From: a virus
Direction: 5' to 3' (one strand)
Length of the DNA: 40,848 bases
IMG/VR virus record: IMGVR_UViG_3300043424_000052
Coordinates: 1 to 40,848 of that record
Below are positions 1 to 40,848 of this stretch, piece by piece. Every line of letters starts with the position of its first letter. Position 1 is the stretch's first letter. The notes beneath the pieces are model-generated. The model searched no databases. It had not been told where the DNA came from and was given only the letters and a program-made list of their open reading frames with translations. The translations under genes and the position numbers were made by a program.

Positions 1-204
1 AGTGGTGACAGCAATTGGATCTCCAGCAAGGTAGCGTTCCTCGCCAATCTTAAGGAATCGCGTCCAGTAGTTGCTTGCACGATACGCACGGATTGCCCGG
101 CGATTGATTAACGCCTTAATGCGGCCAGTCTCGATACTGGCGAACACCACGCCACACAGGGCTTGGATCAGCGAGAACAGGTCGGCGTAGGTTCTGGTCT
201 GCAT
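1..204 (-). CDS. Head-tail connector-like protein, N-terminal fragment cut by the window edge
   Basis: The 68 codons read from the ATG at 204 run off the left edge. They match the first 68 residues of the complete 258-aa protein at 37803-38579 with few changes, for example the shared NYWTRFLKIGEERYLA segment. The start overlaps the preceding stop as TAATG, exactly as in the complete copy, which indicates translational coupling. The role is inferred from position, directly after the capsid and decoration genes, where phages usually place head-completion or connector proteins. The rest of the gene is outside the window or was lost at an assembly junction. Confidence 0.75.
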   Translation of the reverse strand, partial: MQTRTYADLFSLIQALCGVVFASIETGRIKALINRRAIRAYRASNYWTRFLKIGEERYLAGDPIAVTT

Positions 205-467
205 TAAATAGCGTTAGGGGAAAGTTCTGGGTGAAACTTCTGGAAGTCGCGGATAAACTCGCGATCATGCCATGCATCTTCACCGTACTTGTTGCGGATT
301 AGGAAATACTCATGCGCAGGGACAACCGCAACGGCTCGGCCCAACGCGCCAGTTTTGACTCCACGGAGAGTGTCAGCTTCTTGTGCTGCGGAAATCTCGC
401 GGAACTTTTGTTTTGTTTCCATGAGCTGGCGACCAGAGCAAAGCTCCTTCACCAACGCATCTGTCAT
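204..467 (-). CDS. Conserved 87-aa phage protein downstream of the decoration gene
   Basis: I do not recognise the function. The start at 467 gives 87 residues, the same length and start as the diverged copy at 38579-38842, with GAGGAA just upstream as a ribosome site. ATGs further upstream (485 and 527) are open but not shared. The protein is mostly helical in character, with the block GRQLMETKQKFREI, then AHEYFLIR and a C-terminal DFQKFHPE motif. Most changes between the two copies fall in the middle and the last ten residues. Its place between decoration and connector genes suggests a small virion or assembly protein. Confidence 0.75.
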   Translation of the reverse strand: MTDALVKELCSGRQLMETKQKFREISAAQEADTLRGVKTGALGRAVAVVPAHEYFLIRNKYGEDAWHDREFIRDFQKFHPELSPNAI

Positions 468-503
468 TGCTTCCTCGGAGATCATCGTTTGGGTAGGAGA
501 TAA

Positions 504-534
504 GCGGAGGATGGGGATAGAACCCACCCCCCGC
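504..534 (-). promoter_or_regulatory. Strong 12-bp RNA hairpin between decoration gene and next gene
   Basis: On the minus strand GCGGGGGGTGGG pairs with CCCATCCTCCGC (12 pairs, two of them G-U) around a 7-nt loop. No T-run follows, so it is not a classic intrinsic terminator. The same 31 bases occur at 39319-39349 although the surrounding sequence has diverged, which suggests selection. It could protect the 3' end of the capsid and decoration message or lower expression of downstream genes. Confidence 0.7.
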
Positions 535-544
535 TATCTAGGGT

Positions 545-997
545 TTAGGCAAACTTGGTAAGATCCAAGATGCGGAAGCCAATCATGATCTCACCAGCAG
601 TGATCGAAGCCACAGCGGAATCGGTCACTTTGATGTAGATCGGGGTAGCGGCAGAGGCTTGAGCAACTGCTTGGCTAAGGCCCGAAGTCGACACAGCGGT
701 GCCAGCGGTGAACTGGTCGCCAGTGTTGACGGTCGGAAGACCAACGGTCATGCCGTCCACATCGAGGGCGTTGATGAACTCATCGGGATCGCCAATCGTC
801 GTACCGACATCAATGACAAGGCTGGTCGAACCAGCGATGTCAACAGTGTTGGTCACGGTGCAAAGCTCAACAGCTCCACCAGCGGGGATCGTAGCAATAC
901 GGCGAGTACCACCGTTACCAATGGCCTTGAGATCATCAGCGGTGATTTTAACAACATCCGTGTAGGGGCTACGCTCGTTATTTACAAGTTGTGGCAT
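545..997 (-). CDS. Probable head decoration (cement) protein, left variant
   Basis: A 150-aa protein directly downstream of the capsid gene. It is rich in Thr, Val, Ala and Gly with alternating beta-type segments, consistent with a capsid surface protein. The N-terminus (MPQLVNNERSPYTDVVKIT) and C-terminus (ITAGEIMIGFRILDLTKFA) are nearly identical to the 151-aa copy at 39359-39814. The middle (residues about 90-115) differs most, including a one-residue length change. GAAAGGA lies about 10 nt before the ATG. The decoration role is inferred from size, composition and gene order, not from a recognised domain. Confidence 0.7.
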   Translation of the reverse strand: MPQLVNNERSPYTDVVKITADDLKAIGNGGTRRIATIPAGGAVELCTVTNTVDIAGSTSLVIDVGTTIGDPDEFINALDVDGMTVGLPTVNTGDQFTAGTAVSTSGLSQAVAQASAATPIYIKVTDSAVASITAGEIMIGFRILDLTKFA

Positions 998-1034
998 AAT
1001 TCAATTTTCCTTTCTTTTAGTGTTTAATTGCGAA

Positions 1035-2021
1035 TTAGTAAGCGATCTTGCCGTGTGCGCCAGGGTGCTTACAAACAAGCGTGCCAACCATGTCCACGAA
1101 GCCACGCTCGCCACCACCTTGGTTCTCAAGACGGGTCGAACCCATCGGGATGAGGGTGTTGAAGCCGAGGTATTTCGGGTTCACGACATAACCACGGTTA
1201 GCTGAAGGCATACAGGCAGGGTTGCCATTGATGACATTGACGATGCCGAAGTCGGATTCGTAAACGGTAACCGAGTGCGTAACCTTCTTGGCCGAAGCGT
1301 CTTGATTGACGGTGTAGACAGCTTCCGAAGCAGCAGCACCAGACGAACGGGTGAAGTTGCTGATCACCTTGCGGAGAGCAACGCCAGCGATGAGGGTAAG
1401 GTTGTTAGCCTCGCCGTTGACCGTGTAGATCGAAGCGATGATGTCGTTGAAGGTCGTCTCGTTAGGAGCCGAGGTAGCAATCGAAGCCGAAGGCGTACGA
1501 TAAGCAGCAGGAACATCCGAAGGGCCAGCCGAGTCAAGCCAGTCACCGAGGCCACGGAGGGCGTACGGAGTACCAGCGCCGTTCTCAACGGAACGATCGT
1601 TGTCCGAGCAGATAGCAGCTTCGACATCGCGCTTGAGTTCACGCATCGACTTAGCTTCAGCTTGAGCAACATTGGCAGGGCCAACGGAGCTAACAGCTTG
1701 TTGCAGGTTCGACACGATGAAGTCGCGGCGGAAGATTTGAGTGTAGTTGCCCAGACGAGCGCGGCTAGCGAACTTGTCGTCAAACGAAGTCACATCCGTA
1801 CCTTCAGAGATACCAGCAGTCGAAGGAGCGGAAAGCACATCGGCAGTCCATTCGCTGAAAGTGCCAGTGGCTTTGCCCTTGGAGCAGAGGCTGAGGAGCG
1901 GGGTTTCTTCTGGAGCGAGAAGGGTCAGCTCGTTGCTGAGATCCTCGCGGTTACTGATAGCGGAACCCACGCCAGTCTTGGCCTGGGGCGCATTTGGTTG
2001 ATAAGTGGTTGAGATACTCAT
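1035..2021 (-). CDS. Major capsid protein (SU10-like), left variant
   Basis: A 328-aa protein that by its N-terminal pattern belongs to the SU10-type (DUF5309) major capsid family: EDLSNELTLLAPEETPLLSL followed by a GKATGTFSEWTADVL block, then SRARLGNYTQIFRRDFIVS. It should self-assemble into the HK97-fold head shell. It lies directly after the scaffold-like gene and before the decoration gene. The copy at 39849-40835 differs by about 16 residues by eye, roughly 95% identity, with changes mostly in surface-type small residues. A 245-aa open frame on the opposite strand is a codon-bias shadow. Confidence 0.9.
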   Translation of the reverse strand: MSISTTYQPNAPQAKTGVGSAISNREDLSNELTLLAPEETPLLSLCSKGKATGTFSEWTADVLSAPSTAGISEGTDVTSFDDKFASRARLGNYTQIFRRDFIVSNLQQAVSSVGPANVAQAEAKSMRELKRDVEAAICSDNDRSVENGAGTPYALRGLGDWLDSAGPSDVPAAYRTPSASIATSAPNETTFNDIIASIYTVNGEANNLTLIAGVALRKVISNFTRSSGAAASEAVYTVNQDASAKKVTHSVTVYESDFGIVNVINGNPACMPSANRGYVVNPKYLGFNTLIPMGSTRLENQGGGERGFVDMVGTLVCKHPGAHGKIAY

Positions 2022-2045
2022 AATAGTGATTTAAGATAAAAGGTT

Positions 2046-3143
2046 TTATTTTAACTTAGCGATTCGTGATGCAACCCAATCTTCGACTGAACCAGTCGAT
2101 TCAAACCTGCTGTATGCGTCTTTGGCTTTTGCCTTGGTATTTGAGCCGGCTTTTGCCGCGCCAGATCCAACTGGGGAAGCGGGTGGTGACACCTTCAACT
2201 TGTTCCCAGCTCCAGCTTGGACAGCCTTAGCTTTTTTCCCAAAGATCGACCTTGCCGCATGAGCAAGAATGTATTCAATTTGCATCCCAATTTCGGGGAT
2301 TTCGCTTTTAACTCTCGCAACAAGTGGGTCTTCGACTAGCGCCTTGTAGTTCTTCCCGATCTCGGATTCTTCATCCTGGATCTCTGGAACCTCTTTCTTG
2401 GCGGCCTCGGTGTACTGCTTTGACATCTCACCAAACTGGGCAACCTTAATCAGCTGCTGTTGTTGTGCTGGGATGAACTTGGTCAGTGCCTCCTTAGCGT
2501 TCCTGTTGGCTTTGCGGATCTGCCTCTTGGTGAACTCCTTGTCGCCTACGGTAATGATGTCATCTGGCCCGTAGTCTTCATGTTCGTCCAAGATCTCGTC
2601 CGTTGACTCCAGAGTCTTCGTCATTTCGTCGTAGAACTCCTTGAGGTTTTCGAAAGTATTCAGCTTTCGGATTGCCTCGGGGATTTCATTCTCCTCGACT
2701 TGGCGAGTCATCTGTGGCTGTGCCGCCAGCTTTTCCTCAAGACTGCGCTTTTGGGCGGTGAGTTCTCCGATCCGTTGAAGGAGTCGGCTCTTGCCCTTCT
2801 TGGCTAGGTCTTGGATCTGCTCTGGGGTCAGATTCAACAGGTCTATGTCTGACTGCTCTTTGGATTCTTCCGATTCCTCTTCGGATTCTTCCTCGGCCTC
2901 CTCCACCTCTTCCTCGTCGTCTTGACTGGCAGGTTCGGTTTCTTCGGGTTCCTCGGCATCCTGGGGTTCCTCTTCGGTTTCCTCTGGTGCAGTTTCTTGC
3001 CCAATTCTGCGAGCAATAAGCTCCTCAAAACTGAGATTGTCGGACACCGATTTGTCAGCTTCGGCGGTAGCTTGATTGGTATTGTCTGTCATTTTTTGTA
3101 CGCTGGTTAACGCCCTGCGGCGGCGATGAGTGGAGTCAAGCAT
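2046..3143 (-). CDS. Probable capsid scaffold protein
   Basis: A 365-aa, very acidic, low-complexity protein upstream of the capsid gene, the usual scaffold position. Residues about 45-100 are a long Glu/Asp run with Pro and Ser. Residues about 105-160 look like a coiled coil (EQIQDLAKKGKSRLLQRIGE). The C-terminus is basic with an Ala/Gly/Ser linker, as expected for a capsid-binding tail. The ATG at 3143 is preceded by AAGGATTAA, a good ribosome site. An internal ATG at 3092 has none, so the longer form is preferred. Scaffold proteins guide capsid assembly and leave before or during DNA packaging. Confidence 0.75.
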   Translation of the reverse strand: MLDSTHRRRRALTSVQKMTDNTNQATAEADKSVSDNLSFEELIARRIGQETAPEETEEEPQDAEEPEETEPASQDDEEEVEEAEEESEEESEESKEQSDIDLLNLTPEQIQDLAKKGKSRLLQRIGELTAQKRSLEEKLAAQPQMTRQVEENEIPEAIRKLNTFENLKEFYDEMTKTLESTDEILDEHEDYGPDDIITVGDKEFTKRQIRKANRNAKEALTKFIPAQQQQLIKVAQFGEMSKQYTEAAKKEVPEIQDEESEIGKNYKALVEDPLVARVKSEIPEIGMQIEYILAHAARSIFGKKAKAVQAGAGNKLKVSPPASPVGSGAAKAGSNTKAKAKDAYSRFESTGSVEDWVASRIAKLK

Positions 3144-3194
3144 TTAATCCTTATTAAGTCAAGTAGTTTGGTAAGGTATTAGATTTGACGCAAA

Positions 3195-3218
3195 TTGTGA
3201 CATTAAATTTCGTCACAA
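3195..3218. promoter_or_regulatory. Operator-like inverted repeat, TTGTGAC half-sites
   Basis: TTGTGAC and GTCACAA form perfect 7-bp half-sites separated by 10 bases. It lies just upstream of the scaffold gene start and shares the TTGTGA core with the palindrome at 3265-3283. The binding protein is unknown. The spacing differs from the standard CRP site. Confidence 0.45.
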
Positions 3219-3264
3219 ATGGCGATTAACCGTGAACTATGGCTTTATATCGTCAGATTAGGCG

Positions 3265-3283
3265 AGATCACAGATTGTGATCT
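3265..3283. promoter_or_regulatory. Operator-like palindrome AGATCACA-GAT-TGTGATCT
   Basis: Eight-base arms around a 3-base centre, perfectly complementary. It begins 33 bases before a sigma70-like promoter (-35 at 3298), where a bound protein could activate or block initiation. No T-run follows on either strand, so it is unlikely to be a terminator. Confidence 0.45.
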
Positions 3284-3297
3284 TAAACGATTTCCCA

Positions 3298-3325
3298 TTG
3301 ACGCAGGGTAAGAATGTGGTATTTT
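3298..3325 (+). promoter_or_regulatory. Predicted sigma70-type promoter for a non-coding RNA
   Basis: TTGACG, a 16-bp spacer and TATTTT, with TGG just before the -10 (extended -10 pattern). The predicted start is near 3332. No convincing gene follows, but an intrinsic terminator on the same strand ends near 3436. Confidence 0.45.
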
Positions 3326-3331
3326 GGCGTT

Positions 3332-3436
3332 GACGAGAAGTGAGATTCAGCGTCACCATTCACCCCTCCAGAGCGCAAGCAAAGGATCTAAGGCCGGTAC
3401 GAGTACTCTCACTTCCTCGTACTGGCCTTTGTTTTT
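3332..3436 (+). ncRNA. Candidate ~105-nt structured RNA with a terminator-loop pairing
   Basis: This interval is bounded by the promoter at 3298-3325 and the terminator ending at 3436 and has no supported gene. Its 5' part, GAAGTGAGA at 3337-3345, is exactly complementary to TCTCACTTC at 3407-3415, which fills most of the terminator loop. The RNA could therefore form a pseudoknot or an alternative fold that weakens the terminator. A 94-aa frame across it starts with TTG and has no protein-like features. Confidence 0.45.
3390..3436 (+). terminator. Intrinsic terminator, 14-bp stem plus T-run
   Basis: AAGGCCGGTACGAG (3390-3403) pairs with CTCGTACTGGCCTT (3416-3429), with one G-U pair and a 12-nt loop, followed by TGTTTTT. 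It acts on the plus strand; the minus strand has no T-run. No plus-strand gene lies upstream, which implies a short transcript starting within this gap. Confidence 0.75.
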
Positions 3437-3437
3437 A

Positions 3438-3720
3438 AGGTCGGTTCCTATTGGAACAAGACAGCCATTAGGACGGGCAAAGGGGTATGAGAATACTTCA
3501 CTACCATTAGGCTCGCGGCTGGCTCTGATTCCGACCTATCACCCAGCGTCCGCTACAGGTTTTAATCCGAAGCGGGGGGAAGAGCGCACAACCGAATTGG
3601 GTCTCTAGAAATAGGGGTTCCACATGGTAGACCACGAATCATAGGGTTTGTAATTACAGCCCTAAGAGGTCGGTATGTTTTTTCCTCTCGGAGGGAAGTT
3701 TGATCGAGCGTAAGCGAGGT
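3438..3720. other. Gene-free stretch with nested inverted repeats, possible structured RNA
   Basis: No supported gene lies between the terminator and the TACTAA repeats. AGGTCGG (3438-3444) pairs with CCGACCT (3531-3537). Inside are TTCC-TATT-GGAA, CAGCC with GGCTG, and GTAT-GAGA-ATAC with a GNRA-type loop. Further along are CCGCT/AGCGG, GGTCT/AGACC and TAGGG/CCCTA pairs, and AGGTCGG recurs at 3667-3673. The strand of any RNA is unknown. Confidence 0.35.
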
Positions 3721-3744
3721 GACTTTCTAATTAAGTCAACTTAA

Positions 3745-3816
3745 TACTAAATTAGTACAAATTAGCACTAAATAAGACAAGTGTAAGTCAACCCAATGGT
3801 AGGTGGTACTAAGTAC
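3745..3816. repeat. Cluster of TACTAA/TTAGTA operator-like elements
   Basis: TACTAA-A-TTAGTA (3745-3757), TTAG-CA-CTAA (3762-3771) and GTAC-TAA-GTAC (3806-3816) are three small palindromes sharing the ACTAA core. They sit 25-96 bases upstream of the predicted promoter of the sigma region 4-like gene, a natural place for a repressor or for autoregulation. Confidence 0.4.
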
Positions 3817-3840
3817 GACAAAAAATAATTCAAATTATTC

Positions 3841-3868
3841 TTGAGTCTGGCAACGAGGCCCATAAAAT
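3841..3868 (+). promoter_or_regulatory. Predicted promoter of the sigma region 4-like gene
   Basis: TTGAGT, 16 bp, TAAAAT. The predicted start at about 3875 leaves a leader of only about 9 bases (ending CACCAAACAG) before the ATG at 3884, with no ribosome-binding site. Confidence 0.5.
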
Positions 3869-3883
3869 AACGCCACCAAACAG

Positions 3884-4375
3884 ATGAATGCCGAACAAAT
3901 ACAAAAAGAAATTAGGTCAATAGATAAGAAGATTGAATTCGAGAAGGGTAAGATTACTAGGATCAACCATATCATTGACGAGATAAGAGGTAATATTGGG
4001 AGACTTGACCTTGAGAAGTGGCAGTTAAAACAAAAGCTCAAGTTAGCCCAGAAGGCTGAAAAGCTCCCATCGAACTGCAAGGTTGACCTTAATGGGTTCT
4101 GGCGGGAAATACTAGAATCTGGTGTAGATCACAGGGAGATCTTCATGCTCCAGAATATGGATATAAAGGCCGCCGAACTTGGTAGGTTACTTGGAATTAG
4201 CACGGGGAGGGCTTATCGGATTAGAGAGCATGCCATACGAAAGATGAGGCATCCACACAGAATAGAAATTATGAGTGATTTCCATGAAGATATTGAGTAC
4301 GCCAATCACATCAAAGACTTCAATCGGCTCATTGAAGAAGAAGACGCTCTTGATAAGATGTTTCTAATCGCATAA
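3884..4375 (+). CDS. Transcription regulator with sigma70 region 4-like helix-turn-helix
   Basis: A 163-aa protein. Residues 1-60 are a Lys/Glu-rich coiled coil. Residues about 82-125 resemble sigma70 region 4: an acidic helix, the block IKAAELGRLLGISTGRAYRI, then REHAIRKMRHP, which matches the end of primary sigma factors (typically RVRQIEAKALRKLRHP). In sigma factors this part reads the -35 element. There is no region 2, so it cannot be a full sigma factor; it may redirect host RNA polymerase or bind as a small regulator. It is the only plus-strand gene within the late train and is antisense to late transcription. Confidence 0.6.
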   Translation: MNAEQIQKEIRSIDKKIEFEKGKITRINHIIDEIRGNIGRLDLEKWQLKQKLKLAQKAEKLPSNCKVDLNGFWREILESGVDHREIFMLQNMDIKAAELGRLLGISTGRAYRIREHAIRKMRHPHRIEIMSDFHEDIEYANHIKDFNRLIEEEDALDKMFLIA

Positions 4376-4380
4376 AAGAA

Positions 4381-4415
4381 ACACCCCCGAGAGATTTGCA
4401 ACCTCCCGAGGGTGT
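4381..4415. terminator. Imperfect 13-bp hairpin between convergent genes
   Basis: ACACCCCCGAGAG pairs with CTCCCGAGGGTGT except for two mismatches, around a 9-nt loop. It lies just after the plus-strand regulator and before the end of the minus-strand gene at 4506. There is no T-run on either side, so termination, if any, would be weak or factor-assisted. The rest of 4416-4505 shows nothing I can name. Confidence 0.45.
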
Positions 4416-4505
4416 CAACCCAAACTGAAACAATGAACTAAACGAAACAAAACACGCAACCGAAGTTGAATGCGTGGAAAGCGTTAGCAGATTAGACGGG
4501 GTTTG

Positions 4506-4709
4506 TCAAGAGAGGACTGAGAGTAGCTCATCTAGGGCAGCCACAGACCCTGCGATCTTCATTACATCGTTAGAGGATTCTGCTTGGCGTAGGTCACCGA
4601 AGAATTTCTCGCGCTCGTCGTAGATAAACTGGAGAATTGCGGCATATTCCTCACGATCACGGAGGGCTTCTACTGCGGTTTGGATGTCTGGTTTGGGTAT
4701 GGGTGTCAT
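4506..4709 (-). CDS. Small acidic phage protein, unknown function
   Basis: 67 residues from the ATG at 4709. The longer open frame to 4835 overlaps the next gene and is unlikely. It is predicted helical (VEALRDREEYAAILQFIYDE, later AALDELLSVL) with no known motif. It is the last gene of the small-gene group between portal and scaffold, and the preceding stop is one base upstream of its ATG, so it is likely coupled. A virion or assembly accessory role is only a guess from position. Confidence 0.6.
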   Translation of the reverse strand: MTPIPKPDIQTAVEALRDREEYAAILQFIYDEREKFFGDLRQAESSNDVMKIAGSVAALDELLSVLS

Positions 4710-4710
4710 A

Positions 4711-4863
4711 TTACTTTCGTTTCTCTGCGCGTTTGATTTTTCGCTCCTGCTTGAGCATTTCCTTGGTAGGCTTCTTGCCAGATCCAGCGGCGGCACGAAT
4801 GTTATCCCACATGCCACGCTTGGACATGGAACCATCCTTACGCTTGAGCATCTTGGCTTTCAT
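4711..4863 (-). CDS. Small very basic protein (50 aa)
   Basis: 50 residues, about one third Lys or Arg, beginning MKAKMLKRKDGSMSKRG and ending IKRAEKRK. The ATG at 4863 overlaps the preceding stop as TGATG. I do not recognise a family. High charge next to the portal gene suggests DNA or RNA binding, or packaging with the genome, but this is inference. It is one of three consecutive small basic proteins. Confidence 0.65.
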   Translation of the reverse strand: MKAKMLKRKDGSMSKRGMWDNIRAAAGSGKKPTKEMLKQERKIKRAEKRK

Positions 4864-4994
4864 CACTTACGCTTAGCAGTCTTCTTGGGCGCACGGCTCA
4901 TCTTGATCTCAATCTCGACATAGCCCTTGCCTTTGCCTTTACCTTTGCGCTCCATCTTTTCGTGGCCGCAGCCACATGATTTTCCTTTTTTCAT
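4863..4994 (-). CDS. Small Lys/Gly-rich protein with a CGCGH motif (43 aa)
   Basis: Start chosen at 4994 (MKKGKSCGCGHEKMERKGKG), since the open frame to 5129 lies wholly within the neighbouring gene. The Cys-Gly-Cys-Gly-His cluster could hold a metal but is too short to call a zinc finger. It is followed by GKGKGKG and a basic tail. It overlaps the next gene by one base. Function unknown. Confidence 0.55.
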   Translation of the reverse strand: MKKGKSCGCGHEKMERKGKGKGKGYVEIEIKMSRAPKKTAKRK

Positions 4995-4995
4995 A

Positions 4996-5184
4996 TCACT
5001 TGCGTTTCTTGGACATGCCGGCAGAGCTAAGGGCAATTGCAACCGCTTGTTTACGGTTCTTAACGATAGGTGCTTTCTTCGGGCCTTTAGGGTCACGACC
5101 AGCATGGAGAGTACCTGCTTTGTACTCACTCATCACCTTACCAACCTTCGCCTGTTTGGCTGCTTTAGATTTTGGCTTTTTCAT
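4996..5184 (-). CDS. Small basic protein resembling the DUF6496 family
   Basis: 62 residues. The middle, VMSEYKAGTLHAGRDPKGPK, followed by VKNRKQAVAIALSSAG and a Lys/Arg tail, matches a short phage and bacterial family I remember as DUF6496 (pattern EFK..L.SG...GP.V..RKQAIAIAL). No biochemical role is known to me. It starts 4 bases after the portal gene stop and belongs to the same message. Confidence 0.6.
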   Translation of the reverse strand: MKKPKSKAAKQAKVGKVMSEYKAGTLHAGRDPKGPKKAPIVKNRKQAVAIALSSAGMSKKRK

Positions 5185-5187
5185 AGA

Positions 5188-7257
5188 TTATCCTTGTTGC
5201 ATTCCTTGGGTGGTCACACCGCCCATTTGAGCTGGAGTCGTACCAACTCGTCCTATCTGAGCGTTCTGTGCTTGCATTAGCATCATCTCGTATTGTTGGC
5301 TGTACTTCTGGAGTCGTGCTGCAAACGCCTCGTCCTGCTGTGCGCGTGCTGCCACATCTGGTTGCTGGACATAGGCTTGGATCATTTGCATTGCCATCTG
5401 TGCGCCGTTTGGCTGGGCAGGAACCTCGATGCCAGCGAAGATCTTAGCAAGGTCGTCTGTGACATTCTTCATCACCTTCTGCTGGGCTTCCTCGGCAGGC
5501 TGTAGAACATAGTCAGCAAAAATTGGGTTGATGCTGGATGCCGTAAACTCAAGCAACTTATTCACATCCATGATTCCATTGCGGTCGAGCTGCACCAAGG
5601 ACACCATGTTCTTAAGCTGAGTCTCAGCCGTCTCTGGGTCATTAGATTGTGAGTCGAAGTTCACTACGATGGAGAAGTTCTCGTCAGCCGAACCCTTGGT
5701 CATCACCTGTGGGTTGGGATTTCCAGTAACTTGGAAGAACACCTCATCTGGCCCCATGCGCTGATACAATTTCCACGCCATGTTGAGTACATCGCGGACA
5801 TGATCCAAGAACTTGGATACCACGAATTGCTGGCGAGAAGCGGAGATTGGATTGGACATATCCAGACCAACAGCACGGTCGGCTTGTGCGGTCATGGATA
5901 CCTCAACCTCAATAGAACCATTGTCGGCTGGAGGCGGCGGCCCCCATTGGATCTCGCCAAGGCGGCGATATGGAACCCTTACTCCTGGCCCCCAATCAGA
6001 GGGAGGACGACCAGCCGGGTGCAGTAGTGGAGGGAGAGTAGCCAGAGAAGCACGATCAATACGAGAATCACGCTCGGTCTTGATTTGCATTTGCGCTCCA
6101 CGGAGGATGTCCGAGAATGTCTGTGTTTCGTACATTCGCTTCTGGTCGTTCGATAGGCGCGTAACCACAAAGGGGTAGTCGTCATAGCCATTGAGTAGTT
6201 CGTGTTTTGCGTATCCCTCGGTGGTAGGGTGGAAGACTGTGCAGTAGATGCCTTCAGAACCATCCTCTTCGTCGATGAGGCGTTGATAGCCGTAGACCAC
6301 CATCACAAGGTCATTGTCGTCCGTAATAGGCAGGCGGTCGATTGTCTTTAGCTTCTCGCCATCGAGATACATGGAATCCTTTCCACGCAGGGTTTGGATG
6401 GCGTTTTCGACCCAATCAGCATCCCAGCCTTCGGTAGCTACCTTCTTCTCCAGCTCTTGAGCCGTCATGAATGTGCGCCAGAAGACATAGGGTGAACGCT
6501 GCGGATCGGTCACATAGGCAGGGAAAAACACCTCGCCATCGGGGGCGCATGAGTAAACTACTGGGCAATCTACCGAGGTGCGAGGAATAGAAACTTCAGC
6601 AAATCCTTTGGTGCGGAGATCGAGGATAGCTTTCTTGGTGCGCTTATCGGATAGATCTGGGAATGCTGTCTGGAGCATACCCTTGACCATCTCGTCGTCT
6701 GCGCCGCTGGCAATAAGTTCTGCTAGATCAGGGGAGACTTGTGCGATTTCCTCGATGGATACTCGTTGCAAATATGTCCTTTTTTCTCGCTTCCATCCGA
6801 CATATGACACCATCAGCCCCTTCTCTAGCAGATAATTCGCACCCAACTCCATCTGCTGACGGAAGTTAGGAATGTAGGTAGACCTCATCCATTTAAGGAA
6901 TCCGCTTACCATCGAGGCCCGTGGCATGGATGCCATAGATGTCGGGAATGCCTTGATGTGAGAACGCTGCAAGGCTTGGTCTAGGATGGACACAAATGCG
7001 TTGATACGCTCCCCAATAACATTGACCTCAATATCGGATGCTCCTTGCCAAGGGAAAGCATTTGCGCCTTGCTTGCGGAGGTCGTCAGATTTCCCAGGCC
7101 ACAGGTTACGGCGGTCGTCATAGGAACGAAGGCAAGCCTCGAAATACTCCTCCAAGTCAATAAGACACTTGTCATATGCGTCAGCTAACGCCATGACATT
7201 CGGGCCGTCCTCGGCATAGATCATCGACTCTTCTTGCTCTTCTGTTGGTGCGCTCAT
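5188..7257 (-). CDS. Portal protein
   Basis: 689 residues, the size of large podovirus portals. It lies just downstream of the terminase genes, the standard place. Seen: an N-terminal region with LWPGKSDDLRKQGANAFPWQ, typical of portals that contact the head interior, a long mixed helical and beta body, and a Gln/Met/Ala-rich C-terminus (AQMAMQMIQAYVQQ and later MMLMQAQNAQ) like a portal barrel or crown. The portal forms a 12-mer ring at one capsid vertex through which DNA enters and leaves. It overlaps the upstream gene by four bases (ATGA). Confidence 0.85.
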   Translation of the reverse strand: MSAPTEEQEESMIYAEDGPNVMALADAYDKCLIDLEEYFEACLRSYDDRRNLWPGKSDDLRKQGANAFPWQGASDIEVNVIGERINAFVSILDQALQRSHIKAFPTSMASMPRASMVSGFLKWMRSTYIPNFRQQMELGANYLLEKGLMVSYVGWKREKRTYLQRVSIEEIAQVSPDLAELIASGADDEMVKGMLQTAFPDLSDKRTKKAILDLRTKGFAEVSIPRTSVDCPVVYSCAPDGEVFFPAYVTDPQRSPYVFWRTFMTAQELEKKVATEGWDADWVENAIQTLRGKDSMYLDGEKLKTIDRLPITDDNDLVMVVYGYQRLIDEEDGSEGIYCTVFHPTTEGYAKHELLNGYDDYPFVVTRLSNDQKRMYETQTFSDILRGAQMQIKTERDSRIDRASLATLPPLLHPAGRPPSDWGPGVRVPYRRLGEIQWGPPPPADNGSIEVEVSMTAQADRAVGLDMSNPISASRQQFVVSKFLDHVRDVLNMAWKLYQRMGPDEVFFQVTGNPNPQVMTKGSADENFSIVVNFDSQSNDPETAETQLKNMVSLVQLDRNGIMDVNKLLEFTASSINPIFADYVLQPAEEAQQKVMKNVTDDLAKIFAGIEVPAQPNGAQMAMQMIQAYVQQPDVAARAQQDEAFAARLQKYSQQYEMMLMQAQNAQIGRVGTTPAQMGGVTTQGMQQG

Positions 7258-7541
7258 GATGGCATGTATTCGTAGAACTCCTCGCCTACTTCGGGGCGAA
7301 TCATAGCAACTTTTATAGGTTTGCCAACTAGTTTGTGCGATACCCTAGGTGGACACTTAACTGGAACCGCCTCCCCATCCATCCGAACCATGACCCAGCT
7401 TGGATTTGGGCATTTACGGATGACTAGATAATCCCCTTCATAACTGAACCCATCTTGAGATTCCAAGGTGGAATCTTGAATTTCTGGCTTAATCTTGCGG
7501 GGGCGGCCTCGCTTAACTGCTGGTTTCGTCGTCGTCTTCAT
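7254..7541 (-). CDS. Small protein with an AT-hook-like motif
   Basis: 95 residues. The N-terminus reads AVKRGRPRKIKPE, which contains the RGRP core of an AT-hook, a minor-groove DNA-binding element. The remainder is beta-rich (GDYLVIRKCPNPSWVMVRMD) and ends close to the portal start. It overlaps the 59-aa gene upstream by 29 bases in another frame. A DNA-contacting role during packaging fits its place between terminase and portal, but that is inference. Confidence 0.6.
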   Translation of the reverse strand: MKTTTKPAVKRGRPRKIKPEIQDSTLESQDGFSYEGDYLVIRKCPNPSWVMVRMDGEAVPVKCPPRVSHKLVGKPIKVAMIRPEVGEEFYEYMPS

Positions 7542-7692
7542 AGTTAATAGATGATTGGATTGTGATCTCGATAGCCTTCATTGCAAGCACCCCAATGACC
7601 GAGGCATAGCTCAAGTCGAACTCTTGGGTGAATCTGTCAATGGCGGCATCAAGCGTATCGCTAAATGCTTGGGTTTGTTCTAGGTTGTCCAT
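7513..7692 (-). CDS. Small acidic protein between terminase and portal (59 aa)
   Basis: 59 residues, beginning MDNLEQTQAFSDTLDAAIDR and ending YEDDDETSS. Its ATG overlaps the large terminase stop as TAATG, and its end overlaps the AT-hook gene. Helical, acidic, no known motif. The tight coupling on both sides is the main support that it is real. Confidence 0.6.
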   Translation of the reverse strand: MDNLEQTQAFSDTLDAAIDRFTQEFDLSYASVIGVLAMKAIEITIQSSINYEDDDETSS

Positions 7693-9290
7693 TAGTAGCC
7701 TCCTGCTCCTTGTCTTGTAGCAAAATTACGGGTTTCGTCAACATGATCTATTCCTGCGATTGCAGCGTAGCGAAGCACATCGACTGGGTCTTTCCATGCT
7801 TCCTTGAGGCCACCGTCACCTGTGTACTCGCTCAATGCTTGGATGATATTTTCGCATTCCTCGGACACATAGAAGTGCGGTCGGTTTACGGAGTCGGCTG
7901 GCTTAGTTGTATCCCACGACATCTTGCCAATAAGTGCTTGAAGGCCATCGTCAATGTCTAAGCCAGGGGCTGGAAGACAGACCATTCCAGCGTCATTCAA
8001 GTCCTCGATAATGCTCGATGCGCCATCTGACGACTGGTATTTAGCGGCTCCAAGGCGAGGGTCGATTAGCCTCTCGAAGATTTTCTCATCACCTTCAAGC
8101 TCGGCAATTAAGTCCATGTAGTCACGGATACCAAACCCTTGGCCTTTAGCACCCTGTCCCGGCATCCACTTGCCGCCCTTCCATTCTGCCCAGTCACCAA
8201 CCTCAACGCCAGGCCACTCGCGGTAGACCCAGAATGTCCCAGAGGCATCCACAGCAATCCATGCCATAAACCAATTCTTCGATCCAGCAGGGTCGATGAT
8301 ATGGTAACGAGTGATGTTACTAGTCGGGATCTTGTCGGGGCTAACCACATTAACCTCCTTGTTGAACTTGGGAAATTTGGTGGCGTGGGACTTTACAGGA
8401 ACCCCGTACGCACGAATCAGAATCTCCTCCCTTGGCCTCCCCACCAGTGTCTCCTTGATTCGCTCGTAGCCACCGAAAGGGTTGTCCTTGGAATGGAAGT
8501 AATGGACGGATGCGTTGCGCTTCTTACTACGCTGGACATAGGGGACAAGCTCTCCATTGAGCAACTCTGCCTCCTTGCTGCACACGCTAACCGCACCATC
8601 TAAGTATTCCTTAATAACTTCAGTCCAGCCATCAATGGGCGTAAAGGTCACCAGCATCTTGGAGTTGCGGGTAGCAAGACGGAATCGTAGGGTGTCAATA
8701 AGTTCGTTGCCTAGAAGGTACTCATCGAGCCAAACACCGATATTGTGCCACTTAGGATCACGACTTCCAAGCTCCGCACCTTCTAGGATCGTAGGATTGT
8801 TCTGGTATTGTGAATAAGTCTTAAAGATAATCTGCGACCCATTAGGTAGGATCAACGAGTTATCCGTGAAGCCATTCTTCTTCGTGTACGAAATGTAGGC
8901 ATTAGCTGATGTCTGCTTGGTACGCATCTCCGCTGGTAGCCACTCCCATACGGCACTCTGTTGCTGGCGAATGCTCACCTCGGATGTTTGAGCGAAGCAC
9001 ATAATCTCAGACTTTGGATTCTCGATAGCCGCCTTGACCACGCAGAATGATCCCCATGCAGTTTTGCCGCTGCGATTTCCACCTAATGCCAAAATCTCAG
9101 ATACCTCCTGCAATTGCTCCTCCGCTTTTTCCCAATGCGGAAGCCTAAAGCCATAGCGAAATGGGTCTTTCTCGGCGTTATCAATAGCCTCATGGTAAAC
9201 CCTGTGGAGTTCCACAAGTTCATCTGGCTCCATTATTGCCACCTCGTCATCAGTAGGGGGCTGGAGGATTGGGTGCTTACGCCATTGCAT
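7692..9290 (-). CDS. terL: Terminase large subunit
   Basis: 532 residues. The ATPase part has Walker A GGNRSGKT (residues about 70-77) and Walker B VWLDE (186-190, followed by a Tyr instead of a second acid). The C-terminal half has RNase H-type nuclease acids, including YHIIDPAG near residue 335 and RLIDPRLGA further on. The enzyme pumps DNA into the prohead through the portal and cuts the concatemer. The start overlaps the small-subunit stop (TAATG). The nearest relatives should indicate the packaging mode, which I cannot assign here. Confidence 0.92.
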   Translation of the reverse strand: MQWRKHPILQPPTDDEVAIMEPDELVELHRVYHEAIDNAEKDPFRYGFRLPHWEKAEEQLQEVSEILALGGNRSGKTAWGSFCVVKAAIENPKSEIMCFAQTSEVSIRQQQSAVWEWLPAEMRTKQTSANAYISYTKKNGFTDNSLILPNGSQIIFKTYSQYQNNPTILEGAELGSRDPKWHNIGVWLDEYLLGNELIDTLRFRLATRNSKMLVTFTPIDGWTEVIKEYLDGAVSVCSKEAELLNGELVPYVQRSKKRNASVHYFHSKDNPFGGYERIKETLVGRPREEILIRAYGVPVKSHATKFPKFNKEVNVVSPDKIPTSNITRYHIIDPAGSKNWFMAWIAVDASGTFWVYREWPGVEVGDWAEWKGGKWMPGQGAKGQGFGIRDYMDLIAELEGDEKIFERLIDPRLGAAKYQSSDGASSIIEDLNDAGMVCLPAPGLDIDDGLQALIGKMSWDTTKPADSVNRPHFYVSEECENIIQALSEYTGDGGLKEAWKDPVDVLRYAAIAGIDHVDETRNFATRQGAGGY

Positions 9291-9841
9291 TAGTCTACGA
9301 TCTCTGCTTCAACTGCTTGGGCTTTGACTTTATTAGCAATACGGGACTTGGCTTCTGCGATCATCTTGGCGGCATCATCAATAGATGGCCCCTTGCGATG
9401 CTCAACAATAGTACTCGCCATGCCAGAAAGCTGTCCAGCCTTATCGGTCATAATGCCAATAGTCAACGCCAATCGGTCTGGGGAGATTGCCTTGAGCTGG
9501 TCTGGGTCGCGGCTCAACTGCTCGGCCTTTTCAAATAGCAGGTCCGTGTACTCAGCGGCAGCAATGGCGTATCGCTTGGAAAACTCTTTGCGCTTTGACT
9601 CCAGCGTATCGTTGTGTCTCCACTCAAGCGAGCGTACAGTCTCGTGGCTGACCTTGCACTTCTGGGCAATAACGCTAATACGACCACCCTGCGCCAGCAT
9701 CCAGAGGATCTGTGCCGCCACATTCGGGTTGTAGTTCTCGATAGTGTTCCGAGGGAATTGCTTGGCCCTTTCCTTGACCTCAAGGAAGAACTCTTTCATC
9801 GCCTCTTTACTATCAATCGCTGATAGGTCTTCGTCGCTCAT
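9290..9841 (-). CDS. terS: Probable terminase small subunit
   Basis: 183 residues from the ATG at 9841. A TTG at 9856, preceded by AAGG, is an alternative start adding five residues. Residues about 45-80 hold a helix-turn-helix (QILWMLAQGGRISVIAQKCK then VSHETVRSLE), the DNA-recognition part of many small terminases. A helical oligomerisation region and a charged C-terminus follow. It is directly upstream of and coupled to terL. Small terminase rings pick the packaging site. Confidence 0.8.
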   Translation of the reverse strand: MSDEDLSAIDSKEAMKEFFLEVKERAKQFPRNTIENYNPNVAAQILWMLAQGGRISVIAQKCKVSHETVRSLEWRHNDTLESKRKEFSKRYAIAAAEYTDLLFEKAEQLSRDPDQLKAISPDRLALTIGIMTDKAGQLSGMASTIVEHRKGPSIDDAAKMIAEAKSRIANKVKAQAVEAEIVD

Positions 9842-9885
9842 TTGGTTTGCAAGCAAGCCTTAGCGTTTATTTCTGTAGAACGCAA

Positions 9886-12800
9886 CTACTTTTGCATCGA
9901 CCGATCTTTGTCAATTGTTTCTTGAGCCTCAATCTCGCTTTGATTCATCGTTGCAGCAAATTTTTGAAGCTCTGCTGCGACCCTTGGATCATTTCTTGAC
10001 TGTTCCATTAAGGCTTGGATTCCAGCCCTTGTTCCAATTGTGTACTTTACGGCTTTTCTGAACGCTTCTTCCGTCTTTTGTGGCCCAGCATCACGCGCAA
10101 TAAATTTAAGCAATCCAGAACGATCTGCCGCCTTAGATCCAAGCATTGCAGAATAGAATCCATTTCTAGCAAATGATGTTAATCCCTCAGCAAGATAAAA
10201 GCTAAAACCACCAAGTCCTGCTGTAAATCTCAATTGATCTTTGGGTAGCGCATTGCTTATAGATGTAGCATCCATTACACGCGACACATCAATAAACTCT
10301 TGGGTTTTTTCTGGCCCAAGAATCCTTTCCATTTTTTGCACAAGGTCAGACTTGCCTTTTGGTGTATCAATGTCTTTAAGAAATCTTTTTGCGTCCCAGA
10401 ATGTTGCGTATGGAGCGCGGCTCATCGGAGTTCCTCCGGGATAATTATTAAGCAGCTCGCGCATGAAATCATTTGCAAGCACTTGTTTTTCCCCATCTGG
10501 CATTTTTGACAAAACCCTTCCAACCTCACGATATGAAGTTGTATTTGAAATCAACGCTTTTGGAAGCGAATCTCCATCGAGGAACTCCCATTTACCCTTT
10601 AGTGCAAGCTCAACAACCTTGTTATTTGTAAATCTATCAAGGTCATCTTGAGCCTTTGCTTTTGAAATCATTGCGTTAGCCAAACTTTTTGATGAATTTT
10701 CATCAAGCGTTTGAAAGTATGCGTTAATGTCATCTGGACCAATGTCTTTAATTGGAACCTTTGCATCGGCAAATGCTTTATTTAAGTAATTGAGTTTTTG
10801 GACAATCCTGTTTCCAGAAAGTTCATTGATATTTCCTTTTCTGTCAACGCCCCACAAAACCCTTGCGACTTCTGGATTGAAGTCTACCTGTTTTGCGCCA
10901 ATGCCAGGCCTTCTACTTAATCCAATTGAATCAAGATAAATGTCTTGAGCTTGTTTTCTAATAAATGGAAGTTGACTGGCAAGTCCCGGATCTGGAGTTT
11001 TGCTAAGAAGATCAAAAACTTGTCTTGTTTTTGTTGGGTCTGAAATAAGTGTATTCATTACTTGGGATGGTGTCATAACATCATCGCCAAATATTGTTTT
11101 CATCATTCTTGCTGGAGTTTGCCCCTCAAAAGACATTCTTTCTTGCATCTTTAACCTGGCATTCGCCCACGCACCAGCCATATTGTCACGCTTATAAATT
11201 GAATCTCTAAATTGCTGAAGCCTAGCCTCAGCCATGCTTGCTACTTGCTGTGCCTCAGTTCCCCCAACAGCCCCGCCTTCAGGCACAGCTTTTGAGATTC
11301 TCTTTATATAGGCGTTCATCGTTTCATAATCCAATGGGCCGGCCTGTGATTGCAAATCTCTAAGCATTCTGCTTATTGTGTCTCGATCGCCTTGAACCTC
11401 ACCATTTTTGACGGACTTTTTAAAATCGTTGTATTTTTTTACATTAAATTTTCTTTGCCTTAGTTCTTCCTCTATTTTGTCAATTATTGGGTTTCTCATG
11501 CCTTTCATGTCCATCCTTAAATCAAAAAGAACATCAGCCATTGAGTCTGGATTGACCTTGAGTTTGTTCTTTTTAGATAAAGAGTAAAAATCAGAATAAA
11601 CATCAGATTTAATAATATTTGCTTCGTCCTCTGCAGAATCTAAGATTTTTTTAATTATTTTCCCAGCTGGTTCTTTATCTGGAATCTCTACCTGTAAGGC
11701 ATCAATCCTTTTTTGAAGGTTTGATTGAATAAGGTTTTTAATTTGCTGGTCGTCTCCAGCTATTTGGTTGACAAGAGCGTCATGGTCTTTTTTAAGACTT
11801 TCAATTGTTTTTTGATAAACTCCGGCCTCATTTGGCAACCCATTAAGAAGGGCGTTGTTATAATCTAACAATTGCTCTTGGGTTTTCTCCATCCTCCTAA
11901 GCAATTTGCCTTTTTTCTGGAATGCTAGAATCTTTTGTGTTTCTTGACCAGCTGGGCCAAATCTAATTCCAGCAGGAACATCAAATTCCATACCTTGTTT
12001 TTTAAGCCTCTCAATAGATTGCAAGGTGGCATTTTGAGCATCTTGCAATGAATTTGCACCAAGCCTCCTTGATAAAAACTTCCCGCTTCCAGCTGTTACC
12101 AAATCAATTGGCAAGGCAATAAGAGCTTCCTTCCCTCTATCAGTAAATGTCTTTACTGCTGGCTGGTCAACTCCAGTAAGCCACTGAACAAATGTGTCTT
12201 GAGCTGTTCCGGCTGCCGTGTATCCAATTGCAGCACCCATTGGGCCAGTAACAAAACTTCCAGCACCAGCTCCAGCTGGCGTTCCAACCATTGCGCCGCC
12301 AATAGCCCCCGCCATTGGGATTGCCTCAGAAGCCAACCCACCAGTAATCGCTAAAGCATTTTCAATAGATCCGCCGCTACCGGTCGAGAGTGATACCTTT
12401 CCATCGTTAGTTCTAACCGCAAATACTGGCTCTCCATCAACAACAAGAGCCTCTGAATTATCTGGATAATTTTTTCTAATGTACTCCGCTTTTAACTCTG
12501 GATTCTGAAACCAATCAAGAGCAATTCGATCGGATACCGGAAGGCCTTCTTTGAGATCAACTTTATCTTGCGAAACCCCCAGCGCCTGTGCGATTTGAGT
12601 TGAAAGATTTTTTTCAGTTTCATCTTTTTTGACTGATTGAGTTGCTCCAGTTTGAAACCTCACTCCGCCATATGGAAAACTAACCTCAGTACTTGGTTTT
12701 TCTTCGTAAACCTTATATGCTCCAGTTGCAAGCGATTCTCTTGCTGCCTGTTGAGATGACTGTTGTGGCTGCTGCATTTGCAACATCATTTCAGCCCTTT

Positions 12801-12978
12801 GTTGCTGAATGCCTGCAGCTTCTTGCTCAAGAGTTAAAATATCAGAGGTGATTTGAGCGACAGCATTTTGATCGCCAGACGACTCAGCTTGAGATAAAGC
12901 GCCTCCAAGCGTTTCCATTGCCGAGCTTATCTCGTCAATTTTTAACTTAAACTCTTGGTCTAGTTTTTCGTCGGCCAT
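9886..12978 (-). CDS. Large internal virion / DNA ejection-type protein
   Basis: 1030 residues. The N-terminus is a Gln-rich coiled coil. Residues about 205-260 form a long Gly/Ala-rich hydrophobic stretch (SEAIPMAGAIGGAMVGTPAG and onward) that could insert into a membrane, and the rest is mainly helical. Such a combination, in a gene next to the terminase genes and after other virion genes, is typical of podovirus ejection proteins that form a channel across the cell envelope. The gene looks richer in A and T than its neighbours, which may indicate separate ancestry. No lytic enzyme domain was recognised. Confidence 0.65.
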   Translation of the reverse strand: MADEKLDQEFKLKIDEISSAMETLGGALSQAESSGDQNAVAQITSDILTLEQEAAGIQQQRAEMMLQMQQPQQSSQQAARESLATGAYKVYEEKPSTEVSFPYGGVRFQTGATQSVKKDETEKNLSTQIAQALGVSQDKVDLKEGLPVSDRIALDWFQNPELKAEYIRKNYPDNSEALVVDGEPVFAVRTNDGKVSLSTGSGGSIENALAITGGLASEAIPMAGAIGGAMVGTPAGAGAGSFVTGPMGAAIGYTAAGTAQDTFVQWLTGVDQPAVKTFTDRGKEALIALPIDLVTAGSGKFLSRRLGANSLQDAQNATLQSIERLKKQGMEFDVPAGIRFGPAGQETQKILAFQKKGKLLRRMEKTQEQLLDYNNALLNGLPNEAGVYQKTIESLKKDHDALVNQIAGDDQQIKNLIQSNLQKRIDALQVEIPDKEPAGKIIKKILDSAEDEANIIKSDVYSDFYSLSKKNKLKVNPDSMADVLFDLRMDMKGMRNPIIDKIEEELRQRKFNVKKYNDFKKSVKNGEVQGDRDTISRMLRDLQSQAGPLDYETMNAYIKRISKAVPEGGAVGGTEAQQVASMAEARLQQFRDSIYKRDNMAGAWANARLKMQERMSFEGQTPARMMKTIFGDDVMTPSQVMNTLISDPTKTRQVFDLLSKTPDPGLASQLPFIRKQAQDIYLDSIGLSRRPGIGAKQVDFNPEVARVLWGVDRKGNINELSGNRIVQKLNYLNKAFADAKVPIKDIGPDDINAYFQTLDENSSKSLANAMISKAKAQDDLDRFTNNKVVELALKGKWEFLDGDSLPKALISNTTSYREVGRVLSKMPDGEKQVLANDFMRELLNNYPGGTPMSRAPYATFWDAKRFLKDIDTPKGKSDLVQKMERILGPEKTQEFIDVSRVMDATSISNALPKDQLRFTAGLGGFSFYLAEGLTSFARNGFYSAMLGSKAADRSGLLKFIARDAGPQKTEEAFRKAVKYTIGTRAGIQALMEQSRNDPRVAAELQKFAATMNQSEIEAQETIDKDRSMQK

Positions 12979-12983
12979 TTAGA

Positions 12984-14027
12984 TTATTTATTTTGATTTT
13001 TCAATGCCTTAGCTCTTTCAAGTGCGCTTGAAGCACCTGGACTCAAGTTTATTGTAGGTTGTTGAGTTGCTTGCTGGCCCTGTTCCATGAGTTGAGGGAA
13101 CTTTTTAGTGACCTTTTCAACAATAATATCACTATCAATTATATTGTTTACCTCTTCTTCAATCTCATACGGATTCTTTCCTTCCTTCCTGCCTCTAAGA
13201 ACAGTATCTCTAATCATTTTGTTTTTTTCAGCTCCAGCTTTATAAAACTCAATGATCATTTTATTCCCCTCTGGGGTTAGGCCAACAGATGGGGATATTT
13301 TATCAACAAGCAACGCCCTATCGCCATCTGACATACTGCCTTTTAGTTTTTGACCAAATGTTAAAGCAAGTTGTCCAGAAATAGCCCTAAATTGCTCTTG
13401 GCTTGCGACATCACCAACAGGAACACCAAGATCAGTAGCAAATTGCTTTAGTGGCAAGATTGCATTTTGGAATTTACCCGTTTGAACGCCACTGTCTAGC
13501 AACTTATTAAGTTGATTTAATTCAGGGGTTATTTTAAGAAATGATTCCGCTTCTTTTTTAACATCTCCTAATGTTTGGTCTGCCGCTTTCAGTTGTTCAA
13601 GTCTAAGCTGTTCTTCTGGGCTTGCATATGTTCTACTTGGTTCAATTCTTTCTGGTTTTCCACCAGCACCTTTTTTTACATATGTTCCCTCAAGCGGCCC
13701 ACCATATTGTTGGATTTCTTGTTCTGGAGTGATATATGTATATGGTTCCTCTGGTTGTGGAGCTTTTTCGAGAGTTGTTTTAGAAAGCGACTTTAGTCCT
13801 CCAAGCATTCCCTCAATGTTAGATGCAATAGCCTTTACTTCTTTTGGGCTTTTTGCCATCTTCCCAAGTTCGACTTGAGAGATAATTTTGTTTCTGTAAT
13901 CTTGAGCCGGTTTGCTGTAACCGGCATATTCAAGATCGGAAATAAGAACATCAGCCTCCATAAACTTGCGACCAAATGGCGAAGATTCTGGAAGAAGACT
14001 TGATAGTGATTGAACTTGTTCAGCCAT
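12984..14027 (-). CDS. Probable internal virion protein
   Basis: 347 residues, mostly helical, starting MAEQVQSLSSLLPESSPFGR. Residues about 195-245 (LKQFATDLGVPVGDVASQEQ then FRAISGQLALTFGQKLKGSM) resemble a segment I have seen in phage ejection or tail-associated proteins next to such large virion proteins. The C-terminus is Gln-rich. It lies 5 bases upstream of the 1030-aa gene and shares its AT-rich composition, so the two probably act together. Confidence 0.5.
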   Translation of the reverse strand: MAEQVQSLSSLLPESSPFGRKFMEADVLISDLEYAGYSKPAQDYRNKIISQVELGKMAKSPKEVKAIASNIEGMLGGLKSLSKTTLEKAPQPEEPYTYITPEQEIQQYGGPLEGTYVKKGAGGKPERIEPSRTYASPEEQLRLEQLKAADQTLGDVKKEAESFLKITPELNQLNKLLDSGVQTGKFQNAILPLKQFATDLGVPVGDVASQEQFRAISGQLALTFGQKLKGSMSDGDRALLVDKISPSVGLTPEGNKMIIEFYKAGAEKNKMIRDTVLRGRKEGKNPYEIEEEVNNIIDSDIIVEKVTKKFPQLMEQGQQATQQPTINLSPGASSALERAKALKNQNK

Positions 14028-14028
14028 A

Positions 14029-14481
14029 TTAGTAGGGTTGTCCTGTAAATGGGTTTATGTTTGAGGAGTCTTCTTCGCCACCACCGCCTGCTTGCGATGC
14101 GGCAAACTTCTGCTGGCGAAGGTTCATCATTTGATGGCTTTGAAGCGCGCTAATGCTATTCTTAATTAGATCACCAACAATAGACGCTTCTGCAAACCTA
14201 TCGTCAAGAGAGATGTTCTCATCCTTAAGATTGCCAGAGATTCCAGAGAGAACTGGCGATAGCTCCGGCATCAATGTGAGCGCGGCTTGAATTTGAGATG
14301 ACGCTTGTTTAAGTGCCTTCTTCTTCTCCCCCTGCTCCTTGAAGTAGTCTTCAACTTTTCCTACCACACCAGCAACCCCCTGCGCCCTAGCCATAGCTAG
14401 ATCACGCGCAGCGGCTACGGAAGGCCCGTAGTCTGGCGATTGATATGGTGCTGTTTGTACTTGTCCTGCGAATAGTGCCAT
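14029..14481 (-). CDS. Small virion-associated protein, unknown function
   Basis: 150 residues: an N-terminal helical part (YGPSVAAARDLAMARAQGVA), a Lys-rich middle and a C-terminus ending NPFTGQPY. It is packed between two probable internal virion genes with a one-base gap downstream and four upstream. Composition and position suggest a small structural partner of the ejection proteins. I do not recognise a domain. Confidence 0.55.
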   Translation of the reverse strand: MALFAGQVQTAPYQSPDYGPSVAAARDLAMARAQGVAGVVGKVEDYFKEQGEKKKALKQASSQIQAALTLMPELSPVLSGISGNLKDENISLDDRFAEASIVGDLIKNSISALQSHQMMNLRQQKFAASQAGGGGEEDSSNINPFTGQPY

Positions 14482-14485
14482 AATT

Positions 14486-15535
14486 TTAGATGTAGCTATA
14501 TCTTACTGTTCCCCAAGGGCTTTGTGCGGTTTGCATTCCAGCTCCAGCGCCTGCTCCTCCAAAGTTAAATCCACCACCACCCATATTCATTCCCATGCCC
14601 ATAAGTGAGCTTCCAATTCCGCTCCACATTTGTGCCTTGGCTTGTTGGTTAGCTAGGTTGGTCTGATAGACTGCTTGGTTGTATTGGTTTTCCGCTCCAG
14701 CAGCCTGCTGGGCAAAGTTAAGAGGCATATTGTAGTCAAAGTCCCCAGATGACGCAGGGCCAAGTGTTAGAGCTGTTCTAAGGTCTTGTTGGCCAGCCTG
14801 ATACGACAGTGGCGCGTTACGCAACGCCTGAAGACCCGGGTTGGTGTAGAACTCACCAGCTAGAGCGTAGGCTTGTTTTTCAGCCTGTGCTGCCTCGGCT
14901 CGCTTCTGAGCCATGATGTTCTCCCGTCCCATTACTTCTGCGGCAATTGCGGCATTACCACCAAGACGACCAGATGCCTGTGCTGACTCTCTCGCGGCCT
15001 GCTGGTACATTCTGCGCTCTTCTGCGGTTACTCCTTGAGCAGATGCCCTAGCCCTTGCTGCTTCTTGCGCTGACGCTTGAACTGCTGCCGCCTGCTCTGG
15101 AGATAGCGCGGCCATAAGGTTGCGCGTCATTCCAGCTTGACCAGCCTGCTGTGCCAACTCCTCGGCGCGAAGTTGAGCCAAAGTCTTACCAGCTTCAGTT
15201 CCAGTTGTGCGTTGCAAGGCTTGGAAACCCGGTTGACCTTCAACACCACCAAGGAATTGCCCAGTCTGCCCGAACATTTGGGCCATGAGTTGAGGCCCAT
15301 ACTGCTCGCTTGCGCGTAACGCCAATGGAATGGCCATTGGGTAGTAATTTTCAAAAAGACCAGTTGCTTGTCGTTGGGCTAAATTGGTTCCTTTGTACTT
15401 ACCCTTGGTTGCTACATCAAATATATCAACTGGTCTAGGTGGTTTACCAGCACCTTTGCCAGCTTGAGATGCACCGTAGATTGATGCACCTGCTCCAGCT
15501 ACAACCGCAGCTGTTCCAACCGCTGCTAAACTCAT
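14486..15535 (-). CDS. Ala/Gln-rich probable internal virion protein
   Basis: 349 residues. It starts with a hydrophobic Ala/Gly segment (AAVGTAAVVAGAGASIYGAS), has a long Ala/Gln/Arg helical core (residues about 125-235) and ends with a Gly/Met-rich low-complexity region (MGMGMNMGGGGFNF). This build resembles the smaller ejection proteins of podoviruses. The start codon overlaps the upstream cupin gene by four bases. Confidence 0.55.
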   Translation of the reverse strand: MSLAAVGTAAVVAGAGASIYGASQAGKGAGKPPRPVDIFDVATKGKYKGTNLAQRQATGLFENYYPMAIPLALRASEQYGPQLMAQMFGQTGQFLGGVEGQPGFQALQRTTGTEAGKTLAQLRAEELAQQAGQAGMTRNLMAALSPEQAAAVQASAQEAARARASAQGVTAEERRMYQQAARESAQASGRLGGNAAIAAEVMGRENIMAQKRAEAAQAEKQAYALAGEFYTNPGLQALRNAPLSYQAGQQDLRTALTLGPASSGDFDYNMPLNFAQQAAGAENQYNQAVYQTNLANQQAKAQMWSGIGSSLMGMGMNMGGGGFNFGGAGAGAGMQTAQSPWGTVRYSYI

Positions 15536-16080
15536 AGCATCACCTCGCTTTCAATTTTTAATTGAGGATCTTGAATTGTAATCATATCGTGAATTGCGTT
15601 AATTATTTTTGAACTTGAAACATCTTTTTTCCACAATTGGTTTTGCATGTCGTTGTCGTCAAGCAGCGGATTGTGAAGTTCTTCTGAAATTATTTGAACA
15701 ATTTGGTCTGGATCTTCAATGTTTTCAGGATTGGCGTGAAAAGTAGTCCATGTTGTATCTTTTTTCACATGCAGAAATCTTTTAGTTCCCGGTTCTGTAA
15801 TACCCATATACGGAGCAATGTGTGTAACTGGGCCATCTGGTGTAACCACATCAACCTCTCCAGTGCTAATAATGAATGGATGCCTAGTGTTATGAGTCAT
15901 TGACATTACTATTGACCCGGCTGGCATAAAAATTGTTCTGACATACAAACCGGGAGTAAAAACATGAGTCAACGGTAAATCAACCTTCTGTTCACTTTTA
16001 AACATAGCATACTCAACCTTGTCAGACTCGCTACAGGTAGCGAGAATGTCTGGGTCAATATGTGAAAGGTCTAGGTTCAT
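15532..16080 (-). CDS. Cupin-like protein within the tail gene group
   Basis: 182 residues. Residues about 35-115 fit a small beta-barrel (cupin) fold: HVFTPGLYVRTIFMPAGSIV, then a THNTRHPFIISTGEVDVVTP block, then GPVTHIAP and GTKRFLHVKKDTTWTTFHAN. His residues sit where cupins place metal ligands, but a full ligand set is not certain. Its place between tail fibre and ejection genes suggests a virion or receptor-related role over metabolism. Composition is AT-rich like the genes that follow. Confidence 0.6.
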   Translation of the reverse strand: MNLDLSHIDPDILATCSESDKVEYAMFKSEQKVDLPLTHVFTPGLYVRTIFMPAGSIVMSMTHNTRHPFIISTGEVDVVTPDGPVTHIAPYMGITEPGTKRFLHVKKDTTWTTFHANPENIEDPDQIVQIISEELHNPLLDDNDMQNQLWKKDVSSSKIINAIHDMITIQDPQLKIESEVML

Positions 16081-16104
16081 GAAATACTTTGGCTAGGTGC
16101 TGGT

Positions 16105-17097
16105 TCATCTAATAATTTGAACATTATTATAAAGACAAGCTACTGCTGATGATGCTACGCTAATACTCGTGATAAAAGCGCATTTTTCATTATATGCAGA
16201 TCCACCAAGCACATCGTTGCCTGAACTTGATGTTAATTCACCATCTTGACTTACAACACCACTCACACAGAAATTGCTATCTGGCATTGCTGTAGAAAAG
16301 TTTAAAACATAATAACCATTTCCGGCAGATTGGTCTGATGCTGGGGGGCTTGCTGGATTGGCTCCAGAATATGCAGCAGAAACGCATGATACATTACCTG
16401 AACCACGGATTGTTTTACGCCTTAATGTAGCTGTACCAGTCGATGTGGTCGTCGTTGAACTAATTACCGTGAATGTGTTTGCGTCAGTTACGGAATCAAC
16501 TAAATACAAACCGTCAAATGGAGCTGTTCCAGTGCCAACAGCAAAATCAATAAATACTGCGTTGCCAGCGATTAGACCGTGAGCTGTTGCCGTAATGGTG
16601 ACAGTTGTTGAGCTAGTTCTTGCGTATGTTCCAGAAAGATCTGTATTTGCTTGAGCGTTAAAATTCACCCATGCTCGAATCCCGAAAATTGGTGCGGTTC
16701 CAGTTTGCGTTCCACTTAGTTTTGGGGCAGTAATGTTTGCATCTGTGATTTTTGAAGTTGTCACAGAATTATCGTCTAGTGTTGCAACACCTGATGCTAC
16801 AGTAAATGCCCCAAAATCAGAATTAGACAATTTGGCAGGAGTCACACTAGCGTCCGCTATTTTTGCAGTGGTAACATTAGCGTCAGTAATTTTTGCTGTT
16901 GTTACAGAGTTAGATCCAAGTTCATTAGATGTAATACCACCAGCGGCAACTGCCAGTTTTCCTGGGGAAACAATCTGTAATGTAGATCCCGAGATGGCAT
17001 CGCTAGTAAATGTTGTGTCGTCAATAATGTTGTTTAGCTTGGAACTCGTGATTGTGTCGGTTCCAGTAAATGTGTAGGTAGTATTTACAACGCCCAT
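16105..17097 (-). CDS. Tail fibre protein
   Basis: 330 residues. The N-terminal half has repeats typical of phage tail fibres: SVTTAKITDANVTTAKIADA and SVTPAKLSN, then SVTTSKITDANITAPKLSG. Residues about 165-225 form one beta-module (TVTITATAHGLIAGNAVFID) like those in the 897-aa neighbour. The C-terminus probably forms the exposed tip. It starts 4 bases after the tail nozzle gene. Likely adhesin or adaptor for the receptor-binding part. Confidence 0.75.
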   Translation of the reverse strand: MGVVNTTYTFTGTDTITSSKLNNIIDDTTFTSDAISGSTLQIVSPGKLAVAAGGITSNELGSNSVTTAKITDANVTTAKIADASVTPAKLSNSDFGAFTVASGVATLDDNSVTTSKITDANITAPKLSGTQTGTAPIFGIRAWVNFNAQANTDLSGTYARTSSTTVTITATAHGLIAGNAVFIDFAVGTGTAPFDGLYLVDSVTDANTFTVISSTTTTSTGTATLRRKTIRGSGNVSCVSAAYSGANPASPPASDQSAGNGYYVLNFSTAMPDSNFCVSGVVSQDGELTSSSGNDVLGGSAYNEKCAFITSISVASSAVACLYNNVQIIR

Positions 17098-17101
17098 GAG
17101 A

Positions 17102-19795
17102 TTATTTCTGTGAAAGGATTTGTCTATTAGTTATGGAACCAGAGACTTGAATAGAGTGGACCTTAGGGGAACCAATAGTTCTTGTCAATGTCATTGTTCC
17201 TGTATATCCGCGAACCCCACCGAGCCTACAGCGGATGCTGGCCGTTTCAGATTCACCTGCGCCATCGGCAATTAGCGTAGTACCACCAAGGAACGTGGTG
17301 GTGCTTCCAATTTCCACAGACGAGTCTGGGTCTTCGGCCGCAAATGCAATGTTATATTCGGCCTGCTCGTTGACGAGTGCTTGCATCTGGACTTGGGCAT
17401 CAGTGAATCGTTTGCGCTCAAGAGTTCCAAAATCGTATCCTCTGCTTACAAGGTAGGAATTTACCACAGCAGACTGGCTATTGCTTGAATTATCTATTCC
17501 AAGATAGTCTGTATTAGACTCACTTGACTCCATTTTGTGCAGCCCACCATTGGCGGCAATTGCATATAGGTCATTACGCACCCCTGCGGTGGCAACTACA
17601 AAGTCTTCAATTAAAAACCTAGAATCGCTGTAAGTATCTACTGATTCCCAGCCTTTATTGAGGAAATTGTACACCAAAACCGCATTATTTCCACGCGCAT
17701 CATTACCATTTGGCACGGAATCTAGCGGTACTGCAATGTAGTATCGGTTATCGTGAAGGATTGCTACTGATTTATCCGCCAAGTTTTTATTGATTCTGTC
17801 GATATACGGCTGGATATTCTTGGAAAGTGGTTCTTCCGTGCCGCGAAGGTTGTAATCGTTCATAAATGTAAGCCCGTAGACTCCATTGTCTGAAAGAAAA
17901 AGCATGTTATTTGCCTGCATCACCACGGTTTTGCGAGCCAAGCAGCCAACCTCGCTAGTCATTTCTTTGACTACCGTGTCAGTAAGACTTCCTTGAGTGT
18001 TAGCCACAATGTGGAGGCTATTTCTGTTAAGAACTACCAGCGCATCATCGTAGAATCCGTGCATGGCCACCACATAATCAGCCGTACCACCAGAGATTCG
18101 GAACTGGTTGGCGATCTGGTCGAAGGTGGTGGTGTCCAGAATGTCGGATGCCACAATTTCGTCGGTGATCTTACGACTAGTATATGTGTAAGAACCAAAT
18201 GTGCCACCCGGCTCATAGTAATACGGAACCCAGATTCGTCGTTGGAAGTAAGTACCCCAAGGTGCGCCGGGCTGATGCATGAATCCACCACCTACTGAGA
18301 ATCTGCCACCGAACTCAAACACATCAGATGCCGAGGTGTTATAGTCACCGATGGGGGCATACCATTGGATTAGCGTACTAGTAGCATTGACTACCTGATA
18401 GGACTGTCCAAGCATGGCTTGAAAGTCAGTGGTGGCAGTTGAGTAAATAATGATTGTATCTCCAACAAAAATAGTAGTGTTGCCAGTAACTGCAGCAGAA
18501 ACCAATCCGCTTACCACATCGACATCCTTGGCTTGGATGTTAAAGACTTGAGGCTGGGTGTACGGGCCACCGGGTGACAGGGTGAACCCGTCTGTCATAG
18601 TGGCAGTGGTTACGCCAAATGTTACGGTCTGGCTCGTAGGCCCGACATAGGTGAAGCTATCCTTGTCGATGATAGAGGCTACGGTAAATGTTCCATTAGG
18701 TGGTGTGCCACCAGTCAACCCGGCAATCACCACAGATGTACCAGCGGTCAACCCGTGGTCACGGACATTCATGGTCACAGTCGTGGTTCCTCCTTGCGAT
18801 GCAGAAATTACAGCTCGTCCATGTGGATACCACTCCAACGCCTGCTGCCCATCACGGAAAAGCATGACCTTGTCAAAGCATTGGATCATGTCGCACTTCT
18901 CACTAACCGTAGCCCCCACAGGGTATGGCAATGTGGTTGCCGTCATCGGTGTGGCAGAAATGTCAATCTTCTTAGCTAGAGTCTCCAGAGCCACAATGAT
19001 GTACTCTTTGTTGGAGTCATTGGGGTCAGAGAACACGCAGGATGCCAGAACCTCGCTAGCAGCGGCATCGTTTACATTGATCTGGGTAATCTTTGGTGAG
19101 CTTGTTCCAGTAATCCCAGTAACACCAGTCACAGGAAAGGTCAGCTCGTCAACGGTGGTGGCAGTAACAGCCTTGATGCCATTGTTGTCTGTTCCAGTAA
19201 AGGTGATCCCAGAAATCGTGAGGTTGCCCGGTTGTCCGATAGTCAACCCATGCCCAACTACCGTAATGGTCACCACATTTGCCGCATAGGAAACAGCGGT
19301 GATAGTTCTAAAGTTTTGAGTAAGATTGGCTGCGGTTGTGCTGGCAGTCGTAGTGTAAGAGCCATCAGCACCAGTTAAGGTGTAATCAAAAGTGTTTGTG
19401 GCTACATTAGAAATGGTAAATGTGCCATTAGGATTTGTGCCACTAGTATAACCAACCCCAGATATGTACACTGAGTCACCATTGGTAAATCCATGAGATG
19501 CCGCAGTTACCGTGATGGTCGTTCCGACACGGGTAACGCTTGTGACTGTCTTCTGGATGACCAGCACATGGAACGGAAGCTGAAGAGAGTTGCCTCCAGT
19601 AGTCAACGCAGGGCTAACCAACTGGACATTCTTCCGAGGCTTCCAGAACCCCTCCATGCGCCCATTCACGCTCTCACGAACCTCTCCTGGCTGAAGCTGG
19701 TTAAGCTGCAATCTCTGGTTGACTGCAAAGAACCCACGATCACCGTCAGAGGCAATCGAATCGTCTAGCCCACCAGTAGACCTAAATTGGGACAT
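17102..19795 (-). CDS. Large tail protein, probable nozzle/stabilisation protein with inserted beta-modules
   Basis: 897 residues. The N-terminus (VNQRLQLNQLQPGEVRESVN) and the later block MLFLSDNGVYGLTFMNDYNL with a following NRYYIAVPL segment resemble proteins that close the podovirus tail tube (T7 gp12 or P22 gp10 type, propeller-like). At least three beta-modules with the pattern HG(F/L)...G..V.I.G...NGTF.(I/V) are inserted in the first half, near residues 85-140, 175-230 and 345-390. It would form the tail tip and hold DNA in. It overlaps the upstream gene as TAATG. Confidence 0.7.
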   Translation of the reverse strand: MSQFRSTGGLDDSIASDGDRGFFAVNQRLQLNQLQPGEVRESVNGRMEGFWKPRKNVQLVSPALTTGGNSLQLPFHVLVIQKTVTSVTRVGTTITVTAASHGFTNGDSVYISGVGYTSGTNPNGTFTISNVATNTFDYTLTGADGSYTTTASTTAANLTQNFRTITAVSYAANVVTITVVGHGLTIGQPGNLTISGITFTGTDNNGIKAVTATTVDELTFPVTGVTGITGTSSPKITQINVNDAAASEVLASCVFSDPNDSNKEYIIVALETLAKKIDISATPMTATTLPYPVGATVSEKCDMIQCFDKVMLFRDGQQALEWYPHGRAVISASQGGTTTVTMNVRDHGLTAGTSVVIAGLTGGTPPNGTFTVASIIDKDSFTYVGPTSQTVTFGVTTATMTDGFTLSPGGPYTQPQVFNIQAKDVDVVSGLVSAAVTGNTTIFVGDTIIIYSTATTDFQAMLGQSYQVVNATSTLIQWYAPIGDYNTSASDVFEFGGRFSVGGGFMHQPGAPWGTYFQRRIWVPYYYEPGGTFGSYTYTSRKITDEIVASDILDTTTFDQIANQFRISGGTADYVVAMHGFYDDALVVLNRNSLHIVANTQGSLTDTVVKEMTSEVGCLARKTVVMQANNMLFLSDNGVYGLTFMNDYNLRGTEEPLSKNIQPYIDRINKNLADKSVAILHDNRYYIAVPLDSVPNGNDARGNNAVLVYNFLNKGWESVDTYSDSRFLIEDFVVATAGVRNDLYAIAANGGLHKMESSESNTDYLGIDNSSNSQSAVVNSYLVSRGYDFGTLERKRFTDAQVQMQALVNEQAEYNIAFAAEDPDSSVEIGSTTTFLGGTTLIADGAGESETASIRCRLGGVRGYTGTMTLTRTIGSPKVHSIQVSGSITNRQILSQK

Positions 19796-20055
19796 TACGC
19801 GTAATACGCGACAACCGTGCCAGAGCTAATCTGAACCTTGGTAAAAATACCACCAAGACCAGCACCCGCAGGAAGGGTCTTTCCATCGAGGTTGATGATG
19901 TCCGTAAGGTTACCAGCAGTCTCGCCAGTATCGGTCAATAGAACGCTGTCCTCAATCGCTTGAATCCAACGGAATGAACCAGTCGCGCTGTCAGCACCAG
20001 TAAGCACAATGCCTCCTTGCTGACCCTGTAGACTATAAGAATCTCCTCTTGGCAT
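19795..20055 (-). CDS. First gene of the late train, small structural-type protein
   Basis: 86 residues, beta-rich, Gly/Thr-rich (LTGADSATGSFRWIQAIEDS and a C-terminal KVQISSGTVVAYYA). I do not recognise it. Such short proteins often form small trimeric or ring parts of the virion. No ribosome site is visible before the ATG at 20055, and the upstream 88 bases are shared with the divergent HNH gene. Confidence 0.6.
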   Translation of the reverse strand: MPRGDSYSLQGQQGGIVLTGADSATGSFRWIQAIEDSVLLTDTGETAGNLTDIINLDGKTLPAGAGLGGIFTKVQISSGTVVAYYA

Positions 20056-20057
20056 AC

Positions 20058-20085
20058 TTGACTTTTTCTAAATTTAATTTAAAGT
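20058..20085 (+). promoter_or_regulatory. Weak promoter candidate between divergent trains
   Basis: TTGACT, 16 bp, TAAAGT, reading toward the HNH gene at 20144. The match to the -10 is only 4 of 6. An AT-rich stretch here could also hold the late promoter on the other strand, which I could not define. Confidence 0.25.
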
Positions 20086-20143
20086 TAACGCCGATGCCCC
20101 AAGTTGCAGCAAGGGGATCGACTAACCTAAAGCAATTACCGTT

Positions 20144-20830
20144 ATGCAGAAGGCTGAATTGGAATTACACGATATTAAGGATATTGTCAACAACCAAGAA
20201 TGGAGGTTTAGACAATTTGAGGTTAGGTCTGATGGCCTTGTTTTTTGGGCTTATGATAAAACCTACAGGGGTGGACAAAGATGGGTTACATGGGATAATG
20301 CCATAGCACTCTTGCAAAGAAGGCGCGAGCGTGGTAGGGGGGATCAAAGAAAGCTCAAGAGATGGCAAGAATGGTACGCCAAGAACAAAGATAAAAAAGA
20401 CGCTAAAACAAAAGAGTGGCAGCGCAAAAATCGTAAACATTTAGTTAAGTACGCCTCAAGCAGAGCTACCAGTAAGGCAAAAGAAGACCCATTGTTTGCC
20501 CTAAAACAAAGGCTTCGCAAGCGGACATCCAAGGCATTCAATCTAATGGGATACTCCAAGGGCAGGAAGACAGCTCAAATGCTTGGGTGTTCTTGGGACA
20601 CATTAAAGACTCACATAGAATCAAAATTCACCACTGGCATGTCATGGAACAATAGAAACCTATGGCACATAGATCACATAATCCCGTTAGCATCAGCCGA
20701 GTCTAAAAGCGAGCTGGAAAAGCTGTGTCATTACCTCAATCTCCAGCCATTATGGGCTACGGACAACCTAAAAAAAGGCGATAAGTTACCGATCACGCAC
20801 ATTCCTAGCAAAAACACTAGACCCACCTAG
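20144..20830 (+). CDS. HNH endonuclease
   Basis: 228 residues. The N-terminal half is very basic and helical. The C-terminal HNH core is LWHIDHIIPLASA followed by LEKLCHYLNLQPLWATDNLK and GDKL, the common phage HNH form in which the His pair and an Asn build the beta-beta-alpha metal site. It stands alone at the junction of the two gene trains, which is typical of free-standing homing-type nucleases that mark intergenic sites. No ribosome site is visible. Confidence 0.85.
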   Translation: MQKAELELHDIKDIVNNQEWRFRQFEVRSDGLVFWAYDKTYRGGQRWVTWDNAIALLQRRRERGRGDQRKLKRWQEWYAKNKDKKDAKTKEWQRKNRKHLVKYASSRATSKAKEDPLFALKQRLRKRTSKAFNLMGYSKGRKTAQMLGCSWDTLKTHIESKFTTGMSWNNRNLWHIDHIIPLASAESKSELEKLCHYLNLQPLWATDNLKKGDKLPITHIPSKNTRPT

Positions 20831-21129
20831 CAACATTACCACTCGGGAACAATCCCCCCTTTGCACATTTTTTCTGGGGCAGGTTGAAGGATAGGAATAT
20901 TTACAAACTCAAGCTCATTGACCCCCGCCCCCCGTCAAACCTTACTGGATTGCTAATGATTTGCCAGGCGTTCATGCGTGCAGTGTTCAAGTGACCAGCG
21001 CCGGTTTCATTAGTGACGCGCTAAAGATTTAGCTACAATCTGTAGTGGATTGCTAAGGATTAACCTGGTCTTTGCGCTGTACCTTGTGGTCATGTCATTG
21101 CCAGCATTTACTTGCCAATAAGAAAAAGC
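20831..21129. other. Gene-free stretch upstream of the early train
   Basis: No gene is supported here. The stretch holds a C-rich run (CCCCCGCCCCCC near 20921) and the three iteron-like elements listed separately. It is a plausible site for a replication origin, given its place between divergent trains. Confidence 0.4.
20946..21061. repeat. Three iteron-like GCTAANGATT elements
   Basis: GCTAATGATT (20952-20961), GCTAAAGATT (21020-21029, inside the palindrome GCTAAA-GA-TTTAGC) and GCTAAGGATT (21052-21061). The outer two extend to 16 bases with one mismatch (TGGATTGCTAA.GATT) and are exactly 100 bases apart. Repeats of this kind often bind an initiator or regulator. Confidence 0.45.
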
Positions 21130-21157
21130 TTGACGGATTTTCAATCTTAATTAGAAT
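21130..21157 (+). promoter_or_regulatory. Predicted strong sigma70-type promoter of the early region
   Basis: TTGACG, 16 bp, TAGAAT (5 of 6 in each box). A perfect 7-bp inverted repeat, TACGCTC-CAC-GAGCGTA at 21157-21173, overlaps the expected start near 21164 and could be an operator or a 5' hairpin. Confidence 0.55.
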
Positions 21158-21163
21158 ACGCTC

Positions 21164-21527
21164 CACGAGCGTAACCACTTACTCCCGAGCGCATCCGACC
21201 TTAGGAGGATCTGCGAAGGGCATTGTAAAGGCTCGCGACATGACTCAAGCGTGTTGATTGTTTCTTTAAGATGGGTGAATGGATTTTAGATAGCTTTTGA
21301 TTCTTCCTATCTTCCTCATTCATTCGTCACCTAGAGCCTAAAGGGAATAGCTAGACGCTCCGAAGCTTTGTTCCTTGGCGGTAGGTTTGACCTTTGGGCT
21401 TCCGAAAGTTCTCGTGGCCATGAATTTTTTCTTCCCTTGTGGATTGCGTGAAATGCTTGAATTTAAGAGGTTTGGTAGCTTGTCAATAACAATCGGATAA
21501 AAAAGTTTTAGGTTATTGGCATTTTTT
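21164..21527 (+). ncRNA. Candidate ~360-nt structured leader or non-coding RNA
   Basis: Bounded by the promoter at 21130-21157 and the terminator ending at 21527, with no supported gene inside. Seen structures include the 5' hairpin at 21157-21173 and a compound hairpin where GGTGA (21274-21278) pairs with TCACC (21327-21331) and AGATAG (21288-21293) with CTATCT (21307-21312). It could be a free RNA, or an attenuated leader of the early train starting at 21594. Confidence 0.45.
21482..21527 (+). terminator. Intrinsic terminator before the first early gene
   Basis: GTCAATAAC (21482-21490) pairs with GTTATTGGC (21512-21520), nine pairs with one G-U. The 21-nt loop can fold further through TAAAA/TTTTA. 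ATTTTTT follows. It ends 67 bases before the first early ATG and acts only on the plus strand. Confidence 0.6.
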
Positions 21528-21593
21528 GCTGGCAATTCGTGAGTGATGTTCTAGATTGCTCTCGTTGCCCACAACAAGGCACGCAATACAACG

Positions 21594-21977
21594 ATGAAAC
21601 AAAATCACTTGCATTTGACATTAAACAAAAAGCTCAAGTCATTCTTGAGCCTTGATGAGTTGGCATCGAACCTATCGGATGAAGACCTCCCAAGGAACGG
21701 GAGCATGAAATTTGATATGGCAATGGCCGCATTCAAGGAATCGCTCGACAAATACTTCAATTCGATTTCTGCTTATGGCTACTGCCCCTTTGAGCGGGTA
21801 TGGTATGCAAAGGTAGAGGTTTCAGACATAATTGATGCGAGGGAATGCACACCAGACCGAACCTTTGTCAAAATGTGGGCGGCTGCTCAAGGGGCAACGC
21901 CTCAAGATTGCATTGAAAATTTGATTTCAAGGTACAATGATGCCATCTCATGGCAATTGTCCGTTTCAAGTAAATAA
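21594..21977 (+). CDS. First early protein, unknown function
   Basis: 127 residues, no recognised domain. It contains an N-terminal helical part with LSLDELASNLSDEDL and an aromatic centre (YGYCPFERVWYAKVEV). The ATG follows ACAACG without a Shine-Dalgarno sequence. As the promoter-proximal early gene it may act in host takeover, but this is inference from position. Confidence 0.65.
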   Translation: MKQNHLHLTLNKKLKSFLSLDELASNLSDEDLPRNGSMKFDMAMAAFKESLDKYFNSISAYGYCPFERVWYAKVEVSDIIDARECTPDRTFVKMWAAAQGATPQDCIENLISRYNDAISWQLSVSSK

Positions 21978-21995
21978 CCGAACTAAACCACAACG

Positions 21996-22157
21996 ATGAA
22001 CACCTACAAAGCAATCACGCGAATCCCCCACATCAACGAGCCTTTCGTTGATTGGTACGAAGCGCAATCGGAAGAACAAGCTTATATCAAATGGCTATCT
22101 GACCGCGATGCATTCGGATTGCCCGATACTGCAAGCGTCACATTTGAGAAGCAGTAA
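21996..22157 (+). CDS. Small early protein (53 aa)
   Basis: 53 residues, starting MNTYKAITRIPHINEPFVDW and rich in aromatic and acidic residues (YEAQSEEQAYIKWLSDRDAF). The ATG is preceded by TAAACCACAACG, the A/C-rich leader seen before many genes in this train. Function unknown. Confidence 0.6.
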   Translation: MNTYKAITRIPHINEPFVDWYEAQSEEQAYIKWLSDRDAFGLPDTASVTFEKQ

Positions 22158-22183
22158 ACACTAAAACAAAACACAACGACAAC

Positions 22184-22432
22184 ATGACAACGAAACAAAT
22201 TGAATTCGTGAGTCTCGTACTCAATCACAAAAATTGGACGGGGATTTCACTCCGCGAGCTGGTAGACGCTGGACGCATCCAATCAGACGATTTGAATGTG
22301 ATTCGAGACTTCACGAAAGCGGCACTAGGTGAGCCGAAAGACATGGATGAATGGCGCAAGCAAAGGGAAATCACCGCAATGGTCGTTTTGGCTTTGCAAG
22401 GGCTTTCTATGATGGAAAGGGGGGAGGGATGA
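22184..22432 (+). CDS. Early protein, unknown function (82 aa)
   Basis: 82 residues, helical, with LRELVDAGRIQSDDLNVIRD in the middle. It is preceded by an ACAACGACAAC leader and coupled to the next gene by an ATGA overlap. No family recognised. Confidence 0.6.
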   Translation: MTTKQIEFVSLVLNHKNWTGISLRELVDAGRIQSDDLNVIRDFTKAALGEPKDMDEWRKQREITAMVVLALQGLSMMERGEG

Positions 22433-22587
22433 GAATGTTTATAGTCAAAACAAATGGCAAATTCCAAATTTGGAACACCATTTGGAAAACTGACTCGAGA
22501 TGGGAGATTGTCGCGGTTTCTGGCTTATTCAAAACGCGAGAAGCGGCGGAAAAAAGACTAGGGCAAATTAGAAAGGTGGAGGCATGA
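22429..22587 (+). CDS. Small early protein, likely beta-rich (52 aa)
   Basis: 52 residues from the ATG at 22429, which overlaps the upstream stop (ATGA) and has a strong GGGGGAGGG ribosome site. The sequence (MFIVKTNGKFQIWNTIWKTD then VAVSGLFKTREAAEKRL) looks like one beta-hairpin plus a helix. Function unknown. Confidence 0.6.
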   Translation: MRMFIVKTNGKFQIWNTIWKTDSRWEIVAVSGLFKTREAAEKRLGQIRKVEA

Positions 22588-22724
22588 AAGATTCCTTGCT
22601 TTTCATTTGTCTTATTTCCTTGCTTGGCTTTGCCGTAGCCATCACGAGCGGCTGTTTCGGTGGCCATAGTGATCTCGAAATGTTTCGCATGAGTGCCGAG
22701 CCTTTCAAACATTCCACAAAATAG
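22584..22724 (+). CDS. Small membrane or lipoprotein-like protein (46 aa)
   Basis: 46 residues. Residues 4-22 are strongly hydrophobic (SLLFICLISLLGFAVAITSG), followed by a Cys at 24. TSGC is a poor lipobox, so either a membrane anchor or a lipoprotein is possible. GTGGAGG precedes the ATG, which overlaps the upstream stop. A small envelope protein expressed early could act in superinfection exclusion; that is inference. Confidence 0.55.
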   Translation: MKDSLLFICLISLLGFAVAITSGCFGGHSDLEMFRMSAEPFKHSTK

Positions 22725-22837
22725 TCTTGCATTGCCAACAAATGCGAGCATCCTAAAGTCGAAACCGCGCGAGCGGTCTGCCAGTAGTGCTGGCACTGAA
22801 GAGACTAAACAACAACAACAACGAAAGAATAACAACG

Positions 22838-23230
22838 ATGAAAAAGACACTTACAACCAACGAGATTGCCGATGCCTTGGCTGGAGATGAATACGGAAAC
22901 TTCACCCGCGCGGGAGCGTGGGCAATGGCAGAGTTTCTCGATGAGAATATGCCAGATGATGCGGAGTTTGATGCTGTAGCCATCCGATGCGACTGGAGCG
23001 AATACAAGTCATTATTTGACTGGGCGGATGATTTCTTCCGTGACCACGAAGATGCGGCTGAGAAACTTGGCTTAACCTTTATGCGCTCCCGCTCAAAAAT
23101 GGGTCTATCATTCTTTAACAATGTAGAGGAAGATTACGATTCCATTGAGGCCGCCATTCGTCACTACATCGCGGAAAAAGCCGAACCAGCCATCGAGTTT
23201 GATGGCGGCGTTATCGTTCCCTGCTTTTAA
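22838..23230 (+). CDS. Acidic early protein, unknown function
   Basis: 130 residues from the ATG at 22838, which follows ATAACAACG. An open frame from 22787 adds 17 unlikely residues. The protein is acidic and aromatic (WAMAEFLDENMPDDAEFDAV, later DWADDFFRDHEDAAEKLG), a pattern common in phage proteins that mimic DNA or antagonise host factors. That link is speculative; no family was recognised. Confidence 0.6.
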   Translation: MKKTLTTNEIADALAGDEYGNFTRAGAWAMAEFLDENMPDDAEFDAVAIRCDWSEYKSLFDWADDFFRDHEDAAEKLGLTFMRSRSKMGLSFFNNVEEDYDSIEAAIRHYIAEKAEPAIEFDGGVIVPCF

Positions 23231-23247
23231 TCCAAACCAGCAAAAAC

Positions 23248-23451
23248 ATGAAAACAGAAATTGGAAATAAAGCCGATGATTCAACTTTTAAGATTCCCGT
23301 CATTTGGGAGATGGTTGGGGTAGTGGAAATAAATGCATCATCTTTGCGTGATGCAATCAAATTTGCGAGAGACTTGCCACGCCCGAAGCGCGGCGAGTTC
23401 CTTAAAGGAACTTTAAAGGTCGATCCAGAGTTCACTTCTTGCATGAAATAA
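23248..23451 (+). CDS. Small early protein (67 aa)
   Basis: 67 residues. The motif VVEINASSLRDAIKFARDLP followed by a basic stretch resembles short beta-alpha domains that many phages carry, where a signature helix follows a beta strand. Start at 23248 after CCAGCAAAAAC. Function unknown. Confidence 0.6.
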   Translation: MKTEIGNKADDSTFKIPVIWEMVGVVEINASSLRDAIKFARDLPRPKRGEFLKGTLKVDPEFTSCMK

Positions 23452-23468
23452 CCAAACCAATAAAAACG

Positions 23469-23666
23469 ATGACAATGGAACAAATCGAAAATAGGATGGG
23501 CCGCATAAATCAAGAGATCATGCATCATCATTATCGCATGGCCCAATTCCCATCAATCGATGGGAATAAACAGAGGACGCTCGAGATCGAGAAACTCAAA
23601 GCAGAGTTTTCAGAATTGAAGCTGGAACATGGAGTGCTTGAATTTCAAGCAGAATTTGGAAACTAA
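23469..23666 (+). CDS. Small coiled-coil early protein (65 aa)
   Basis: 65 residues from the ATG at 23469, which follows CCAATAAAAACG. An ATG two codons on is also possible. The protein is one long helix with regular hydrophobic spacing (LEIEKLKAEFSELKLEHGVL), so it probably forms a coiled coil. Function unknown. Confidence 0.6.
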   Translation: MTMEQIENRMGRINQEIMHHHYRMAQFPSIDGNKQRTLEIEKLKAEFSELKLEHGVLEFQAEFGN

Positions 23667-23678
23667 ACCATAAAAACA

Positions 23679-23957
23679 ATGAAGAAACAAAAGCACACTA
23701 AAGGCCCGTGGAGCTTTGCGTCCACTAACCCCTCACAATATCTCAACGGAAACCCGATTGAATGGGACATTCTGGACCAATATAGTTGCGTGGTAGCGAC
23801 CACAAACAATTCAACGAGTGACGCTGACGCTCGTCTGATTGCATCCGCTCCCGAAATGCTCGAGGCTTTGCGAAACCTCACACATCCGATGGCAAGCGAT
23901 GAGGACTTGCAAAATGCCCTTGCCGTCATAGCAAAAGCAGAAGGGAGGGACTCATGA
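23679..23957 (+). CDS. Widespread phage protein of the HTxGPW...ARLIAxAPEMLEAL type
   Basis: 92 residues. KHTKGPWSF near the N-terminus and DADARLIASAPEMLEALRNL later are the two hallmark blocks of a small family common in phages and prophages. Its function is not known to me. The next gene overlaps by four bases. Leader: TAAACCATAAAAACA. Confidence 0.7.
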   Translation: MKKQKHTKGPWSFASTNPSQYLNGNPIEWDILDQYSCVVATTNNSTSDADARLIASAPEMLEALRNLTHPMASDEDLQNALAVIAKAEGRDS

Positions 23958-24268
23958 GCCGACCTAAATGGGAAAATGACGCGCTCCGTCTGATAATGTC
24001 GGACGGGGTCGCCATTGAGGACTGCGAGTGGGTTCTCGAACTCATCACCAAGGAGGCGAAGGGCATTCAAAACCTCGAGGATGCGGATCAATTCCCTCTG
24101 TTTATGGAGTTCTTCCAGAACAATCGGGAGGAACTCTGCAACCTAGATGCGGAAATATTCTCGAGCGTCCTGGCCTGCCTTGGCATTGACTTGCACAAGC
24201 TCGAGGATCTATGGGAGCGAAAACATATTGACCCGCCGATCGACGAGATTGATTGGTCGCTGGAATAA
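23954..24268 (+). CDS. Acidic early protein (104 aa)
   Basis: 104 residues with GAAGGGAGGG before an ATGA overlap. Many Asp, Glu and Trp residues, helical, ending IDPPIDEIDWSLE. No domain recognised. Translational coupling to the previous gene suggests they are made together. Confidence 0.6.
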   Translation: MSRPKWENDALRLIMSDGVAIEDCEWVLELITKEAKGIQNLEDADQFPLFMEFFQNNREELCNLDAEIFSSVLACLGIDLHKLEDLWERKHIDPPIDEIDWSLE

Positions 24269-24288
24269 ACCACAAAAAAACAAAAACG

Positions 24289-24519
24289 ATGATTGCAAAA
24301 AGACTGAAAACCGAAACTGGGTGGAACTATGTACTCGAATACGATTCAATTCTCAACGGAATTGAGCGATCGTGCCTAGTCACCACAAACAAGGGAACGC
24401 TTGGCCGCTATGCTGGCGTATTCGTGGGTGGCTCATGGTGTGAGGTGAGCCGAACGCAAGCCGCCTGGGCATTAAAGGGAGCGCGTAAGATCGCAAAAAT
24501 CAGAAGGGAGGCCGCATGA
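24289..24519 (+). CDS. Small basic early protein (76 aa)
   Basis: 76 residues from the ATG at 24289, which follows ACAAAAACG. A longer frame from 24253 has no support. The centre is beta-rich (RYAGVFVGGSWCEVSRTQAA) and the C-terminus is a basic helix (LKGARKIAKIRREAA). Function unknown. Confidence 0.6.
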   Translation: MIAKRLKTETGWNYVLEYDSILNGIERSCLVTTNKGTLGRYAGVFVGGSWCEVSRTQAAWALKGARKIAKIRREAA

Positions 24520-24701
24520 AAAAGCAAGTTGCGCTGGCAATCGCCATATTCGGGCATCTTGGCTTATTCCTATTCGTGGACAGCTTATTCGAAGGCAGTT
24601 CCAAGTGGAAAATGTGGGCATTCTATGGCAGCTCGATGCTGTCCGTGGCGGTCTGGGGAGCCTATGTCATAAAAGACGACTGGGACGGAGGTGCGGCATG
24701 A
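24516..24701 (+). CDS. Small membrane protein with two transmembrane segments
   Basis: 61 residues. Residues about 4-24 (QVALAIAIFGHLGLFLFVDS) and about 36-52 (YGSSMLSVAVWGAYVI) are membrane-length hydrophobic stretches with a short charged loop between. GGGAGG precedes the ATGA-overlapping start. It may act in the host inner membrane early in infection; no family recognised. Confidence 0.6.
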   Translation: MKKQVALAIAIFGHLGLFLFVDSLFEGSSKWKMWAFYGSSMLSVAVWGAYVIKDDWDGGAA

Positions 24702-25057
24702 AGGTGAATTGGCGACCATACGACGACACCGAAGCGCAAAAATTTGACTTCCTAGTCGAGATCGTTTGCCAAGTGTTTGATGTTCCGCCTGGCATGATCC
24801 TATCTAGAAGTAGACTTCATTGCTATGCTGTGCCAAGGCAACTCATCGCCACAATCTGGAGCGAAAACCACTCGCTACAAGATACTGGCTACCGCCTTGA
24901 TCGTCACCATGGTGCGGTGATTCACGCAAGGGAGCGCGTCCGCTACCTACTGGAACATGACGACGACTTCGCCGACAAGGTGAGGGAGACGCTCGAACGC
25001 CTCGTGAATGAGGTCAAACCCGAAAATGACCAACCCGAAAAAGAAAAAATTGCATGA
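24698..25057 (+). CDS. Stand-alone DnaA domain IV-like DNA-binding protein
   Basis: 119 residues from the ATG at 24698 (ATGA overlap, GGAGG upstream). Residues about 14-95 follow the plan of DnaA domain IV: a first helix (FLVEIVCQVFDVPPGMI), the basic turn SRSRLHCYAVPRQLI, then SLQDTGYRLDRHHGAVIHAR, which parallels the DnaA signature SLPEIG..FG.RDHTTV.HA. In DnaA this part recognises DnaA boxes. The AAA+ ATPase part is absent, so it can bind DNA but not open an origin alone. It may compete with host DnaA or mark a phage origin. Confidence 0.75.
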   Translation: MKVNWRPYDDTEAQKFDFLVEIVCQVFDVPPGMILSRSRLHCYAVPRQLIATIWSENHSLQDTGYRLDRHHGAVIHARERVRYLLEHDDDFADKVRETLERLVNEVKPENDQPEKEKIA

Positions 25058-25281
25058 AAAAAACAAAACACGACAACGAGAAATCGCTCTTTCAAGGAAT
25101 GGATTCAGAAAATATGCTTGTTTTTTACGAAAATTACAGAGAATTTAGTTCCGCAATAATGGCCGCAGGTGGGAATCCTGCTTGCGCCTTGGATGAAGTT
25201 GAGGGTTTTATGCGATCTCTCGCAGTGAATAAGATAAGGATTTATGCGGAACATAACCCACTGAAACTCGGAAAACCATAA
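25054..25281 (+). CDS. Small early protein (75 aa)
   Basis: 75 residues, coupled by ATGA to the DnaA-like gene. Mixed helical (MLVFYENYREFSSAIMAAGG, then ALDEVEGFMRSLAVNKIRIY). I do not recognise it. The overlap suggests it is made in step with the DnaA-like protein. Confidence 0.6.
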   Translation: MKKTKHDNEKSLFQGMDSENMLVFYENYREFSSAIMAAGGNPACALDEVEGFMRSLAVNKIRIYAEHNPLKLGKP

Positions 25282-25292
25282 ACAAAAATACC

Positions 25293-25511
25293 ATGATACG
25301 ACTATTTGACTTGCATGAGATGGCAAATGAGTTGAAACTGCCGCCTGCTGTGGTTGCCCTATGGGCGGCTGACGGATATATCCCACATATAATGAAGGAT
25401 GGACTTCCTTTATTCGACCCCGTGGCAGTGGGGAAGCACATTGCCGAACAACTGAACAACCTAAACAAATACGACGATGGAAAACCAAACGACAACACCG
25501 ACAACAACTGA
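25293..25511 (+). CDS. Small protein with MerR/excisionase-like helix-turn-helix
   Basis: 72 residues. LFDLHEMANELKLPPAVVAL then WAADGYIPHIMKDGLPLFDP has the order helix-turn-helix plus a small wing seen in MerR-type or excisionase-type DNA-binding proteins. The C-terminal tail is Asn/Asp-rich and overlaps the RecT gene by 35 bases. It may regulate the recombination genes that follow. Confidence 0.5.
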   Translation: MIRLFDLHEMANELKLPPAVVALWAADGYIPHIMKDGLPLFDPVAVGKHIAEQLNNLNKYDDGKPNDNTDNN

Positions 25512-26274
25512 TGCGATTGCGCCGCAGGAAGCGCAAAACACGGGCATTCTGGCGCAGGTGCAGGCCGAGACGCAAGCATTCGAGCTTGTCCAAAGGCAAG
25601 CAATGATGCTCTCTAAAAGCACACTAGTCCCCAAGGACTTTGCTGGCAATGTAGCAAACTGCGCGATTGCTCTCAATGTGGCAAAGCGCACAAGGCTTGA
25701 CCCGCTAATGGTGTGCCAAAACCTTGCCATCATACACGGGCGACCATCGTGGTCTGCTACCGCGCTGATCGGCATGATCAACGCAAGCGGCAAGTTCTCA
25801 CCTCTGCGCTTTGTGTTTGACTCGGACGAAGCTCCGACATGGTGCTACGCTGTTGCCCGTGACATGGCGACTGGTGAAGAACTCAAGGGTGAGCGAATCA
25901 CTCTGGAGATGGCGAAAAAAGAAGGCTGGAGTACCAAAAATGGTTCAAAGTGGCTCACAATGCCTGGTCAGATGCTACGCTATCGTGCCGCCTCATTTTG
26001 GAGTCGTGCTTACGCCTCTGATATGTCCCTTGGGATGTACACGCAAGACGAAGTGCGGGACTTTGCTGAACTACCACGCAATGTGACTCCAAAGGCGAAT
26101 CCATTCGTGGCAGAACCAGAACCCGAACCCGAGCCAGAACCCGAAGTGGTTGAAGCTCAAGTGGTGGTCGAGGAGAAACCCATTGATGAAAAGCCAAAGA
26201 AGAACAGCGTAAAACCTCACGCTGAAAAGATCGCCGAGGCATTCGAGGCAATGGCAAAGGAGGTTGAACCATGA
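25477..26274 (+). CDS. recT: RecT-family single-strand annealing protein
   Basis: 265 residues. Residues about 28-190 match RecT: STLVPKDFAGNVANCAIALN, then LDPLMVCQNLAIIHGRPSWS and a block with SGKFSPLRF. Near residues 155-185 is TMPGQMLRYRAASFWSRAYA, typical of the family. It anneals complementary single strands after resection. The C-terminal tail has an EP-repeat (EPEPEPEPEPE) linking to a Lys-rich end. It overlaps the exonuclease gene by four bases, the classical annealase-exonuclease pair. Confidence 0.85.
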   Translation: MENQTTTPTTTDAIAPQEAQNTGILAQVQAETQAFELVQRQAMMLSKSTLVPKDFAGNVANCAIALNVAKRTRLDPLMVCQNLAIIHGRPSWSATALIGMINASGKFSPLRFVFDSDEAPTWCYAVARDMATGEELKGERITLEMAKKEGWSTKNGSKWLTMPGQMLRYRAASFWSRAYASDMSLGMYTQDEVRDFAELPRNVTPKANPFVAEPEPEPEPEPEVVEAQVVVEEKPIDEKPKKNSVKPHAEKIAEAFEAMAKEVEP

Positions 26275-27080
26275 GCGAGCTAGTCTACAATCTGGGACAC
26301 AAGTATTACGAGGGGGGCGCAAGCCCCTCTAACTTGGATGGATATGTCTCCAAGTCCATGCTCTGGGACTTCTCGCAAAGCCCTTGGAAGTGGTTTCATG
26401 GTAAGCCCAAGGAGTCAACGCCGGCGATGGAGTTTGGAAGCCTCGTGCATTGCCTGGCCCTTACGCCGAGCGAGTACGCCGAAACCTATGCCGTGAGCGA
26501 ATACGACTCATTCCGTACCAAGGCGGCACAAGAGTGGCGGGACAGCATGACAGCACAAGGAAAGGTGTGCATCACGCAAGCTCAACTCAATGCGGCAAAC
26601 GAGTGCGCGGAATCCGTACTTAATGACCCCGATCTGCAACCCGTTCTCGTTAATGGGTACAAGACCGAGGTGGCGGCCTACTCGCAAATCGGGGCAACCA
26701 AGGTGCGCGGGATGATCGACCTTGTGCCGAGCGAGGGTGACTGCCTCATCGACCTAAAGACCACATCGAGCTTTGGCAATGCCGAGGATCTGGCTGGGCT
26801 TGTGGTGCGCCGTGGCTACCATTGGCAGGCTGCCCTCTACCTCGACCTATTCAACGCCGCTACGGGGCAAAATAGGACGAATTTTGTGCTTGCCTTTGTC
26901 GAAACATCTGCGCCTTATGAAGTGGCAATCGTTAAATTGACGGATGACTTCATCGACCAAGGCCGAGCAGGGTACATGAATGCCATAGCAAAATTCCAAC
27001 AATGCGTTGCGGATAATAAGTTCCCCAAGGCAGTTGAGGGAATTCAAGAACTCTCATTCCCCAAGTGGGCAATCAAATAA
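26271..27080 (+). CDS. RecE-like PD-(D/E)XK exonuclease
   Basis: 269 residues. The nuclease core shows FGSLVHCLAL (residues about 56-65), RGMIDLVPSEGDCLIDLKTT (about 144-163, giving the D...DLK active-site acids and Lys) and a following HWQAALYLDL block (Gln of motif III). It matches the exodeoxyribonuclease VIII-type (PDDEXK) family that degrades the 5' strand to make 3' tails for RecT. Start codon overlaps recT, with AAAGGAGG upstream. Confidence 0.85.
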   Translation: MSELVYNLGHKYYEGGASPSNLDGYVSKSMLWDFSQSPWKWFHGKPKESTPAMEFGSLVHCLALTPSEYAETYAVSEYDSFRTKAAQEWRDSMTAQGKVCITQAQLNAANECAESVLNDPDLQPVLVNGYKTEVAAYSQIGATKVRGMIDLVPSEGDCLIDLKTTSSFGNAEDLAGLVVRRGYHWQAALYLDLFNAATGQNRTNFVLAFVETSAPYEVAIVKLTDDFIDQGRAGYMNAIAKFQQCVADNKFPKAVEGIQELSFPKWAIK

Positions 27081-27086
27081 AATACC

Positions 27087-27410
27087 ATGAAACAGACCAT
27101 AGACATTAGCATTGACACGACGAAGATCGACAAGACGGCTCTCTACGAGTCACCCAAGACAGGAAAGAAATACCTCTCTGTCACCTTGTTGATCCGCGAG
27201 GAGAAGGACAAGTACGGGTACGATGGGTTCATCGTCCAGAAGATTAGCAAGGAACGCAAAGCGGCAGGCGAGAAAGGCCCGATCCTTGGAAACGCAAAGA
27301 TCATGGACTGGGATGCTATCAAGCAGCCTAGCGACCACCAGCAAGCAAAGGCTAACGGATACGCAAAGCCCGATGCGTGGGATGATCCAATGGATGATGT
27401 GCCGTTTTAG
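27087..27410 (+). CDS. SSB-like single-strand DNA-binding protein
   Basis: 107 residues. The N-terminal beta-rich part (IDTTKIDKTALYESPKTGKK then YLSVTLLIREEKDKYGYDGF) suits an OB-type fold, and the C-terminus ends DDPMDDVPF, the acidic tip with terminal Phe that SSB uses to bind partners. Placed just after the exonuclease and RecT, it would cover single strands and recruit host proteins. The OB assignment is by pattern only. Confidence 0.65.
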   Translation: MKQTIDISIDTTKIDKTALYESPKTGKKYLSVTLLIREEKDKYGYDGFIVQKISKERKAAGEKGPILGNAKIMDWDAIKQPSDHQQAKANGYAKPDAWDDPMDDVPF

Positions 27411-27419
27411 TCATTCTAG

Positions 27420-27448
27420 TTGACACCTCGTGGCAAATGGGGTAGATT
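27420..27448 (+). promoter_or_regulatory. Predicted promoter directly in front of an HNH gene
   Basis: Perfect TTGACA, 17 bp, TAGATT. The expected start near 27455 is only about 3 bases before the ATG at 27458, which implies a nearly leaderless message. It gives the nuclease gene its own expression within the train. Confidence 0.5.
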
Positions 27449-27457
27449 TTCATTCCT

Positions 27458-27937
27458 ATGAAGAAATGCTTCAAATGCCACGAGGTCTTCCCACTCACTC
27501 AATTCTACAAGCACCCGCAAATGGGTGACGGCCATCTAAACAAGTGCAAGGAATGCACAAGAAAGGATTCAGCAAAAAGGCTTGAAATAAAAAAGCAAGA
27601 TCCAGAGTGGGTCAAAAAAGAAAGAATAAGGCACATAAATAAATTCAGAAAGTATCGACATGGTACAGAAGAAGAAATCAAAAAGATAAACGCTAGGGCA
27701 ATGGTGACCAAGGCAATCACAGAAAACAAAATCAAAAGACTTCCGTGCGTTGTGTGCGGAAATCCAAAGTCACAAGGACACCACGAGGATTACGATAAGC
27801 CACTTGAAATAACATGGCTTTGCATTAGACACCACAATGATAGGCACATACATTTGACGGACTGCGCGAACATTGGAGAGGAACCAATGAGTATTGAACT
27901 ATTCGTCAACAAACTAAAAGAAAACACTTTCCGATAA
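27458..27937 (+). CDS. Zinc-binding HNH-type endonuclease
   Basis: 159 residues. An N-terminal Cys cluster (CFKCHEVFPLTQFYKH then CKECTR) forms one zinc site. The C-terminal part CVVCGNPKSQGHHEDYDKPL followed by WLCIRHHNDRH is an HNH-like nuclease core with its own Cys pairs, a form common in phages. It interrupts the recombination genes and has its own promoter, as expected for a mobile nuclease gene. Composition is AT-rich compared with the SSB gene before it. Confidence 0.75.
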   Translation: MKKCFKCHEVFPLTQFYKHPQMGDGHLNKCKECTRKDSAKRLEIKKQDPEWVKKERIRHINKFRKYRHGTEEEIKKINARAMVTKAITENKIKRLPCVVCGNPKSQGHHEDYDKPLEITWLCIRHHNDRHIHLTDCANIGEEPMSIELFVNKLKENTFR

Positions 27938-27941
27938 CTTT

Positions 27942-28148
27942 ATGATTGAAATGATTACACCAATGGAGGCGATGAATCTGGGACATATCCCACTCACTCG
28001 CCCATACCGAGAGGAATACGAACATGAAATGAGATGGCTTCGATCCGTCTTGCGTGACATGAGGGGATGCAACTTCTCCCTTGTGGATACTGGGCGCGGA
28101 CTTGAAGTCTGGAGACACAAAAACGAAATTAACACGATCAAGGAATAA
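27942..28148 (+). CDS. Small early protein (68 aa)
   Basis: 68 residues beginning MIEMITPMEAMNLGHIPLTR. The block YREEYEHEMRWLRSVLRDMR and the C-terminal LEVWRHK suggest a helix followed by a strand. The start could be at 27942 or at the Met three codons later. No family recognised. Confidence 0.55.
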   Translation: MIEMITPMEAMNLGHIPLTRPYREEYEHEMRWLRSVLRDMRGCNFSLVDTGRGLEVWRHKNEINTIKE

Positions 28149-28152
28149 AACG

Positions 28153-28311
28153 ATGAAACTAAAGAACATATACGAAAAAACAAGATCAGTAGGTAGTGAC
28201 CCGCATTTAACCGTTGCCCTTATGACAGCACTAGCGTCAAAGGAACACCGCAAGCATGGGTTCATGGAAATACTCAAACGCCTAGCCAACAAATATGGAG
28301 TTGCTATTTAG
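28153..28311 (+). CDS. Small basic early protein (52 aa)
   Basis: 52 residues from the ATG at 28153 (after AATAAAACG). Helical and basic, with LTVALMTALASKEHRKHGFM and a following helix. It overlaps the next gene by 17 bases. Function unknown. Confidence 0.55.
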   Translation: MKLKNIYEKTRSVGSDPHLTVALMTALASKEHRKHGFMEILKRLANKYGVAI

Positions 28312-28504
28312 TGATCTACCAGAGGAGCTTTCACCACGCCTCAAGTGGCAGGAGAAGAAGGGAATCAAGACAATGCGCCGAGCCGATGGTAAGTATGTGG
28401 CGTACAAGACCGAAACCCGCTTCAACAACTCTGATGATACCGAGGTGGATGCCGTGATAGGACTTGCGAAGAAACTTAAGCTACGCATTTGGAATGAAAG
28501 CTAA
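28295..28504 (+). CDS. Small early protein (69 aa)
   Basis: 69 residues, with a basic centre (KWQEKKGIKTMRRADGKYVA). It overlaps the genes on either side (17 bases upstream, 11 bases downstream). No recognised domain; reality is supported mainly by dense packing and codon pattern. Confidence 0.5.
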   Translation: MELLFSDLPEELSPRLKWQEKKGIKTMRRADGKYVAYKTETRFNNSDDTEVDAVIGLAKKLKLRIWNES

Positions 28505-29048
28505 AAACATAAACATACCGCACGAAGAGTTCGTCGATTATTTTTATTACGATAGCGACTCTGGTGATTTCTTTACAAGCGTTGCTAGAAAAAACCCCGG
28601 TGGATTCTCCAGTAAATCATGCGATATCCCCAAGAAAAAGATAGGATCAGATCATACTGATGGTTATATTGTAATATCACACAAGAGGCGGAATTATTTA
28701 GCTCATCGTTTAGCTTATTACTACATGACAGGCAATCATCCAGAGTTTGACATAGATCACATAAATGGTGTTAAAAATGATAACAGATGGTGCAACTTGA
28801 GATTGGCAACTAGATCCGAAAATAGATGCAACTGTGAACCATCATCGGTCAATACATCTGGGACTATTGGTGTTACATTTCACAAACTGGTTAAGAAGTA
28901 TGTAGCCCAAATAAAAAAACATGGGAAAAATCATCACCTTGGATGCTTTGAAAAGATAGAGGATGCAATTAAATGCAGGAAAGATGCAGAGAAAGTTTTT
29001 CACGGGGAGTTCTTGAGCAGAGATAAACAAAAAATAATAAATGAATGA
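28494..29048 (+). CDS. HNH homing-type endonuclease with AP2-like C-terminus
   Basis: 184 residues from the ATG at 28494. The N-terminal part has a beta-rich NUMOD-like region. The core is the HNH motif LAHRLAYYYMTG then DIDHINGVKNDNRWCNLRLA. The C-terminus (GTIGVTFHKLVKKYVAQIKK then HHLGCFEKIEDAIKCRK) resembles an AP2-type DNA-binding domain. This layout matches the gene at 35319. Strikingly AT-rich. The stop overlaps the starts of the methyltransferase and its alternative frame, so it lies in the same message. Confidence 0.85.
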   Translation: MKAKNINIPHEEFVDYFYYDSDSGDFFTSVARKNPGGFSSKSCDIPKKKIGSDHTDGYIVISHKRRNYLAHRLAYYYMTGNHPEFDIDHINGVKNDNRWCNLRLATRSENRCNCEPSSVNTSGTIGVTFHKLVKKYVAQIKKHGKNHHLGCFEKIEDAIKCRKDAEKVFHGEFLSRDKQKIINE

Positions 29049-29769
29049 GCTACACTTATTTGCAGGAGCAGGGGGAGGAATCCTCGGCGGGATGCTTCTC
29101 GGACATACCCCAGTATGTGCTGTCGAGATTGAACCTTACTGCCGAAAGGTCTTACTCCAACGGCAACGGGATGGAATCCTGCCAAAGTTCCCAATCTGGG
29201 ATGATGTCTGCACCTTCGATGGAATACCCTGGCGAGGGGAAGTTGATATCGTCTGCGGGGGGTTTCCTTGCCAGGACATCAGTGCCGCCGGCAAAGGTGC
29301 TGGGATCGAAGGAGAACGAAGCGGACTCTGGAAAGAAATGGCAAGGATTGTTGGTGAGATACGACCAAGATATGTTTTCATCGAAAATAGTCCTTTGCTC
29401 AGAACAAGAGGACTCAGCGTTGTTCTCAAAGACCTTGCCGAAATGGGGTATGATGCAAGATGGGGAGTGCTTGGAGCTGGAGATGTTGGAGCTAGCCACG
29501 AAAGATCGAGACTCTGGGTTTTGGCCAACTCCACAAAGGGTAGATTACAAGGGGGCGAGTCAAGGAAGTTCATATCAACAGAGGAAAAAGCAGTACGAGA
29601 TATGGACTGGAGGCAATTCAGAGTACAAAACAATATACCCAAACCCTATGGCGTACGAAGTCTTAATGGGGTGGCTAATGGGGTGGACAGACTTAAAGCC
29701 ATTGGGAATGGACAAGTTCCAGCAGTGGCAGCAACAGCATTCAGAATCTTAACAGAAGGATTAACATGA
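29041..29769 (+). CDS. C5 cytosine-specific DNA methyltransferase
   Basis: 242 residues. Motif I FAGAGGG (7-13, SAM binding), motif IV GGFPCQDIS with catalytic Cys at 77, motif VI ENS (115-117, usually ENV), motif VIII RSR (155-157), and the late motif KAIGNGQVPA near 216-225. The target-recognition part between is short, so specificity cannot be read. No restriction enzyme lies nearby, so it probably protects phage DNA against host restriction. Almost the whole gene is also open in the +1 frame with protein-like content (see 29045-29752). Confidence 0.85.
   Translation: MNELHLFAGAGGGILGGMLLGHTPVCAVEIEPYCRKVLLQRQRDGILPKFPIWDDVCTFDGIPWRGEVDIVCGGFPCQDISAAGKGAGIEGERSGLWKEMARIVGEIRPRYVFIENSPLLRTRGLSVVLKDLAEMGYDARWGVLGAGDVGASHERSRLWVLANSTKGRLQGGESRKFISTEEKAVRDMDWRQFRVQNNIPKPYGVRSLNGVANGVDRLKAIGNGQVPAVAATAFRILTEGLT
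29045..29752 (+). CDS. Overprinted second protein inside the methyltransferase gene
   Basis: 235 residues in the +1 frame, starting 4 bases after the methyltransferase ATG and ending 17 bases before its stop. Blocks such as GGFLARTSVPPAK, DSGKKWQGLLVRY, LFSKTLPKWGMMQDGECLEL, FWPTPQRVDYKGA and LMGWLMGWTDLKPL match, from memory, a conserved phage protein usually encoded beside or across C5 methyltransferase genes. The match runs through the whole frame, which is unexpected for a shadow. Function unknown; expression depends on the start at 29045, which has no separate ribosome site. Confidence 0.5.
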   Translation: MSYTYLQEQGEESSAGCFSDIPQYVLSRLNLTAERSYSNGNGMESCQSSQSGMMSAPSMEYPGEGKLISSAGGFLARTSVPPAKVLGSKENEADSGKKWQGLLVRYDQDMFSSKIVLCSEQEDSALFSKTLPKWGMMQDGECLELEMLELATKDRDSGFWPTPQRVDYKGASQGSSYQQRKKQYEIWTGGNSEYKTIYPNPMAYEVLMGWLMGWTDLKPLGMDKFQQWQQQHSES

Positions 29770-30203
29770 GAGTGACGATAGGCGTAGACCCTGGGGCTAA
29801 TGGCGCGATTGCGTGGATCGACGAGCGAGGTAAGTCTTGCGTTGAGAAGATGCCAGATACCTTGCAGGACTTGTGGGAGCTTATCCTTGATATTAGACGC
29901 TTTGAGCCAAATGAACCATGCAAAGCATACATCGAGCAAGTCTCTAGCAGTCCGCAGATGGGTGTCGTTTCAGCGTTCAGCTTTGGCCGAGGCTACGGCA
30001 ACCTTGAGATGGCACTCACAGCTGCAGGAATACCCTTCGAGCGTGTGCGCCCACAAGTCTGGCAGAAGGCGATGGGTTGCATGACAAAAGGCAACAAGAA
30101 CATCTCCAAGCAGAAGGCACAGGAGCTATTCCCAGACAAGAAGGTGATTCACGCTACGGCGGACGCATTACTCATAGCCCTATACGGAAGCAGACAACCA
30201 TGA
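29766..30203 (+). CDS. ruvC: RuvC-like Holliday junction resolvase
   Basis: 145 residues. RuvC-type acids: GVDPG at 6-10, E57 in YIEQV, and the C-terminal HATADALLIALYGS with the last Asp. It cuts four-way DNA junctions that arise from recombination and replication, clearing branched DNA before packaging. It overlaps the methyltransferase stop by four bases (AGAAGG ribosome site) and belongs with RecT, the exonuclease and the SSB. Confidence 0.85.
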   Translation: MRVTIGVDPGANGAIAWIDERGKSCVEKMPDTLQDLWELILDIRRFEPNEPCKAYIEQVSSSPQMGVVSAFSFGRGYGNLEMALTAAGIPFERVRPQVWQKAMGCMTKGNKNISKQKAQELFPDKKVIHATADALLIALYGSRQP

Positions 30204-30478
30204 AAGATAACTACACACCGGGACAGGATTGCCAATGCCACGCTTACAGCGAGGCAGAATGCGGGTGCGATGTGGACTGGACATCGAAGGAGGTCTACGA
30301 CCTGCGCGAGCAACGCGACAGGCTAGTAAATGCTTTGATAGAAGCGAGGTATGCAATGTACGAAGCCAAGGAGTGGATTCATGTTGCTAAGTTCGAGGAG
30401 GCGACAGAAAGGCTTGTTAATTGGGAGAACAAGCACACCAATTACATATTTCATCTTATCAAAGGAAACAAACCATGA
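30200..30478 (+). CDS. Cys-rich and helical early protein
   Basis: 92 residues from the ATG at 30200 (ATGA overlap with ruvC). An N-terminal Cys/His group (CQCHAYSEAECGCD) may bind metal. A helical part with LREQRDRLVNALIEARYAMY follows, of the type common in phage proteins of unknown role. Function unknown. Confidence 0.6.
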   Translation: MKDNYTPGQDCQCHAYSEAECGCDVDWTSKEVYDLREQRDRLVNALIEARYAMYEAKEWIHVAKFEEATERLVNWENKHTNYIFHLIKGNKP

Positions 30479-30726
30479 AGAAGTACCAAGAGATCGAAGC
30501 CCTTATCGGGGACATCTGGTATCAAAACCCAAGGTGGCCATCGACATTCTCCGCGTGTTGCAAGGGATGTGGGAATAATGCGAGGGGAGGAAGGGAATGT
30601 ATTTATTGCTTGGAGGAGGAACTTTCTGGATTGACATCCAAGGAATGCGCTAGGCAATTTGTCAGCGCAGTCAGACAAGTCTTAATGGCAGAGGAAAACC
30701 TACGGGAATTTGCGAAGCCATTCTGA
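30475..30726 (+). CDS. Small zinc-ribbon-like protein
   Basis: 83 residues from the ATG at 30475 (ATGA overlap). The Cys pattern CCKGCG...CIYC around residues 30-46 looks like a short zinc ribbon. A helix (FVSAVRQVLMAEENLREFAK) follows. Function unknown. Confidence 0.6.
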   Translation: MKKYQEIEALIGDIWYQNPRWPSTFSACCKGCGNNARGGRECIYCLEEELSGLTSKECARQFVSAVRQVLMAEENLREFAKPF

Positions 30727-30747
30727 AACCACAACACAATAAAACCA

Positions 30748-30930
30748 ATGAAGCCACGGACATACAACATCGTAAGGGAGTGTGTAGAAAACGGCATCCG
30801 ATATGGGATACGCCGCGCACACAAGCATACGGAAGAACCCACGGAGGACTTGCTTGAAAGCGAGATCCACTCCGCAATCATGAGTGAACTCGACGACAAG
30901 TTTGAGTTTGAAATCCCAAGACTAGACTAA
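30748..30930 (+). CDS. Small early protein (60 aa)
   Basis: 60 residues, helical, with RECVENGIRYGIRRAHKHTE and an acidic C-terminus. The start follows CACAATAAAACCA, an A/C-rich leader. This general type (two short helices, acidic end) is common in phage early regions. Function unknown. Confidence 0.55.
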   Translation: MKPRTYNIVRECVENGIRYGIRRAHKHTEEPTEDLLESEIHSAIMSELDDKFEFEIPRLD

Positions 30931-30934
30931 ACAT

Positions 30935-31129
30935 ATGAGCATATCACACAAACTGGAAGCATGGCTCCTCAAGGGGAAGACCATTACCGCCCTGCAAGCC
31001 CTTAATAAATGGGGGTGCATGAGGCTATCGGCCAGGATCAACGAACTCCGCAATGATGGGTTTCCGATCCTCACGGACAGCGTGAAGCAAAACGGCAAGG
31101 TTTTTGCTCGCTATCGTATGGCAATGTAG
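30935..31129 (+). CDS. Small winged-helix DNA-binding protein
   Basis: 64 residues. GKTITALQALNKWGCMRLSA then RINELRNDGFPILTDSVKQN and a wing (GKVFARYRMA) match a short helix-turn-helix family common in phages. It is followed by a gap holding a weak hairpin (ACCACC with GGTGGT then AATTTT near 31171-31203), which could reduce readthrough. Likely a local transcription regulator. Confidence 0.65.
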   Translation: MSISHKLEAWLLKGKTITALQALNKWGCMRLSARINELRNDGFPILTDSVKQNGKVFARYRMAM

Positions 31130-31208
31130 AACAATCGCGGCATGTCGGTAGTCGATGTTCATCGTCGCTGCACCACCCAGCGTCCGACAAGGTGGTAATT
31201 TTACCCAA

Positions 31209-31742
31209 ATGAAAACAGAACAAGCAATTCAAGTCCTGCGTGACTATAATCTATGGCGCAGGGGAAATGATGAAATGGAACAACCAGATCCTTGGAGGAT
31301 TGGAGAGGCCATCGACGATGTGCTTATGGCCATTGACGAAATGAAGCAGGAAGCCGAGCTTCATCGAGGAGCAATCAAAGGCTGGGAGGACAGGTGGATG
31401 GGAGCGGTGGAACTGGCGGACAAGGCTAAAGTCGAACGCGACGAGGCCCGCGAGGATTTGAAATTTAGGCGCGATCTCTTCAGGCTCCAAGAGCAACAAC
31501 TTAATGATGTTAGGCGTGAACTCGATGAGGAACGCAAGGAGGGAGAGGAGCAAGCCAGACTGCTAGGCATGGGGTCGGAGCGTGAGGCCAAGTTAATAGC
31601 GGAGCGCGACCTATGGAGAGCAGAATCCCAACGCTGGCGCAAGCAAGCAATAGACCTAGAGGGGCAGATCGAGGCCGAGATCCAACGACTGCAATGGAGA
31701 CAGCACCAGCTTGAGCGCGGCATCAAGGAACTGAAGGGTTGA
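31209..31742 (+). CDS. Long coiled-coil protein
   Basis: 177 residues from the ATG at 31209. From about residue 40 nearly the entire chain is a charged coiled coil (KVERDEAREDLKFRRDLFRL, later DLWRAESQRWRKQAIDLEGQ). No catalytic motif. The opposite strand is open for 218 codons here, a consequence of this repetitive charge pattern. Function unknown; it may be a scaffold or binding protein. Confidence 0.65.
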   Translation: MKTEQAIQVLRDYNLWRRGNDEMEQPDPWRIGEAIDDVLMAIDEMKQEAELHRGAIKGWEDRWMGAVELADKAKVERDEAREDLKFRRDLFRLQEQQLNDVRRELDEERKEGEEQARLLGMGSEREAKLIAERDLWRAESQRWRKQAIDLEGQIEAEIQRLQWRQHQLERGIKELKG

Positions 31743-31745
31743 CTA

Positions 31746-31773
31746 TTGAAATTCTGATAGAATCTGATACAAT
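31746..31773 (+). promoter_or_regulatory. Predicted strong promoter with tandem 10-bp repeat
   Basis: TTGAAA, 16 bp, TACAAT (5 of 6 in each box). The spacer and -10 consist of two tandem copies, TCTGATAGAA and TCTGATACAA, so a second -10 (TAGAAT) sits ten bases upstream. The predicted start near 31780 is about 2 bases before the next ATG. Confidence 0.55.
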
Positions 31774-31781
31774 TTAAACAT

Positions 31782-32024
31782 ATGGAAAAGCGTTTTGAAA
31801 AGAAGATAAAGAACCCGAAGACTGGTAGGACTAGGACGATTAAGTACGGACAAGCAGGTAAAGCAGCGGACGGCGGTGATAGGATTAGGCCAGGGACTGC
31901 TAAGGGTGACGCGTACTGCGCTAGGAGTGCGAAGATCAAGGGCGACTGGAAGGATGACCCGAACAGCCCCAATAACCTTTCGCGCAAGAAATGGCGTTGC
32001 CGTGGGTCTAAATCCATGAAATAA
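31782..32024 (+). CDS. Small basic phage protein of the DUF6321 type
   Basis: 80 residues, with KNPKTGRTRTIKYGQAGKAA then GDAYCARSAKIKGDW and DPNSPNNLSRKKWRCRGSKS. These blocks fit a short phage family I remember as DUF6321. The role is not known; it is basic and may bind nucleic acid. Its promoter lies immediately upstream with essentially no leader. Confidence 0.65.
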   Translation: MEKRFEKKIKNPKTGRTRTIKYGQAGKAADGGDRIRPGTAKGDAYCARSAKIKGDWKDDPNSPNNLSRKKWRCRGSKSMK

Positions 32025-32029
32025 CCACC

Positions 32030-32194
32030 ATGTCAGCCGGCAAAGGAGACAGAAAACGACCAGTAGACCAAGCGGTCTACGGAGAGAACTACGATTCAAT
32101 CTTCCGCAAACCAAACACGGAAGCCAAACAAACAGATGAACACGAACGAAACACAAGAACAACCATCGAGGAGGAAGCTAAATCAGAAGCGTAA
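32030..32194 (+). CDS. Small phage protein of the MSxGKGxxxRP type (54 aa)
   Basis: 54 residues, starting MSAGKGDRKRPVD then YGENYDSIF. This opening is shared by a short protein found in many phages next to replication or structural genes; function unknown to me. It overlaps the next gene by 59 bases in another frame. Start follows AATAACCACC. Confidence 0.65.
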   Translation: MSAGKGDRKRPVDQAVYGENYDSIFRKPNTEAKQTDEHERNTRTTIEEEAKSEA

Positions 32195-32477
32195 ATTCGC
32201 CTTTGGTTCTGGCAGAAAACGCAACCAGATACAGGACAAGAAGATCAACATCCGAGTCTCGCTCTCAGTGGAGACATTCAAGCGGGTGGATAACCTTGCC
32301 AAAAGGATAGATTGCTCGCTATCTAGTGCCGTAGAAAGGCTAATTAGGACGCAGGAATCCGAGGGGATCGAGCCTACGCCAGAGGTCAACTGGGACGAGT
32401 ACAAGGAGAAGCGGCAGTTCTACCGCCTTACGGATGTGCTGGAAGCCTCATATCGCAGAAGGAGGAGCAGAGGATGA
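32136..32477 (+). CDS. Basic protein with a ribbon-helix-helix-like segment
   Basis: 113 residues. After a basic N-terminus (RRKLNQKRKFAFGSGRKRNQ), residues about 37-75 (KINIRVSLSVETFKRVDNLA then KRIDCSLSSAVERLIRTQE) follow the strand-helix-helix order of CopG-type repressors. It ends four bases into the helicase loader start. It may regulate its own message or aid the loader. Confidence 0.6.
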   Translation: MNTNETQEQPSRRKLNQKRKFAFGSGRKRNQIQDKKINIRVSLSVETFKRVDNLAKRIDCSLSSAVERLIRTQESEGIEPTPEVNWDEYKEKRQFYRLTDVLEASYRRRRSRG

Positions 32478-33061
32478 ATACACTCAAAGGATTCCCTAAA
32501 CGCTACGAGGATGCCCCAGAATGCGTTGGGGATGACTGGTGGGCACACTACCGCCTAGCCCTCGCTACAAGCGATTCTGGAGGCATTGTGGTGATGTACG
32601 GCACGAATGGCACGGGTAAGACCCGCATGGCCTACGAGGTTGCCAAGAAATGCACCCCAAAGGACTCACATTTCGCCACTGGTGGCATGGGATGGAACTG
32701 TGGGAAGAAGGATAGACCTGCCATTTACACTACTGCTGTGGACTTGTTCATGGAGATCCGTGACACCTTTCGTCCAGATTCCGAGCAATCCGAGATGTCC
32801 GTGGTGAAGAAATACACCGAGGCTGGGTTGCTGGTGATTGACGAGTTCCAGGAGAGGGGGGAGACTCCCTTCGAGGACAGAAAGATCACCAGTATTATCG
32901 ACGCTCGCTATCGGAACGAAAGGCCTACCATATTGATTTCCAACTACTCACGCGAGGAATTTGCCTCTAAATTATCAGCGGCTGTGCTGGATAGAATCCG
33001 TGAGAATGGGTGCGGATTACACTTTAACTGGTCGTCTTACCGCAAACAAGGGTCTGTGTAA
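32474..33061 (+). CDS. DnaC/IstB-type AAA+ ATPase, probable helicase loader
   Basis: 195 residues. Walker A GTNGTGKT at 43-50, Walker B LLVIDE ending at about 123, sensor-1-like ILISNYSREEF, and a C-terminal arginine region (AAVLDRIRENG). The size and order match DnaC/IstB loaders that place the host DnaB helicase on single-stranded DNA. No phage helicase was found, so it presumably acts on the host helicase. ATGA overlap with the upstream gene, GGAGGAG ribosome site. Last gene of the early train. Confidence 0.8.
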   Translation: MNTLKGFPKRYEDAPECVGDDWWAHYRLALATSDSGGIVVMYGTNGTGKTRMAYEVAKKCTPKDSHFATGGMGWNCGKKDRPAIYTTAVDLFMEIRDTFRPDSEQSEMSVVKKYTEAGLLVIDEFQERGETPFEDRKITSIIDARYRNERPTILISNYSREEFASKLSAAVLDRIRENGCGLHFNWSSYRKQGSV

Positions 33062-33071
33062 CCATACGCAG

Positions 33072-33094
33072 ATGTGGACACAATCTGTCCACAT
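33072..33094. terminator. Hairpin between convergent trains
   Basis: ATGTGGACA and TGTCCACAT are perfect complements (9 bp, 5-nt loop). Only TTTCC follows on the plus strand, so the T-run is weak. Its place exactly between the two train ends supports a bidirectional terminator. The arms also differ from the DnaA box TTATCCACA by only two positions each. Confidence 0.55.
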
Positions 33095-33141
33095 TTCCAT
33101 AATGTGTAGCATTCTAGCGGATAAGTTGCCAGAATGCGTTC

Positions 33142-33372
33142 TTACTCGGCTAGGGAATACATATTGGTACTCCGTCCATTGACTCGACTCTTACGCATAA
33201 CGAGCAATCCGTCAGCAGTCTTTTGCCGTAGGATAGCGGATGCATGCGGGATGGAAATCCCAGCCCTTTCAGCGTATTCGTTCACCGTGAACTCGTCATC
33301 GCGGCGTGGTTGCTCTGTGCCGATGAGGGCTATGGCTTTGTCTAGTGCGTCTAGTGCTTGTTTCGTTTTCAT
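33142..33372 (-). CDS. Small winged-helix regulator, last gene of the late train
   Basis: 76 residues. FTVNEYAERAGISIPHASAI then LRQKTADGLLVMRKSRVNGR is a helix-turn-helix plus wing, similar to MarR or DeoR-type small regulators. It is the last gene of the late train, so its level would follow late transcription. It could act on the nearby end of the early train or on phage promoters. Confidence 0.65.
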   Translation of the reverse strand: MKTKQALDALDKAIALIGTEQPRRDDEFTVNEYAERAGISIPHASAILRQKTADGLLVMRKSRVNGRSTNMYSLAE

Positions 33373-33375
33373 TGG

Positions 33376-33468
33376 TTAGTACCAGTAGTCTTGGTTTGAG
33401 GCGCAGAAGATTACCACCCATACAACCAGGGTGGCGAATAGAAACATGCCTGCGATTTCCGCTATCAT
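33376..33468 (-). CDS. Tiny membrane protein (30 aa)
   Basis: 30 residues: MIAEIAG then FLFATLVVWVVIFCAS and a short NQDYWY tail. One transmembrane segment. It lies between the phosphoesterase and the winged-helix gene, 3 bases before the latter. No ribosome site is obvious. It may be a lysis accessory, but the gene itself is uncertain. Confidence 0.4.
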   Translation of the reverse strand: MIAEIAGMFLFATLVVWVVIFCASNQDYWY

Positions 33469-33507
33469 GTCGGTGTTCGGCTACAATGTTTTGATGTGGT
33501 CGCTCGG

Positions 33508-34239
33508 CTACAGAATCCCCATCGGAGAGATCCAGACATCGCCTTCCTTGATGACATTCCATGCCTGCCACGCGCCAGTCTTCTCGTTGATCATTCCGTA
33601 AAGGAACCCATTGCGCCACGCGAGTTTCGCTGGTGTGCGGTCGGCGTATGACAGCTGGTCGATGTCGGCAAGGCATCCAACAGAGAACGCCGCCTGGCCT
33701 TCAACATGGCGAGCCACATATACATCTGGCTTATGGACATGACCGTGAATGCAAGGCCCCCAGTTCTCGAAATGACTTTTAGCGGGATACATTGTAGCGC
33801 GGAAGCCGTGAATGAACTTCGGCCCACCCTCTGGGAGCATGAGGTATTTACTGATATGGTATGGAACCCACTTGATCTTGCGCTTACGGAACTCGTCTTC
33901 GGAGGCTTGTGCTAACTTTGCACAATGTTCACGAAGCATGCCATCAGCACACTTGGTTGAGTTCATCCAGATGCGGTCGTCATGATTTCCAAGGGTGAGA
34001 TAGTCCGGCTTAAACTCATCAAGAAATTCAAGGCCCATTTGGTAGTCTTCAGAGATGCCGTCTGCCTTTTCCTCTGGGCTTGCACCTCTACGGAGTGGGG
34101 AGAAATCCCACAAGTCACCGAGATGAATCTTGTAGTTCGGCTTCCAACTTTTCGCAAAGTCTAGTATCTTCTTTTTAGCCTCTTCCGAGACTAGGCAGCC
34201 GTGGTTATCAGCTGCGACGAGGAACTTTTTGTAGCTCAT
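33508..34239 (-). CDS. Calcineurin-like metallophosphoesterase
   Basis: 243 residues with the full family set: DNHG (11-14), GDLWD (41-45), GNHD (84-87), a later HGFRA and HGHVH near residue 167. These residues hold two metal ions that cleave phosphodiesters or phosphomonoesters. The substrate is unknown; phage members may process nucleic acid ends or signalling nucleotides. It overlaps the upstream gene as TAATG. Both genes begin MSYK, a small local repeat. Confidence 0.8.
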   Translation of the reverse strand: MSYKKFLVAADNHGCLVSEEAKKKILDFAKSWKPNYKIHLGDLWDFSPLRRGASPEEKADGISEDYQMGLEFLDEFKPDYLTLGNHDDRIWMNSTKCADGMLREHCAKLAQASEDEFRKRKIKWVPYHISKYLMLPEGGPKFIHGFRATMYPAKSHFENWGPCIHGHVHKPDVYVARHVEGQAAFSVGCLADIDQLSYADRTPAKLAWRNGFLYGMINEKTGAWQAWNVIKEGDVWISPMGIL

Positions 34240-34463
34240 TATTCAGAAGGTATGAGTTTATATGTTATCGTTGAAATAATTCTCTGTGGTGTCTCAACGC
34301 CATTAAGAATGTCTTTTGCATCCTTATCTGGGACTTCGTATCCATCATAAGATAGAATTAGGTTTTGAATGTATTTGATTGACGGTTGGCCAACATACTC
34401 TCCTATCGTCATCAACCGATCCATTGAATTATTTCTCAACAACTCGAATCTCTTGTAGCTCAT
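34239..34463 (-). CDS. Small late protein, unknown function (74 aa)
   Basis: 74 residues from the ATG at 34463 (ATGA overlap with the protease-like gene). Helical N-terminus (RFELLRNNSMDRLMTIGEYV), then a mixed part (LSYDGYEVPDKDAKDILNGV). No family recognised. The longer frame to 34541 lies within the upstream gene. Confidence 0.55.
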   Translation of the reverse strand: MSYKRFELLRNNSMDRLMTIGEYVGQPSIKYIQNLILSYDGYEVPDKDAKDILNGVETPQRIISTITYKLIPSE

Positions 34464-34762
34464 TTTGTTTTTCGTTTTGGTTTGGCTATCACCTTCTCCC
34501 ATGCAGGGAAAAAGATGTTCTCCAGACAGCGGACTACACACTCCTCCATGTCCTCGAATGTTTTCGAGTGAGAGATACCCGCAATGCTGAATGCAGCATG
34601 CATCATCTCATGGCGTAATGTGGACTCCATAATGTCTGCATCGGCACTACGAAGGGTAATACGCATGTCGTCAAGACAAAAATTGCCATATTCCGCAAGG
34701 TTCTCTTCGACGAGGATTTCAACTTCCTGCCCACCAATGCTGACCGATAGGGGGATTTTCAT
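34460..34762 (-). CDS. HExxH metalloprotease-like protein
   Basis: 100 residues from the ATG at 34762, which overlaps the lysin stop (ATGA). Residues 51-55 are HEMMH, a zinc protease motif, in a helix preceded by STLR, and a later acidic helix (EDMEECVVRCLENI) could give the third ligand. The sequence is short compared with known proteases, so it may be a minimal or SprT-like domain. A role in lysis or virion maturation is possible from its place beside the lysin. Confidence 0.6.
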   Translation of the reverse strand: MKIPLSVSIGGQEVEILVEENLAEYGNFCLDDMRITLRSADADIMESTLRHEMMHAAFSIAGISHSKTFEDMEECVVRCLENIFFPAWEKVIAKPKRKTK

Positions 34763-35322
34763 CGGGTGGCTTGAAAGTGTTGCCCATCGTAATTCCAAAA
34801 AGCACCCGCTGGAAGCCATCCCTCTTTGGCGAAGATCTCCATCACTTCAATCGGCATATTCGCGGACTTTGGCCAATGCTCACGGAACTGATTAGTGCTG
34901 GGAGCAAGGTCAATAGCCGCGCCCCTAGCATGCAGAGACGGAAGAGAACCCCCACGCATGGGGCGGTTATTGTACACGCCAGCATACTCCTTCAGCACCC
35001 AGGCGTGTGGCATTTTAGCGATGTTCTCCAGAATGCGGCGGAGACTAGGTGCTACTTTGTGATGGCAGCGAATGGACTTCACATTCTTCCCATCATAACG
35101 AATGTCGAGGTCGTTGACGGATAGGTTGACCAGCATCGTCTCATCGCCGGGTCGTCCGTAGAACCTAGTGAGCGCGCCTTGGTCTTGGGTTGGCCAAGGG
35201 TGATCTACGGGCATGAGGCCACGCAGGTGGTCTTTGCATGCCTTGATAGACTTCTCGCCAAAAAAACCATCTGGCGTAGTACCAATCCTTTTCTGCAATT
35301 CGACGATTTGATTGTGGTTCAT
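34759..35322 (-). CDS. Endolysin: peptidoglycan-binding plus M15-type peptidase
   Basis: 187 residues. The N-terminal part (VELQKRIGTTPDGFFGEKS) matches a peptidoglycan-binding helix set. The C-terminal domain has the M15/VanY-type zinc residues H131 and D138 (SLHARGAAIDLAP) and H182 (GQHFQATR). It should cut peptide bridges of the cell wall at lysis. No signal peptide is seen, so export needs a holin; small membrane proteins lie upstream at 35840-36168. ATGA overlap with the HNH gene. Confidence 0.8.
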   Translation of the reverse strand: MNHNQIVELQKRIGTTPDGFFGEKSIKACKDHLRGLMPVDHPWPTQDQGALTRFYGRPGDETMLVNLSVNDLDIRYDGKNVKSIRCHHKVAPSLRRILENIAKMPHAWVLKEYAGVYNNRPMRGGSLPSLHARGAAIDLAPSTNQFREHWPKSANMPIEVMEIFAKEGWLPAGAFWNYDGQHFQATR

Positions 35323-35798
35323 AATCTTGCAAATTCCTTGTGATATTTTAATGCCACCTTGTTGTATGCATTTGAAGCCTCAATTGCTGTATCGAAATGC
35401 CCCAGAAGAATTTCCTTGCCGCCAATTCTTATTCTGGCTCTATACTTGCCTCTCTCTTTCCTATAGCAAACGCCCTTATACCCACTTGTATTGGTGCATC
35501 TTTTACTTGAGTTGAAGATGTTTTGCTGTCTAGTGCAAACCCTCAAATTGCATCGTCTATTATCGGTTCTTTCCCCGTTAATATGATCCACATCAAGACC
35601 TTTATCGCAATTTATCAAGACTCGATGAAGGCGAACTGGGCGGTCTTTTCCATTTACCCATCTATGACGATAGATGTAACCTCTTGCATCCATGTGCCAG
35701 TTATATGGCTCAACAAGATGCAGGTCTTGTGCATCAATCAGATACTTGATTCCCCGTGAGGTTTCTAGCTCAATCGTTTCGTTTTCGGTTTGCGTCAT
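35319..35798 (-). CDS. HNH endonuclease with AP2 domain inside the lysis group
   Basis: 159 residues. HNH core LHRVLINCDKGLDVDHINGE then RTDNRRCNLRVCTRQQN. The C-terminal AP2 domain is GYKGVCYRKERGKYRARIRI then LLGHFDTAIEASNAY. This is the classic free-standing homing nuclease layout. It lies between the holin-like genes and the lysin and is coupled to the lysin by ATGA, so its loss or gain would affect lysin translation. Confidence 0.88.
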   Translation of the reverse strand: MTQTENETIELETSRGIKYLIDAQDLHLVEPYNWHMDARGYIYRHRWVNGKDRPVRLHRVLINCDKGLDVDHINGERTDNRRCNLRVCTRQQNIFNSSKRCTNTSGYKGVCYRKERGKYRARIRIGGKEILLGHFDTAIEASNAYNKVALKYHKEFARL

Positions 35799-35839
35799 GA
35801 CTGTAATTTACATCACAGGTCAAGACCACCTTGACCTAC

Positions 35840-36016
35840 TCACCGCTTTTTAAGCAATTTCCGCAAGGAAAGCAAGCCTACGATAATGCCTATAACGAGG
35901 GAGGTTATACGTAGGCCCCATTCCACCTGCTCCTGCATGGATGTCACAAGGCCGAGGATGGGGGCAATGCTACCCACAATGCCGTGAGCAGCGTCCCTAG
36001 CGTGATCCATGCTCAT
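35840..36016 (-). CDS. Small membrane protein, holin-like (58 aa)
   Basis: 58 residues. It starts MSMDHARDAAHGIVGSIAPI, and the C-terminal ITSLVIGIIVGLLSLRKLLKKR is a transmembrane helix with a basic end, which suits a class III holin or a holin partner. The ATG at 36016 overlaps the next upstream gene (ATGA). Function by position, just before the lysin. Confidence 0.6.
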   Translation of the reverse strand: MSMDHARDAAHGIVGSIAPILGLVTSMQEQVEWGLRITSLVIGIIVGLLSLRKLLKKR

Positions 36017-36168
36017 TTCCCTGCGTCCCTAGCTTTGATGAGGCCAATGCCTGCGGTTACAGCGGCGAATGCGCCCATGAAGTCTGGTGCGCCACCTTGG
36101 ATGAGTTGAACGCCAACATTAGCGAGCGTTGCGACGATAGTGAGAATGCCGAGTGCGGTAGTTTTCAT
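36013..36168 (-). CDS. Small membrane protein, holin-like (51 aa)
   Basis: 51 residues from the ATG at 36168. Two hydrophobic segments: ALGILTIVATLANVGVQLI and MGAFAAVTAGIGLIKA. It is a candidate holin that would make membrane holes to let the lysin out. Both this and the 58-aa gene are adjacent and coupled, so they may form a holin pair. Confidence 0.6.
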   Translation of the reverse strand: MKTTALGILTIVATLANVGVQLIQGGAPDFMGAFAAVTAGIGLIKARDAGK

Positions 36169-36185
36169 ATGTGTATGTGTTGAGA

Positions 36186-36506
36186 TTATGCCCAAAAGAT
36201 GTTTGGGACATCATCGGAGATTGGTCTTGGGACTGGGACAGGATTGCCGTCCTCGTCGTCCACGGTAAAGTCGGAGGCCCAATAGATGAATTGCTCGCCG
36301 CCTTCTGGAATCGGGATGTCGGCAAGATCACGAAAGAGAACCCACCAGTCCGAGCCGTTGTGCTCACCAATGACGCAGAGCGCATGCTCATGGGACGCGA
36401 GGGCAATCTGCTCCTCACCGTCCTCGTCGATGGTCGCAAAGCCATTCGCTAGCCCAAACATGACTGCGGTGGTGCGGTCTTCAAATTTAAGCAAATAGTC
36501 GATCAT
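36186..36506 (-). CDS. Small acidic late protein (106 aa)
   Basis: 106 residues. Acidic and aromatic (GEHNGSDWWVLFRDLADIPI, then EGGEQFIYWASDF), ending DDVPNIFWA. It overlaps the lectin-like tail gene by four bases. It may be a tail or chaperone protein. No family recognised. Confidence 0.6.
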   Translation of the reverse strand: MIDYLLKFEDRTTAVMFGLANGFATIDEDGEEQIALASHEHALCVIGEHNGSDWWVLFRDLADIPIPEGGEQFIYWASDFTVDDEDGNPVPVPRPISDDVPNIFWA

Positions 36507-37801
36507 GCCGTGAGTGCTTGTAGTTTAGAGTCCGCAAGTCGTTTCTTGTAATAACGGAGTGACGATACGCATCCACACATTGTGTTGCCACCCTGCCCAG
36601 CGCCGATTCTCATACGATCAACAGTTGGTATTGTTCCACTCGTATCTGTTACAGACGACCCACCGTTTATGCTGGAAGCAAAATCATTAAGCCTGTATGC
36701 ACCAGCCAGCTTAAATAATGTGTTTGCTGAAACTATTCCCGCGTCAATAGCTACAAGCTCACCACCTCCATCTGTTACTTTGAAGAATGGGTTGGTTGAT
36801 TCTGTCCTTAAGCGAATCATTTCGTTTGCGGTATTATCATCTACTGCGATAACCGTTCTGTCTCCACTTGCTGGGGTGAATGCATTTGTGAGAATCGTTC
36901 CTTCAGCCGGGTTATAAAAGCTAGTAAAATCACTACCAGTAATACTACACACATCCGCGCTACGCACCACGCTGGCAGTCGTCGTCGGGATGTAGGAGGT
37001 GGAGAATGCACCTGTTTCAAATTGGGCCATCGCTGCCAAAAACTTGTTAGCGGTGCTTCCAGAATAAGATGGGGTACGAGTAGTGCCATTCGTGTTATTG
37101 ATTCCAGCAACTAGAATCGTACCAGTCGATGTTGTTGTTGCAGTTGCCGCAGCAGACCAAGATACGCGATACCACCCGTTTGCGTATGTATCAACTCTAG
37201 CTATACCTCCAGATGAGTTGCCAATAGTGCCATTAGACAGGTTGATATTTGCATATTGACCAGTACCAAAACCAACAGAACCAAGTGTAACTTGAACCCA
37301 ATCAACGCTTTCTGCTACCTTCTTCAAGAAGATTGAACCAGTATATGTCGTCCCGCTAGTTACAGATGCTGCTTGAGTTGCTCCTGTTCCACCAGTGTTA
37401 AAAAATGTATGCAGCGTTCCACCAGAAGATTCTGCAATCTCGTATGCATTGTTTCCATCTGGGCCAACCGCATCAACAACTGAAGTAGCTCCTACTGAAG
37501 TCCAACCAGTTCCGTTAACTAAAGCACCAGAATACAATGCAGCATTCGTCCGAGACTCTTCGATTAACAAGCCACGGCACACGCCAGCAGAGGTGTGGTC
37601 GAAGCGGGGGATGTTTGTCGCAGCGCTCTGAACCAAGCCATTGCTACCAACAAATGTGCCACTGCTCGCACGGGTGAAGACAGGAGTTGGGCCTTTCCTC
37701 GCCGTGAGAGTCTTGTCAGTAGCGAACTGGAGGTCTAGAGCTAGACCGTCAGCGTTAAGCCCACCACCCCCGTTGAGCATGTTTCCTAAAACATATTGCA
37801 T
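36503..37801 (-). CDS. Tail protein with a lectin-like (LamG/concanavalin type) fold
   Basis: 432 residues. The N-terminal block (LALDLQFATDKTLTARKGPT then PVFTRASSGTFVGSNGLVQS) followed by RFDHTSAGVCRGLLIEESRT and NAALYS is a signature common in phage tail and receptor-binding proteins. Beta-rich segments through the remainder fit jelly-roll domains that bind sugars. Likely host recognition. It starts one base after the connector stop. Confidence 0.7.
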   Translation of the reverse strand: MQYVLGNMLNGGGGLNADGLALDLQFATDKTLTARKGPTPVFTRASSGTFVGSNGLVQSAATNIPRFDHTSAGVCRGLLIEESRTNAALYSGALVNGTGWTSVGATSVVDAVGPDGNNAYEIAESSGGTLHTFFNTGGTGATQAASVTSGTTYTGSIFLKKVAESVDWVQVTLGSVGFGTGQYANINLSNGTIGNSSGGIARVDTYANGWYRVSWSAAATATTTSTGTILVAGINNTNGTTRTPSYSGSTANKFLAAMAQFETGAFSTSYIPTTTASVVRSADVCSITGSDFTSFYNPAEGTILTNAFTPASGDRTVIAVDDNTANEMIRLRTESTNPFFKVTDGGGELVAIDAGIVSANTLFKLAGAYRLNDFASSINGGSSVTDTSGTIPTVDRMRIGAGQGGNTMCGCVSSLRYYKKRLADSKLQALTA

Positions 37802-37802
37802 A

Positions 37803-38579
37803 TTACCAGCGAAGTTGCATGTTAGCGTTTGTACGGATGCGATTGCTCACAAATCCGCTTGTGTGATTCTCGTCAAGGCGGATAAGCTCCTCCGTAAGGA
37901 GTGCCTCAGCTTCTGCATCTGCTAATGCTGCCTTCTCCTGCTGCCCTTCAGCCCGGAGATAGTCGGCGTATGTGCCGTGGGCTAGGTACTGGAACCACTC
38001 GGCGGGGATGGTGGATACTTCTCCAGAGCCATCTCCGTATGTGTCAGAGAACTGTGCCTTATAGGTCACGAATGCAGTCTCTGGGTTGAGATCGCCAGCG
38101 ACTAGCGTAGCACCATCAGAGGTCACGGTGTAGTCAAACTCTTGAACTGAAGCTGAAATGTACGGAGCTTGCTTAAAGATACGCAGGAAGGTGTCTATAC
38201 TGCTCTTGCCTGTCTCGTCATAAGGAACATAGCCCAAGGCTTGCCTGACGGTTCCTGTGCCAGTTCCTGCGCCAGTAGCCACGAAGTATTCGCCAACCGT
38301 GCTTGCGGAAGCACCGATAAGCGTAAAGTTGGTATTACCAACAGTTTCAATAAAGTACCCCGTGCCAGAGACGGTGGTGGTTACTGCGACTGGATCGTCA
38401 GCAAGGTAGCGTTCCTCGCCAATCTTGAGGAAGCGCGTCCAGTAGTTGCTGGAGCGGTATGCTCTCTGCGCCCTGCGGTTGATAAGTGCCTTAATGCGTC
38501 CAGTTTCAATGCTGGCGAACACCACGCCACACAGTGCTTGGATCAGCGAGAACAGATCAGTGTAGGTTCTTGTCTGCAT
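37803..38579 (-). CDS. Head-tail connector-like protein, complete copy
   Basis: 258 residues. The N-terminal part (ALINRRAQRAYRSSNYWTRF) and the C-terminal EWFQYLAHGTYADYLRAEGQ with a following helical region suit a connector or tail-tube adaptor. Residues about 70-112 are an inserted module (GYFIETVGNTNFTLIGASAS then FVATGAGTGTGTVRQ), of a type found repeatedly in phage virion proteins. Start overlaps the 87-aa gene as TAATG, as in the left copy. Confidence 0.65.
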   Translation of the reverse strand: MQTRTYTDLFSLIQALCGVVFASIETGRIKALINRRAQRAYRSSNYWTRFLKIGEERYLADDPVAVTTTVSGTGYFIETVGNTNFTLIGASASTVGEYFVATGAGTGTGTVRQALGYVPYDETGKSSIDTFLRIFKQAPYISASVQEFDYTVTSDGATLVAGDLNPETAFVTYKAQFSDTYGDGSGEVSTIPAEWFQYLAHGTYADYLRAEGQQEKAALADAEAEALLTEELIRLDENHTSGFVSNRIRTNANMQLRW

Positions 38580-38842
38580 TAGAGAGAGTTGGGAGACATC
38601 TCTGGGTGAAACTTTTGGAAGTCGCGTAAAAATCCTCGGTCATGCATAGCCTCTTCACCATACTTTGCCCGAATTAAAAAGTATTCATGCGCTGGCATGA
38701 CAATAACTGGTTTTCCTAATGCTCCAGCAGTAACCCCACGGAGCGTATCGGCTTCTTGAGCAGCCGCAATCTCGCGGAATTTTTGTTTCGTTTCCATGAG
38801 TTGACGACCAGAGCAAAGCTCATTTATTAGAGCCGCAGTCAT
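38579..38842 (-). CDS. Conserved 87-aa phage protein, right variant
   Basis: Counterpart of 204-467 with the same start and length when read from 38842. GGAG lies 8 bases before that ATG, supporting it over the ATG at 38869. Most substitutions are in the middle (LGKPVIVMPAHEYF) and near the end. Same inferred minor virion role. Confidence 0.75.
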   Translation of the reverse strand: MTAALINELCSGRQLMETKQKFREIAAAQEADTLRGVTAGALGKPVIVMPAHEYFLIRAKYGEEAMHDRGFLRDFQKFHPEMSPNSL

Positions 38843-38876
38843 CTCCTCTTCTCCAGTTGCTATTGGCATTTATCGG

Positions 38877-39296
38877 TTATTGTGGGCTGAGTACTTTTAA
38901 GGCCACGATCCATTCGCCAGCGGTAAGATTTGCAATAGATCCTAGGATTCTGATCCAAATAGGACTATCTGTCGATAATATTGCGCGATTATTTGTCATT
39001 GAAATTCCTGTATTTACAGCGCACACTCCTGAGTCCATGTCAAATACGCCCATTATCCCAGCACCAGTTTCATTTGTACTAGAGGTCATCGCCATGTCAC
39101 TTGCCCCAGAGGATGGAACCGCTGTATAAAACAAAGCATATGTAACAACATCACCCGCTTTTAACGCGGCAATTCGTTTTCTTACATCGTTTGATGTTCC
39201 GCCATCACGCCATGATTCGCGTTGCAGGTCTTCCCATGTAAATCTGAGATAATGAGTATAACCCGTGTCTGTTCCCTTGTTTGATACTAGTGGCAT
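38877..39296 (-). CDS. Second decoration-like protein, present only in the right copy
   Basis: 139 residues. The end (PIWIRILGSIANLTAGEWIVALKVL, given here as pattern PIWIRI..IANLTAGEW) parallels PIYIKV..VASITAGEI of the 151-aa decoration protein. The middle RKRIAALKAGDVVTYALFYT also fits the RVIAEIPAGGAVELCTV region. So it is probably a distant paralogue and may decorate the capsid or act as a head fibre. It lies downstream of the conserved hairpin. The left module has no trace of it. Confidence 0.6.
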   Translation of the reverse strand: MPLVSNKGTDTGYTHYLRFTWEDLQRESWRDGGTSNDVRKRIAALKAGDVVTYALFYTAVPSSGASDMAMTSSTNETGAGIMGVFDMDSGVCAVNTGISMTNNRAILSTDSPIWIRILGSIANLTAGEWIVALKVLSPQ

Positions 39297-39318
39297 TTTG
39301 TTGAAGGTGTTGAAGAAA

Positions 39319-39349
39319 GCGGAGGATGGGGATAGAACCCACCCCCCGC
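39319..39349 (-). promoter_or_regulatory. Strong 12-bp RNA hairpin, right copy
   Basis: The same 31 bases as at 504-534. Here it lies between the 151-aa decoration gene and the 139-aa gene, so in both modules it follows the first decoration gene. Its conservation against a diverged background supports a role in the message. Confidence 0.7.
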
Positions 39350-39358
39350 CATCAGGGA

Positions 39359-39814
39359 TTAGGCAAACTTGGTAAGATCCAAGATGCGGAAGCCAATCAT
39401 GATCTCACCAGCGGTGATCGAAGCCACGGCGGCATCGGTCACTTTGATGTAGACTGGAGTAGCAGCCGAAGCAGGAGCAACTGGAAGCGATCCACCCTTG
39501 ATAGTGGTGGTTCCAGCAGCTTGAACGAATGCATCGCCAGTGTTAGCGGTCGGAAGACCAACGGTCATCGCGTCCACATCGAGGGCGTTGATGAACTCAT
39601 CTGGATCAGCAAGCGTAGTTCCGACATCAATGACAAGGCTGGACGAACCGACAATGTCAACTGTGTTAGTCACGGTGCAAAGCTCAACAGCTCCACCAGC
39701 GGGGATTTCAGCAATTACGCGAGTACCACCGTTGCCGATCGCGATGAGATCAGCGGCGGTGATTTTAACAACATCCGTGTAGGGGCTACGCTCGTTATTC
39801 ACAAGTTGTGGCAT
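39359..39814 (-). CDS. Probable head decoration protein, right variant
   Basis: 151 residues. Same N- and C-terminal blocks as the left variant (545-997), with a different middle segment (AAGTTTIKGGSLPVAPASAA in place of the left variant's residues). A beta-rich surface protein is likely. GAAAGGA lies upstream. Variation focused in one internal loop would fit an exposed part on the head surface. Confidence 0.7.
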   Translation of the reverse strand: MPQLVNNERSPYTDVVKITAADLIAIGNGGTRVIAEIPAGGAVELCTVTNTVDIVGSSSLVIDVGTTLADPDEFINALDVDAMTVGLPTANTGDAFVQAAGTTTIKGGSLPVAPASAATPVYIKVTDAAVASITAGEIMIGFRILDLTKFA

Positions 39815-39848
39815 AATATAATTTCCTTTCTTTAGTGTTTAGTTGCGA

Positions 39849-40835
39849 TTAGTAAGCGATCTTGCCGTGTGCGCCGGGATGCTTACAAACAAGCGTACCA
39901 ACCATGTCCACGAAACCACGCTCGCCACCACCTTGGTTCTCAAGGCGAGTCGAACCCATCGGGATGAGGGTGTTGAAGCCGAGATACTTCGGATTCACAA
40001 CATAACCGCGATTGGTTGATGGCATACAGGAAGGGTTGCCGTTGATGACATTAACGATACCGAAGTCGCTTTCGTACAGAGTCACAGCGTGAGTGACCTT
40101 CTTGGACGAAGCGTCTTGGTTAACGCGATACACGGCTTCAGAAGAAGCAGCACCAGACGAACGGGTGAAGTTGCTGATCACCTTGCGGAGAGCAACACCA
40201 GCAATAAGGGTGAGGTTATTGGCCTCGCCATTGACGGTGTAGATCGAAGCGATGATGTCGTTGAAGGTCGTCTCGTTCGGTTGCGAAGTAGCAATCGAAG
40301 CCGAAGGCGTACGATAAGCAGCAGGAACATCCGAAGGGCCAGCAGAGTCGAGCCAGTCACCGAGGCCACGGAGGGCATAAGGGGTACCAGCACCGTTCTC
40401 AACGCTACGGTCATTGTCCGAGCAGATAGCAGCCTCGACATCGCGCTTCAGTTCACGCATCGACTTAGCTTCAGCTTGAGCAACATTGGCTGGGCCAACG
40501 GAGCTAACAGCTTGTTGCAGGTTCGACACGATGTAGTCGCGGCGGAAGATTTGGGTGTAGTTGCCAAGACGAGCGCGGCTTGCGAACTTGTCATCAAAGG
40601 CAGTAACATCCGTACCTTCAGAGATACCAGCAGTCGAAGGAGCCGAAAGAACATCGGCAGTCCACTCGCTGAAAGTACCACTTGATTTACCCTTGGCGCA
40701 AAGGCTAAGGAGCGGGGTTTCTTCTGGAGCAAGGAGAGTCAGCTCGTTGCTGAGATCCTCGCGGTTGGAGATAGCGGAACCCGTGCCGAGCTTGGCTTGG
40801 GGCGCATTTGGTTGGTAGGTATTCGAGATACTCAT
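39849..40835 (-). CDS. Major capsid protein (SU10-like), right variant
   Basis: 328 residues, equal in length to the left variant, with about 16 substitutions, e.g. T5N, T16L and F101Y, and no frame damage. It has the same SU10-type N-terminal blocks. The scaffold gene that would precede it lies outside the window, so its upstream context is unknown. Both copies being intact suggests each is functional in its own genome. Confidence 0.9.
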   Translation of the reverse strand: MSISNTYQPNAPQAKLGTGSAISNREDLSNELTLLAPEETPLLSLCAKGKSSGTFSEWTADVLSAPSTAGISEGTDVTAFDDKFASRARLGNYTQIFRRDYIVSNLQQAVSSVGPANVAQAEAKSMRELKRDVEAAICSDNDRSVENGAGTPYALRGLGDWLDSAGPSDVPAAYRTPSASIATSQPNETTFNDIIASIYTVNGEANNLTLIAGVALRKVISNFTRSSGAASSEAVYRVNQDASSKKVTHAVTLYESDFGIVNVINGNPSCMPSTNRGYVVNPKYLGFNTLIPMGSTRLENQGGGERGFVDMVGTLVCKHPGAHGKIAY

Positions 40836-40848
40836 AATAGTGATTTAA

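Follow-up and report, generated by a model that had tools for sequence, protein, structure and literature searches.

The locus and its two reading frames

The window analysed here is a 40.8-kb IMG/VR virus record (IMGVR_UViG_3300043424_000052; 40,848 nt), in which two frames on the same strand overlap almost completely. The first, MT, encodes 242 aa and the second, F2, 235 aa, and both lie at the coordinates that an earlier note on this DNA had given (Table 1). F2 is offset by +1 relative to MT, with the two start codons 4 nt apart in ATGAATGA. The neighbours are early-region phage genes, comprising a RecE-like exonuclease, RecT, an endonuclease, an HNH ORF, a RuvC-like resolvase and a DnaC-like loader. 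The HNH endonuclease ORF (28464-29048) is directly upstream and its TGA stop (29046-29048) shares bases with the F2 start codon in an ATGA-type overlap, through which translation of F2 could be coupled to that of the HNH ORF. Elsewhere in the window, a large ORF on the minus strand (17102-19795, about 896 aa) had no PHROG match.

Table 1. Features of the overlapping frames, in window coordinates
Feature	Position	Strand	Evidence
MT (alpha) frame: C5 cytosine methyltransferase with motifs I-VIII and X, without IX	29041..29769	+	PF00145 3.2e-32 (residues 3-178); phrog_363 2.2e-65; motif scan
F2 (beta) frame: second polypeptide, 235 aa, +1 of MT	29045..29752	+	phrog_1008 9.7e-12; +1 in 230/230 profile-matched loci; stop avoidance
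Double start ATGAATGA: MT ATG 29041, F2 ATG 29045	29041..29048	+	Asn2 codon AAT bias
MT motif IV, GGFPCQ, catalytic Cys	29260..29277	+	Sequence; alignment A3
F2 middle segment over MT motifs V-VIII, amino-acid constraint in F2	29323..29525	+	Stop counts; MT fourfold codons 108, 133, 136 constrained
F2 presumed target-recognition region with PTP-type motif; MT an unconstrained linker	29520..29641	+	Fastest codon position is the F2 wobble; PTP-type motifs in F2 frame only
Motif IX NPMAYEVLMGWLMGWTDL, F2 frame	29642..29695	+	Motif scan; MT fourfold sites 89-93 % identical versus 29 % expected
Motif X DRLKAIGNGQVPAVAATAF, MT frame	29686..29742	+	Motif scan

The two translations were searched separately against protein profiles, which identified MT as a C5 methyltransferase (PF00145, E 3e-32; phrog_363, 2e-65) and F2 as phrog_1008 (1e-11), with additional matches of F2 to two short unknown phrogs, phrog_35493 and phrog_26627. 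No family in Pfam or NCBIfam was matched by F2. The PF00145 catalytic domain, with motifs I-VIII including the PC motif, is present in MT. The earlier note had credited this frame with all main C5 methyltransferase motifs, which is incorrect for motif IX: MT carries I-VIII and X, and the sole good motif IX of the locus sits in F2, where it overlaps the beginning of MT motif X (motif calls relied on our own scoring matrix, partly seeded with canonical motifs). Neither the motif scan nor the substitution rates revealed a motif IX and recognition region in the same chain as MT catalysis, motif IX being in the +1 frame only and the MT segment between VIII and IX being unconstrained. A profile built from the motif IX of F2 and the beta proteins of split relatives alone placed its top window on the true motif IX in 69 of 72 canonical methyltransferases, all from one related family. 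When the tails of F2 or beta were compared by profile with the streptococcal family, no match was significant, and a sequence-based search of solved structures with F2 and beta profiles matched none. F2 is acidic (pI 4.8) and MT basic (8.9).

The start of F2 appears in the codon choice of MT. Among 198 xNE-type starts, which are related to each other, MT codon 2 is AAT in 197 (AAT:AAC 197:1), compared with 1038:1480 (41 % AAT) for the other Asn codons of the same genes; AAT at this codon creates the F2 ATG. For representatives below 75 % identity the ratio was 25:3.

Selection on the second frame

F2 lies in the +1 frame of the methyltransferase in all 230 fetched loci with an F2 profile match. 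Because these loci had been picked by F2, the stop test was repeated on loci picked by MT motifs I-VIII alone. In this MT-anchored set the +1 frame was free of internal stops in 33 of 38 non-redundant genes. Shuffling of synonymous codons within each gene, which preserves protein and codon usage and not neighbour effects, gave an expectation of 175.5 stops, and 8 were observed. Canonical streptococcal-phage methyltransferases, used as control, had 249 stops against 313 expected and none of the 18 was open. Across 30 divergent representatives, stops in the +1 frame numbered 39 against 58.3 expected over motifs I-III, 1 against 81.6 from MT codon 67 to motif VIII (region R2, motifs IV-VIII), 0 against 31.2 from VIII to IX and 0 against 21.4 in motif IX, the related sequences used throughout these tests not being independent.

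Substitution rates at MT codon positions 1, 2 and 3, from 136 pairs at 80-97 % identity, were 0.071, 0.021 and 0.150 in motifs I-III; 0.076, 0.034 and 0.185 in motifs IV-VIII; 0.392, 0.224 and 0.239 from VIII to IX; 0.131, 0.053 and 0.053 in motif IX; and 0.135, 0.102 and 0.256 past the end of F2. From motif VIII through motif IX, substitutions are thus fastest at the wobble base of F2. Since MT position 1 is the F2 wobble position, the preserved protein is MT up to motif VIII, F2 beyond it and MT again at motif X. The canonical controls had position 3 fastest throughout, with no wobble flip.

Fourfold-degenerate sites of MT were examined in the same regions. Over motif IX, at the F2 C-terminus, the same third base was found in 89-93 % of comparisons against 29 % expected. 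Motifs I-III had no third-base excess at high divergence, and over motifs I-VIII as a whole third-base identity equalled that of the control at matched divergence. Within V-VIII, MT fourfold codons 108, 133 and 136 are constrained, codon 133 being GCC in 22 of 22 sequences and encoding Pro in F2; the fixation of such single MT codons within V-VII is explained only by F2. From VIII to IX and in motif IX, F2 is also more conserved than MT, with identities of 0.51 versus 0.42 and 0.86 versus 0.75, respectively.

Constraint on MT covers motifs I-VIII and X, and constraint on F2 begins near residue 95 and runs through motif IX. From about residue 95, F2 is a second protein under protein-level selection. 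Its first 90 or so residues have no amino-acid constraint beyond openness, and are kept open in relatives sharing this start. The earlier note had raised constraint on both frames and had named a lack of excess in the second among its grounds for rejection; calculation per frame across homologues found an excess in the wobble, fourfold, stop and identity comparisons, so the proposal survives in a regional form, residues 1-90 being just open. An origin of the F2 frame as a by-product of MT conservation and codon bias would agree with the unconstrained residues 1-90 and with the control-like third-base identity over I-VIII, but the stop counts, wobble flip and motif IX fourfold constraint cannot stem from MT and are absent in the canonical controls. 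It is refuted for residues of about 95-228 and stands for the N-terminal part only, and as an account of F2 it is scarcely credible. A chance or shadow ORF was ruled out by the shuffles, codon-position rates and canonical controls.

Relatives and gene layouts

A tblastn search with F2 returned 30 phage records from diverse hosts, scans with F2 itself yielded 64 loci, and scans with the F2 alignment yielded at least 591 loci in viral contigs plus 325 in genome contigs, archaeal MAGs included. The overprinted layout recurs in hundreds of phage and bacterial sequences, mostly unannotated. In a census of layouts, which counts homology-gathered loci and is not a prevalence, 322 loci were overprinted like the window (IX in +1, X in the MT frame), 29 were split (IX and X both in +1) and about three were fused in one frame. 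Thirteen phage records, picked for interest and not at random, were opened for the MT frame; by motif scan or reading of the translation, motif IX was in +1 in 12, and only streptococcal Javan64 was canonical.

In the split layout the +1 ORF carries the recognition region and, in 29 of 29 loci, motifs IX and X, and the catalytic ORF stops 2-26 codons past motif VIII in 26 of 29, leaving no room there for a recognition domain. Split loci such as L110, L248 and L298 are close relatives of the window, and in them F2 remains open beneath the catalytic ORF from the same region onward. Annotated split pairs are found in TiroTheta9 (gp78/gp77), Vash (32/33) and Kingsley (70/71), where the two genes overlap by just 23-38 nt, and in Samy (49/50), where the phrog_1008 gene is annotated 62 nt past the catalytic ORF stop. 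Homologues of F2 outside the methyltransferase sequence, whose absence the earlier note had named as grounds for rejection, are thus present in these four phages. The split beta proteins match phrog_1008 (3e-33 to 2e-79) as well as the C-terminal part of the single-chain profiles phrog_116 and phrog_363.

The fused loci are L371 and L377, with IX and X both in the catalytic frame, and L335, which is fused with no clear motif X. These could be natural fusions or assembly frameshifts or errors. All three keep F2 N-terminal remnants in +1 (L377, 1808-3043; L371, 1398-2459).

The region between motifs VIII and IX

Between motifs VIII and IX, zero to four PTP-type motifs were found, in the F2 frame only, and their number rises with the length of the region (r = 0.73). 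AlphaFold2 gave no confident fold for F2 alone (pLDDT 55). For fused relative L377, only the catalytic part and the surroundings of IX and X were predicted with confidence, and the middle region was unmodelled; Foldseek matches of L377 in the PDB mainly cover the catalytic part, and a viral structure search added further methyltransferases. The VIII-IX region of F2 is probably the target-recognition region.

Probable subunits of one enzyme

The two frames likely encode the two subunits of a single heterodimeric C5 cytosine methyltransferase, a reading in which we place good confidence. MT would be the catalytic subunit, with motifs I-VIII and X providing cofactor binding and catalysis. F2, separately started 4 nt downstream, would be the second subunit, contributing motif IX and, through its variable PTP-type region, probably recognition of the target. 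Sequence-specific methylation of phage or host DNA would require the two to associate. Expression, association, activity and specificity of MT and F2 are what we infer for this pair, and the enzyme may then act as an orphan methyltransferase, shielding DNA from host restriction for instance. Published experiments have shown in vivo reassembly of C5 methyltransferases divided close to this point, which works best with a C-terminal piece starting between motif VIII and the recognition domain (PMC3404938).

F2 had been described in the earlier note as a conserved phage protein associated with C5 methyltransferase genes. It is conserved and selected, but appears to be more than associated: as the carrier of motif IX, and with split and fused relatives, it is very probably the missing motif-IX and recognition half of the same enzyme as MT. 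A protein with a role of its own, such as a regulator, DNA mimic or counter-defence protein, lying over a self-sufficient methyltransferase would fit the acidity of F2, the absence of a predicted fold like a known domain for F2 alone and the lack of a PADLOC match, which points neither way. However, MT is without a motif IX and a constrained recognition region, which is exactly the content of F2, and in the split and fused relatives the F2 counterpart forms the C-terminal half of the enzyme, so that an independent role is very unlikely. PADLOC gave no match for F2, which was rejected on that ground as a known protein of defence or counter-defence; it was also rejected as an HNH or ShiLan-like insertion (no HNH match in Pfam, PHROGs or NCBIfam).

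Alternatively, a single polypeptide could be made by programmed frameshifting, with translation following MT to motif VIII, moving to +1 through the recognition region and IX and returning into motif X. This would restore the canonical motif order, one-frame fused relatives exist (L371, L377 and L335), and the ORFs of split relatives overlap by few bases. Against this, the openness and constraint of F2 extend over MT motifs V-VIII, ahead of every site at which a shift would be useful, the F2 start codon is conserved, overprinted loci would need two opposite shifts, and the annotated Samy genes do not overlap; frameshifting is accordingly rated as improbable. The F2 frame opens long before the point at which a frameshift fusion would start, and in relatives it is the separate or in-frame C-terminal half of the enzyme.

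More tentatively, and with rather more doubt than belief, phage C5 methyltransferases may include a very large and for the most part unannotated class whose usual form is the overprinted two-subunit enzyme. In this class F2 would carry a distinct recognition region made of PTP-type units in varying number, so that specificity and catalysis would be encoded by, and evolve on, the same bases.

Comparison with known systems

M.EcoHK31I is a heterodimeric C5 methyltransferase recognizing YGGCCR (Lee, Kam & Shaw 1995, as described in PMC3404938), with motifs I-VIII, X and the predicted recognition domain on one chain and only IX on the other (PMC3404938). By that description it resembles the window in having motif IX on a second, smaller polypeptide and I-VIII and X on the large one, and differs in that its recognition domain is predicted in the large subunit, whereas the constrained VIII-IX region of the window, with its putative recognition role, is in the second frame. 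M.EcoHK31I belongs to a bacterial restriction-modification system and the window gene to a phage, the two being compared by description only; on that footing the differences are F2 owning the VIII-IX region, the near-complete overlap, the starts 4 nt apart, the phage context and the breadth. The small M.EcoHK31I gene is reportedly nested inside the large gene in another frame; if so, the window locus would be a variant of the M.EcoHK31I kind.

M.AquI is an alpha/beta split C5 methyltransferase with IX-X on the small chain, as outlined in PMC3404938. It shares with the window a division into two polypeptides between VIII and IX, and differs in having motif X on its small subunit, where the window has it on the catalytic subunit. 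The M.AquI-like layout so described, with IX and X on the small subunit, is not that of the window but of the 29 split relatives (L110, TiroTheta9, Samy and others).

The internal ORF is annotated in Paenibacillus phages. In Paenibacillus larvae phage Sitara, gp59 and gp60 ('g59 internal gene') are both deposited as DNA methyltransferase, with the internal ORF in +1 carrying IX and the outer ORF carrying X, although the F2 counterpart begins further downstream than in the window. The Sitara arrangement is recorded as annotation only, no describing paper having been found in the literature searched. The ShiLan domain is a hidden HNH endonuclease, encoded as an out-of-frame second protein inside a phage DNA methylase gene (PMC11855218). 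It shares with F2 this out-of-frame position, but is a homing-endonuclease insertion in a subset of genes (PMC11855218), whereas F2 has no HNH, is no insertion and spans almost the whole gene.

Motif IX on a second polypeptide (M.EcoHK31I) and a split enzyme (M.AquI) were therefore already known. New are the placement of the putative recognition region, the breadth across phages, prophages and archaeal MAGs, the conserved double start and the layout intermediates; no paper on a phage methyltransferase overprint was found in the literature searched.

If the two-subunit reading is true, many phage cytosine methyltransferases annotated as complete would be half enzymes, with the other half unannotated in the +1 frame. 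A recoded version of the annotated ORF would fail in cloning or assay, as would specificity inferred from that ORF alone. The locus would also be a nearly full-length and long-lived natural overprint, whose products are halves of one enzyme instead of an established protein joined by a newcomer. How such an overlap forms can be tested with the split, overprinted and fused relatives, and E. coli and Salmonella examples exist in both prophages and phages, making the reading directly testable.

Atypical relatives

In three loci (L044, L053 and L281) the methyltransferase frame shifts mid-gene and motifs lie in other frames, possibly reflecting errors or broken genes. In Klebsiella phage BUCT711 (L313, 1594-2109) the annotated methyltransferase CDS begins well inside the open frame, so that the deposited protein is without the N-terminal motifs. 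A second F2-like subfamily (LTWK...WPTP...NPxHSRWLMGxPPEWDDCA) was seen in +1 of methyltransferases at L464 (1366-2379), L324 (1333-2133) and L466 (927-1979), the sources of this subfamily being an E. coli O103 prophage, an E. coli phage and a Salmonella phage-plasmid.
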